Position numbers and translations under genes: made by a program. Under the pieces are notes generated by a model. That model searched no databases. It worked only from the letters and a program-made list of their open reading frames with translations, and was not told where the DNA came from. From the NCBI GenBank assembly GCA_016182605.1, contig JACPGE010000118.1, positions 1 through 42,551 of the forward strand: 42,551 nucleotides of DNA, written 5' to 3'. Positions 1-42,551 of this stretch are shown piece by piece. Position 1 is the first letter of the stretch, and each line of letters opens with the position of its first letter. Origin of the DNA: Candidatus Hydrogenedentota bacterium. Lineage in GTDB: Bacteria > Hydrogenedentota > Hydrogenedentia > Hydrogenedentales > JAEUWI01.

Positions 1-71
1 CGACGGCCGCGCTCGTCCAACGAGCCCTGCAGTTGCTTATATTGTCGCGCGATATCGGTTACTGTTTTCAT
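1..71 (-). CDS. Transposase N-terminus, partial (ISAzo13-like)
   Basis: Only the first 23 residues are inside the window. They start with MKTVTDIARQY and contain an LDERGR motif. That resembles the N-terminus of ISAzo13-family transposases, which begin with a short helix followed by a 'LDER.RR' segment. The start is the ATG at 71-69. It happens to be in the same frame as the interrupted BNR gene, so the frame is open from base 2600 to the window edge. With so little sequence, the assignment rests on one motif plus the abrupt end of the repeats next door. It could instead be an unrelated gene start. Confidence 0.5.
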   Translation of the reverse strand, partial: MKTVTDIARQYKQLQGSLDERGR

Positions 72-127
72 GGATAACAGTATCGCACAACAGAATAAAT
101 ATAGTCGAGTTATTTTGTCACAGACCC
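1..127 (-). mobile_element. End of an insertion sequence (ISAzo13-like), truncated by window edge
   Basis: The regular 62-codon repeats of the neighbouring BNR gene stop abruptly at about base 128. All other copies continue the Asp box with a Trp codon, but here the sequence changes to an unrelated, AT-richer stretch beginning GGGTCTGTGACAAAATAACT on the minus strand. A start codon follows 56 bases later. I read this as the left end of an insertion sequence, with its terminal repeat at about 104-127. The other end, the second terminal repeat and the target duplication lie outside the window. The family is inferred only from the first residues of the encoded protein. Confidence 0.55.
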
Positions 128-2600
128 TAAGCCCGCCGTCGGTCGAACGCGCATTGAGAATCTCCAGGATTATGGTTTCGCCCAAGCCGTATACGGATGC
201 CCACGCGGCCAGCCAGAGTCCCCGGCCGTCCGTCGTCAATTGGGGTGAGGAATCGTCTCTGGTATCGCTATACCCACGGGCATCGAGCCAACTGGGCGCT
301 GTCCAGGTGAGTCCACCGTCGGTCGAGCGGGAATAATGAACGGACCCGTTCCCGTTACCGTCCAAGGTGTCGTAAGAAGTCCACGTGGCAAGCCAGAGCC
401 CGTTGCCGTCCGTCGTCAATTGGGTTAAGATATACTTTCTAAGATCGCCCACCATATAGGTAGAGAGGACGGTTGGCGCTGACCAGGATTGCCCGCCGTC
501 GGTCGAACGCGCATAGAGAATGTCAAAGTTCTCGCCCGAGGTGTCGTACGAATACCACGCGGCGAGCCAGAGCCCCTGGCCGTCCGTCGCCAATTCGGGA
601 TAAGTGTCACTACCGGAATCACCCGCCGCATAGGTATTGAGCGCCGTTGGCGCTGACCAGCTAAGCCCTCCGTCATTCGAACGCGCATAGAGAATGTCGT
701 AGTCCGTACCCAGTGTACCGTCCAGGGTGTCACTCGAATGCCACGTGACCAGCCAGAGCCCCTGGCCGTCCGTCTTCAATTGGGGTTCATAATCATGTCC
801 GGAATCTCCCGCCGCATTGCTATTGAGTGCCACGGGCGCGGTCCAGCTAAGCCCGCCGTCGGTCGAACGCGCATAATGAATGTCATAGTCTGTACTAAAG
901 GGACCGCCCAGGGTGTCGTTCGAATACCACGTGGCCAGCCAGACCCCCTGGCCGTCCGTCGTCAATTGGGGTGAATAATCGTCGCCGGTATCGCTCGCCG
1001 CATTGGTATTAAGCGGGGCGGGCTCTGTCCAGCTAAGCCCATCGTCGTTTGAACGGGAATAGAGAATGTCATAGTCCGTTCCTAGGGTCCAGCCCAGGGT
1101 GTCGTTTGATTGCCACGTGGCCAGCCAGAGCCCCTGACCGTCGGTCGTCAATTGGGGTGAAGAATCATCGCCGGAATTGATCGCATCATTCGGATTGAGC
1201 ACCGCGCCCGCTGTCCAGCTAAGCCCTCCGTCGGTCGAACGCCCATAGCGTATGTCTTCGTCCGGACCCGGAGTACCGCCCAGGGGATCAATTGAAGTCC
1301 ACGTGGCCAGCCAGAGCCCCTGACTGTCCGTCGTCAATTGGGGTGCATCGTCACGGGCGGAATCACTTGCGGCATGGGTATTGAGCGCCGCGGGCGCGGT
1401 CCAGGTCATGCCACCGTCGGTCGAACGGGCGCAGAGAATGTCATAGTCTGTGCCCAGGGTACCGTCCAGGCCGTCGTTCGAAGTCCACGTGGCCAGCCAG
1501 AGCCCCTGGCCGTCTGTTGTCAATTGGGGATCAAAATCATGGCCGAAATCACTCGCGGCATCGGTTTTGAGCGACGCCGGGTCGGTCCAGCTAAGCCCTC
1601 CGTCGGTCGAACGCGCATAGTGTATGTCGGAGTCCCAACCGGGGGTGCCGACCAGGGTATTGGTTGATTCCCACATCGCCAGCCAGACCCCCTGGCCGTC
1701 CGTCGTCAATTGGGGTACATCATCATCTCCGGTATCGCTCGCGGCATTGGTATTGAGCGCCGCGGGCGCTGTCCAGGTCAAGCCTCCGTCGATCGAACGG
1801 GCATAGAGAACGTCCGTCTCCCAACTTGGGGTACCGCTCAAGGTGTCGTTCGAAGTCCACGTGGCCAGCCAAAGCCCCTGGCCATCCGTCGTCAATTGGG
1901 GTGAAAAATCATATCCGGAGTCACTCACCGCATTGGTATTGAGCGCCGTTGGCGCGGTCCAGCTAAGTCCACCGTCAGTCGAACGCGCGTAGTGGATGTC
2001 AGAGTCCCTCTTTGGGGTACCGTCCAAAGTTTCGCGTGATGTCCATACGGCCAGCCAGAGCCCCTGACCGTCCGTCGTCAATTGGGGTGAGTAATCATCC
2101 TCGGTATCGTTCGCCGCATTGGTATTGAGCGCGGCAGGCGCGGTCCACGTGAGCCCACCGTCGGTCGAACGCGCATAGAGAATGTCCGCGTCTGTACCGA
2201 TGGCACCGTCCAAAGTTTCGCGTGATGTCCATATGGCCAGCCAGAGCCCTTGGCCGTCCGTCGTCAATTGGGGTGCATCATCATCTCGGGTATCGATCTC
2301 CGCATCGGTATTGAGCGCTGCTGGCGCTGTCCAGGTCATGCCGCCGTCGGTCGAACGTACAGAGAGAATGTCCTCGTCTGTACCCAGGGTGCCGCCCAAT
2401 GTTTCGCGTGTTGACCACGTTATCAGCCAGAGCCCGTGGCCGTCCGTCGTCAATTGGGGTCTTGAATAATCTCCGTATCGGATTTCGCCGTCATCGGTCA
2501 GGAGTAAAGGCGGGGACCACTCCTGTGCGGTGGCGGCGCCGGACGCCAGGAAGGCGAGTCCCAATAACAGCCAGCCGGAAAAAGCGCGTCGCGAAAGCAT
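128..2600 (-). CDS. Secreted BNR/Asp-box repeat protein (sialidase-like propeller), 3' end disrupted
   Basis: The frame starts at ATG 2600 with a strong ribosome site (GAGGAGA at 2614-2608). It encodes a signal peptide (MLSRRAFSGWLLLGLAFLAS, then GAATA before the mature protein). After a short lead-in come thirteen nearly identical units of about 62 residues. Each contains an Asp box (STDGGLTWTAP type, matching SxDxGxTW) and a segment PQLTTDGQGLWLATW. Asp boxes mark BNR repeats of sialidase-like beta-propellers, which in secreted proteins usually bind or cleave glycans. No catalytic sialidase residues are apparent, so binding or surface display is as likely as enzyme activity. The last visible unit stops at STDGGL, where the insertion sequence starts. 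The original 3' end is not in the window, so the protein is probably truncated or fused to insertion-sequence-encoded residues. Confidence 0.8.
129..2480 (-). repeat. Thirteen tandem ~186-bp coding repeats
   Basis: The Asp-box segment recurs about every 186 bp (near 136, 319, 499, 671, 857, 1049, 1233, 1419, 1605, 1791, 1977, 2163 and 2349). It is flanked by a highly conserved 35-40 bp block encoding QLTTDGQGLWLATW. The nucleotide sequence is conserved along with the protein, which suggests recent duplication or ongoing recombination between units. A few units differ in length by one to four codons in the variable part. Such arrays are prone to copy-number change and to assembly collapse. Confidence 0.9.
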
Positions 2601-3176
2601 GGGCGTATCTCCTCATATTGTTATATCACAAGCGCTTCCTACTACGTTAAGCAAGCGGCAAGCAGAACTGTCATGCCCGTTGCCAAGGGGACTTGAAGTG
2701 GTGAAATACGCGGGTTAGACACCCATTCATTGCGCGGCTGCGTTGCACTATTGCGTTTTTCCACGTCATTGCCCACGAGTCTTTGATCGCCCGCCTGGAA
2801 AACCGTTGAATTTCTCAATTCGCGGTGTGGAATTTCTCAACGCCTGGCGGCGAATCGTGAAACGCCGCAAGAATGCCTATGTTTATTGGCTTTTCTGATG
2901 TGCTGGTGTTGAATTTCACATCACCTATTGGATGAGAGATCGATCAGACCGTAGAAAATTTCATCGCCGCCTTTCCAGCACGCCGCACTTGCGGAATCCC
3001 GCCGAAGCCGTAATCCATTGCAGTCAGGAGGGTTGTGCAACGTGGGCCCTGCTCGCTCACAAGCGGCACGCACCTTGCGTTGCGAACGTAGACATTTGCA
3101 TCAAGAGTGGCATGCGTTCCTACCGAAGGAGGGAACGGGCGCTTCGGAAAGTTCCACGTACTGCGGGAGAATAGCG
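2601..3176. other. Intergenic region between BNR gene and redox operon
   Basis: This divergent 576-bp spacer holds the upstream regions of both flanking genes. It contains three short direct copies of a GTTGAATTTCTCA-like element at about 2805, 2827 (GTGG variant) and 2908 (CACA variant), which could be regulator sites. A plus-strand frame at 2932-3174 has no recognisable features and no good ribosome site; I do not call it a gene. No RNA gene was seen. Confidence 0.5.
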
Positions 3177-4085
3177 ATGAGAATCTCGCGAAGAGGGTTT
3201 ATGGCGGGGGTGGGGGCGATTGGCGGGTCTTTGGCGGGCCGCCGGGCTTCGGCGTCGACGGCGCAGCCAGCGCAAAGTTCGGATTCGATGGGGATGCTCA
3301 CGGATCTGAGTCGGTGTGTGGGTTGCCGCCGCTGTGAGTGGGCCTGCAATGAAGCGCACGGGTTGCCGAACGTGCCGTTGAATGAAATCGACATCGAGGC
3401 GGTCTACGGCGCGCGCCGGCGGATGGATGCGAATTCCTTCACGGTGGTGAACCGGTTTGGCGAAGGGGATGCCGCCACGTACGTGAAGCGTCAATGCATG
3501 CACTGTGTGGATCCTGCGTGCGTGTCGGCATGCCCGGTGAAGGCCTTTGTGAAGCCGGCGGAGGGGGCGGTGACGTACAACGAAGACCTCTGCATGGGCT
3601 GCCGCTATTGCATGGTGGCGTGTCCCTTTGACGTGCCGGCCTATGAATATGACAATCCGCTCTCTCCGCGCGTGCGCAAGTGCACGATGTGCTTCGAGCG
3701 CTTCGAATCCGGTGGCGCGGCGCCGGCCTGTGCCTCGATCTGCCCGCAGGAGGCGATTACGTATGGGAAGCGGGAAGACCTGCTCGCGCTTGCGCGGCAG
3801 AAGTTCCAAAATGCTCCGGGCGAATATGTGGATCACATCTACGGCGAGCGCGAAGCCGGGGGCACCAACTGGCTCTATATCTCCAAGAAGCCTTTCGAGG
3901 AATTGGGCTTCAACTGTGGACTGGGCGACAAGCCCTATCCCGATCTTACGAAGGGCTATCTGGCCATGGTGCCGCTGGTGCACTCCATTTGGCCCATGCT
4001 GTTAATGGGACTGTATGCGTTCAGCTCCAGCCGGGACCAAGCGGCGGAACCTGGACAACACGGCGAAGAGGAGGTCGAACGGTGA
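3177..4085 (+). CDS. Tat-exported 4x[4Fe-4S] ferredoxin-like redox subunit (HybA/HmcB type)
   Basis: This is the electron-transfer subunit of a membrane redox complex, probably passing electrons between a quinone-reactive NrfD partner and the cytochrome encoded downstream. The ATG at 3177 follows GGGAG and gives MRISRRGFMAGVG, a twin-arginine export signal; longer upstream starts lack this logic. The 302-residue product has four cysteine clusters in the order typical of the family: CVGCRRCEWAC, CMHCVDPACVSAC, CMGCRYCMVAC, and a spaced CTMC...CASIC. A hydrophobic segment near the C-terminus (LVHSIWPMLLMGLYAF) probably anchors it, as in HybA. It overlaps the next gene by four bases (GTGA), so the two are translationally coupled. 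No hydrogenase or molybdopterin large subunit lies beside it, so its donor or acceptor is not visible. Confidence 0.9.
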   Translation: MRISRRGFMAGVGAIGGSLAGRRASASTAQPAQSSDSMGMLTDLSRCVGCRRCEWACNEAHGLPNVPLNEIDIEAVYGARRRMDANSFTVVNRFGEGDAATYVKRQCMHCVDPACVSACPVKAFVKPAEGAVTYNEDLCMGCRYCMVACPFDVPAYEYDNPLSPRVRKCTMCFERFESGGAAPACASICPQEAITYGKREDLLALARQKFQNAPGEYVDHIYGEREAGGTNWLYISKKPFEELGFNCGLGDKPYPDLTKGYLAMVPLVHSIWPMLLMGLYAFSSSRDQAAEPGQHGEEEVER

Positions 4086-5332
4086 GCACGGTAATTGACT
4101 ACAGATTGGCCCATGCGTGTTCCTACAGCGACAAAATCCTGATGGGCATGACGCTCCGGGGCTATCTCCGTTCCCTCGTAACGCCGGGCAACGCCGTGGT
4201 AGCGGCCATTCTCTGCGTGGGATTTCCGATCACGATTCTGCGTTTCACGCAGGGCCTTGAGCGGGTGAGCAACCTGAGCAACGACTATCCCTGGGGACTC
4301 TGGGTGGGTTTCGATGTGCTCTGTGGTGTGGCGCTGGCTGCGGGCGGTTTCTGCCTGGCGGCGACGGTGCACATCTTCCACATGCACCAGTATGAAGCCA
4401 TCGTGCGCCCGGCTATTCTGACGGGTTTTCTGGGCTACTTCTTCGTGGCAGTGGGGCTGCTCCTGGATCTGGGCCGGCCCTGGCGGCTGCCCTATCCGCT
4501 CTTCGTCTCGCACGGCACGACGTCGGTCATGTTTGAAGTGGCCTGGTGCGTGGCCATGTACCTCACGGTGCTCTTTCTCGAGTTCAGCCCGGCGCTCTTC
4601 GTGTGGCTGGGATGGGAGAAGTTGCGCCGCTGGGTGGCACGGCTGACCTTCATGCTCGCGATACTCGGCGTGGTCCTGTCTACCCTGCATCAATCGGCGC
4701 TGGGCGGCCTCTTCCTGGTTGCGGCGAACAAGCTGCACCCCCTTTGGTACTCCATCTATATACCGGCCTTCTTCCTGGTCTCCGCGATGGCTGCTGGGGT
4801 CTCGATGGTTATTTTCGAAGGGTGGCTCTCACACCGCATCTTCGCATCGCGCCTGGGCACCGGCCCCCACCACAACTTCGACCAGCTCACGCTGGGGCTC
4901 GCGAAAGCGAGCGCCATCATCCTCTTCACCTACTTCTGCCTGAAATGGATTGGGGTTGCCCATGACAACCGCTGGGCTTATCTGTGGTCCGGGTTTGGCG
5001 CGTTGTTCCTGGTGGAACTCCTGGGCTTCGTGTTGGCGCCTGCAATCCTGTACACGGTCGCGGTGAAGCGGCGGAGTGTGACGCTGGCGCGGATTGCGGC
5101 GGTCTGGGCAGTGCTGGGTGTGGTGTTGAACCGCCTCAACGTGTCGCTCTTCGCCTACAACTGGCAATTCCCCGAACGGTACGTGCCCCACTGGATGGAG
5201 ATTGCCATAAGCATCACCCTGGTGACCATCGGCCTGATGACCTTCCGCTTCATTGTGAATCGCATGCCGATTCTCAACGCAGAAGCAGAGGACAAGGCGC
5301 ACGCCATCCACCCATTCCGGCGCGCAGCATGA
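4082..5332 (+). CDS. NrfD/HybB-like membrane quinone-reactive subunit
   Basis: This is an integral membrane protein of 416 residues with about ten hydrophobic helices, in the NrfD/PsrC/HybB family. These proteins exchange electrons with menaquinone or ubiquinone through iron-sulfur partners. The GTG start at 4082 overlaps the stop of the iron-sulfur gene, which fixes the start. Landmarks include NDYPWGLWVGFDVLCGVALAA early on and FVAVGLLLDLGRPWRLPYP, the conserved 'DLGRPWR' region of the family. Together with the flanking genes it forms a three-gene unit like HmcBC/HybAB plus cytochrome, and like Cbc-type complexes in metal reducers. The direction of electron flow cannot be told from sequence. 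Confidence 0.88.
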   Translation: MSTVIDYRLAHACSYSDKILMGMTLRGYLRSLVTPGNAVVAAILCVGFPITILRFTQGLERVSNLSNDYPWGLWVGFDVLCGVALAAGGFCLAATVHIFHMHQYEAIVRPAILTGFLGYFFVAVGLLLDLGRPWRLPYPLFVSHGTTSVMFEVAWCVAMYLTVLFLEFSPALFVWLGWEKLRRWVARLTFMLAILGVVLSTLHQSALGGLFLVAANKLHPLWYSIYIPAFFLVSAMAAGVSMVIFEGWLSHRIFASRLGTGPHHNFDQLTLGLAKASAIILFTYFCLKWIGVAHDNRWAYLWSGFGALFLVELLGFVLAPAILYTVAVKRRSVTLARIAAVWAVLGVVLNRLNVSLFAYNWQFPERYVPHWMEIAISITLVTIGLMTFRFIVNRMPILNAEAEDKAHAIHPFRRAA

Positions 5333-5352
5333 AGACAGAGAAGGAAGTTTCC

Positions 5353-6348
5353 ATGAACACGAACAGAACATACGCCAGCCGGGGTTGGGCAAGTGCCGCA
5401 GTCTTGCTGCTCGTCAGCGCGGCGCCGGCAGCCGCTTACGCGAATGCAGACCGGTCTGCCGCCGCACAGGCGCCGTGCACCAGTTGCCACGCGAGTGAAG
5501 TAGCCGCTGCTGAAACGGCCTACGCCGCACCGGCCCCCGAGAATGGCGAAGCAGCCGCGCAAACACAGAATGCCCCCGGCGTCATGCTGCTTGATGTATT
5601 GTCGAAGTTTTACGGTGGGGTCCTCTTCAACCACAAGATCCACGCGGAAATGGGCGCCATGAATGGCGGTTGCGCCACGTGCCACCACTACAGCCCCGAA
5701 AACACCACGCCGGCCTGCCGGGCGTGCCACGAGATCACGCCGAATGGAGAACGCCTCAATCAGCCAGGTCTGCGCGGCGCCTATCACCGCCAATGCATGG
5801 CCTGCCACCGCGACTGGAGCGGCGAGACGGATTGCGAACGTTGTCACCTGCCCGCAGGGGCCGCGTTTCCGCAGAACATTCCGCTGGAAAGCACGGACAT
5901 CGTGGGGATGAACCATCCGCCCCTGATAGCCCCTGAAACCGTTCTCTACAATGTTCCGGATGCCAGCGACACGCAGGTGACTTTTCACCACGCGGATCAC
6001 GCGGAAGTGTTCGGGTTGCTCGCGATCACCGGGCACGATCTCTTTATTCCGATCCTGACCTACGTCTTTGGTGAAGCCCACCTGAACGGCCCCGCGGCAA
6101 TTGTCTCCACGCACCGGCTGACGCCGGAATTCTATGGATTGCCCGCCGACGCAGAGTTGCTGGAGGAACGCGCCTGCACCGAGGCCGTTCATGAACTCGG
6201 CCACACGGCGGGCCTGTTGCATTGCAGCGATTATTCCTGCGCCATGCATGCCTCTCACGCGCCCGAGGAGATCGACCTGAAAGAGGCGGACTTCTGCACC
6301 GCATGCAAACAGTACCTCTTCACGGCGAACGGGCAGACGTTGCGCTGA
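5353..6348 (+). CDS. Multiheme cytochrome c fused to C-terminal half of an archaemetzincin protease
   Basis: ATG 5353 follows GGAAG at a good distance and starts a signal peptide ending near AYANA; a further ATG at 5329, overlapping the previous stop, is possible but less likely. The 331-residue product has five CxxCH heme sites (Cys42, 107, 122, 148, 161) in a class III/c7-like arrangement, including LFNHKIH and CATCHH. At about residue 222 the cytochrome pattern ends and an archaemetzincin pattern begins: TGHDLFIPILTYVFGEA, then HELGHTAGLLHC at 280-291. The metal ligands are His280, His284 and His290 with Glu281, and the second zinc site is Cys291, Cys296, Cys315 and Cys318. This matches the archaemetzincin signature HEXXHXXGX3CX4CXM...CXXC. 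Normal archaemetzincins are about 170-190 residues and intracellular. Here only the last ~100 residues are present, behind an export signal. It may be a true exported hemoprotein-protease or the scar of a deletion. Confidence 0.8.
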   Translation: MNTNRTYASRGWASAAVLLLVSAAPAAAYANADRSAAAQAPCTSCHASEVAAAETAYAAPAPENGEAAAQTQNAPGVMLLDVLSKFYGGVLFNHKIHAEMGAMNGGCATCHHYSPENTTPACRACHEITPNGERLNQPGLRGAYHRQCMACHRDWSGETDCERCHLPAGAAFPQNIPLESTDIVGMNHPPLIAPETVLYNVPDASDTQVTFHHADHAEVFGLLAITGHDLFIPILTYVFGEAHLNGPAAIVSTHRLTPEFYGLPADAELLEERACTEAVHELGHTAGLLHCSDYSCAMHASHAPEEIDLKEADFCTACKQYLFTANGQTLR

Positions 6349-6407
6349 GTGCAGCCATCCCGTACGATGGCGTGGCGCCATACCCATCGCGCGAGGGCAT
6401 CCCGAAC

Positions 6408-6971
6408 ATGACCATGCAGGCCGAGTACCTCCTATTTCCCACGGCACTGGGCCGTTGCGCATTGGCCTGGCGCCTGGACGGCACGGGAACGCCCCGGGTG
6501 ACCGGCTTTCAGTTGCCGGAATCGACCGAGGCACAAACCGAAGGGCGCATTGCGCGCGCCGCGGGTGCAATGCATGGCGAGGCGCCCCCGGCATCGATTC
6601 AGGCATTGGTTGCGCAGGTGCAACGTCACCTCAGCGGGGAGCCCCAGGACTTTCAGCAGGTTCCGCTGGACCTGGACGGCGTAGCGGGTTTTGCGCGGCA
6701 GGTCTATGCCGTAGCGCAGGCCATACCCGCTGGGGAAACGCTGACCTATGGCGAGGTTGCGGCGCAGCTTGGTCAGCCGGGCGCCGCGCGGGCCGTCGGG
6801 CAGGCGCTGGGCCGCAACCCGATCGCCCTGATCATTCCCTGCCACCGCGTATTGGCCGCGGGCGGCAAGCCGGGCGGATTTTCGGCCCATGGCGGCGCAA
6901 GCACCAAGGAGAAATTGCTGGCCATCGAGGGGGCCGTACGTGGAGGAGGGCAATTGGAATTGGGGGTATAG
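6408..6971 (+). CDS. ogt: Methylated-DNA--protein-cysteine methyltransferase (MGMT/Ogt)
   Basis: This suicide DNA-repair protein transfers the methyl group from O6-methylguanine to its own cysteine. The 187-residue product has the C-terminal domain intact: the helix-turn-helix region (GETLTYGEVAAQLGQPGAARAVGQAL), then NPIALIIPCHRVL with the acceptor Cys145, and GGFSAHGG. The N-terminal domain is short and variable, as usual for Ogt. The ATG at 6408 is preferred (MTMQAEYLLFP); ATG 6414 is possible. It begins 59 bases after the cytochrome fusion gene on the same strand and could be co-transcribed with it, although the functions are unrelated. Confidence 0.93.
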   Translation: MTMQAEYLLFPTALGRCALAWRLDGTGTPRVTGFQLPESTEAQTEGRIARAAGAMHGEAPPASIQALVAQVQRHLSGEPQDFQQVPLDLDGVAGFARQVYAVAQAIPAGETLTYGEVAAQLGQPGAARAVGQALGRNPIALIIPCHRVLAAGGKPGGFSAHGGASTKEKLLAIEGAVRGGGQLELGV

Positions 6972-7056
6972 CCGAACCTGATCCCGAGGCAGGGGGTCTT
7001 CCAGCGCGATGCGATGACCGTGTGAACCGAATTGCCCCGGGGAGTAGGGGGTGTGG

Positions 7057-7062
7057 TACAAT
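7057..7062 (+). promoter_or_regulatory. Candidate -10 element upstream of the hemolysin-III gene
   Basis: TACAAT at 7057-7062 lies about 40 bases before the GTG start. A weak TTGCCC at 7032-7037 is 19 bases upstream. This is a plausible housekeeping promoter, but the -35 match is poor. Confidence 0.35.
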
Positions 7063-7102
7063 TCAGGATACATCAGGGCGCAACCCATTGCGAGGCAAGC
7101 AC

Positions 7103-7780
7103 GTGCAGCATAAAAACCACTACACGCTCCGCGAAGAGATCGCGAATTCCGTCACCCATGGGGTCGGCGTGGTCTTCAGTATCGTGGCGTTGACGCTGCT
7201 GGTAACCTTTGCCTCCTTTGGCCAGGATCCGTGGCGGATTGTGACGGTGACCATCTTCGGGACGACGATGCTGGTGATGTTTCTCGCGTCGACGCTGTAT
7301 CACGCGCTGCCGCACCCGCCGGTAAAACGTGCGCTTCGCGTGGTGGACCACTGCGCCATATATTGTTTAATTGCAGGCACTTACACGCCATTTCTGCTGG
7401 TGTGCATGCGGGGGGTATGGGGCTGGTCGCTCTTTGCACTGCTATGGACCATCGCGCTCGCGGGATGCATCTACAAGATCTGCTTCATCCAATTGAGGAA
7501 CGACCATATTACGGGTTGGCGCAACTGGGTAAGCACGGGGCTCTATGTGGCGATGGGATGGACCATCGTTATTGCCGCAAAGCCGACCCTGGAAATGGTG
7601 CCGGTAGACGCGCTGGTTTGGGTGGCCATTGGGGGGCTGCTGTACACGGCAGGGGTCATCTTTTATCTCTGGGAGCGCCTCCCCTACAACCACGCGATTT
7701 GGCACTGCTTTGTGCTGGGGGGGAGCGTCGCGCATTTCATCGCGATCTTTGCTTTTATTGCGGTGATGCCCGCCGCTTAG
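7103..7780 (+). CDS. Hemolysin III family (PAQR/YqfA) membrane protein
   Basis: This 225-residue protein has seven hydrophobic helices. It carries the hallmarks of the HlyIII/YqfA branch of the PAQR superfamily: an N-terminal EEIANSVTHGVG, then STLYHALPHPPVKRALRVVDH, YCLIAGTYTPFLL, and a C-terminal AIWHCFVLGGSVAHF. The conserved Ser and His residues in these segments form the putative zinc site of the family. The GTG at 7103 follows GCGAGG and matches the usual N-terminus. Family members are linked to membrane stress and, for a few, to hemolysis on overexpression; the in vivo role is unclear. It directly precedes the rpoB promoter region. Confidence 0.9.
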   Translation: MQHKNHYTLREEIANSVTHGVGVVFSIVALTLLVTFASFGQDPWRIVTVTIFGTTMLVMFLASTLYHALPHPPVKRALRVVDHCAIYCLIAGTYTPFLLVCMRGVWGWSLFALLWTIALAGCIYKICFIQLRNDHITGWRNWVSTGLYVAMGWTIVIAAKPTLEMVPVDALVWVAIGGLLYTAGVIFYLWERLPYNHAIWHCFVLGGSVAHFIAIFAFIAVMPAA

Positions 7781-7873
7781 CGCGCTCGCATTGCGGCCCT
7801 CATCCTGAATAGCGCTTAACCCACTGAAATTGGGGCACTTACACACGCACCCCCAATGCGGCACAGGGATTGC

Positions 7874-7902
7874 TTGACAATGCCCTGCGCATTTGTTAAC
7901 CT
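7874..7902 (+). promoter_or_regulatory. Probable rpoBC promoter
   Basis: A perfect -35 (TTGACA, 7874-7879) is followed after 17 bases by TAACCT (7897-7902), which is preceded by a TG extended -10. The predicted transcript starts near 7909, leaving a leader of about 120 bases before rpoB. This indicates that rpoBC has its own promoter here and need not depend on upstream ribosomal genes. Confidence 0.6.
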
Positions 7903-7911
7903 TATAGGCTG

Positions 7912-7973
7912 CACTCCCCCGCGGGGGTGATCTGTCTTTTCCGGCTAATTGACCCGCAGATTGGGCCGGAAAA
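7912..7973 (+). promoter_or_regulatory. Structured rpoB leader: two hairpins
   Basis: The first hairpin, 7912-7929, pairs CACTCCCC with GGGGGTG around a tetraloop right at the predicted transcript start. The second is a perfect 9-bp stem, TTTTCCGGC at 7937-7945 with GCCGGAAAA at 7965-7973, around a 19-base loop. Neither is followed by a U-tract, so they are not ordinary terminators. They could stabilise or control the rpoB mRNA. Confidence 0.5.
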
Positions 7974-8027
7974 CGGGGCCCAAACACTTTCCCCGGACCA
8001 CGTTAACGTAGTCAAAGGAGTACTTGC

Positions 8028-11000
8028 ATGGCCGTAGCTCCCCGCTTCGAGCGCCCGAGTCTGGGCACAATTCCCGACACGATGCCCTTACCGGATCTCA
8101 TCGAGATCCAGACCAAGTCCTACGGTGATTTCCTGCAATGGAATATACCACCTGATGAGCGAGAAGCAAAAGGACTTCAAGAAGTTTTCCTGGACGTGTT
8201 TCCCATCGCCGCACCCAACGGGATGTCGAAGCTCGAATTCGTGCACTATTCCTTCACCCCGCCAAAGTACACGGTACAGGAGTGCCAGGAACGCGGCATG
8301 ACGTATTCGGCGTCCCTGAAGGCGCTGCTGCGTCTGGTGCGCTACGACGATGTCGGCTCCGGGTCCCACTCGGAATTGCGCGAGAAGATGATGCTGGAGC
8401 AGGAGGTGTTTCTGGGCGAACTGCCGATCATGACCGCGACAGGCACGTTCATTATCAACGGCGCCGAGCGCGTGATAGTGAGCCAGCTTCACAAGTCGCC
8501 GGGCGTCTCGTTTGAGCGCAAGCTCCACCAGAACGGCAAGTCGCTGCTTTCCGCGCGGGTGATCCCCTACCGCGGCGCGTGGCTCGAATTCGAATACGAC
8601 GTGAACGACTACTTGTGGCTGACGATCGACCGCCGGTCGAAGCTGCTGGCCACGAGCTTCCTGCGTGCGTTCGGCTATGTGGATGCGGAGGAAATTCTCG
8701 CGCTGTTCTACAAGACCGACACCGTCGAATTCTCCCGCTCGAAAGTGAAGATTGCCGGCAAGTCGCACGATCCGGAAGATTTGGTGGGGTGCTGGGTGGC
8801 GGCGGACGTGATCGATCCGGACACGGGCGAAGTGATGGCGGATGCGGCGAGCGAATTGAAGATGACCACGATCGAGAAGATCATGGGCTCCCACGTTTCC
8901 GAGATCAAGATCCTCAACAAGGAAAACGTCGCGCAAGACTCCACCATTGTGCACACCCTGGCGCAAGACAAGACGCAGACCCAGGAAGACGCCCTCCGCG
9001 AGATCTACTCGCGGATCCGGCCGGGCGATCCGGCAACGGATTCGACCTGCCGTTCCTTCTTCCAGCGCATGTTCTTCGATCCGAGCCGCTACGACTTCGC
9101 CGCGGTGGGCCGCTACAAGATCAACCGCAAGCTCGGGCTGCAAGTGGATCAGGAACTGAAGACGCTGTCGAAGGAAGACGTCGTCGCCACGCTGCAGTAT
9201 CTCGTGAAGCTGCGCACCGGTGAAGGCGTGCTGGACGACATCGATCACCTGGGCAACCGCCGCGTGCGCGCCATTGGCGAATTGCTGTGCAACCAGGTCC
9301 GCATCGGCCTGGTGCGCATGGAACGCACGGTGCGCGAACGCATGAACTTCCAGGACGAAGAACAGCTTTCGCCGCAGACCCTGGTGAATCCCAAGCCGGT
9401 GAGCGCGGTGATCAAAGATTTCTTTGGCCGCAGCCAGCTTTCCCACTTCATGGACCAAATCAATCCGCTCGCGGAATTGACGCACAAGCGGCGCCTGAGC
9501 GCGCTCGGACCAGGCGGTCTGAGCCGTGAACGCGCGGGCTTCGAAGTGCGCGACGTGCACCCCACCCACTATGGCCGCATCTGCCCGATTGAAACGCCGG
9601 AAGGTCCGAACATCGGTCTGATGGCGTCGCTGTCCACCTATTCGCGCCTGAACGATTACGGATTCCTCGAAACTCCGTACATCAAGGTGGAAAGCGGCCG
9701 GGTCATCGACACGATCGAAATGCTTTCCGCCTATGACGAAGACAACTACGTGGTCGCTCAGGCCAACGCGCCCATCGACAAGAAGGGCCGCTTCCTGAAC
9801 CGCACCGTGCTGTGCCGTCACCGGAGCGATTTCCCCCAGGTGCCGCCGGAGCAGGTGGACTACATGGACGTGTCCACGAAGCAGTTGGTGAGCGTGGCCG
9901 CCGCGCTGATCCCCTTCCTGGAGCACGACGACGCGAACCGCGCGCTGATGGGCTCGAACATGCAACGCCAGGCGGTGCCGCTGTTGAAGACCGATTCGCC
10001 GCTGGTGGGCACGGGTCTGGAGCACGTGACCGCGATGAACTCCGGCACGGTGATCCGGGCCGATCGCAGCGGGGTGGTGGAATACGCCGACTCCGAAACG
10101 ATCCGGATCAAGTGCAAAGTGACGAAGGGCGACAACCCCTTCAAGTCCGACGAAGACGTATATACGCTGAAGAAATTCACGCGTTCGAACCAGAACACCT
10201 GCATCAACCAGAGCCCCATCGTGGTGAAGGGCGACAAGGTGGAAGCAGGCGATATCATTGCCGACGGCCCCGCGACGGATAAGGGCGAACTGGCCCTGGG
10301 CCGGAACGTGCTCGTGGGCTTCCTGCCCTGGGAAGGCTACAACTTCGAAGACGCGATCATCCTGAGCGAAGAGCTGGTGAAGGACGACGTGTTCACGTCC
10401 ATCCACATCAGCGTGTACGAACTGGAAGCGCGCGACACGAAGCTGGGCCCGGAAGAAATCACCCGCGACATCCCGAACGTGAGCGAAGAAGCGCTGCGCA
10501 ATCTGGATGAGAGCGGCATTGTCCGCATTGGCTCCAAGGTGGGCCCGGGCGACATTCTCGTGGGCAAGGTGACGCCGAAGGGTGAAACCGAACTCGCGCC
10601 GGAAGAAAAGCTGCTGCGCGCCATCTTCGGCGAAAAGGCCGAAGACGTGCGCGACGCCTCGCTGACGATGCCTCCGGGATCGACCGGCGTGGTGGTGGAC
10701 GTGAAGGTGTGCAGCCGCCGCGACAAGACCTCCGACGCGAACACGAAGAAGCTCGTGCTGAACGATGTGGCGAAGATCAAGCGCCAGTATGACGAGCGCA
10801 TTCAGGAAATCCGCAACACCTTCGTCGAGCTGGTGAAAGACGACATCATGGGGATGAAGATCCTCGAAGACGTCTACGATCACCGCACGGAAGAGCTGGT
10901 GCTGGAAAAAGGCAAGCGTGTACGCGCGGCGCACCTGGACAAGGGCGACTATTCCGTGCTGGCGCGCCTGCGCATAGAAGACAAGAAGGCCCAGCAGAAC

Positions 11001-11888
11001 CTGACGCGCCTGGTGAACATGGCGGCCATGGAAGAGGCGAAGCTTATCGCCTTCCGTGACAGCCAGATTGACCGGCTCCGCAAGGGCGACGAATTGCCCC
11101 CGGGCGTGATCAAGCTGGTGAAGGTCTTCGTGGCGAAAAAACGCCGCATGTCGGTGGGCGACAAGATGGCCGGCCGCCACGGGAACAAAGGGGTGGTGGC
11201 GAAGGTGGTGCCCGTGGAAGACATGCCGTTCCTGCCGGATGGCACGCCGATCCAGATTCTGCTGAACCCGCTGGGCGTGCCTTCGCGCATGAACGTGGGC
11301 CAGTTGCTGGAAACGCACCTGGGCTGGGCGGTGAAGGCGCTGGGGATGAAGGTGGCGACGCCCGTGTTCAACGGCGCGAGCGAAGAGCGCATCAAGGAGT
11401 TCCTGCGCAAGGCGGGCCTGCCGGAAAGCGGCAAGATCCGGCTTCGCGACGGGCGCACCGGAGCGGACCTGGCGCAGGAAACCTGCGTGGGTCAGATCTA
11501 CATGCTGAAGCTGAACCACCTGGTGGATGACAAGATTCACGCGCGGGCGATTGGGCCGTACTCCCTGGTGACGCAGCAACCGCTGGGCGGCAAAGCCCAG
11601 TTCGGCGGCCAGCGTTTCGGGGAAATGGAAGTGTGGGCGCTTCAGGCGTATGGCGCTGCCTATACGCTGCAGGAACTGCTGACGATCAAGTCGGACGACA
11701 TTCAGGGCCGCACCAAGGCCTACGAAGCGATCGTAAAGGGCGAGCGGGAAGTGGAACCCGGCACGCCGGAAAGCTTCAACGTGCTGGTGCGTGAAATGCA
11801 GAGTCTGTGCCTGAATGTGATCAAGCAGGTCCGCGTCGAAGGCACGGCGGAAGTTGAAGAAGAAGTAGAAGAAACCTTGGAGGACTGA
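8028..11888 (+). CDS. rpoB: RNA polymerase beta subunit
   Basis: This is the beta subunit of core RNA polymerase, 1286 residues. ATG 8028 follows AAAGGAG at ideal spacing. The rifampicin-binding region is complete and of the sensitive type: [29 protein letters not shown], keeping the Asp of FMDQ, the His of THKRR and the Ser of LSALG. It continues into the universally conserved [20 protein letters not shown]. The C-terminal part has [13 protein letters not shown] and the clamp-proximal [12 protein letters not shown]. It is followed by rpoC after four bases. Unlike in many bacteria, the genes immediately upstream are not rplJ and rplL. Confidence 0.98.
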
Positions 11889-11892
11889 GACC

Positions 11893-16029
<4,137 letters not shown>

Positions 16030-16049
16030 ACGGCGTTGAGTGAAAACGC

Positions 16050-16093
16050 CGCGGGGCAGGCCGGGTTAAACCAGCCTGCCCCGCGTTTTTTAT
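16050..16093 (+). terminator. Intrinsic terminator of rpoBC
   Basis: A perfect 12-bp GC-rich stem (CGCGGGGCAGGC at 16050-16061 with GCCTGCCCCGCG at 16074-16085) around a 12-base loop is followed by six T residues (16086-16091). It lies 20 bases after the rpoC stop. Confidence 0.93.
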
Positions 16094-16148
16094 TTGGGCG
16101 ATGGGAAATGCGCTGCAGAGAAGGCTAGGTCGAATGGAGGAGGGGATC

Positions 16149-16985
16149 TCAAAAGAGGAAGGGGATGCAATACATGGACAGCATAAGCAGGCATAGGACC
16201 AGGACCAAGAGGTGTAAGACAAATGGCCAGAAGTAGGCCGCTTTTCCGCGTTTATACCAGGTATACTGAAGGAGTTTGAGGCAGATCGCAGCACATACAA
16301 CGGTAATGGCGAGGCCGGTCCAGGATGGGGTCAGGTACAACATCGTCGCAATGATGACTCCTTGGAGGGCAAGGTTAGCGAGGATTATCCGGGTGTGTTC
16401 CTTGCGAATACGGGCCTTTTCTGGATCTTGTTGGGGCACGGTTTCCCAGAATTCCCGGAGAGTTACAGGGTGCGCTTGTGGTGGGACGCCCTGAAAGCAG
16501 CGGTGCTCTCCAGCAAAGCTTTGCATGCACCGGTAAAGTCCGGGCAGGTCTTGGAGTCTGCCGACACTCCTTTCCGCGCCGTCCCGGGTGATGACAAGCA
16601 ATTCCTTTGGCTTACCCGACCTCGTGGTGACAAGCTGGATCCGAAGGATATCTTCGCGCAGAATTTCCCGGTCAGTGCCGTGGGGGTCGTGAAAGAGCAC
16701 ACTGTCTGCGGTAAAGCGCAGGCGCAGGCGCCAGGTAGACCACAGTTTCCAGAGTGCATGTCCTGTATAGATCAACAAGCCAAGGACAAATACGATTAGT
16801 TTTCTGGGGTCGTCGATCCATGGCGCAGGCGCACCAGGGACAAAGTAGGCGGCAGTGAAGCCCAACAAACCGAGGGCGGAAGACAACGACGCCAAGTAAA
16901 CGTAGCTGAGCGAGCCGCGAAATTCGCGTCCTTCGGGGGAGGCGGAAAATGCTGCTGCGGGAGTCGGAAATTCCAGTGTCTTCAT
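16149..16985 (-). CDS. Membrane protein with PH-like domain, function unknown
   Basis: The 278-residue product has two hydrophobic helices near residues 28-50 and 62-80. A soluble stretch of about 80 residues follows, with alternating beta-strand-like segments (RLRLRFTADSVLFHDPHGTDREILREDILRIQL), the pattern of small bacterial PH-like domains that sit in membrane proteins. Two or three C-terminal helices end the protein (IILANLALQGVIIATMLY and the last 45 residues). ATG 16985 follows AAGG. A promoter is recognisable upstream (17046-17074). I cannot assign a function. It stands alone on the minus strand, converging on rpoC. Confidence 0.7.
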   Translation of the reverse strand: MKTLEFPTPAAAFSASPEGREFRGSLSYVYLASLSSALGLLGFTAAYFVPGAPAPWIDDPRKLIVFVLGLLIYTGHALWKLWSTWRLRLRFTADSVLFHDPHGTDREILREDILRIQLVTTRSGKPKELLVITRDGAERSVGRLQDLPGLYRCMQSFAGEHRCFQGVPPQAHPVTLREFWETVPQQDPEKARIRKEHTRIILANLALQGVIIATMLYLTPSWTGLAITVVCAAICLKLLQYTWYKRGKAAYFWPFVLHLLVLVLCLLMLSMYCIPFLF

Positions 16986-17045
16986 ATTGCCTTGGTCCAG
17001 TTCCTTGACGCATCTGCCCTGACGGGAGGGTGGTACACACGAGGA

Positions 17046-17074
17046 AGTATAGGGATTAGACGGAATAGTTTCCA
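17046..17074 (-). promoter_or_regulatory. Candidate promoter of the PH-like membrane protein gene
   Basis: On the minus strand TGGAAA (17074-17069) and TATACT (17051-17046) are separated by exactly 17 bases. The predicted start of transcription is near 17039, about 55 bases before the ATG. Confidence 0.5.
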
Positions 17075-17253
17075 GCAGGTGTGGTGGATTGGGAAAGACG
17101 GCAGTAGGTATGTCTCAGCACTCGCGGGTCCGGAATAGCAGGTTTCTACGCAGGGCTTGGGAGTGTGCATTCCCATAGAGTCAAGAAAATGGGGCGAGGA
17201 GCAGTAGTGCCATCTGCTCGGCCAAGAATTTAATCGCGTGTCCTGGTTTGGAC

Positions 17254-17287
17254 AAAACGGCCACCTGCCTTATGGCGGGTGGCCGTT
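17254..17287 (-). terminator. Intrinsic terminator of the phosphoesterase gene
   Basis: A near-perfect hairpin pairs ACGGCCACC (17257-17265) with GGTGGCCGT (17278-17286), extended by a short inner GCC/GGC. On the minus strand it is followed by TTTTG. It lies 28 bases beyond the phosphoesterase stop. Confidence 0.8.
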
Positions 17288-17314
17288 GGTGTGCTGAGGT
17301 GGATCCGGGAGTGG

Positions 17315-18943
17315 TTATTCCACGCGGAAGATGCGCTTGTCCGTGGAGACTTGGCCGAACTGATCGGTCCACTCCACCTCCACAACGTGGTAGCCCGCGT
17401 TCAGGCCGGCAGGCAACATTGCCTTCCACAAGTGATCCGTCTCGCGCGGCCCGGGCAGGCTGCGACCGGTCACTGCGCGGTTCTGGTTAATGATCTTCTT
17501 TTGGGCTTCCTCGTCCGGATTGGCCACGCCTTCCCCCTTCGCAATGAGTGTTGCCAGGGCACCTTCCCGCGCCTTGCCCTGGGCCACGTAGGGATCCTCC
17601 CCGGAGAACTGGGCCAGGCCCTGCCAATCGCCTCCATCCACCCGCATGCGCACGGTGTCGCGCGCAGAACCGGAAAACACGTTGACGATCACTGGTGTGG
17701 CCGCCAAGTCGGCCTGCTTAAGCAGTTCCGGCGTGTGGATGTTCATCTGGTAATCTGCCGGGCGCCGCGAAACCTTGTAGCGGACGCTGTACTCGTTGTC
17801 CTTGAAGGTCACGAAGGAGTAGCCATTCGGCACACCATCGGACATGGTCGCGTGGGGTATGCCGAGTTCATCATAACCGCCGGTCCACCAGCCGCCGCAG
17901 ACCGTGCCCTGCACGAGATGGTGGTGCGGATTGGGCTGCGCCCACCCGTGGGTTTGATCGAGAAAGAAGTGGCTCTGGCGGTGCCAGTGTGCCGACATCG
18001 AGAAGGTGTGGGGATAATCCTTGAGCAGGTCGAACAGTTTGTCCTTGTCCACCACGTCCATCAGCGGGATGTGCATCATGAAAACGATGAGCCGGTCCTT
18101 CGGCACGTGCTTGAGATCATTCTCGATGAAGGCCATTTGCTCCTGGCCTATCTCGGCATGATACTCCCGCTTGGACACGTCCCAGGCGACATTGTTGAAG
18201 ACGATGAAATGGACTTTCCCGAAATTGAAGGCGTAGTTGGCGGGCCCGAAGACGCGTTCATACGCTTCGTCGGTGTACTTTCGATCCGTGACGTCGAAGT
18301 TCAGGTCGTGGTTGCCAATCACGTAGTACCACGGCACCGGGATGTTCCCCACGCTGTGTGCCAATGAGGATAGGTCCGCCAGATTCTCGAAAACGATATC
18401 GCCCAGTACCACGCCCAACTCCGCATCGGTGTCGAGCAGTTCCTCCACGACGTCATGGGAGATGTAGTCGATCTCTTGCTGGTCGCGGGGCTGCGTGTCC
18501 CCAAAGGCCAGCATCTCGAAAGCGCCCGATTCATCGTGCTCCACCAAGCCAAATTGCAGGTCCCGGGGCAAGGGGCCCGTGGGTTCCAGGCCGGGCACCT
18601 TCAGTTCGGGCGCGCCGTCCGGCTTGTGCGTGTAATAACTCTTCGCGGTGCGCGTGCCTTCATTCAAGTGGAACTGCCACCCCGAAGGCTTGATTACGAA
18701 GATGTTGCAGTCCCGGCTGACGCTCAGGGAGAAGCGCCCCTTCTCGTTGGTCAGGACCACCTCCTGCCCGTTCGAAACGGGCACGTCAGGCAGCCCCGGC
18801 TCACCCTTGTCGAAGGCGCCGTTGCCGTTGGCGTCATGGAATACAATTCCTTTGGCGTCCTTTGCAAAGACTGGAAGACTAACCATGCTGAATAGCAGTA
18901 GAATCGCGAGAACACGACAGCGAGAAACGAAGAGAGAGCCCAT
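17315..18943 (-). CDS. Secreted calcineurin-like phosphoesterase
   Basis: This is a metal-dependent phosphoesterase exported to the periplasm or cell surface. ATG 18943 is chosen because AAGGA sits just upstream; the in-frame GTG at 18958 has no site. The 542-residue protein opens with a signal peptide (CRVLAILLLFSMVSLPVFA). It then has an N-terminal beta domain with a calcium-loop-like HDANGNGAFDKGE, as in MetallophosN domains. The metallophosphatase core has FGDTQ, VVLGDIVFE, VIGNHD, FMMHIP and SAHWHRQ, covering the Asp, Asn and His metal ligands. A C-terminal domain (from about residue 385) resembles MetallophosC. Substrates of such proteins are unknown but are often phosphodiesters or phospholipid headgroups. 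Confidence 0.88.
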   Translation of the reverse strand: MGSLFVSRCRVLAILLLFSMVSLPVFAKDAKGIVFHDANGNGAFDKGEPGLPDVPVSNGQEVVLTNEKGRFSLSVSRDCNIFVIKPSGWQFHLNEGTRTAKSYYTHKPDGAPELKVPGLEPTGPLPRDLQFGLVEHDESGAFEMLAFGDTQPRDQQEIDYISHDVVEELLDTDAELGVVLGDIVFENLADLSSLAHSVGNIPVPWYYVIGNHDLNFDVTDRKYTDEAYERVFGPANYAFNFGKVHFIVFNNVAWDVSKREYHAEIGQEQMAFIENDLKHVPKDRLIVFMMHIPLMDVVDKDKLFDLLKDYPHTFSMSAHWHRQSHFFLDQTHGWAQPNPHHHLVQGTVCGGWWTGGYDELGIPHATMSDGVPNGYSFVTFKDNEYSVRYKVSRRPADYQMNIHTPELLKQADLAATPVIVNVFSGSARDTVRMRVDGGDWQGLAQFSGEDPYVAQGKAREGALATLIAKGEGVANPDEEAQKKIINQNRAVTGRSLPGPRETDHLWKAMLPAGLNAGYHVVEVEWTDQFGQVSTDKRIFRVE

Positions 18944-19298
18944 GACGATATCCTTCACAAGTAGTCAGATTTCTTGAACAACACTTCCAAGTAGAGTATG
19001 GTAATCGGTTAGGACGGACGGATACGGTAATCAATCTAACTGAATTTATGCAATCCCGGTTCATTGATGTAAGGTATAATCAACAATGGGATAAGATATC
19101 GAGAAGAACTTCAAATTTATTCGATTTGCTACGCAATAATTTAATAGCCATGAAGACCATTATTGGCATGATATTGTACACAACTTTCAGGGAAAGCAAG
19201 TCGAATCAATAAGGAGGGGGCTAGTAATTTTTTAGTATCAATTCTGAAATTTTTCTGGTAAAATTCTAATCAGAAACCAATTGCTCTAGGGTCTACTG
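18944..19298. other. AT-rich intergenic region, left edge of the 19-22 kb island
   Basis: Base composition drops sharply here compared with the flanking GC-rich genes. The region has a perfect TATAAT at 19075-19080 without a good -35. A second -10-like TAAAAT at 19259-19264 lies 34 bases before the HTH gene. No tRNA, attachment repeat or hairpin terminator was seen. Confidence 0.5.
19259..19264 (+). promoter_or_regulatory. Candidate -10 of the island operon
   Basis: TAAAAT lies in an AT-rich stretch 34 bases upstream of the first island gene; the -35 region is poorly matched. The upstream TATAAT at 19075-19080 is an alternative that would give a leader of about 210 bases. Confidence 0.35.
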
Positions 19299-19841
19299 AT
19301 GAATGAAATCCCATTGAACAGATCACAAGTCCGTACGGAACTACGAGACTTTATGAAACGCTATCAACTCGGTCAAGATACAGTTGCAGAGGCAACAAAC
19401 GTAAGCCAGAAAACCATATCAAATTTTCTTCGGGGAACTCGAACTCGCCAAGATACAGTAAGCTCAATTAAAAAGTATCTCAAAACCGCACAAAATGAGT
19501 TTAATGAGAAAATTACGCAATTAACAATACTTGGGCGAGATGATCTCCTGTTCTGTCCGGATTGTAACGGATCCCTTGTGGGACTGCCCGCGAAAGCCAA
19601 ATATTGTCCTTACTGTCAACACTCTTTGAGTAGAGCATGTGTTTGCGGTACACCTATTGATCAGCAGGATCAGAATTTCTGTAAGAGGTGTGGTCGCAAC
19701 TTGAACTCAAGGCTGACGATGGACTATCCGCTTCTAAGACATGCACGCGAAAAAGATCGGCTCAGACTCTTGGGAGCGTTCTCGGAATTCTTGGAAGTCT
19801 ATCTCAAAGAAGAAGAATATCAAGAAAGGGAAGCCAAGTGA
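19299..19841 (+). CDS. HTH protein with paired zinc ribbons, putative regulator of the island
   Basis: The 180-residue product has an N-terminal XRE-like helix-turn-helix (about residues 12-60: LGQDTVAEATNVSQKTISNFLRG). Two zinc-ribbon-like knuckles follow. The first uses Cys86, Cys89, Cys103 and Cys106. The second uses Cys114, Cys116, Cys128 and Cys131. The C-terminal tail is charged and helical. DNA binding is likely; the zinc ribbons could contact protein partners or nucleic acid. It is the first gene of a tightly coupled four-gene unit, since its stop overlaps the GTG of the next gene. An autoregulatory repressor or sensor is the natural reading. AT-rich codon use sets it apart from the flanking housekeeping genes. 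Confidence 0.8.
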   Translation: MNEIPLNRSQVRTELRDFMKRYQLGQDTVAEATNVSQKTISNFLRGTRTRQDTVSSIKKYLKTAQNEFNEKITQLTILGRDDLLFCPDCNGSLVGLPAKAKYCPYCQHSLSRACVCGTPIDQQDQNFCKRCGRNLNSRLTMDYPLLRHAREKDRLRLLGAFSEFLEVYLKEEEYQEREAK

Positions 19842-20287
19842 GCGAAATAGTCTTGGGAAATCCAAAATCCATTCCCAATCCTGACATAGCCTACATAGCG
19901 TCGAGAGCAGCATTTGAGCTGGAAAAAGCTAGACTGAACGTGAAGCTAGACTTTCAGTATGTGCACTTACTTGCAAAGCTCTTTGATGACGCATTCAAGT
20001 ATGGTAGAGCCAATCCCGAGGGGGAAACTGAGGTTTCGTATAGTCTCTTTGATCCGATATCCATGCCCCTCCTAAGTGAAGCAATTGGACAAACATATTC
20101 AACCCAACCTACTTCAATTCGAGATCTGGCAACTGAAGCTTTACGAATCGCCCAGAACCTAGAAGAAAACCCTTTGACCGACACCGAAAGGCTTAGGGAC
20201 TTCTGTTTGGCGTTATCTAGTGTCGCGGAAGAGCGATATGAGCCGGTCGACTCCGAAGAAAGCGCCTCAGAACCGTGCGAACTGTAA
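19838..20287 (+). CDS. Island protein of unknown function, mainly helical
   Basis: I do not recognise this 149-residue protein. The GTG at 19838 overlaps the previous stop by four bases, which fixes the start. The sequence is soluble, acidic and predicted helical (IASRAAFELEKARLNVKLDFQYVHLLAKLFDDAF; TSIRDLATEALRIAQNLEENP), with no cysteine motif, membrane segment or signal peptide. Its position between the HTH gene and the peptidase, with overlaps on both sides, suggests equimolar production with a neighbour. An adaptor, an inhibitor or the peptidase's substrate are all possible; nothing in the sequence decides. Confidence 0.7.
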   Translation: MSEIVLGNPKSIPNPDIAYIASRAAFELEKARLNVKLDFQYVHLLAKLFDDAFKYGRANPEGETEVSYSLFDPISMPLLSEAIGQTYSTQPTSIRDLATEALRIAQNLEENPLTDTERLRDFCLALSSVAEERYEPVDSEESASEPCEL

Positions 20288-21585
20288 AGAGTCTACTCAG
20301 GTATGCAAGAGACCGATTGACAAGTTTCTCCGAGGAGATCGATCGGTTGAGAGACTCGGATTTTCCATACGATGCTTCTCGGCAGGCCCTGGAAGTTATT
20401 GGCGTGAGAATAGCTGAGCACAAACAGCAAATAACCGAAGCTCTTTCCTTATCACATGCAAACGAAAAAACCCTTAGAAAACTCGCAGGGACGTCTCTAA
20501 ACGATATTGAGAGCCTTTTGCCATTTCTTGGATTCATTCTAAGATCTACAAACATTAGGAATGGTTTCGAAGCCTATTTTCCCCTTCAACGGCTATGTCA
20601 GAAAGTTCTGGGCGACGATGTAAGTTTGTTGCTTAGTTCTGAATGGAAGTATTCCCCATATATTTATAATACTCATAATCCGTCGGTAAGCCTCTTGAGA
20701 GATTTTGTAATGGTGGGTTTGCCCGCTCATGAATCTGCCAATCCATTGATCTTACCTCTCGCTGGGCATGAGTTGGGGCATGCCATCTGGGCACATAAAG
20801 GCCTCAACAAGGATGTGGAATTCGTATCTCGAAAGTTCGTTGAAGGATACTTTACAAAGACTTGGTCAGAATGTCAGATACACTTTGCACCGCAAAGCTT
20901 GCCCGACTTTTTTGAGAAGCCATCACCCCTGTTTTTAGAAGCGGTGCAATGGGCAAATATGCAATTACAGGAGATATTCAGTGATTACGTTGGAATAAGG
21001 ATATTTGGGAAAGCCTATCTGAATGCGTTTGCCTATCTCTTGTCACCTAATAAGGAACGGCGTCGAAGTCCAGCATATCCGTCCACTTCTGACCGAATTA
21101 ACTTTCAGGTTGAGGCAGCAAAAGCCTTTGGCGCGATACTGGACAATCACTACGTTGACGAATATTCCAAGCACTTTGACAATAGACAACCCGTGGCTTG
21201 GAAATCAGAAAGAGAAAAGATACTTTTGGATGCCGCAGAAACGGCAGTACAATCCTCCGTCGAAAACATACAGAATCTTGCAGACAGAATAGTTGAAGAA
21301 GCCGGAATAGAAACTCCTGACGAAAGCTCCGGATGTCATCTTGCTCAACACATGTACTCTTACTTAGCCCCGTGTTCTGGAGCACAGTCAATCGCGGAAA
21401 TTACAAACGCTGGATGGAAAATATACAATCATTTGGAGGAATGGCAAGTCGAAGGCGATAAAATGCAGTTGTTGCGCGAGCTACTATTGAAGTCTTTTGA
21501 GATTCACGAAGTGGAAACGAGGATTTCGAATGCTAATAGGTTCAGAGATAATAGCGGACATGCTGAGGAATCCGGACCGAGATGA
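20275..21585 (+). CDS. HEXXH zinc metallopeptidase-like protein of the island
   Basis: The 436-residue protein has a clear gluzincin-type motif. HELGH at residues 165-169 lies in a hydrophobic helix (LILPLAGHELGHAIWAHKG). EIFSDYVG at 233-240 follows about 65 residues later, where Glu233 can supply the third zinc ligand and Asp237 the usual supporting acid. The first 120 residues are helical, possibly coiled, and may be a sensor or partner-binding region; the C-terminal 150 residues are also helical. There is no signal peptide, so it should act in the cytoplasm. The GTG start at 20275 lies inside the previous gene (13-base overlap), and its end overlaps the next by 56 bases. I cannot match it to a named family. 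Confidence 0.75.
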   Translation: MRTVKSLLRYARDRLTSFSEEIDRLRDSDFPYDASRQALEVIGVRIAEHKQQITEALSLSHANEKTLRKLAGTSLNDIESLLPFLGFILRSTNIRNGFEAYFPLQRLCQKVLGDDVSLLLSSEWKYSPYIYNTHNPSVSLLRDFVMVGLPAHESANPLILPLAGHELGHAIWAHKGLNKDVEFVSRKFVEGYFTKTWSECQIHFAPQSLPDFFEKPSPLFLEAVQWANMQLQEIFSDYVGIRIFGKAYLNAFAYLLSPNKERRRSPAYPSTSDRINFQVEAAKAFGAILDNHYVDEYSKHFDNRQPVAWKSEREKILLDAAETAVQSSVENIQNLADRIVEEAGIETPDESSGCHLAQHMYSYLAPCSGAQSIAEITNAGWKIYNHLEEWQVEGDKMQLLRELLLKSFEIHEVETRISNANRFRDNSGHAEESGPR

Positions 21586-22132
21586 TCCTCTGCTTGTAGT
21601 CCCCAAACCAGACGTAAATGATCTGATTCGCGCGGGTTCTGCTTCATTGGATCTGAGGTTAGGCACTTGGTTCGGGACGTTAAGAGGGGAGCGCACATCC
21701 TGCCTAGCCGTCTCATCGAGACATACTGAGCCGAGCTTGGTCAAACTCTTGCATGTGCCCTTTGGGAAACCTTTCTACTTGCATCCCAAGGCATTTGTAC
21801 TGGCATCAACACTTGAATGGATTCGAGTTCCGTCGAAGCTAGCTGGCTCTGTCACCGCTCGCTCTTCTTGGGGGAGGCGAGGGCTGATCATTGCAACTGC
21901 CACAGGTGTACACCCTGGATTCACTGGATGTCTAACTTTAGAATTGGCGAACGTGGGGGCGGCTCCAATCGAACTTCGGCCTGGTATGTCCCTTTGCCAG
22001 CTCTTCTTTGAAGAAGTTAATCGTGACTTGAAAACAACGGATAAGTCGAGATTTCTGGGTCGCCGAAAGCCAATCCTTGGAAAGATCGATCTTGATTGGA
22101 TAGCAAAGGCTCTCCAAGTACAAAATCCATAA
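21530..22132 (+). CDS. dCTP deaminase-family protein
   Basis: The 200-residue product belongs to the dCTP deaminase/dUTPase superfamily. It has the early SGSASLDLRLG-like segment (AGSASLDLRLGTWFG), the nucleotide-binding SVTARSSWGRRGL, and the catalytic strand GVHPGFTGCLTLELAN. Glu138 falls exactly where the E. coli Dcd catalytic Glu lies. RPGMSLCQLFF closes the fold. One residue differs from classical Dcd: His128 replaces the Asp of the DPG motif. The ATG at 21530 is preferred to an upstream TTG at 21497. dCTP deaminases are both housekeeping enzymes in dUMP synthesis and, in other bacteria, anti-phage proteins that drain dCTP. Its location at the end of an AT-rich coupled cassette favours the second role, but that is inference. 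Confidence 0.85.
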   Translation: MLIGSEIIADMLRNPDRDDPLLVVPKPDVNDLIRAGSASLDLRLGTWFGTLRGERTSCLAVSSRHTEPSLVKLLHVPFGKPFYLHPKAFVLASTLEWIRVPSKLAGSVTARSSWGRRGLIIATATGVHPGFTGCLTLELANVGAAPIELRPGMSLCQLFFEEVNRDLKTTDKSRFLGRRKPILGKIDLDWIAKALQVQNP

Positions 22133-22439
22133 TTGCTGGCCACCATAATCAGATACCAAAATTCTCCCTGACATTCAGTGGAAAGAGGCGATGCTGAGGC
22201 ATGGAGCCGGTGTAGCTTTCTTGAATTCCGCCCTCTACACATTTAGCAGTGGTGGGCGCGGCCTATGCCGAAATCACATTAAAATCACTTGGTAGTGATG
22301 TATTGCCGTGCCTTGATCCTTACCTCCAAGAAACGTATCGTATCCTGTGCGGGTCCTTCAACCTTAACCTGTGGCTCATGTGTGCAAAGCAGGTTTTGAC
22401 CCTAAATTCACCAAGGCAACAATACGCGGGAGATTGAGC
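22133..22439. other. Intergenic region, right edge of the island
   Basis: Composition returns to GC-rich across this stretch. It holds a small perfect inverted repeat, ATCACT (22284-22289) and AGTGAT (22294-22299) around TGGT, upstream of the peroxidase gene and possibly an operator. A 62-codon frame at 22249-22437 lacks any recognisable feature and is not called. Confidence 0.5.
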
Positions 22440-22958
22440 ATGAAAGAACGTACCGGAGAATTGACCTTCAAGGGCAACCCCATGACCCTGCTGGGTGACA
22501 AGGTGACCGTGGGCCAGAAAGCCCCCGATTTTACCCTGATTACGAACAAACTGGGGCGCGCAAGCCTGGCGGACAGCGCGGGCAAGGTGCGTCTGATCAG
22601 TGTGGTGCCGTCTTTGGACACCGGCATCTGCGACCAGCAGACACGGAAATTCAACGAAGCTGCCAGCAGCCTGGGGGAAGGGGTGGCGATTCTGACCGTG
22701 AGTGCCGACCTGCCCTTTGCCCAGGGCCGGTGGTGCGGCGCGGCCGGGGTGGACCGGGTGGAAACCCTTTCCGACCATTTTGACATGAATTTCGGCAATG
22801 CCTATGGCACCCACGTGAAAGAACTGCGCTTGGACTCCCGGGCGGTTTTTGTGGTGGATGCCTCCGGCACGGTGACCTACGCGCAGTATTGCGGCGAGAT
22901 TGCCGAGCATCCGGATTACGACAGCGCACTCGCGGCCGTGAAATCCGCGCTGGGATAG
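22440..22958 (+). CDS. tpx: Thiol peroxidase (Tpx, atypical 2-Cys peroxiredoxin)
   Basis: This enzyme reduces hydrogen and organic peroxides using thioredoxin as electron donor. The 172-residue protein is full length for Tpx. It shows VTVGQKAPDFTL, the catalytic PSLDTGICDQQTRKFN with peroxidatic Cys64, and LPFAQGRWCGAAGV with resolving Cys99, the pair that forms the intramolecular disulfide. The ATG at 22440 gives the usual N-terminus (ERTGELTFKGNPMTLLG). It is the first GC-rich gene after the island and appears monocistronic. Confidence 0.96.
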   Translation: MKERTGELTFKGNPMTLLGDKVTVGQKAPDFTLITNKLGRASLADSAGKVRLISVVPSLDTGICDQQTRKFNEAASSLGEGVAILTVSADLPFAQGRWCGAAGVDRVETLSDHFDMNFGNAYGTHVKELRLDSRAVFVVDASGTVTYAQYCGEIAEHPDYDSALAAVKSALG

Positions 22959-22985
22959 CCCAAACTGAGTAAAACAGAAATTCTG

Positions 22986-23014
22986 TTGGATTTGCCGTGC
23001 CAGCATGGTATGAT
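22986..23014 (+). promoter_or_regulatory. Probable promoter of the Ala/Pro-rich lipoprotein gene
   Basis: TTGGAT (22986-22991) and TATGAT (23009-23014) are 17 bases apart, with a TG one base before the -10. The transcript would start near 23021, about 50 bases before the ATG. Confidence 0.6.
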
Positions 23015-23073
23015 CTGTGTTTGTCTGTCGTGTCCCGAATCTAACCGTGGTTTTAAGCGAAAGGATCTTCGCC

Positions 23074-23595
23074 ATGAAGAAGTGGTTTACTGTTCTTATG
23101 TGTCTGTGTGTAATTGCGGCCCTCGGCGGCTGCGCCGCCCCCGAGTCCACCCCGGCAGCCCCTGAAGCCGTCCCGGCAGCGCCTGCTGCTGAAGGCAGCG
23201 ACGCGAAAGCCCCGGAAGCTGCCCCGGCTCCCGAAATGGCGCCGGCCCCGGAAGCTGCTCCGGCACCCGCTCCGGAAGCTGCCCCGGCCCCTGAAGCGGC
23301 TGCTCCGGCTTCCACGCCAGAAGCGGCTGCTGCCCCCGCCGCCGCTGGCGCGAGCCTTGCAGGCACCACCTGGAAGCTGGATGATATTGACGTCACCTTC
23401 AAGGACGACAAGACCGTGACGCTGAAGGGTGGCATGATTGCCAACTTCGCTCCCGACGGCCTGGACGCCGAATACACCGTCGTCGACGGCAAGTTCACCC
23501 TGTCCGCCATGGGCCAGACCCGTGAAGGCACTTGGGACGGCACGACGCTGATCGTCGACGGCACGACGGCGGTAAAGTCCACGCCCGCGTCCTGA
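23074..23595 (+). CDS. Lipoprotein with Ala/Pro/Glu-rich linker
   Basis: The 173-residue product starts with a lipoprotein signal peptide ending in ALGGC (lipidation at Cys20). About 75 residues of alternating Pro, Ala and Glu (EAAPAPEMAPAPEAAPAP) follow, a low-complexity spacer typical of envelope proteins. The C-terminal ~75 residues form a small beta-rich domain (LAGTTWKLDDIDVTFKDDKTVTLKGG...GTWDGTTLIVDG) resembling META/lipocalin-like small lipoprotein domains, though I cannot name the family. AAAGGA precedes ATG 23074 by nine bases. The gene has its own promoter and terminator. Confidence 0.82.
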   Translation: MKKWFTVLMCLCVIAALGGCAAPESTPAAPEAVPAAPAAEGSDAKAPEAAPAPEMAPAPEAAPAPAPEAAPAPEAAAPASTPEAAAAPAAAGASLAGTTWKLDDIDVTFKDDKTVTLKGGMIANFAPDGLDAEYTVVDGKFTLSAMGQTREGTWDGTTLIVDGTTAVKSTPAS

Positions 23596-23619
23596 TTACT
23601 CCAGTCCCATCTTGAATGA

Positions 23620-23653
23620 AAGAAAAGCAGCCTTCGGGCTGCTTTTCTTTTTT
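23620..23653 (+). terminator. Intrinsic terminator with UUCG tetraloop
   Basis: AAAAGCAGCC (23623-23632) pairs perfectly with GGCTGCTTTT (23637-23646) around the exceptionally stable TTCG loop and is followed by CTTTTTT. It terminates the lipoprotein gene. Confidence 0.93.
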
Positions 23654-23734
23654 GGGGGAGGCGCGGGGCGCTGCGGAAAAGAGGGCGCCGTGGCCCCGAA
23701 AATCGGGTCGAACAGGAAATCCTGCGCCGCCGTT

Positions 23735-23743
23735 TGCTATACT
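23735..23743 (+). promoter_or_regulatory. Candidate extended -10 promoter of carA
   Basis: TGCTATACT (extended -10 TGnTATACT) lies at 23735-23743 without a convincing -35. Transcription from about 23750 would leave a leader near 190 bases before carA; no attenuator hairpin was recognised in it. Confidence 0.4.
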
Positions 23744-23937
23744 CTTGCCGATCGACCGGGACTTCCATGCCTTGGCGGCCCGAAGTCTCCTTTGCGCGCG
23801 TCAGGCTGCGATATGCCGGGAACTTCTCCTCCTTAGCTCGCTTCACGAGACTGTAGCGGGGGTGCGGCCCAGTCCTGCGGGCAGAATCTTCCCCTGGATC
23901 GCGGCCACGAAGCCCAGCCAACGAAGAGGTGCAACTG

Positions 23938-25032
23938 TTGAACGCCATTCTCGCCATTGAAGACGGATCCGTGTTCGAAGGCCGTGCCGTGGGCGCGACC
24001 GGCGAAACGGCCGGTGAACTCGTTTTCAACACATCCATGACCGGCTACCAGGAAATTCTGACGGACCCCTCCTATGCCGGTCAGGTCATCACCATGACCT
24101 ACCCCCACATTGGCAACTATGGCGTAAACGACGAGGACGTGGAGGCGCGCAAGCCCTTCTGCCGTGGCTTCGTCATGCGGGAATGCTGTTTCGAGCCGAG
24201 CAGCTACCGCTCTCAGCAATCCCTGCCGGACTATCTCAAGGCCCACAACATCGTGGCGATAGACGGGGTGGACACGCGGCTGATCACCAAGCTGCTGCGC
24301 ACCAAAGGCGCCATGAAGTGCATTATCAGCACGGAATCCACCGGCCACGCGGCGCTGGTGGCCAAGGCCAAAGCCTCGCCCGATATGGCCGGCAGCGACT
24401 TCGTGAAGGAAGTCACGATAGACAAGGCCTATCCGTGGCCCGCGCCGGAAAATGCCCGATACAACGTGGTTGCCATTGACTATGGAGTGAAATACAACAT
24501 TCTGCGGCTCCTTGCGGAGGCGGGCTGTGCCGTTACCGTGGTGCCTGCCACGGCGTCTGCGGAAGAGGTGCTGTCGTACCATCCCGACGGGATCTTTCTC
24601 TCCAACGGCCCGGGCGACCCTGCGGCTCTGCCCTACGTCTATCCCACCATTCAGGCCTTGATCCAGCAACAGAAGCCCATTTTTGGGATCTGTCTCGGCC
24701 ATCAGATTCTGGCGCATGCGCTGGGCGGCAGCACGTACAAGCTGAAGTTTGGGCACCGCGGCGGCAACCAGCCCGTGCTGAACCAGCAGAAGGGCGCGGT
24801 GGAGATCACGGCGCAGAACCACGGTTTCGCCGTTGACACGAAGACCCTCGACACGGACACGGTGGAACTGACCCACCTGCACCTGAACGACGAAACCTGC
24901 TCCGGCATGTGCCACAAGAAGCTGCCCATCTTCAGTGTGCAGTACCACCCCGAAGCCTCGCCGGGCCCCCACGACAGCCGCTACCTCTTCGCGCAGTTCA
25001 CCCGCATGATGGACGCCGCCAAGGGCAACTAG
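23938..25032 (+). CDS. carA: Carbamoyl-phosphate synthase small subunit
   Basis: This glutamine amidotransferase subunit supplies ammonia to the large subunit for carbamoyl phosphate, the entry to pyrimidine and arginine synthesis. The 364-residue protein is of normal length. The N-terminal CPSase domain has FNTSMTGYQEILTDPSYAGQ, and VAIDYGVKYNILRLL leads into the GATase domain. The nucleophile Cys252 lies in FGICLGHQILAHALGG, and His337 with Glu339 lies in VQYHPEASPGPHD. The start is most likely TTG 23938 (NAILAIEDGSVFEG, as in homologues); GTG 23929 is the alternative. The large-subunit gene carB is not next to it. Confidence 0.97.
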   Translation: MNAILAIEDGSVFEGRAVGATGETAGELVFNTSMTGYQEILTDPSYAGQVITMTYPHIGNYGVNDEDVEARKPFCRGFVMRECCFEPSSYRSQQSLPDYLKAHNIVAIDGVDTRLITKLLRTKGAMKCIISTESTGHAALVAKAKASPDMAGSDFVKEVTIDKAYPWPAPENARYNVVAIDYGVKYNILRLLAEAGCAVTVVPATASAEEVLSYHPDGIFLSNGPGDPAALPYVYPTIQALIQQQKPIFGICLGHQILAHALGGSTYKLKFGHRGGNQPVLNQQKGAVEITAQNHGFAVDTKTLDTDTVELTHLHLNDETCSGMCHKKLPIFSVQYHPEASPGPHDSRYLFAQFTRMMDAAKGN

Positions 25033-25035
25033 ATT

Positions 25036-25114
25036 TTTCGCACGCCAAGCCGCCAAGCCGCAAAGAAACAAGTCCTCGGCCATTCCTCCCTTTGCGACTT
25101 TGCGTGAGAACTGC
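25036..25114. repeat. REP-like imperfect inverted repeat
   Basis: Between carA and the aminotransferase gene, CGCACGCCAAGCCGCCAAGCCGCAAAG near 25040 and CCTTTGCGACTTTGCGTGAGAA near 25088 are imperfect inverted copies of a CGCAAAG-rich module. Similar 'CGCAAAG' palindromes occur as dispersed intergenic repeats in many genomes. No coding content was seen. Confidence 0.5.
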
Positions 25115-25179
25115 CCGGTTGACCGCGCCTAGTCCGCGCAGTAGACTACAGCTTCGTTCGCCAACATGAGGGCTGGAGC

Positions 25180-26457
25180 ATGGCTGTATCCATCGATCCC
25201 GGGCTTGGGCTGAGCACGGCGCTCGCCGTGGACCTCTTTGCGGAATACGTGTCGCCAGGCAAGGCGGCATTCTTCCGTGCCGCAGGCATCGAGTTCGCCA
25301 TGGGGCGGCGCGAAGGCGCGCGCATCTGGGATCTCGATGGCAAGCACGAACTGATTAACTGCCACTGCAATGGCGGCGTGTTTAACCTGGGGCACCGCCA
25401 TCCGGAAGTGATCGCGGCCCTAAAGTCCGCGCTCGATCACTACGACATCGGAAATCACCACTTGCCCAGTGGACCCCGCGCGCGGCTCGCGGAGAAGCTC
25501 GCCGCCTGCACGCCCGGCCGCCTGCACCACACGATATTCGCGGTGGGCGGCGGCGAGGCCGTGGACACGGCCATCAAGATTGCGCGCAAGGCCACGCAGC
25601 GCAAGAAGATCGTCTCCGCGCTCGGCGGCTACCACGGCCATACCGGCTACGCCCTGGCGACGGGCAATGCCAAATTCTCCCGGCCCTTTCTCGCGGAGAG
25701 CCCCGAGTTTGTTCAGGTGCCTTTCAACGATCTTGACGCGCTCGATGCGGCGCTGGACGGCGATGTGGCCGCAGTCATCCTGGAGACGATACCTGCGACG
25801 TTGGGTATGCCTCTGCCGGACGATGGCTATCTCGCGGCTGTGGCACAGCGCTGCCAGGCCAACGGCTCTCTTTATATCGCCGATGAGGTGCAGACGGGGC
25901 TGGGCCGCACAGGCACACTTTGGGGCATCGAACACTTCGGCGTGGAGCCCGATATCCTGGTGACGGCCAAGGGTCTCAGCGGCGGCATCTATCCCATCGC
26001 CGCCACCATCATCACCCCGGAACTGGAACAGGTTTTTCACGACGACCCCTTCGCACACATCTCCACCTATGGCGGCGCCGAGGTGGGCTGCGCCGTGGCG
26101 GAGAAAGTGCTGGGGATCTCGTCCGCGCCCCCCTTCCTCGCGCAGGTGAATCGCATCTCTCAGCGCATTTATGACGGGCTCTGCGCAGTCCAGTTGCAGC
26201 ACCCCGCGGCCATTGCGGAGATCCGGCGTGTGGGCATGTTCATGGGCGTAAAGTTCCACGGTGAACACTGGGGCCGCCTCATGTCCGTCACCGCCTTCCA
26301 GGCGGGGCTTTTGTGCGTCTACGCGGCGAACGACGCCTCCGTATTGCAGTTTCTCCCGCCCCTCATCACCGACGAGGCCACCGCGGATGAAATCCTGCAA
26401 CGCTTTGCGAAGGCGGTCGCCCTGGCGGAGGGCATCCTCGGGGGCGGTGCGGCGTGA
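25180..26457 (+). CDS. Class III PLP-dependent aminotransferase
   Basis: This fold-type I, class III aminotransferase has 425 residues. It shows FNLGHRHPEVIAAL, the cofactor-phosphate segment VGGGEAVDTAIKIAR, GGYHGHTGYAL, the conserved DEVQTGLGRTG, and the Schiff-base Lys264 in ILVTAKGLSGG. The usual roles are amino transfer from omega-amino acids or ornithine-like substrates to 2-oxoglutarate or pyruvate; the true substrate cannot be read from the sequence. The ATG at 25180 is preceded by GGAG. Its stop overlaps the start of the next gene (TGATG), so the two are coupled, which points to a joint pathway with the DUF6206-like protein. Confidence 0.92.
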   Translation: MAVSIDPGLGLSTALAVDLFAEYVSPGKAAFFRAAGIEFAMGRREGARIWDLDGKHELINCHCNGGVFNLGHRHPEVIAALKSALDHYDIGNHHLPSGPRARLAEKLAACTPGRLHHTIFAVGGGEAVDTAIKIARKATQRKKIVSALGGYHGHTGYALATGNAKFSRPFLAESPEFVQVPFNDLDALDAALDGDVAAVILETIPATLGMPLPDDGYLAAVAQRCQANGSLYIADEVQTGLGRTGTLWGIEHFGVEPDILVTAKGLSGGIYPIAATIITPELEQVFHDDPFAHISTYGGAEVGCAVAEKVLGISSAPPFLAQVNRISQRIYDGLCAVQLQHPAAIAEIRRVGMFMGVKFHGEHWGRLMSVTAFQAGLLCVYAANDASVLQFLPPLITDEATADEILQRFAKAVALAEGILGGGAA

Positions 26458-27419
26458 TGCACGAGACTGGCACCACTCTCGAAATCGATATCGCCGCGCT
26501 GCAAACTTTCGAAGATGGCCTCGATCCCGTGCACCCCGAGGCCAGTGCAGTTCCGGCCACCATCCTCGCCTATGGCGAGATTAGCGCCGTGCTCGCATTG
26601 CCCTTTCAGCCCGGTGTGGTCTTCAAGCGCATGTGCGGCTTTCCGGATGCCGCAGCAGCCCAGACCCATCAGGCCGCCGTGGAGACCTACATCGCGCAAC
26701 TTCGCGCGATCGGTTTGACGGTCCCCGCGACCCGCGTCATCACGATGCGCAACCGCCACGGCGAACACGTGTTCTACGTGGCCCAGGAGCGCGCTGCGAA
26801 GGAGTCCATCGGCAACGCCTACCTGCGGAATGCGACGGGCGCGCAATTGGAAGCGGCGTTGCGCGCGGTGCTGGACGCCGTGATCCGGGTGTGGACCTTC
26901 AACCGGGACAACTGCGATGGCATCGCCCTTGGCCTCGACGCACAGATCTCCAACTGGAGATTGGTTGAAGGCCCCAATGGCGCCATGGAGGTGGCTTACT
27001 TCGATGTGGCCACGCCCCTCATGCGGCGCGACGGACAAGAAATCATGGACGTGCGCATGCTCATCAAGAGCCTTCCCGCCCCCCTGCGCTGGACCATTGA
27101 AGCCCTGTTTCTGGAGGAGGTGGTGCAGCGCTATTACGACTTGCATCTTGTCTTAAGCGATCTCGCGGGGAATTTTCACAAGGAAGGTTACCCCGAAAAG
27201 ATCGACCCCGCCATTGCCCTCATCGACCGGCATCTCGCGGAGGCCGCGCCCGGACTGCTCGAAAAGCCCCTCGATCGCAAGACCATCGACGCCTACTACC
27301 GGCGCGACAAGTGGATCTGGATCATCTTTCTCGAATTCCGGAAATGGCACCGCGCTCTCTACACAAAAATCCTCCGCAAACGTTACCCCTTCATTCTGCC
27401 GGGGAAGATCAGGCGGTGA
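26457..27419 (+). CDS. DUF6206-like protein, possibly kinase-fold
   Basis: The 320-residue product looks like the DUF6206 family, which I associate with neighbouring class III aminotransferases. Its N-terminal part (PGVVFKRMCGFPDAAAAQTHQ...YIAQLRAIGLTVPATRVI) has the look of the N-lobe of a protein-kinase or aminoglycoside-phosphotransferase fold. The later SNWRLVEGPNGAMEVAYFDVATPLMR sits where a DFG-like metal-binding segment would be. That relationship is my inference. The C-terminal 80 residues are basic and aromatic. The ATG at 26457 overlaps the aminotransferase stop by one base; a GTG at 26454 is also possible. Function unknown, probably acting with the aminotransferase. Confidence 0.72.
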   Translation: MHETGTTLEIDIAALQTFEDGLDPVHPEASAVPATILAYGEISAVLALPFQPGVVFKRMCGFPDAAAAQTHQAAVETYIAQLRAIGLTVPATRVITMRNRHGEHVFYVAQERAAKESIGNAYLRNATGAQLEAALRAVLDAVIRVWTFNRDNCDGIALGLDAQISNWRLVEGPNGAMEVAYFDVATPLMRRDGQEIMDVRMLIKSLPAPLRWTIEALFLEEVVQRYYDLHLVLSDLAGNFHKEGYPEKIDPAIALIDRHLAEAAPGLLEKPLDRKTIDAYYRRDKWIWIIFLEFRKWHRALYTKILRKRYPFILPGKIRR

Positions 27420-27460
27420 AAATGCCGGCAGCCGCATAGCACCACCGATCAGTTACAACA

Positions 27461-27481
27461 GGCCTATATGACATATAGGCC
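27461..27481. promoter_or_regulatory. Perfect 9-3-9 palindrome upstream of the sigma-fusion gene
   Basis: GGCCTATAT (27461-27469) and ATATAGGCC (27473-27481) are exact inverted copies around GAC. It lies about 75 bases upstream of the likely -10 of the sigma gene and lacks a T-tract, so a dimeric regulator site is more likely than a terminator. Confidence 0.5.
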
Positions 27482-27554
27482 CTATAAGTCCTATCCGCGT
27501 TTGCTGCATGCCCTTGCCCCCACAGGGTTGCGCGGGCGCACGCCGCGTCGTCTT

Positions 27555-27560
27555 TATGAT
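27555..27560 (+). promoter_or_regulatory. Candidate -10 of the sigma-fusion gene
   Basis: TATGAT at 27555-27560 lies 30 bases before ATG 27591. Transcription from here would exclude the upstream in-frame starts, which supports the chosen start codon. No clear -35 of the housekeeping type was found. Confidence 0.4.
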
Positions 27561-27590
27561 AGAACTTCAGATCACGGGAAGCCCGCTATC

Positions 27591-30512
27591 ATGCCCACAT
27601 CCGACCTCACCCTCCTGCACCGCTGGCAAACCCAGCGCGACGCACTCGCGTTCCGCGAGCTGGCAAACCGCCACCTCGCCATGGTCTACGCCACGGCGCT
27701 TCGCATGCTGAGAAGCCCGCACGATGCCGAGGATCTTGCACAGGAGTGTTTCGAGATTCTGGCCACCACCGAACGGGCTCCCGAATCCCACGTGGGCGCC
27801 TGGCTCCACCGCGTGGCCACACGCCGCGCTCTCGACCGCCTCAAAGCAGGCGCGCGCCGCGTCCAGCGCGAACAGGTCTATACCGATGCAACTGCGAAAC
27901 ACGCGGAGCAGCACTGGAACGACCTCTATGACCATATCGATGCGCTCCTCCTCGACTTGCCCGATGAACTGCGTCATCCCCTCGTGGCCCATTTCCTCGA
28001 AGGCAAGAAGCAGTTAGAGGTGGCCCGCGAACTCGGTGTGAGCCGCCAGGCAGTTTCCAAGCGCATTGCCAAGGGCGTCGAAGCCATCCGCGCGGGCCTG
28101 CAGGCCCGGGGCATTAGCACATCGCTAGCCACCCTCACCGCCTTCCTCACCGCCGCCCACGACGCCAGCGCGGCAACACCCCTCGTGCTGCAAACAAGCG
28201 CCGGAAAGATCGCCCTCGCTGGCGCGCCACCCTTGCGAGTGGGACTCGGATCGCTTATGTTCGTGTCCAAGCTTGGGGCCTTTGCCTCTCTGGGGGCCGT
28301 GCTGATTCTGATCGTGTTCACCGCAGGGTTGGTTGCGTGGCGGCCCGCCGCGTCAGTCTTGGGTGCGCACCGTGCTCCGGTGGAGGAAGCGCAGCCCGAG
28401 GCGGCGGAGTTGACCCAGAAAGCCAACGTGGATGAAATCGCGCAGGGGAAAAGCTGGGTTACGCCATTGCTCGATCGCAATACTGGTGCGGCCACAAGTG
28501 GCGTGGAGAACGCGATTCTCCAAGGCTTCACTCCGGCCATCGCAGGCACGGTATCGCTCCCGGATGGCAAGCCTTTTGCCGGTGCGCAGGTCTTCGTGAT
28601 ACAGGTAAAAGCGGACGGCACGGCAGCAGGCGGTCCGCCAATAGCAGACGCTGTATTTGCCACGTTCATGCCCACGGATTCCGTCGTTGTGGGTCAGGGC
28701 GATGGCTCGTCTGTCGTGATCGCCGATGAGGCGGGGCGCTTCGAGATCCAGGATCTGGCGCTCTCGGAATACACCCTCAATGCCGGTCCCGCCGGGTCCA
28801 GGACGCGGGTTCTCGGGAATCCGCTGACGCGGGTCAGACTTACTGCGGATCGGCCCCGTGCTGAGGTGGCGTTGCAGTATGGCACAGAAGGCGCCCTCTC
28901 CATTCGGGGCAGAGTCACCGACACGCGGAACCGCCCGGTTACGGATGCCCCCGTTTGGTGTTCCGGCACTACCCTCACGCGCGCCGCAGTGGTCGATAAG
29001 GATGGCAATTTCTCGGTGGACTACTTGCCCGCGGGAACGTTCAGCATTCATGCGGGGCCCTCGTCGAAGCATATCACCGCGAGTGTTCAGGCGAAAGCGG
29101 GGGACATCGATGTTGAGCTTGTGCTGGAGGGTTATGGCACGCTGCAGGGGAAGGTGGTGGATGCCAGGACGGGCCGCGCCCTGAAATCCTTTGAAGTGGG
29201 CTATTGCGGCGGTCACCAGGAAGCTCTGCGGATCGAGGATTTCGTAAACGTGAAGGCCTTTCGCGATCCAGCGGGCAAGTTCAGCCGTGATGAGGTATAC
29301 CCGGGCGAAATTACCGTGTTTGCCCGCGCAGAGGGATACGAACCCAACTGGACTTGGGCAGAAGTTGGTGAACACGAGCCGGCTTCGGGACTCGTCGTTG
29401 CCCTGGAGCCCGGCGAATCCACTGCCCGCGTTGAAGGAACCGTGGTCGATGAAGACGGGCTTCCTGTGTCCGGCGCGGCCATTCACTTCGGAGGGATCGA
29501 TTGCCGGCCCGGCGATGCTACGCAGGCTGCGGCGTATAGCCGCGCCGACGGGACTTTTGTGATTGAGGAAGCGCCTTCTGCCGCTGTGGAGATCAGCGCT
29601 TTTCATGAGGCCTATGCGCCCGCCGCAGCGTCCATTGAAGCGGAGATGGTGGTGGTGGTGCGGCGCTTTGCAGCGCTGCTGGCGACCGTGTTGGAGGCAG
29701 GCCAGCCCATGGCTCGTGCAAAGCTGCGCATCTCCTACCCGCCTGATATCCGGACCAGTTTATTGCCCAACGAAACGGTGGGCGCCGATGGCACCGCGCT
29801 GCTTCAGCACTTGATACCCAGTCTGGCCACGGTGCGCGTTTTCCATCCCGCAAATAGCGATCGCTCCCTTCTGCGAAAGGTGTCCCTGGAAGCCGGAGAG
29901 ACGACTGCGGAGATCTTTGAGTTTCCCCCCATGGGTGCAGTCTTGATCGGCCGGGTGACCCTCTCCGATGGCGCGGTGGCGGAGGGGCGCGTCTATCTTG
30001 TCATTGAAACGGGAGGAGACACGGAGTACTTCGAAACGGAGATTGAGGCCGATGGGACATACCGTTTTGTGGATCTTCCAGCCGGACTCGCCGCAGTGCG
30101 TGCCACCATTGCGTTGTCCGATCAAGCATGCAGCGCGGGCGCGCCGGGTTTGATCCTGGAGATCGGCCAATCGCTGGAGCAAGACCTGCGGATCGCCGGG
30201 AATGGGAGCCTGGAAGCGCTTGTCAGCCTCGCAGAGGGGAATGCCCGCGCGACTTTGCGGCTCATTGCAGGCCGGCACGACGCCGAATCGGCGGAGCGGC
30301 TGATCAATTCGCTCGAAGGCAGGGTGGCTGAAGTGGCTGTCGTGGATTTGGGTCTGGAACGTAGCGGCCGGATAGACCATATTGCGCCGGGCTCGTATAC
30401 GCTGGTGGCCTGGAAGTATTATCCTGGTGAGCGCGGTCATGTGCATGCCGGCGTGTGGCCGGTGGAGATCGCCGCTGGAAGCACGGTGGCGCTTGAGTTG
30501 GATTGTGGGTAA
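27591..30512 (+). CDS. ECF-type sigma factor fused to a membrane segment and repeated carboxypeptidase-regulatory-like domains
   Basis: This 973-residue chimera starts at ATG 27591 (GGGAAG upstream). Residues 8-80 form sigma region 2 (FRELANRHLAMVYATALRMLRSPHDAEDLAQECF, then WLHRVATRRALDRL). Residues 115-175 form region 4 with its helix-turn-helix (QLEVARELGVSRQAVSKRIAKG). A single membrane helix follows at about 235-252 (LGAVLILIVFTAGLVAW). The remaining ~700 residues contain about five beta-sandwich repeats opening with IAGTVSLPDGKPFAGAQV, IRGRVTDTRNRPVTDAPV, LQGKVVDARTGRALKSFEV, VEGTVVDEDGLPVSGAAI and LIGRVTLSDGAVAEGRV. The sigma part would be cytoplasmic and the repeats outside, so this reads as a one-protein trans-envelope transcription regulator, perhaps released by proteolysis. 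Planctomycete-like bacteria have comparable sigma fusions. Confidence 0.85.
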   Translation: MPTSDLTLLHRWQTQRDALAFRELANRHLAMVYATALRMLRSPHDAEDLAQECFEILATTERAPESHVGAWLHRVATRRALDRLKAGARRVQREQVYTDATAKHAEQHWNDLYDHIDALLLDLPDELRHPLVAHFLEGKKQLEVARELGVSRQAVSKRIAKGVEAIRAGLQARGISTSLATLTAFLTAAHDASAATPLVLQTSAGKIALAGAPPLRVGLGSLMFVSKLGAFASLGAVLILIVFTAGLVAWRPAASVLGAHRAPVEEAQPEAAELTQKANVDEIAQGKSWVTPLLDRNTGAATSGVENAILQGFTPAIAGTVSLPDGKPFAGAQVFVIQVKADGTAAGGPPIADAVFATFMPTDSVVVGQGDGSSVVIADEAGRFEIQDLALSEYTLNAGPAGSRTRVLGNPLTRVRLTADRPRAEVALQYGTEGALSIRGRVTDTRNRPVTDAPVWCSGTTLTRAAVVDKDGNFSVDYLPAGTFSIHAGPSSKHITASVQAKAGDIDVELVLEGYGTLQGKVVDARTGRALKSFEVGYCGGHQEALRIEDFVNVKAFRDPAGKFSRDEVYPGEITVFARAEGYEPNWTWAEVGEHEPASGLVVALEPGESTARVEGTVVDEDGLPVSGAAIHFGGIDCRPGDATQAAAYSRADGTFVIEEAPSAAVEISAFHEAYAPAAASIEAEMVVVVRRFAALLATVLEAGQPMARAKLRISYPPDIRTSLLPNETVGADGTALLQHLIPSLATVRVFHPANSDRSLLRKVSLEAGETTAEIFEFPPMGAVLIGRVTLSDGAVAEGRVYLVIETGGDTEYFETEIEADGTYRFVDLPAGLAAVRATIALSDQACSAGAPGLILEIGQSLEQDLRIAGNGSLEALVSLAEGNARATLRLIAGRHDAESAERLINSLEGRVAEVAVVDLGLERSGRIDHIAPGSYTLVAWKYYPGERGHVHAGVWPVEIAAGSTVALELDCG

Positions 30513-30564
30513 TACGGGATGACGCCGGAACGAACGGCATGAATCAGCGAGGAGAGAAGCCTCC

Positions 30565-30918
30565 ATGTATAAACGTTTGACCCTTCCCGCACGGTCCCTG
30601 CTCGTCGCAGCGATGGTGGGCGCCCTGAGCTGCAACGCCCCGGCGCCGAAGCAACCCGCGCCCGTGGCCCAGCCGGTATCCATGCAGTTGGAGAACGTTA
30701 CCCTGCCGGAAATGGCCGATTTTCTGGATGACAACTATTGCGCCATCGAAATCGACGGTTCCGTGGGCTCCCCGGAGAAGATCATCGTCCCCACGGCCCA
30801 ATATCAGGAGACCCCGCTCGCAACTGTGCTGGATGCCCTGCTTCCGCCGCTTGGGCTGACGTGGCGCTACGATGAGACGAGGAAGTGTGTGGTGATTTCT
30901 GCGGTCGATACAGAGTAA
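30565..30918 (+). CDS. Small lipoprotein with STN-like domain
   Basis: The 117-residue product has a lipoprotein-type signal peptide (SLLVAAMVGALSC, Cys23). The mature part resembles the short STN domain found at the N-termini of secretins and FecA-type TonB receptors: VTLPEMADFLDDNYCAIEI, then ETPLATVLDALLPPLGLTWRYDE and a final VVIS strand. STN domains bind partner proteins, and in FecA they contact the anti-sigma regulator. It begins 52 bases after the sigma-fusion gene on the same strand, with GAGAAG ahead of ATG 30565, so the two are probably co-transcribed and may be signalling partners. The domain call is by pattern only. Confidence 0.75.
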   Translation: MYKRLTLPARSLLVAAMVGALSCNAPAPKQPAPVAQPVSMQLENVTLPEMADFLDDNYCAIEIDGSVGSPEKIIVPTAQYQETPLATVLDALLPPLGLTWRYDETRKCVVISAVDTE

Positions 30919-31062
30919 AAATATTTGCAGTGGCACGTGCGAAGCACCGCGGCCGTTCAACAGTGGACGTTGGCAAGTCCTGTAACGGGCTTGGAATTGG
31001 CGACTTACGACGATGCCCGGCGAGTGAGTATTAAGCCGAGGCACCAGAATCTGAGCCTGGGA

Positions 31063-31091
31063 TTGACAAGACAGCGATGTTCTGAGATGAT
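31063..31091 (+). promoter_or_regulatory. parDE promoter, predicted leaderless start
   Basis: TTGACA (31063-31068) and GATGAT (31086-31091) are 17 bases apart. Transcription would start about seven bases later, at or next to the ATG at 31098, and no ribosome-binding site precedes that ATG. Confidence 0.5.
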
Positions 31092-31097
31092 CTAATC

Positions 31098-31352
31098 ATG
31101 ACTACAGAGCACATAGAACTTGCCGAAGAGCAGGCGGCCTTTGTCCGTGAAGGAATCGAGGCGGGACGTTTTGCGAGCGTGAGCGATGCCGTAAACGCGG
31201 GTTTACATTTGCTGGAAGCGCGTTTCGCAGAAGAGTACAGAAGGCAAGCTGAACTCAAGAAGTTGCTGGACGATGCCGTTGCGGGAGGAATCAGTCCGCG
31301 TAGTGCAGAGGAAATCTGGGCCGCAGCAGAAGCGAATTTCAGTACAGGCTAA
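31098..31352 (+). CDS. parD: ParD-family antitoxin
   Basis: The 84-residue product is a type II antitoxin of the ParD/CC2985 type. It has an N-terminal ribbon-helix-helix-like DNA-binding part (AFVREGIEAGRFASVSDAVNAGLHLLEAR) and a C-terminal acidic, helical toxin-binding tail (LLDDAVAGGISPRSAEEIW). It normally neutralises ParE and represses its own operon. Its stop overlaps the toxin start (TAATG), the classic coupling of such pairs. Confidence 0.9.
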   Translation: MTTEHIELAEEQAAFVREGIEAGRFASVSDAVNAGLHLLEARFAEEYRRQAELKKLLDDAVAGGISPRSAEEIWAAAEANFSTG

Positions 31353-31651
31353 TGTTGCGCGTGCACTTTACCGAAGCTGCCGACGCGGACCTTGAGGCGA
31401 TTGCCAGTTACACGATAGCGCGATTCGGCTTGGAACAAGCTCGACTTTACCGGGATGGTCTATTCAAAGTATTCGATCTAATTTCTGAATTTCCCCAATC
31501 GGGTTCTGAACAAGTTCGGCTTCGGCCCAAATTGCGTCGCCTTGTGCACGATGCGCATGCGATTTATTATGAGATTCGTGACGAGGATATTCTTGTGGTC
31601 AGAATCTTGGGGCGAGGGCAAGACCCGTTGAGCAGCTTCGAGGACGATTGA
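31352..31651 (+). CDS. parE: ParE-family toxin
   Basis: The 99-residue product is a RelE/ParE-superfamily toxin: FTEAADADLEAIASYTIARFGLEQARLY, then FPQSGSEQVRLRPKLRRLVHDAHAIYYEI and VVRILGRGQDP. The conserved basic residues and the C-terminal 'ILGRGQDP' are as in active ParE proteins, which poison DNA gyrase. ATG 31352 overlaps the antitoxin stop by one base. It ends one base before the stop of the convergent enoyl-CoA hydratase gene. Confidence 0.92.
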   Translation: MLRVHFTEAADADLEAIASYTIARFGLEQARLYRDGLFKVFDLISEFPQSGSEQVRLRPKLRRLVHDAHAIYYEIRDEDILVVRILGRGQDPLSSFEDD

Positions 31652-31652
31652 T

Positions 31653-32564
31653 TCACCCCTTAAACGTCGACAGCCCGAAATCGCCAAAGGGCTCGTCGCG
31701 TTCGCGAACGGCTTCCTTGAATCCCTTCTCCATGGCGGTTTTCACGAAGGCGTGGCCCTCGGCGGTGTGGCGGGTGATGCCATCGAAGACGGTGCCGAGG
31801 ATTTGTGTGCTGTGGAGGCCCTGGTTCATCACGGTCTGATTGAGCAGCAGCTTCATCATGATCAACTGGTTGACCGGCATGCGTGCAATGCGGCCAAGCA
31901 GATTCTCGAAGCGTTCGTCGAGCTGCTCCGCCGGGGCGCATTCCGTGGCGAGGCCCCAGGCCACCGCCTCTTCCCCGGAGAGGCAGTCCCCGGTGAAAAG
32001 GAGCCGTTTGGCCTTCTCCAGGCCGATGCGGTGAACCCACAGCGCCGTGGTGGGCGATCCCCAGACCCGCGCGGGGGGATAGCCGATCTTGGCCCGGTCT
32101 TCGATGACCAGCAGGTCGGAGCACAGGGCCATGTCCGTGCCGCCAGCCACGCAGAACTTGTGCACCTTGCAGACCACCGGCTTGTCGCTGTGGAAGAGAC
32201 TCATGAAGCCGCGCACATTGCGGCGCATCATGGCGTAGTCGACCATGGGGTCCCAATTGATGTTGGGTTCGTGATTCGCGCGTTGCACCGCGCTGTCGAG
32301 CGGCGATCCGTCGGGCATCGGGGTGTTGGACTCCGGGCTGGCCTGTTCCGCGAAGAGCCGCAGGTCGTAGCCGCCGCAGAAGCCGGAGCCGTTGCCGGCC
32401 AGGGCGATCACATGCACGGTGGGGTCCAGGTTGGCACGTTCCACGCATTGCGCCAGTTCCACCGGCATGTCCAGGGTGATGGCGTTGCCCGACTCGGGCC
32501 GGTTCAGCGTAATTCGCGCGATGCGCTCCGTCACTTCGTAGGTCATCGTCTGCAACGTGTCCAC
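31653..32564 (-). CDS. Enoyl-CoA hydratase/isomerase family protein (crotonase)
   Basis: The 303-residue protein is a crotonase-fold CoA enzyme. It has ARITLNRPESGNAITLDM at the N-terminus, the oxyanion-hole segment ALAGNGSGFCGGYDLRLF, and a second one in VVCKVHKFCVAGGTDMALCSDLLV, followed by KIGYPPARVWGSP. An insertion of about 35 residues (NTPMPDGSPLDSAVQRANHE...) makes it longer than canonical hydratases. The catalytic Glu positions of classical hydratases are not obviously conserved, so another crotonase reaction is possible. GTG 32564 has GGAGG seven bases upstream. It is divergent from the acyl-CoA synthetase gene, a common pairing in fatty-acid or aromatic acid catabolism. Confidence 0.88.
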   Translation of the reverse strand: MDTLQTMTYEVTERIARITLNRPESGNAITLDMPVELAQCVERANLDPTVHVIALAGNGSGFCGGYDLRLFAEQASPESNTPMPDGSPLDSAVQRANHEPNINWDPMVDYAMMRRNVRGFMSLFHSDKPVVCKVHKFCVAGGTDMALCSDLLVIEDRAKIGYPPARVWGSPTTALWVHRIGLEKAKRLLFTGDCLSGEEAVAWGLATECAPAEQLDERFENLLGRIARMPVNQLIMMKLLLNQTVMNQGLHSTQILGTVFDGITRHTAEGHAFVKTAMEKGFKEAVRERDEPFGDFGLSTFKG

Positions 32565-32667
32565 AGCCCATCCTCCGCAGTTTCGATTGCCTGATTTCCG
32601 CGGGGTTGAACCCGGTTACCGGGTCCCCGCGCTCCCGCTGCACGTGTAATCGGCGGGGAGTCCATTG

Positions 32668-32673
32668 TATAGT
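32668..32673 (+). promoter_or_regulatory. Candidate -10 of the acyl-CoA synthetase gene
   Basis: TATAGT at 32668-32673 lies in the 200-bp divergent spacer, about 90 bases before the synthetase ATG. The -35 region is weak. Confidence 0.35.
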
Positions 32674-32764
32674 GATGCGGTGCGCAATCACACGATCCCG
32701 GGTCCCGGAGATCGTCTTGAAGTCACGAGGCATTGGGCAGTAGAAAACGGAGGAGGTACAGGCC

Positions 32765-34438
32765 ATGCCGGCAGGTCCGTGGGTGGAAGGCAAGACATTC
32801 AGCGACGTGCTCGCAGCGACGGCGCAACGCGTTCCCGGAAATGACGCGCTGGTATTCCCGCAACTTGGCCTCCGGTGGTCCTATGATGAATTGAGGCAGC
32901 GCGTTATTGCGCTTGCAAAGGCCTTTGTGGCGGCGGGCGTTGCGAAGGGCGGCCACGTGGGCATCTGGAGCACAAATTGGCCGGAGTGGGTGCTGGCCCA
33001 GTTTGCCACGGCACACATCGGCGCGGTGCTGGTCAATGTCAATCCCGCGTACCGCACGCAGGAACTCGCGTACATCTTGAAGCAGGCCGATCTGCACACG
33101 CTGCTCCTGGTCGACCAGTTCAAAGACAGCAACTACGAATCCATGATATGCGAACTGGTACCGGAGCTTGCGGCTTCTGGCGCGATCGCAAACCCGGACT
33201 ATCCCCAGTTGCGGAATGTGGTCAGCATAAAGTCCACGGCGCCGGCGCCGGGTATCCAGCCGTGGCCGGCCTTTCTGGCGCTGGGCGAGGCGGTGAGCGA
33301 TGCGGAACTGGAGCGGATTCGCGCCGTCACCGCTCCCGGCGATCCTGTGAACATACAGTATACCTCCGGTACGACGGGCGCGCCCAAGGGCGCCATGCTT
33401 TCCCATCGCAACCTGCTGTTGAACGCCTATTACGGCGGCCAGTGCATGCATTACACGGAAAACGATCGCGTCTGCATTCCCGTGCCTTTTTACCACTGCT
33501 TCGGGTGTGTGCTCGGCAACCTCATGTGCGTGGTCTACGGCGCCGCCATGATCATTCCGGCGGAGTCCTTCGATCCGGATGCGACGCTCGATGCCGTGGC
33601 GGCGGAAAAATGCACTGCCCTGTACGGCGTGCCCACCATGTTCGGCGCGGAGCTGCACAGCCCGCACTTTTCCGAAGACAAGGCGCAAACGCTGCGCACG
33701 GGCATCATGGCGGGCAGCCCCTGCCCCATCGAATTGATGAAGGCCGTGACTTCGAAGATGCATCTTCCTGAGATGACCATCGCGTATGGCCTGACAGAGG
33801 CTTCGCCGGTGATCACGCAATCGTCCACCACCGAGCCCCTGGAGATCCGGGTGAGCACGGTGGGGCGGGTTATCCCGGGGGTGGAAGCGAAATGCGTCGA
33901 TCCCGCCACCGGGGAAAGCATGCCGGACGGCCAACAGGGGGAGTTGTGGGCGCGGGGCCACAACATCATGCTCGGCTACTACAAGAAGCCCGAGGCGACC
34001 GCCGAGGCCATTACAGCAGACGGCTGGCTGCGCACGGGCGATCTGGCCGTGCGGACTCCCTCGGGCCACTTCAAGATAACGGGCCGGAGCAAGGATGTGA
34101 TCATTCGCGGCGGCGAGAATGTCTATCCCCGCGAACTGGAAGAGTATCTACTGAGCCACCCCGCGGTGCGCGATGTGCAGGTGGTGGGTGTGCCCGACGC
34201 GCGTTTTGGCGAGCAGGTCTCCGCGTGGATCGTGGCAAAGGAGGGCGTGGCCGTGACGGAAGACGACATTCGCGGTTTCTGCAAGGGCAAGATCGCCCAC
34301 TACAAGGTGCCTGCGTACATTGTCTTCGTCGAGGAGTATCCGCTCACCGTGACCGGGAAGATTCAGAAGTACCGGCTCCGCGAGATGGCGGTCGAACGCT
34401 TCGGTCTGCATGCGGCCGCGCAGACGCAGACAGCCTGA
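32765..34438 (+). CDS. AMP-forming acyl-CoA synthetase
   Basis: This ANL-superfamily ligase has 557 residues and activates a carboxylic acid as acyl-AMP and then acyl-CoA. Motifs are complete: the P-loop YTSGTTGAPKGAMLSH, the aromatic PFYHCFGCVLGN, IAYGLTEASPV, the hinge-region GWLRTGDLAV and GHFKITGRSKDVIIRGGENVYP, and the C-terminal catalytic Lys in VTGKIQKYRLRE. The sequence style is that of medium- or long-chain fatty-acid ligases. ATG 32765 follows GGAGGT. It is divergent from an enoyl-CoA hydratase gene and followed two bases later by a small zinc-ribbon-like protein gene. Confidence 0.94.
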   Translation: MPAGPWVEGKTFSDVLAATAQRVPGNDALVFPQLGLRWSYDELRQRVIALAKAFVAAGVAKGGHVGIWSTNWPEWVLAQFATAHIGAVLVNVNPAYRTQELAYILKQADLHTLLLVDQFKDSNYESMICELVPELAASGAIANPDYPQLRNVVSIKSTAPAPGIQPWPAFLALGEAVSDAELERIRAVTAPGDPVNIQYTSGTTGAPKGAMLSHRNLLLNAYYGGQCMHYTENDRVCIPVPFYHCFGCVLGNLMCVVYGAAMIIPAESFDPDATLDAVAAEKCTALYGVPTMFGAELHSPHFSEDKAQTLRTGIMAGSPCPIELMKAVTSKMHLPEMTIAYGLTEASPVITQSSTTEPLEIRVSTVGRVIPGVEAKCVDPATGESMPDGQQGELWARGHNIMLGYYKKPEATAEAITADGWLRTGDLAVRTPSGHFKITGRSKDVIIRGGENVYPRELEEYLLSHPAVRDVQVVGVPDARFGEQVSAWIVAKEGVAVTEDDIRGFCKGKIAHYKVPAYIVFVEEYPLTVTGKIQKYRLREMAVERFGLHAAAQTQTA

Positions 34439-34439
34439 G

Positions 34440-34619
34440 ATGAGCCTGCACCCCACGGTGGGCCTGTGCGCAACGTGCATCCACGCCGAACGCATCCCCC
34501 ATCCGCGCGGTGGCAACGACTACTGGAGGTGCCGGAAGGCGGAGGAGGACAAGACGATGCTGAAGTATCCGCGCCTGCCCGTGCTGGCTTGCCCGGCGCA
34601 CGTCACCAAAGAGGAATAG
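34440..34619 (+). CDS. Small conserved CxxC protein
   Basis: The 59-residue product begins MSLHPTVGLCATCIHAERI and ends with YPRLPVLACPAHVTKEE. It carries a CxxC pair (Cys10, Cys13) plus two further cysteines (in YWRCRKAEE and VLACP), enough for one zinc ion. I recall small proteins of this 'PTVGLCATC...RYPRLPVLxCPGY' type as widespread and uncharacterised. It starts one base after the stop of the acyl-CoA synthetase gene, so it is almost certainly co-translated with it. Function unknown. Confidence 0.75.
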   Translation: MSLHPTVGLCATCIHAERIPHPRGGNDYWRCRKAEEDKTMLKYPRLPVLACPAHVTKEE

Positions 34620-34636
34620 CCCGCTCTTCGCCTGGA

Positions 34637-36091
34637 TCAGCCGTTCTTCGGATGCTCGAAACGGGGAAAGAACATGATGGCAATGAAGCCGAGCAGGCCG
34701 AAGACGCCGGCGACAGGACCCGTGTAGAAAACGCCCCAAGGTTCGCTGGGGGACTTGCCGAGGAAGTGCACGAGGAGATTGAAGAGGGCGATGGAGAGCG
34801 TTTGGGAGGCTTTCCAGGCAACGCCGTGGAGCCCGAGAAACAGGGCCTCTTTGCGCTCACCCGTTTGCGCGGCGTCATAGTCGATGATCTCTCCGAGGGC
34901 GGGCACCAGAATGGCATAGAGCAGGCCCTGACCAATACCGCAGAACCCGAAGAGTGCGGCGCCCCAGGCGGTTTTGATGGCGGAGACGGGATCATCGGCG
35001 CCGAGCAGGGCCATCCATTGGGAAAGGGCCGCTCCGGGTGTGCCGGTGTATACGGGCTGCCAGACGGCGGCAACGTAGGTCAAGGGCATCACCAGGGTAA
35101 TGATGCCGATGGCAAGGGCCATTTGCCATTTGATGTGTACATGCGGGGCGATGACCGCGTAAAAGGGCATGGTGAGCATGGCGGTGAGGATGAAGGGGAG
35201 GAGCAGAAAAGTGACGTAGCCTTCATTGCCACCGAGGCCGAGTTCGGCCCAATAGGGCAGGGCATTCTGCAGGGCCAGGTAGCCGATGGTCATGAAGAAA
35301 AAAGCGAAGAAGTAGGAGACAAAGGCGCGGTTCCGGAGCGCGTGTTTCACCTGGTTCAGCGGCGTGGCGTGGCTGCCGCTGGCAGCAGTGGAATCGAAGC
35401 GTTCGCGTATCAGCCATACGGGGAACTGGAAGCACGCCAGTGAAACGAAAGCGAGGACCGTTGCGGCCTTCTGGTAGCCCACCGGGGAAAAGGTCTCTGG
35501 CGGGAGATCGGCGGGGCGGAAAGCCTGGATGAGGACGGGGGGAATGATGCCGGCGACGGCCATGCCGAAAACCATGCCGATGCCCACCCAGGTGCCGATT
35601 TGCGCGCGGGCCTTTTTGGATCGGGCGATTTCCGGACCCAGGGCATTGAGGGGGATCATGGCCACGGTGAAGACGCCCCAATGCAGCGACATGAGGAGAA
35701 GCGCATAGAGGAAATTCAGGTAGGACGTGCCCTGCACGGGAGGAAACCAGAAGGCAATCCCGGTGAAGGTCATGAGGATGGATCCCCAGAAGATAAAGGG
35801 TCTGCGGCGCCCTGCGATACGGGGGAAGCGCCAGCGGGAGGGCACGGTGCGCGTATTGTCGGACCAAATGCCGATGAGGGGATCGGTAATGGCGTCGGTG
35901 ATGCGCCCAAAGGCAAAGACCACGGTGGCCATGATCGCGGTGATGTACAGGGTGCGCCCCACGCCCTCCGTGGGCGTGTAGAAGTAGTTGCCCCATTGCG
36001 CGATGACTTCGCTGGAGATCTGTATGCCGATCATCCCGATACACAGGGCGAAGCCTTCGTACCAGCGAAACTCCCGTGTATCTTCATTCAC
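34637..36091 (-). CDS. GPH-family sugar:cation symporter (MFS)
   Basis: This 484-residue membrane protein has about twelve helices and belongs to the glycoside-pentoside-hexuronide:cation family. Landmarks are FGRITDAITDPLIGIWSDNTRT after helix 2 and IAGRRRPFIFWGS in the first cytoplasmic loop, both diagnostic of GPH transporters. A central loop (RERFDSTAASGSHATPLNQVKHALRNRAF) follows helix 6. It probably imports a sugar or glycoside with sodium or protons. The start is GTG 36091; no better start codon or clear ribosome site was seen. It follows glgC by nine bases on the minus strand, so import and storage-polymer synthesis may be linked. Confidence 0.88.
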   Translation of the reverse strand: MNEDTREFRWYEGFALCIGMIGIQISSEVIAQWGNYFYTPTEGVGRTLYITAIMATVVFAFGRITDAITDPLIGIWSDNTRTVPSRWRFPRIAGRRRPFIFWGSILMTFTGIAFWFPPVQGTSYLNFLYALLLMSLHWGVFTVAMIPLNALGPEIARSKKARAQIGTWVGIGMVFGMAVAGIIPPVLIQAFRPADLPPETFSPVGYQKAATVLAFVSLACFQFPVWLIRERFDSTAASGSHATPLNQVKHALRNRAFVSYFFAFFFMTIGYLALQNALPYWAELGLGGNEGYVTFLLLPFILTAMLTMPFYAVIAPHVHIKWQMALAIGIITLVMPLTYVAAVWQPVYTGTPGAALSQWMALLGADDPVSAIKTAWGAALFGFCGIGQGLLYAILVPALGEIIDYDAAQTGERKEALFLGLHGVAWKASQTLSIALFNLLVHFLGKSPSEPWGVFYTGPVAGVFGLLGFIAIMFFPRFEHPKNG

Positions 36092-36100
36092 GCGCGCGCG

Positions 36101-37420
36101 TTATCCTATATGCGTTCCATCCGGAATGGTTGCATTCTTGAGGACAACCACGATGCCGTCGCGTATGGCGTAACCGTCGCCGTCGAAGTCCTTGAGCTTG
36201 TTGGAGCCCTGAATCACCACGTTCTTGCCGATGTGCGCATTGTGGTCGATGATGCACTGGGTGAGGCGGGAATTCTCGCCTATGCCCATGGGCACGCGCT
36301 TTCGTCCGCCTCCGGTGACGGTTTCGAAGTGTTCCGCGCCCAGGATGATGCTGCGGTGGATGCCTGCGCCCGGATTCACGATACTCCGGATGCCGATGAT
36401 GGAATCGCTGATCTTTGCGCCTGCGATGCGGGTTCCTTCGCAGATGATGGCGTTGTTGATGGCCGAATCGACAATATGGACGCCGGGCAGGGCGCGCGCG
36501 TGCGTGTAGATCAGGTGCTGCTGATCGTTCAGGTCGAAGGGCGGGCGCGGCCCGGTCATGGCCATGCTCACGTCGAAATAGGCCTTCACGGTACCGACGT
36601 CTTCCCAGAATCCGGAAAACATGTGCGCGACAATCTTGTGCGTCTTGAGCGCGTTCGGCAGCATCTCGCGGCCAAAGTCAATCCACTCGGCGTGTTCTTC
36701 AAGCAGGGTTTCCAGCACCTTGGCCTTGAACACGTAGACGCCCATGGAGGCGAGGTAGGGCTTGCCCTTGCTGGGCAGGTCGAATTCTTTGAATAGGCTA
36801 TCCGGGGTGACGAGGCGCTCGATGACCTTGGGATCGGTGGGTTTTTCGACGAATTGCCGAATGCGGCCGTTGCGCTGCACGCGCATCACGCCGAAGGCGC
36901 TCACATCTTTGCGGGACACGGGCAGGGCAGACACGGTGATATCGGCGCCCTTGTTCACGTGCGTGGCCATGAGTTCCCGGTAGTCCATGCGGTAGAGCTG
37001 ATCGCCGGAGAGAATAATGTAGTGTTTTGCGCCGAGATTCCGGATGTGAATCAATTGTTTGCGCACGGCGTCGGCCGTGCCCTGAAACCACTCGTCTCCG
37101 AGGCTCCCGGTCTGTTCCGCGGAAAGGACCTCCACATAGCCGCCGCTGAAAGCATCAAAGCGGTAGGTGTTGTTGATGTGGCGGTTGAGGGAATGGCTCA
37201 TGAACTGGGTCAGGACGACAATACGGTTGATCCCGGAATGCAGGCAATTGCTGAGGGGGATATCCACCAGGCGGTAGCGGCCGCAAAGCGGCATGGCCGG
37301 CTTGGCGCGCACTTGCGTGAGCGGGTAAAGCCGCGTCCCCCGGCCTCCGCCCAGCACAATGGCGCCCACGCGCCGCATCAAATCGTGGCTAACCTCTGTT
37401 GGTGTATTCTGCGTGCCCAC
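36101..37420 (-). CDS. glgC: Glucose-1-phosphate adenylyltransferase
   Basis: This enzyme makes ADP-glucose for glycogen synthesis. The 439-residue product has the nucleotide-binding AIVLGGGRGTRLYPLTQVRAKPAMPLCGRYRLVD, FQGTADAVRKQL, ILSGDQLYRMDY, the sugar-phosphate region QFVEKPTDP, and YLASMGVYVF. The C-terminal half has the left-handed beta-helix hexapeptide repeats (HIVDSAINNAIICEGTRI...SIIGIRSIV). GTG 37420 is preferred because AAGGAGA stands six bases ahead; an in-frame ATG at 37444 would add eight residues but has a poorly spaced site. No other glycogen genes are adjacent. Confidence 0.95.
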   Translation of the reverse strand: MGTQNTPTEVSHDLMRRVGAIVLGGGRGTRLYPLTQVRAKPAMPLCGRYRLVDIPLSNCLHSGINRIVVLTQFMSHSLNRHINNTYRFDAFSGGYVEVLSAEQTGSLGDEWFQGTADAVRKQLIHIRNLGAKHYIILSGDQLYRMDYRELMATHVNKGADITVSALPVSRKDVSAFGVMRVQRNGRIRQFVEKPTDPKVIERLVTPDSLFKEFDLPSKGKPYLASMGVYVFKAKVLETLLEEHAEWIDFGREMLPNALKTHKIVAHMFSGFWEDVGTVKAYFDVSMAMTGPRPPFDLNDQQHLIYTHARALPGVHIVDSAINNAIICEGTRIAGAKISDSIIGIRSIVNPGAGIHRSIILGAEHFETVTGGGRKRVPMGIGENSRLTQCIIDHNAHIGKNVVIQGSNKLKDFDGDGYAIRDGIVVVLKNATIPDGTHIG

Positions 37421-37505
37421 GAGATCTCTCCTTAGTGCAGCCATCTCCCCGGCTGCTTTGACTACAGATCAGCCAGTTCGGTTCCCCTTGACCCGTGCCC
37501 GCGCG

Positions 37506-38393
37506 TCAGCCGTAGATAATGACACAACATGCAATGCCCCACAATGCCACGGTGGCGCCCAATGGCCAGTCTTTCAGCAGCGTGCTCGAAGGGTCTCCGC
37601 CACCGGTCTTATGATGTATCAAATGCAGGTACCGAAACAATCCGTACACGACGAAGGGCAGGGTCATGTAGAGGTGATCGGTGCCGAGCCGCTCCACCAC
37701 TTCGGGGGAGCAGGTGTAGATGGTATAGGTGATCATGCTGCTGCAGGCCATCATGAGGATCAACTGGTCGAGGAAATGGATCGAATAGTATTCGAGCACC
37801 TTGCGGTGACTGCTTGCGCCGCCGTCCATGAGGGCGATCTCGTGGCGGCGCTTGCCCAGGGTGAGCAGAAGGGCAAGAAAGAAAGAGCAGACCACAAGCC
37901 AGTTGGAGAAGGAGACGTCCAAGGCGAGCGCGCCGGCCACAGCGCGCACCACAAAGCCGAGGGCGACGGCCATGACATCCAGAATGGCCACCTGTTTCAA
38001 GATGAGACTATAGAGCAGGGTCTCCACAATGTAGAAGACGACGGCGGCGAGAAAAGGGAGCCGTATGCAGTAGGCGAGGCCGAGGCTCATGGCGAACAAG
38101 ACCAGGAGCATGGCCCAAGCATGGGACAGCGGCACGGCGCCACTGGCGATGGGGCGGTGGCGCTTTTCCGGGTGAACGCGGTCGTTCTCCAGATCGATGA
38201 TGTCGTTGAAGAGATAGGTGGCGCTCGCGGCAAAGCAGAAGCTCAGGTAGGCGAGCAGGCCGGTGCGCACCATCTCCGGGTTGTCCAATTGCTGCGCGAA
38301 GACGAGCGCCGCGAGCACGAGCAGGTTCTTGGTCCATTGGTAGACGCGCAAGGCACGGAAATAGAGCCCGGAAGTTTTCAGCAGTGTGGCCAT
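37506..38393 (-). CDS. UbiA-family prenyltransferase (decaprenyl-phosphate phosphoribosyltransferase-like)
   Basis: The 295-residue integral membrane protein has about eight helices and the two Asp-rich motifs of the UbiA superfamily. The first is NDIIDLENDRVHPEKRHRP and the second lies near GKRRHEIALMDGG. The N-terminal ALRVYQWTKNLLVLAALVFA and the motif following 'RPIASG' resemble the DPPR synthase branch, which transfers phosphoribose to a polyprenyl phosphate to make arabinose donors; quinone-type relatives are possible. The ATG at 38393 fits homologues; an upstream in-frame extension looks non-coding. It is divergent from the LysM protein gene and followed 85 bases later by glgC on the same strand. 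Confidence 0.87.
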   Translation of the reverse strand: MATLLKTSGLYFRALRVYQWTKNLLVLAALVFAQQLDNPEMVRTGLLAYLSFCFAASATYLFNDIIDLENDRVHPEKRHRPIASGAVPLSHAWAMLLVLFAMSLGLAYCIRLPFLAAVVFYIVETLLYSLILKQVAILDVMAVALGFVVRAVAGALALDVSFSNWLVVCSFFLALLLTLGKRRHEIALMDGGASSHRKVLEYYSIHFLDQLILMMACSSMITYTIYTCSPEVVERLGTDHLYMTLPFVVYGLFRYLHLIHHKTGGGDPSSTLLKDWPLGATVALWGIACCVIIYG

Positions 38394-38485
38394 GCGCCCT
38401 ATTTTGCCTGTTTGGTCAGGGTAAATTAAACTTGCGGACTCCATGGCTCCGGAACCGCATGAGTTTCGCGCACGCAACGAAAAAC

Positions 38486-38494
38486 TGATATAGT
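38486..38494 (+). promoter_or_regulatory. Candidate extended -10 promoter of the GH3/LysM gene
   Basis: TGATATAGT (extended -10, hexamer at 38489-38494) predicts a transcript start near 38501. This leaves about 100 bases of leader to the GTG 38601 start, or only seven to the in-frame ATG 38508. Confidence 0.45.
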
Positions 38495-38600
38495 CTGCAT
38501 TGCGAGTATGGTGCCCGGTCTCGCGGCCCGGTTCAATCGCATGCGCAGACTGGATCGCGCGCAGCGGCGCGGCAAGAAACAGCAAGCAAAGGAGCAAAAA

Positions 38601-41060
38601 GTGTTGGGGCTGAACAAGGGCCATCACAGTGCTTCCACCACATTAACCATTACCTTTCTGTTAGGTATCGGCATCGGCATCGCGCTTGCCTATGTCTTTT
38701 TCGACTACCTGAAGATCAATTTCGACGATGCGGCCGTCCAGACCACGCAGGCGGTTGCGCCTGCCAGGGTAGAAGCGCCGGAAACCGAAACGCCGGGGAC
38801 GGAAGTGCCCCCTCCCGTGGCAGAGCTTGCACAAGCGCCCGCGGACGAAGCCGTGGAAGCTGCTCCGGCCGGTGACGACGCCATGGCACAACCCGCGCCC
38901 CTCCCGCCGGCAGGCTGGTGGCCCGGATTGCACCTCATTGTGACCGTGGGCGGCACCGAATTGAGCGCGGAAGAGCAAGTGATTCTGGCGGAGCTGCGTC
39001 CTGGCGGCGTCTTGCTGGAAGCGCAAAACATCGTCGATGAGGCACAGACCCGCAAGCTGGTGCATGCCATTAAGGCAGCGGGCGGCATGGGCGCCGGTCT
39101 CTCCAACTTTCCTCTGATTGCCGTGGCCCAGGAGGGCGGACCCCTCTTCAATCCCCTTCAGCTCTCCGATGCGCCCGAACCGGCGGCATTGGCGGCGGGC
39201 ACCGATCCGATGCGGATGATCGAAACCGCCAAACGCTACGCGGATGCGGCCCTCGCGCGGGAGATCGGGGTGATTCTGGGCCCCTCGCTCGACATTTATG
39301 AGCCGGGCCTCTCCGATGTGGTCTTCAAGTCGCAGAGCTTCGGTTCCAACCAGGATGTGGTCGCGCAGTTGGGCATAGCCTTCGCCGAGAACCTTTCGGA
39401 TCGGGGCGTCATACCTGTTGTGAAACACTTCCCCGGGCTGGGCGCCGCGGCGCCGGGTATGGAAGGCTTTCCCACCTTGCAGGTGAAGGAAGTCGGCGAT
39501 ATGGCCAAGCTCATCTATCCCTTTTCCGAGGCGGCGCTCCGGAAGCTGCCGGGCATGGTGATCGGGCAGGTGGCGGTGCCGATCATGAATCCGGATCGGC
39601 CCTATCTCAGTGCGGTTTTTTCCGCGAAGCTGCTGGACATCGTGCGCACGGCCTGGGAGTACGATGGTGTGCTTATAGCCGGCAACATGTACGACGCACT
39701 GCAATCGAGAAAACTGCCCATCTCCGAACTGGTGCTGGAAGCCCTCTCCCTGGGAACGGACGCGGTCATTCTGAAATCGTGGAAGGCGGAGGAGCTTCGG
39801 GCTGTGGTGGCTGCCCTGGAGGCTCCAGGGAGCACAAGCCCTGAGTTGCAGGAAGCGAGCTACCGCCGCTTTGCCGCGTGGCAGGCGCGCCTCAAGGTGG
39901 CTGAACAGGCTCCCGCAACCCCGCGGACGGAAGAGCCCGCTCAGGCACCGCAGACGGCTCCGATTGAATCGAAAGATGTGGCGGCGGAGAAAGCGACAGC
40001 GCCTGCAACACCGGCGCCGGAGCCCGCAGTCTCTGTAGTGGTGCCCGCGCCCGATGCTGTGCCGCCCGCTGCGGAACCTGTACCCGAAGCGGAAACCAAG
40101 GCGCCGGAAACGGTGGAGGCCCCCAAGACCGAGAAGGCCCCCGAGGCTGCTCCAGTAGAATCCGCTCCAGCAGAAACCACGCCGGCGCCACCGGCAGAAG
40201 TACCGGCCGCCGAAGTGCCGCCAGCAAACGACGAAGCGCCCACCACGGGCGAGTCACCCATGCCAAAGGCCCCCGCGGCCATTGTCTCCGAGCCGAAGCC
40301 GGTGCCCCAGCCCGCGGCACCCGAGACTGCACCCGCAGCCCAGACGGAAGCAGCACCTGCAGTGCCGCCGTCCGCAGTGGAGAATGCAGCCCCACCGGCG
40401 GAATCCGCAGCACCAGCGCCATCCACCGCAGCACCCATGGTCGTCGAAACAAAATCGCTTCCGGATGCGACTGCGGAGCCGGCGCCCAAGCCGGAAGACG
40501 TGCCTGCCGATACCGTGGCCACGCCGGAGCCCGCGCCAGAAATACCTCCCGCGCCCGAAGTGCCCACGGAACCGGTAGGTGCAACAGAGGAAGCACCGGC
40601 CATCGAAGCGCCCGAAACACCAGAACCTGAAGCGGCGCCCGTGCCGGTGGTGCCCGATCCGTCCACACCCACGCTCAAACGTGAACACAAGGTGGTGAAG
40701 GGCGACACGCTCGGCAACATCGCGAAACAGTATGGGGTGAGTGTGGAGGACCTGAAGGCCTGGAATGGCCGCCAGGCCGATATGGTGAAGGCGGACGAAA
40801 CGCTGCTGATTTACCTGCCGGTGGCGATGGAAGAGGCGCCTGCGGAGGAGTTATTGGAAGCGCCGGCAGCGGCCCCCGTGGAGGCGACGCCGGAAGAGCC
40901 CGAGGCCCCGATGGAATCGTATGTGGTTGCGCCCGGCGACAACCTGAACCGCATTGCCAAGAAGTTTGGCGTGACGCAGAAGCAGTTGATGGAGGCGAAT
41001 GGCATCACGGATCCGGACAAGGTGAAGCTGGGCCAGAAGCTGAAGATCCCGAAACCGTAG
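38601..41060 (+). CDS. Membrane-anchored GH3 (NagZ-like) pseudoenzyme with two LysM domains
   Basis: The GTG at 38601 is chosen because AAAGGAG precedes it by six bases; ATG 38508 would add 31 very basic residues. The 819-residue protein has an N-terminal membrane helix (TLTITFLLGIGIGIALAYVFF). It is followed by a GH3-type TIM barrel at about residues 105-430, a roughly 260-residue Pro/Ala/Glu linker, and two LysM peptidoglycan-binding domains near 694-740 (KVVKGDTLGNIAKQYGVS) and 771-819 (YVVAPGDNLNRIAKKFGVT). The barrel matches NagZ, but key residues are lost. VDQEGG is VAQEGG, KHFPGHG is KHFPGLG, the DSH acid/base loop is absent, and the nucleophile motif SDDLxM reads AGNMYD. It probably binds rather than cleaves cell-wall sugars. 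Confidence 0.82.
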   Translation: MLGLNKGHHSASTTLTITFLLGIGIGIALAYVFFDYLKINFDDAAVQTTQAVAPARVEAPETETPGTEVPPPVAELAQAPADEAVEAAPAGDDAMAQPAPLPPAGWWPGLHLIVTVGGTELSAEEQVILAELRPGGVLLEAQNIVDEAQTRKLVHAIKAAGGMGAGLSNFPLIAVAQEGGPLFNPLQLSDAPEPAALAAGTDPMRMIETAKRYADAALAREIGVILGPSLDIYEPGLSDVVFKSQSFGSNQDVVAQLGIAFAENLSDRGVIPVVKHFPGLGAAAPGMEGFPTLQVKEVGDMAKLIYPFSEAALRKLPGMVIGQVAVPIMNPDRPYLSAVFSAKLLDIVRTAWEYDGVLIAGNMYDALQSRKLPISELVLEALSLGTDAVILKSWKAEELRAVVAALEAPGSTSPELQEASYRRFAAWQARLKVAEQAPATPRTEEPAQAPQTAPIESKDVAAEKATAPATPAPEPAVSVVVPAPDAVPPAAEPVPEAETKAPETVEAPKTEKAPEAAPVESAPAETTPAPPAEVPAAEVPPANDEAPTTGESPMPKAPAAIVSEPKPVPQPAAPETAPAAQTEAAPAVPPSAVENAAPPAESAAPAPSTAAPMVVETKSLPDATAEPAPKPEDVPADTVATPEPAPEIPPAPEVPTEPVGATEEAPAIEAPETPEPEAAPVPVVPDPSTPTLKREHKVVKGDTLGNIAKQYGVSVEDLKAWNGRQADMVKADETLLIYLPVAMEEAPAEELLEAPAAAPVEATPEEPEAPMESYVVAPGDNLNRIAKKFGVTQKQLMEANGITDPDKVKLGQKLKIPKP

Positions 41061-41084
41061 ACCTCATACTTACAAGCGATTGCA

Positions 41085-42287
41085 CTATCTCCCCGCTGCC
41101 GGCGCGTGCCAGTCGTAGCGGGGAGTTTCTTCTTTGAACGGCAGCGTGTTGAAGTTGCGCCCCGTGGGTTTGCTGCGCCAGTGCAGGTCCGCGAAGTCGA
41201 TCAAGGCCTCCCAGTCTTCCAGGGTCTGGTCGTGCTGTCCCTCGCGGAAGTGGATGCCGATCCGGTCTTCCGCGCCAAGGAAACGGTAGACCTCCCGCGC
41301 CGCCATATGGGTGGTCTGGGCGCCGCGCGGGTTGGCCCACAGATCGCCCAGGGCCTCCGTGCTCAGCAGGAGGCGCGGCGCGACGAGGGCCTTCAGGAAG
41401 TGCTGATCGAATGGCAGGTGCGCCTCCTTTCCCGCAAAGACGCGCAGGTTCGGGTGAAACCAGTAGCCGAAGCGCTCCGGCTGGGTAATGGCTTCGAGGG
41501 ATTCGGCCATGGCACCGGAAAATCGGTAGCATCCCGCACCCCCTGCCCCGGAACCGTTGGGACAGACGAGGGTGAAGCCTTCGTCCAGTGCCCCTGCGAG
41601 AAGCGCGACCTTGCCCGCGCGGGAGTGGCCGGTGATGGCAACGCGTGCACTGTCGATGCCCTTGTTACTCGCGAGGAGTCCGCGCAATTGCAGGGCACCC
41701 CAGGCCCACACTGCCAGCGCCCCGCCTTCGTAGTCCGGGTGCGCCGCGTAAATGCCCTTGGCGCTGCCCGCTTCGTCGGGCGCAAGATCGTGGCGCTGGT
41801 AGCCCGCGATGGCGTAACCGCGCCGGATAGCCAGCTCCACTATAGGGCGCGCGTTGTTGCCGGTGAGGGGCTCCACGGCAAGAATCAGGGGATAGGGACC
41901 GGCGTCGAGGTCCCTGGGACGGTAAAGGACCGCTTCCAACTTTAAGGAAGGGTCGTACTTCGCGGTGACTTGAAGATGATCCACCCTGGAGGGTGGGTCC
42001 TCCCACAGCTCGGTGTCAACGACGATTTCAAAGTCTTGGATATCGGGCAATAGCGGACCATACTGCAAATCCAGGATGAGCTTCTTCAGTGCCTCGCGTT
42101 GGGTCCGCCATTCCTCGACTGTAGCGACCCGGCTGCCATCGGCCTTGAGGAAGGGATCGGGCAGCAGCGGCGCTGCGGGGTAGTCCTCGGCACTCACGTT
42201 GGCGGCGGGCTCAGCGGCGACGGCAGAGAAAGGGAGAAGCGCGAGGATCAGCACGAGGATGCCTGCCGCTGCAATCGTGCGAAGCAT
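41085..42287 (-). CDS. Secreted CE15-like glucuronoyl esterase
   Basis: This alpha/beta-hydrolase of about 400 residues has a signal peptide (ILVLILALLPFSAVA). Its sequence fits carbohydrate esterase family 15 (4-O-methyl-glucuronoyl methylesterase). The features are VLYRPRDLDAGPYPLILAVE, the nucleophile elbow ITGHSRAGKVALLAGALD, the adjacent VCPNGSGAGGAGCYR typical of bacterial members, and the catalytic His in FREGQHDQTLEDWEALIDF. Such enzymes cut ester links between glucuronoxylan and lignin. ATG 42287 gives a clean signal peptide; GAGG lies just upstream. Some related hydrolases have other ester substrates. It converges on the LysM protein gene with only 24 bases between stops. Confidence 0.85.
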   Translation of the reverse strand: MLRTIAAAGILVLILALLPFSAVAAEPAANVSAEDYPAAPLLPDPFLKADGSRVATVEEWRTQREALKKLILDLQYGPLLPDIQDFEIVVDTELWEDPPSRVDHLQVTAKYDPSLKLEAVLYRPRDLDAGPYPLILAVEPLTGNNARPIVELAIRRGYAIAGYQRHDLAPDEAGSAKGIYAAHPDYEGGALAVWAWGALQLRGLLASNKGIDSARVAITGHSRAGKVALLAGALDEGFTLVCPNGSGAGGAGCYRFSGAMAESLEAITQPERFGYWFHPNLRVFAGKEAHLPFDQHFLKALVAPRLLLSTEALGDLWANPRGAQTTHMAAREVYRFLGAEDRIGIHFREGQHDQTLEDWEALIDFADLHWRSKPTGRNFNTLPFKEETPRYDWHAPAAGR

Positions 42288-42314
42288 ATCCTCACAGCAC
42301 GCTTGCACCACGAA

Positions 42315-42383
42315 GGGGACTGTACTCGCCGGGAGGCATGACTTGCTTTTTGCGGAACCAGCCTGCACCGGCGGGGACTGTAC
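42315..42383. repeat. Direct repeat of GGGGACTGTAC
   Basis: Identical copies of GGGGACTGTAC lie at 42315-42325 and 42373-42383, upstream of the esterase gene. GGGGACTGT-type palindromic repeats occur in some genomes as REP elements mobilised by REP-associated tyrosine transposases. No transposase is visible here. The remaining sequence to the window end holds no recognised gene. Confidence 0.4.
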
Positions 42384-42551
42384 CCAGGACTCAACAAACC
42401 ACACATGTTCTCCGGGTACATCCATGATAGGTAGAAGTCAAGCAGCAGAGCAGGCGTTCTGCCACCGCTGTTCTTGAGTACCGGGCGTGTTGTGCCGTAA
42501 GTGGATGATAGGGGAAGCCTTAGGCGGCGTTCGTGCAATAGGGCGTCGAGA

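What the first reader, a model, noticed from the sequence alone, without database searches (positions are those of the whole stretch)
5353..6348. Exported multiheme cytochrome c fused in frame to the catalytic half of an archaemetzincin
Five CxxCH sites of a class III-like cytochrome are followed, without a stop or frameshift, by the archaemetzincin signature with every zinc ligand (HELGHTAGLLHC and the CX4C and CXXC pairs). The join falls where the cytochrome motif FHHADHAEVFG should lead into another heme site, and where the archaemetzincin motif normally opens with a 'VLGVTDVDLF'-like segment. The metzincin N-terminal half is missing. Either this is a new periplasmic heme-protease architecture, or a deletion fused a redox-operon cytochrome to a neighbouring archaemetzincin gene.
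Basis: partly seen in the sequence, partly recalled or inferred. Interest (0 to 1): 0.8.

Follow-up and report, generated by a model that had tools for sequence, protein, structure and literature searches.

The report
Deletion-made cytochrome–archaemetzincin fusion gene
A single bacterial genome carries a gene that is half heme protein and half protease, most likely because a 4.5-kilobase deletion in a respiratory gene cluster joined two genes that relatives keep separate, so it is probably an accident and not a new heme-protease, although the intact cluster suggests what this poorly understood protease family may do in bacteria.

Summary
The open reading frame is real. 5353-6348 encodes 331 residues: a likely signal peptide, five CxxCH sites of an Hmc-like class III cytochrome, then the C-terminal half of an archaemetzincin (M54) with every zinc ligand. 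A genome of the same order (G013, L031) has the apparent ancestral operon: HmcB-like FeS, HmcC-like NrfD, 13-heme cytochrome, GcvH-like, heme-site histidine kinase, NtrC-type regulator, complete archaemetzincin. The window keeps FeS, NrfD and the start of the cytochrome, then continues in frame inside the archaemetzincin. About 4.5 kb is missing: hemes 6-13, GcvH-like, kinase, regulator and 76 archaemetzincin residues. No orthologue of these was found elsewhere in the genome. The join is single-copy DNA without repeats. The fusion occurs in no other of 68 genomes of the phylum. The retained archaemetzincin lacks strands beta1-beta2 and the backing helix, and would be exported although its relatives show no signal peptide. 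The operon's sigma54 promoter and upstream sites remain although its regulator is gone. Best reading: an in-frame deletion chimera, with a possibly working 5-heme cytochrome and a probably non-proteolytic tail. In another phylum 18 of 20 fetched loci place an archaemetzincin beside this kinase-regulator pair, a testable lead on the family's role.

The parts
2805..2841 (+). two upstream palindromic sites GTTGAATTTCTCAAT (2805-2819) and GTGGAATTTCTCAAC (2827-2841), candidate enhancer sites of the sigma54 operon
   Evidence: Only two hits with at most 1 mismatch in the window; only such closely spaced pair in the whole genome; similar sites upstream of the operon in G013 and G033. The total match count in the window is not clearly above chance (22 against 14.7 expected), so the case rests on clustering and position.
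2908..2922 (+). third, weaker upstream site GTTGAATTTCACATC
   Evidence: Two mismatches to GTTGA-N5-TCAAC.
3064..3079 (+). sigma54-type -24/-12 promoter CGGCACGCACCTTGCG, 113 bp before the FeS start
   Evidence: Score 13/14.5; G013 has CGGCACGAACCTTGCT 108 bp before its FeS start.
3177..4085 (+). HmcB-like 4Fe-4S protein gene
   Evidence: NF045715 375 bits, below cut-off 420; Fer4_11 over cut-off; 66% identical to G013.
4130..5332 (+). HmcC/NrfD-like membrane protein gene (start uncertain, a little upstream of 4130)
   Evidence: NF045714 524 bits, below cut-off 550; PF03916 67.9 bits; 76% identical to G013.
5353..6348 (+). fused cytochrome-archaemetzincin gene, 331 aa (alternative in-frame ATG at 5329 overlapping the NrfD stop)
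5353..5448 (+). putative Sec signal peptide
   Evidence: Sequence inspection of MNTNRTYASRGWASAAVLLLVSAAPAAAYANA; no predictor run.
5476..5847 (+). five heme c sites CxxCH at 5476, 5671, 5716, 5794, 5833; a whole class III module (hemes 2-5) plus one extra heme
5977..6012 (+). VTFHHADHAEVF(G): in relatives this leads into cytochrome hemes 6 and 7, which are lost here
   Evidence: Alignments.
6012..6018 (+). join between cytochrome and archaemetzincin sequence
   Evidence: G013 cytochrome homology ends and G013 archaemetzincin homology begins here; the join is single copy in the genome and no k-mer over 10 bp at the join recurs in the window.
6016..6348 (+). C-terminal half of archaemetzincin, matching G013 residues 77-180
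   Evidence: 66% identity to G013; PF07998 positions 95-191 of 194.
6190..6225 (+). HELGHTAGLLHC catalytic zinc motif
   Evidence: Sequence; alignment.
6223..6306 (+). Cys4 zinc site: C6223, C6238, C6295, C6304, with CAM Met-turn
   Evidence: Sequence; alignment.

Best explanation
The gene is a chimera made by one in-frame deletion of about 4.5 kb inside a sigma54-controlled, Hmc-like redox operon (FeS - NrfD - 13-heme cytochrome - GcvH-like - heme-site sensor kinase - NtrC-type regulator - archaemetzincin). Shown here: the two halves, the intact operon in a relative with the same gene order and strand, no orthologue of the missing genes found elsewhere in the genome, the single-copy join, and the retained promoter-like and upstream sites. 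Inferred: a short-homology or illegitimate deletion removed everything from just before heme 6 of the cytochrome to residue 76 of the archaemetzincin. The product is probably an exported five-heme cytochrome that may still take electrons from or give them to the FeS/NrfD pair. Its archaemetzincin tail keeps both zinc sites but lacks the backing helix and two strands of the N-terminal subdomain, so it is probably not a working protease. The operon lost its own kinase and regulator, so it is silent or driven by another sigma54 activator.
For: G013 operon, same order and strand, with RR and AMZ overlapping by 4 bp. Window FeS, NrfD, cytochrome N-half and AMZ C-half are 66, 76, 42 and 66% identical to G013. 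No orthologue of the GcvH-like protein, cytochrome C-half or AMZ N-half found in G000; best full-length regulator match there is 46% against 63% for the operon regulator of G033. Join not in a repeat. All 16 cytochrome relatives read in full have 12-15 hemes. Fusion in no other of 68 genomes of the phylum. Cytochrome half diverges no faster than unfused ones. Sigma54 site conserved with G013. The model of the fused protein keeps the active-site helix but turns AMZ strands into low-confidence helix and matches AMZ structures at Z up to 11 over 89 residues, against Z 18 over 149-152 for the intact G013 protein.
Against: No second genome of the genus is held, so the pre-deletion state is taken from another family of the order. 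All ligands of both halves are intact and the frame is open, which could also mean that selection keeps the fusion. Read coverage was not available. The structure model has low confidence over the cytochrome and the join (mean pLDDT 51), with a shallow alignment and no hemes or zinc.
Confidence: 0.82

Rival explanations
1. A functional exported heme-zinc protein: the fusion was fixed because linking the cytochrome to the archaemetzincin zinc sites is useful, for example redox-gated proteolysis or zinc binding in the periplasm.
For: Open frame, all five heme sites and all zinc ligands kept; cytochrome half not accelerated; the two partners belong to one operon type; archaemetzincins with signal-like N-termini exist in the phylum.
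Against: Single occurrence among 68 genomes; N-terminal subdomain largely gone; operon-type archaemetzincins show no obvious signal peptide and sit with cytoplasmic regulators.
Confidence: 0.1
2. Assembly artefact: the join was made by the assembler, or represents a minor deletion variant in a mixed population.
For: The genome is fragmented (130 contigs), the fusion is seen once, and reads could not be checked.
Against: The join lies in single-copy DNA with no shared repeat; both halves are native in codon bias and come from one operon in the right order and strand; no other contig was found to carry the missing segment.
Confidence: 0.08

Closest known systems
Archaemetzincin (MEROPS M54; AfAmzA 3ZVS, MkAmzA 2X7M, MlAmzA 3LMC)
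   Same: Extended zinc motif, Met-turn and Cys4 zinc site; PDB matches E 7e-19 to 5e-17 over the C-terminal half.
   Different: Lacks beta1, backing helix and beta2 of the N-terminal subdomain; carries an exported cytochrome in their place.
Hmc-type complex (HmcA/HmcB/HmcC of sulfate reducers)
   Same: FeS and NrfD subunits are nearest to HmcB and HmcC; the cytochrome module is nearest to HmcA, nine-heme cytochrome and TmcA.
   Different: All below NCBIfam equivalog cut-offs; the cytochrome has 5 hemes here and 12-15 in relatives, not 16; the relatives' operons carry GcvH-like, sensor kinase, sigma54 regulator and archaemetzincin genes.
CarG of Myxococcus xanthus (non-proteolytic archaemetzincin-like regulator component; PMC3427221)
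   Same: A bacterial archaemetzincin with a regulatory role, a parallel for the kinase-regulator-archaemetzincin linkage seen here.
   Different: CarG lost the catalytic Glu; the window and operon proteins keep HExxH; match to the non-proteolytic model NF033824 is far below cut-off (65 against 250).

Membership tests
Archaemetzincin M54 | HExxHxxGxxHC with CX4C, CXM and CXXC | tested here: met
   Sequence 6190-6306; alignment A2.
Archaemetzincin M54 | Pfam PF07998 over gathering score | tested here: met
   68.6 bits against 24.4.
Archaemetzincin M54 | Full-length family model NF033823 over cut-off | tested here: not met
   122.9 bits against 145, positions 67-170 only; G013 AMZ scores 151.4 over 2-170.
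Archaemetzincin M54 | Complete N-terminal subdomain (five-stranded sheet and backing helix, PMC3427221) | tested here: not met
   Homology starts at residue 65 of 160 in AfAmzA, so the stretch that forms beta1, backing helix and beta2 is absent; the fused model lacks the sheet that the intact relative's model shows.
Archaemetzincin M54 | Proteolytic activity | not testable with these tools
   Needs an assay; even archaeal members were inactive on the substrates tried (PMC3427221).
Class III / Hmc-like cytochrome c | PF02085 over gathering score with CxxCH sites | tested here: met
   36.1 bits against 22.9, profile 19-101 of 101; five CxxCH.
Class III / Hmc-like cytochrome c | 12-15 heme architecture of the operon's cytochrome family | tested here: not met
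   5 hemes here; 12-15 in all 16 relatives read in full.
HmcA equivalog NF045713 | Score over cut-off 400 | tested here: not met
   53.4 bits.
Gene fusion fixed by selection | Recurrence in several species | tested here: not met
   Only G000 among 68 genomes of the phylum; none in the genome-contig scan, which reaches close relatives only.

The most novel reading that the evidence does not exclude
A fixed, functional exported protein in which a five-heme cytochrome module is joined to a zinc-binding archaemetzincin half, giving a redox-linked zinc protein or protease in the periplasm.
Probability: 0.08. Interest if true: 0.75.

Novelty: new variant of a known kind. Interest (0 to 1): 0.4.

Why it matters
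The fusion itself looks like a deletion accident, a clean example of how an operon collapse can make a two-domain protein that mimics a purposeful architecture. The intact operon matters more. In G013 and in 18 of 20 loci fetched from a second phylum, an archaemetzincin lies beside one type of sigma54 regulator and sensor kinase, and in four of them between the two. Archaemetzincins are a family of which very little is known biologically (PMC3427221), so this linkage to a heme-site two-component system and an Hmc-like redox complex is a concrete, testable lead on their role.

Tried and rejected
Searched G000 for the missing genes: only kinase and regulator paralogues and one weak GcvH match (E 1.1e-5, 24% identity) (in one search only 150 of 203 candidates were scored, which is why the non-paralogous parts were searched again). 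Repeat-mediated misjoin: no repeat at the join. Microhomology at the join: the longest exact match between the two G013 ends within 40 bp is 7 bp and out of register, so no clear recombination site. Accelerated evolution of the cytochrome half: not seen. G017's 792-aa open frame is only an upstream open extension before the cytochrome start, not a second fusion. The secreted-looking archaemetzincins of G005, G006, G021 and G026 (322-348 aa) have no CxxCH sites and their own N-terminal region, so they are not the same fusion. Literature: no paper in the held library combines archaemetzincin with multiheme cytochrome or sigma-54. Most of the cytochrome part of the fused model has pLDDT under 50, so nothing is concluded about its fold.

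Full report
Observation. ORF 5353-6348 on the + strand is intact and encodes 331 residues. By eye it starts with a Sec-like signal peptide. It then has five CxxCH sites with a class III cytochrome match (PF02085, 36.1 bits, residues 88-165) and, from residue 218, the C-terminal half of an archaemetzincin (PF07998, 68.6 bits, profile 91-191 of 194). The zinc motif HELGHTAGLLHC, the two cysteine pairs and the Met-turn are all present. Codon bias of both halves matches the neighbouring genes.

Surroundings. Upstream, on the same strand, are an HmcB-like FeS gene (3177-4085) and an HmcC/NrfD-like gene (4130-5332). Downstream are a methylguanine methyltransferase-like gene and, further on, rpoB (recognised from the translation). 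A sigma54-type promoter lies at 3064-3079 and matches, in sequence and position, one in front of the same operon in G013. Two 15-bp palindromic sites at 2805 and 2827 form the only such closely spaced pair in the genome, and similar sites precede the operon in G013 and G033. These promoter and enhancer assignments are consensus matches supported by position, not by experiment.

Ancestral operon. In G013, a genome of another family of the same order, one strand carries FeS, NrfD, a 13-heme cytochrome, a membrane-anchored GcvH-like protein, a histidine kinase with CxxCH and CxxxxCH in its sensor part, an NtrC-type sigma54 regulator and a complete 180-aa archaemetzincin. Kinase and regulator, and regulator and archaemetzincin, overlap by 4 bp. 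The window is collinear with this operon up to the cytochrome motif VTFHHADHAEVFG and resumes at archaemetzincin residue 77. Measured in G013 the gap is about 4.5 kb. It contains cytochrome hemes 6-13, the GcvH-like gene, the kinase, the regulator and the first 76 residues of the archaemetzincin. G033 has the same operon up to the regulator, with no archaemetzincin match in that genome.

Tests of the deletion reading. No orthologue of the missing parts was found elsewhere in the genome. The search with cytochrome C-half, GcvH-like protein and archaemetzincin N-part gives one weak GcvH match (E 1.1e-5, 24%). The best full-length regulator match is 46% identical, against 63% for the operon regulator of G033. 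The DNA around the join is single copy, no k-mer over 10 bp at the join recurs in the window, and the two G013 ends share at most 7 bp. A repeat-driven assembly join is therefore unlikely, though read coverage could not be checked. Among the 68 genomes held for the phylum no other fusion occurs: the cytochrome relatives read in full have 12-15 hemes, and the seven other archaemetzincins are separate genes, one of them (G024) split by a frameshift. The genome-contig scan found no fusion either, but it reaches close relatives only.

What the product can do. The cut falls between cytochrome modules, so the retained part is one whole class III module (hemes 2-5) with one extra heme. Its sequence diverges no faster than the same region in unfused relatives (34-38% identity to them, against 32-46% for nearly all pairs among them). 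It may still work as a small electron carrier; this is inference. The archaemetzincin part begins at AfAmzA residue 65 of 160. It thus lacks strand beta1, the backing helix and beta2 of the N-terminal subdomain described for AfAmzA (PMC3427221). AlphaFold2 gives the intact G013 protein a metzincin fold that matches archaemetzincin structures at Z 16.5-18.1. In the fused protein the active-site helix and zinc region are confident, but strands next to the join become low-confidence helix; the best archaemetzincin match has Z 11.1 over 89 residues. These models are shallow and lack hemes and zinc, so this is supporting evidence only. A working protease is unlikely but not excluded.

Regulation. 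The operon keeps its sigma54 promoter and upstream sites but has lost its own kinase and regulator. It is either silent or driven by one of the many other sigma54 activators of this genome. Conserved control sites without their regulator, and two halves without visible decay, suggest that the deletion is not old. This is inference; no close relative is held to date it.

A wider point found on the way. In the phylum of the KSB1 genome behind L057 and G068, 23 of 82 genomes carry an archaemetzincin matching that of G013. In 18 of the 20 loci fetched from that set the archaemetzincin lies next to this type of regulator (45-56% identical to that of G013), and a matching kinase is found in 17 of them; L102 is the exception. 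In four loci (L114-L117) the archaemetzincin lies between kinase and regulator. GcvH-like genes are nearby in most, and FeS or NrfD genes in about half. The proteins keep HExxH and show no obvious signal peptide (by eye). This points to a cytoplasmic partner of a heme-site two-component system, a role reminiscent of CarG of Myxococcus, an archaemetzincin-like component of a transcriptional regulator (PMC3427221). No paper in the held library links the family to multiheme cytochromes or sigma54.

Verdict. The fusion itself is of modest interest; the intact operon is the better lead.

Noticed in passing
L031:2089-9855 and L100-L117 (phylum of G068): Conserved linkage of an archaemetzincin with a heme-site histidine kinase and NtrC-type sigma54 regulator, often near GcvH-like and Hmc-like FeS/NrfD genes; in L114-L117 the archaemetzincin lies between kinase and regulator.
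   Followed up: partly
L031:6309-7976; HK genes of L057 and L100-L117: The kinase carries one CxxCH and one CxxxxCH motif in nearly all loci where its N-terminal part is held; the G013 kinase weakly matches the Mcp40H sensor domain (E 7e-4, below cut-off), suggesting a heme c redox sensor.
   Followed up: partly
L035:4941-5882, L039, L040, L041, L062: A second archaemetzincin group in the phylum, 322-348 aa, with signal-like N-termini and a different N-terminal region.
   Followed up: partly
L031:5615-6298: Membrane-anchored GcvH-like protein in a redox operon, with a lysine near the place of the lipoyl lysine; two copies in several loci of the phylum of G068.
   Followed up: no
L032:7067-7565 (G024): Archaemetzincin split over two frames, a frameshift or sequencing error, in a protein about 55% identical to the window's archaemetzincin half.
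   Followed up: no
L058, L059, L060: Planctomycetota MAGs carry the same FeS-NrfD-cytochrome genes with kinase and regulator divergently oriented, sigma54-like sites before the FeS gene, and no archaemetzincin in the stretch held.
   Followed up: partly

Follow-up and report, generated by a model that had tools for sequence, protein, structure and literature searches.

The window, by which we mean the whole 42,551-nucleotide stretch of DNA that was analyzed, carries a cassette of four genes on one strand, and the open reading frame coordinates confirm the overlaps of 4 bases (genes 1 and 2), 13 bases (genes 2 and 3), and 56 bases (genes 3 and 4) reported in an earlier note made from the sequence alone. 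The cassette had also been described as AT-richer than its surroundings and as lying between housekeeping genes, and both descriptions hold. Its GC content is 45.6%, against 61.1% for the remainder of the window, where the lowest value for any equally long stretch is 0.579 (mean, 0.613; standard deviation, 0.016). A phosphoesterase gene lies on the left and tpx and carA lie on the right, so that both flanks are housekeeping-like (Table 1). The phosphoesterase gene and tpx are adjacent and divergent in G033, G035, G037, and G038, four relatives from the same family, and leave no room for a cassette there. Because the flanking genes adjoin in these relatives, the cassette is an insertion of ~3.4 kb into a conserved locus, and the four-gene stretch is a real inserted DNA island. 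No known defense gene was found beside this copy.

Table 1. Features of the locus and of related loci (positions refer to the window unless a locus is named)
Feature	Position	Strand	Basis
Phosphoesterase, secreted; left flank of island, divergent	17315-18958	-	
Inserted AT-rich island	18960..22439	(.)	GC 0.449 vs 0.611 elsewhere in window
Gene 1, XRE-like HTH plus double zinc ribbon; probable local regulator, accessory, not core	19299..19841	+	Pfam DZR E 6e-6, HTH_31 E 7e-4
Gene 2, 149-aa helical partner; core	19838..20287	+	Homologue directly upstream of peptidase in all window-type loci reaching there
Gene 3, 436-aa HEXXH...ExxxD gluzincin-like metallopeptidase; core	20275..21585	+	Invariant H165, E166, H169, E233, D237
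Gene 4, dUTPase-fold dCTP deaminase homologue; core	21530..22132	+	TIGR02274 115 bits, cut-off 92.8; Pfam DCD E 1.6e-31
tpx (thiol peroxidase); right flank of island	22440-22958	+	
~112-aa gene between regulators and triad	about 9100-9500 in L021, L024, L026, L027; 7980-8312 in L022		

Scanning 84,980 species genomes with a profile built from the peptidase alignment yielded 29 loci. When the Rhizobium copies are counted once and the window and its sister genome G035 are added, 26 window-type loci can be assessed, and all 26 have the same order: small helical protein, HEXXH peptidase, and homologue of dCTP deaminase (Dcd). One dcd among these loci is cut by a contig end, and the peptidase frame is broken in four. 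The three genes share a strand and overlap, or nearly so, in each window-type locus uncut by a contig end. Genes 2, 3, and 4 make up a genuine module, conserved and passed on as one fixed set of overlapping genes; of the co-occurrence proposed earlier for all four families, the part concerning these three stands and gene 1 falls outside the core. That the genes are chance neighbors in an AT-rich region has practically no probability left and is already refuted by the recurrence of the three-gene order in many distant genomes.

The four broken peptidase genes are split by a stop codon or frameshift between intact neighbors (L012:9980-11239, L029:5554-6689, L030:9995-11253, and L032:9998-11243), for which assembly errors, decay, and silencing of a costly gene are candidate readings. 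Hosts of the window type, which are metagenome-assembled genomes or isolates named as in their records, span at least eight phyla and include Alphaproteobacteria, Desulfobacterales, Deltaproteobacteria/Myxococcota, Planctomycetota, Verrucomicrobiota, Kiritimatiellota, Bacteroidota, and Electryoneota. The peptidase is rare and patchy in samples that include the query genomes, occurring in 2 of 68 genomes of the window's own phylum, 2 of 385 genomes of Alphaproteobacteria, and 3 of 392 and 2 of 388 genomes of two other phyla. The peptidase and deaminase trees are too weakly resolved for a detailed comparison of their inheritance, although both recover the alphaproteobacterial groups.

The HTH domain and two zinc ribbons ascribed to gene 1 are real, though the Pfam matches are weak. 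Gene 1 has no counterpart in the triad loci of relatives, and we rejected it as a core component, as it occurs in the window's module alone; its distant paralogues, in its own genome and related genomes, do not adjoin a triad. The regulators of relatives differ, being XRE plus M78, MerR, HTH-zinc ribbon, or none recognized: the alphaproteobacterial group has XRE and M78 genes and the ~112-aa gene instead of gene 1, and other relatives have MerR. Since relatives carry unrelated regulators at the module, or none, gene 1 is the filler of a regulator slot, local and replaceable. The model in which the peptidase cleaves the HTH protein cannot be general, because the regulators vary and the HTH gene lies outside the conserved core.

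Two side observations concern these accessory genes. One HTH/zinc ribbon paralogue in the window's own genome (L041:785-1923, contig C57) lies upstream of a small protein of nuclease-like appearance, and this type of regulator may serve several conflict genes. The ~112-aa protein belongs to no family and carries a motif, QIxGYxTxxExxRF..YA...GL, conserved in the alphaproteobacterial group.

Gene 2 was said to have no recognizable family, and we likewise found no match in Pfam, NCBIfam, PADLOC, or solved structures; a fold search of its AlphaFold model (five helices; pLDDT, 78.7) against the PDB returned nothing. It is the fastest-changing member of the triad, with homologues at 14-29% identity to the window protein. 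The residues picked out earlier in gene 3 (H165ELGH, E233, and D237) do not vary across the 24 sequences that were aligned. An HEXXH helix together with an ExxxD helix is the gluzincin arrangement, and the model of the peptidase (pLDDT, 88), whose predicted fold is mostly helical, places these motifs on helices 157-174 and 218-244; an invariant HEXXH with a downstream helix Glu is what the gluzincin sequence signature comprises. Gene 3 matched nothing in Pfam, NCBIfam, or PADLOC, and a Foldseek search of the model, in which the active-site strands are short and one loop is of low confidence, found no match in the PDB or among viral structures. Sequence and model together indicate that gene 3 is a metallopeptidase of a new family.

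The earlier comparison with XRE/ImmA-type pairs did not survive. The module resembles XRE-ImmA/IrrE (M78) and CapH/CapP systems in that an HTH gene and an HEXXH peptidase gene share an operon, but we rejected an ImmA/IrrE identity for gene 3, which lacks a Pfam M78 match and is predicted to adopt a different, largely helical fold; some relatives also carry a distinct M78 gene alongside the peptidase gene.

The assignment of gene 4 to the dCTP deaminase family is sound. It scores above the TIGR02274 cut-off and reaches 109.9 against Pfam DCD (cut-off, 27), Glu138 is present in 37 of 37 module enzymes, and the SS..R motif is kept with few substitutions. These features are shared with housekeeping Dcd (TIGR02274; E. 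coli, PDB 2j4h/1xs1), from which the module enzymes differ in several respects besides their genetic tie to a peptidase. The combination of Asp128 (xDPGx) with a C-terminal KYxGQ lid is not found: at E. coli position 128, where four of five comparison enzymes have Asp, each of the 37 module enzymes has His, Gln, Asn, or Glu (His in the window copy), one residue is deleted before this position, and the lid motif is altered in the window type. The corresponding Asp of dUTPases is catalytic and contacts the sugar, so its loss predicts that the module enzyme has no dUTPase activity and an altered substrate recognition. Deamination may persist despite this loss, although turnover of dCTP itself is not assured, Asp128 being lost throughout.

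An ordinary dcd, with Asp128 and KYQGQ, is present elsewhere in the window's genome, and the module is therefore unneeded for routine dCTP metabolism. This finding, and the divergence of the module clade at Asp128, count against the notion that the module is metabolic cargo, with an accessory dcd feeding dTTP synthesis beside a housekeeping peptidase. Such cargo would suit the presence of dcd on many plasmids, but wherever a locus is long enough to judge, the module Dcd clade is accompanied by both the peptidase and the helical partner, and we consider the idea very improbable. Nor were deaminases of the module clade found alone in housekeeping contexts without conserved neighbors, which the earlier note had named as grounds for abandoning its model. 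Separately, a dcd on a Mesorhizobium loti plasmid (L095:3953-4522) has His at position 128 amid poorly annotated neighbors, and no HEXXH peptidase is annotated adjacent to this dcd, the flank of which is sparsely annotated, or to those of Salinibaculum and Thermobispora.

Through relatives of Dcd, we reached two further peptidase subtypes with the order small protein, HEXXH protein, dcd. Subtype B occurs at a second locus in G035 (L087), in Duganella (L034), and on a Bradyrhizobium plasmid, and subtype C occurs in Emticicia, Agrobacterium, Shinella, Rhizobium, and B. japonicum plasmids and in P1-like phage-plasmids of E. coli and Salmonella. In hhalign comparisons, the window-type peptidase matched that of subtype B over nearly its full length (99.1% probability; E, 1e-18) and that of subtype C at 86.7% (E, 4e-6), and subtypes B and C matched each other at 92.7%. 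These profile matches indicate that the three peptidases are homologous; the small proteins of subtypes B and C match gene 2 by position only.

Two further plasmid loci are recorded here in their own right. On a Sinorhizobium terangae plasmid (L104:4674-6062), a related HEVGH protein, with no dcd alongside, is encoded after a very large ATP-binding protein and next to a C25-type peptidase; the module's peptidase family may have another role here. On a B. japonicum plasmid (L103:2480-4712 and 7710-12506), a protein with a carbon-nitrogen-hydrolase domain and an annotated ATP-dependent helicase flank the subtype C module, with which they perhaps form a larger defense island.

Many carriers are mobile. 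The window-type module of Rhizobium lies on conjugative plasmids, and the E. coli type, present in 8 of 5,426 complete genomes, is always on a plasmid of 90-109 kb; in the two examples with annotation, it lies among genes typical of phage-plasmids (ref, icd-like, maturation control, and baseplate). A three-gene unit of this type occupies L100:5522-7526 (pEC213_2). In one viral contig, the module lies directly 3' of phage tail genes. A viral scan with subtype B confirmed nothing, and the peptidase had no match among INPHARED phage records. Carriage by conjugative plasmids, phage-plasmids, and prophages raises the question of whether the module, working by the mechanism proposed below, serves the fitness of the mobile element or its competition with others (plasmid stabilization, or control of superinfection or conjugation) and not the anti-phage defense of the cell. 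We think this improbable, given that the window copy is a solitary chromosomal insertion, that no mobile-element genes were noted at many loci on large contigs, and that some modules are positioned inside or beside restriction-modification loci.

The Emticicia module interrupts a type I restriction locus, with the R gene on one side and the S and M genes on the other. Directly downstream lie a type I-like restriction protein in L008 and a type III methylase in L019, and there is a type IV GmrSD-like gene upstream in L009 and a type I R gene nearby in L025. Proteases of classes other than the core peptidase also adjoin the module, namely, S8 proteases in L003, L024, L027, and L091, a caspase in L022, and CHAT in L088; three rhizobial plasmids have multiubiquitin and E1 genes ahead of the module, and CapP-like genes are upstream in three relatives. 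The module is thus mobile and patchy and lies near defense genes or on prophages, as is general for anti-phage systems. Neighbors of the module gave PADLOC matches to 168 families among 99 proteins, and for ordinary dcd genes of these hosts the corresponding figure is 79 among 102. This control is rough, since gene calling was mechanical, methylase models account for most of the family counts, and the control dcd genes may include accessory ones. Because the control neighbors also give matches, we do not treat the neighborhood as a statistic. As for the enrichment near defense genes proposed earlier as a check, defense-type neighbors are seen at several loci, but no enrichment value can be attached to them, and the neighborhood is strong circumstantial evidence, suggestive rather than clean.

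AvcD is a zinc-dependent enzyme of the CDA fold. Anti-phage deoxycytidine deaminases (AvcID) were reportedly described by Tal et al. and Hsueh et al. in 2022. The module enzyme is likewise predicted to deaminate deoxycytidine nucleotides, but AvcD, which acts on dCTP and dCMP, is held by an RNA antitoxin, whereas the module pairs Dcd with a peptidase and a helical protein, and its enzyme, a Dcd type with the dUTPase fold, is independent of zinc. AvcD lowers dCTP and dCMP upon infection (PMC10511110), and DCD enzymes, which form trimers and do not depend on zinc, have no relationship to the zinc-dependent deoxycytidylate deaminases (PMC12088426). The anti-phage precedent invoked earlier for gene 4 does not transfer directly, since the proven enzymes belong to a different family; it is a functional analogy and not membership. 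We rejected the known dCTP deaminase defense systems (dCTPdeaminase/AvcID) as an identity for gene 4 and its subtype relatives, which have no PADLOC match to them, and the PADLOC models gave no convincing match to any triad gene of any subtype. Protease-linked immunity (S8/IetAS, caspase, and CHAT effectors) differs from the module in that those proteases, which adjoin it in several relatives, are accessory to a core metallopeptidase of no known family. The claim that the combination is undescribed as a defense system agrees with its absence from the PADLOC library and from the literature covered by a limited search, outside the scope of which lay subscription papers, preprints, and supplementary tables, where a candidate listing is possible; two conflict-system papers (PMC7159879 and PMC8195603) mention neither dCTP, dUTPase, nor Dcd.

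Our favored reading, to which we give a probability of roughly 45%, is that genes 2, 3, and 4 form a mobile three-component conflict module, most probably anti-phage, in which the peptidase gates the deaminase and gene 1 is a replaceable regulator. The defense role is inferred from genomic context. The small helical protein would bind and restrain the peptidase or serve as its substrate, an infection cue would free the peptidase, and proteolysis would then activate the Dcd-type enzyme, which would deaminate dCTP or a related cytidine nucleotide, so that replication of the invader would be starved or poisoned. The extra serine, caspase, or CHAT protease beside the module in several relatives may extend this cascade. 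Of the interpretation first offered for the cassette, the conserved order, the mobile contexts, and the absence of a description in the defense library and literature covered survive, and the HTH protein as a core component, the ImmA-like peptidase, and the deaminase precedent do not.

The opposite logic is less likely: the peptidase would be the toxic effector, the Dcd-type trimer a sensor of nucleotides (dCTP/dUTP or a phage-altered nucleotide), and gene 2 a tether or inhibitor. The replacement of Asp128 in all module Dcds, which implies a change in ordinary substrate handling, would fit such a sensor, as would the size of the peptidase, the largest and a strongly constrained component. Invariance of the deamination residue Glu138 in all 37 enzymes, not obviously needed by a pure binding sensor, points the other way, and because Glu138 is kept although Asp128 is lost, we prefer catalysis over pure sensing by the Dcd-type enzyme, but only moderately.

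A broader proposition, which we regard as evenly poised between true and false, is that the module represents a widespread new immune class resting on an undescribed family of metallopeptidases, with proteolysis either controlling or being controlled by a dUTPase-fold deaminase of altered substrate recognition, and that the versions on P1-like phage-plasmids of E. coli are weapons against competing phages. If so, nucleotide-targeting immunity would gain a second enzyme fold, placed under protease control, and a peptidase family without structural relatives would await characterization. A separate branch of dcd working in immunity would lie hidden among housekeeping-looking dcd genes, in modules that annotation pipelines would miss under the labels "dCTP deaminase" and "hypothetical protein." With the E. 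coli phage-plasmid version, standard laboratory strains suffice for a direct test.
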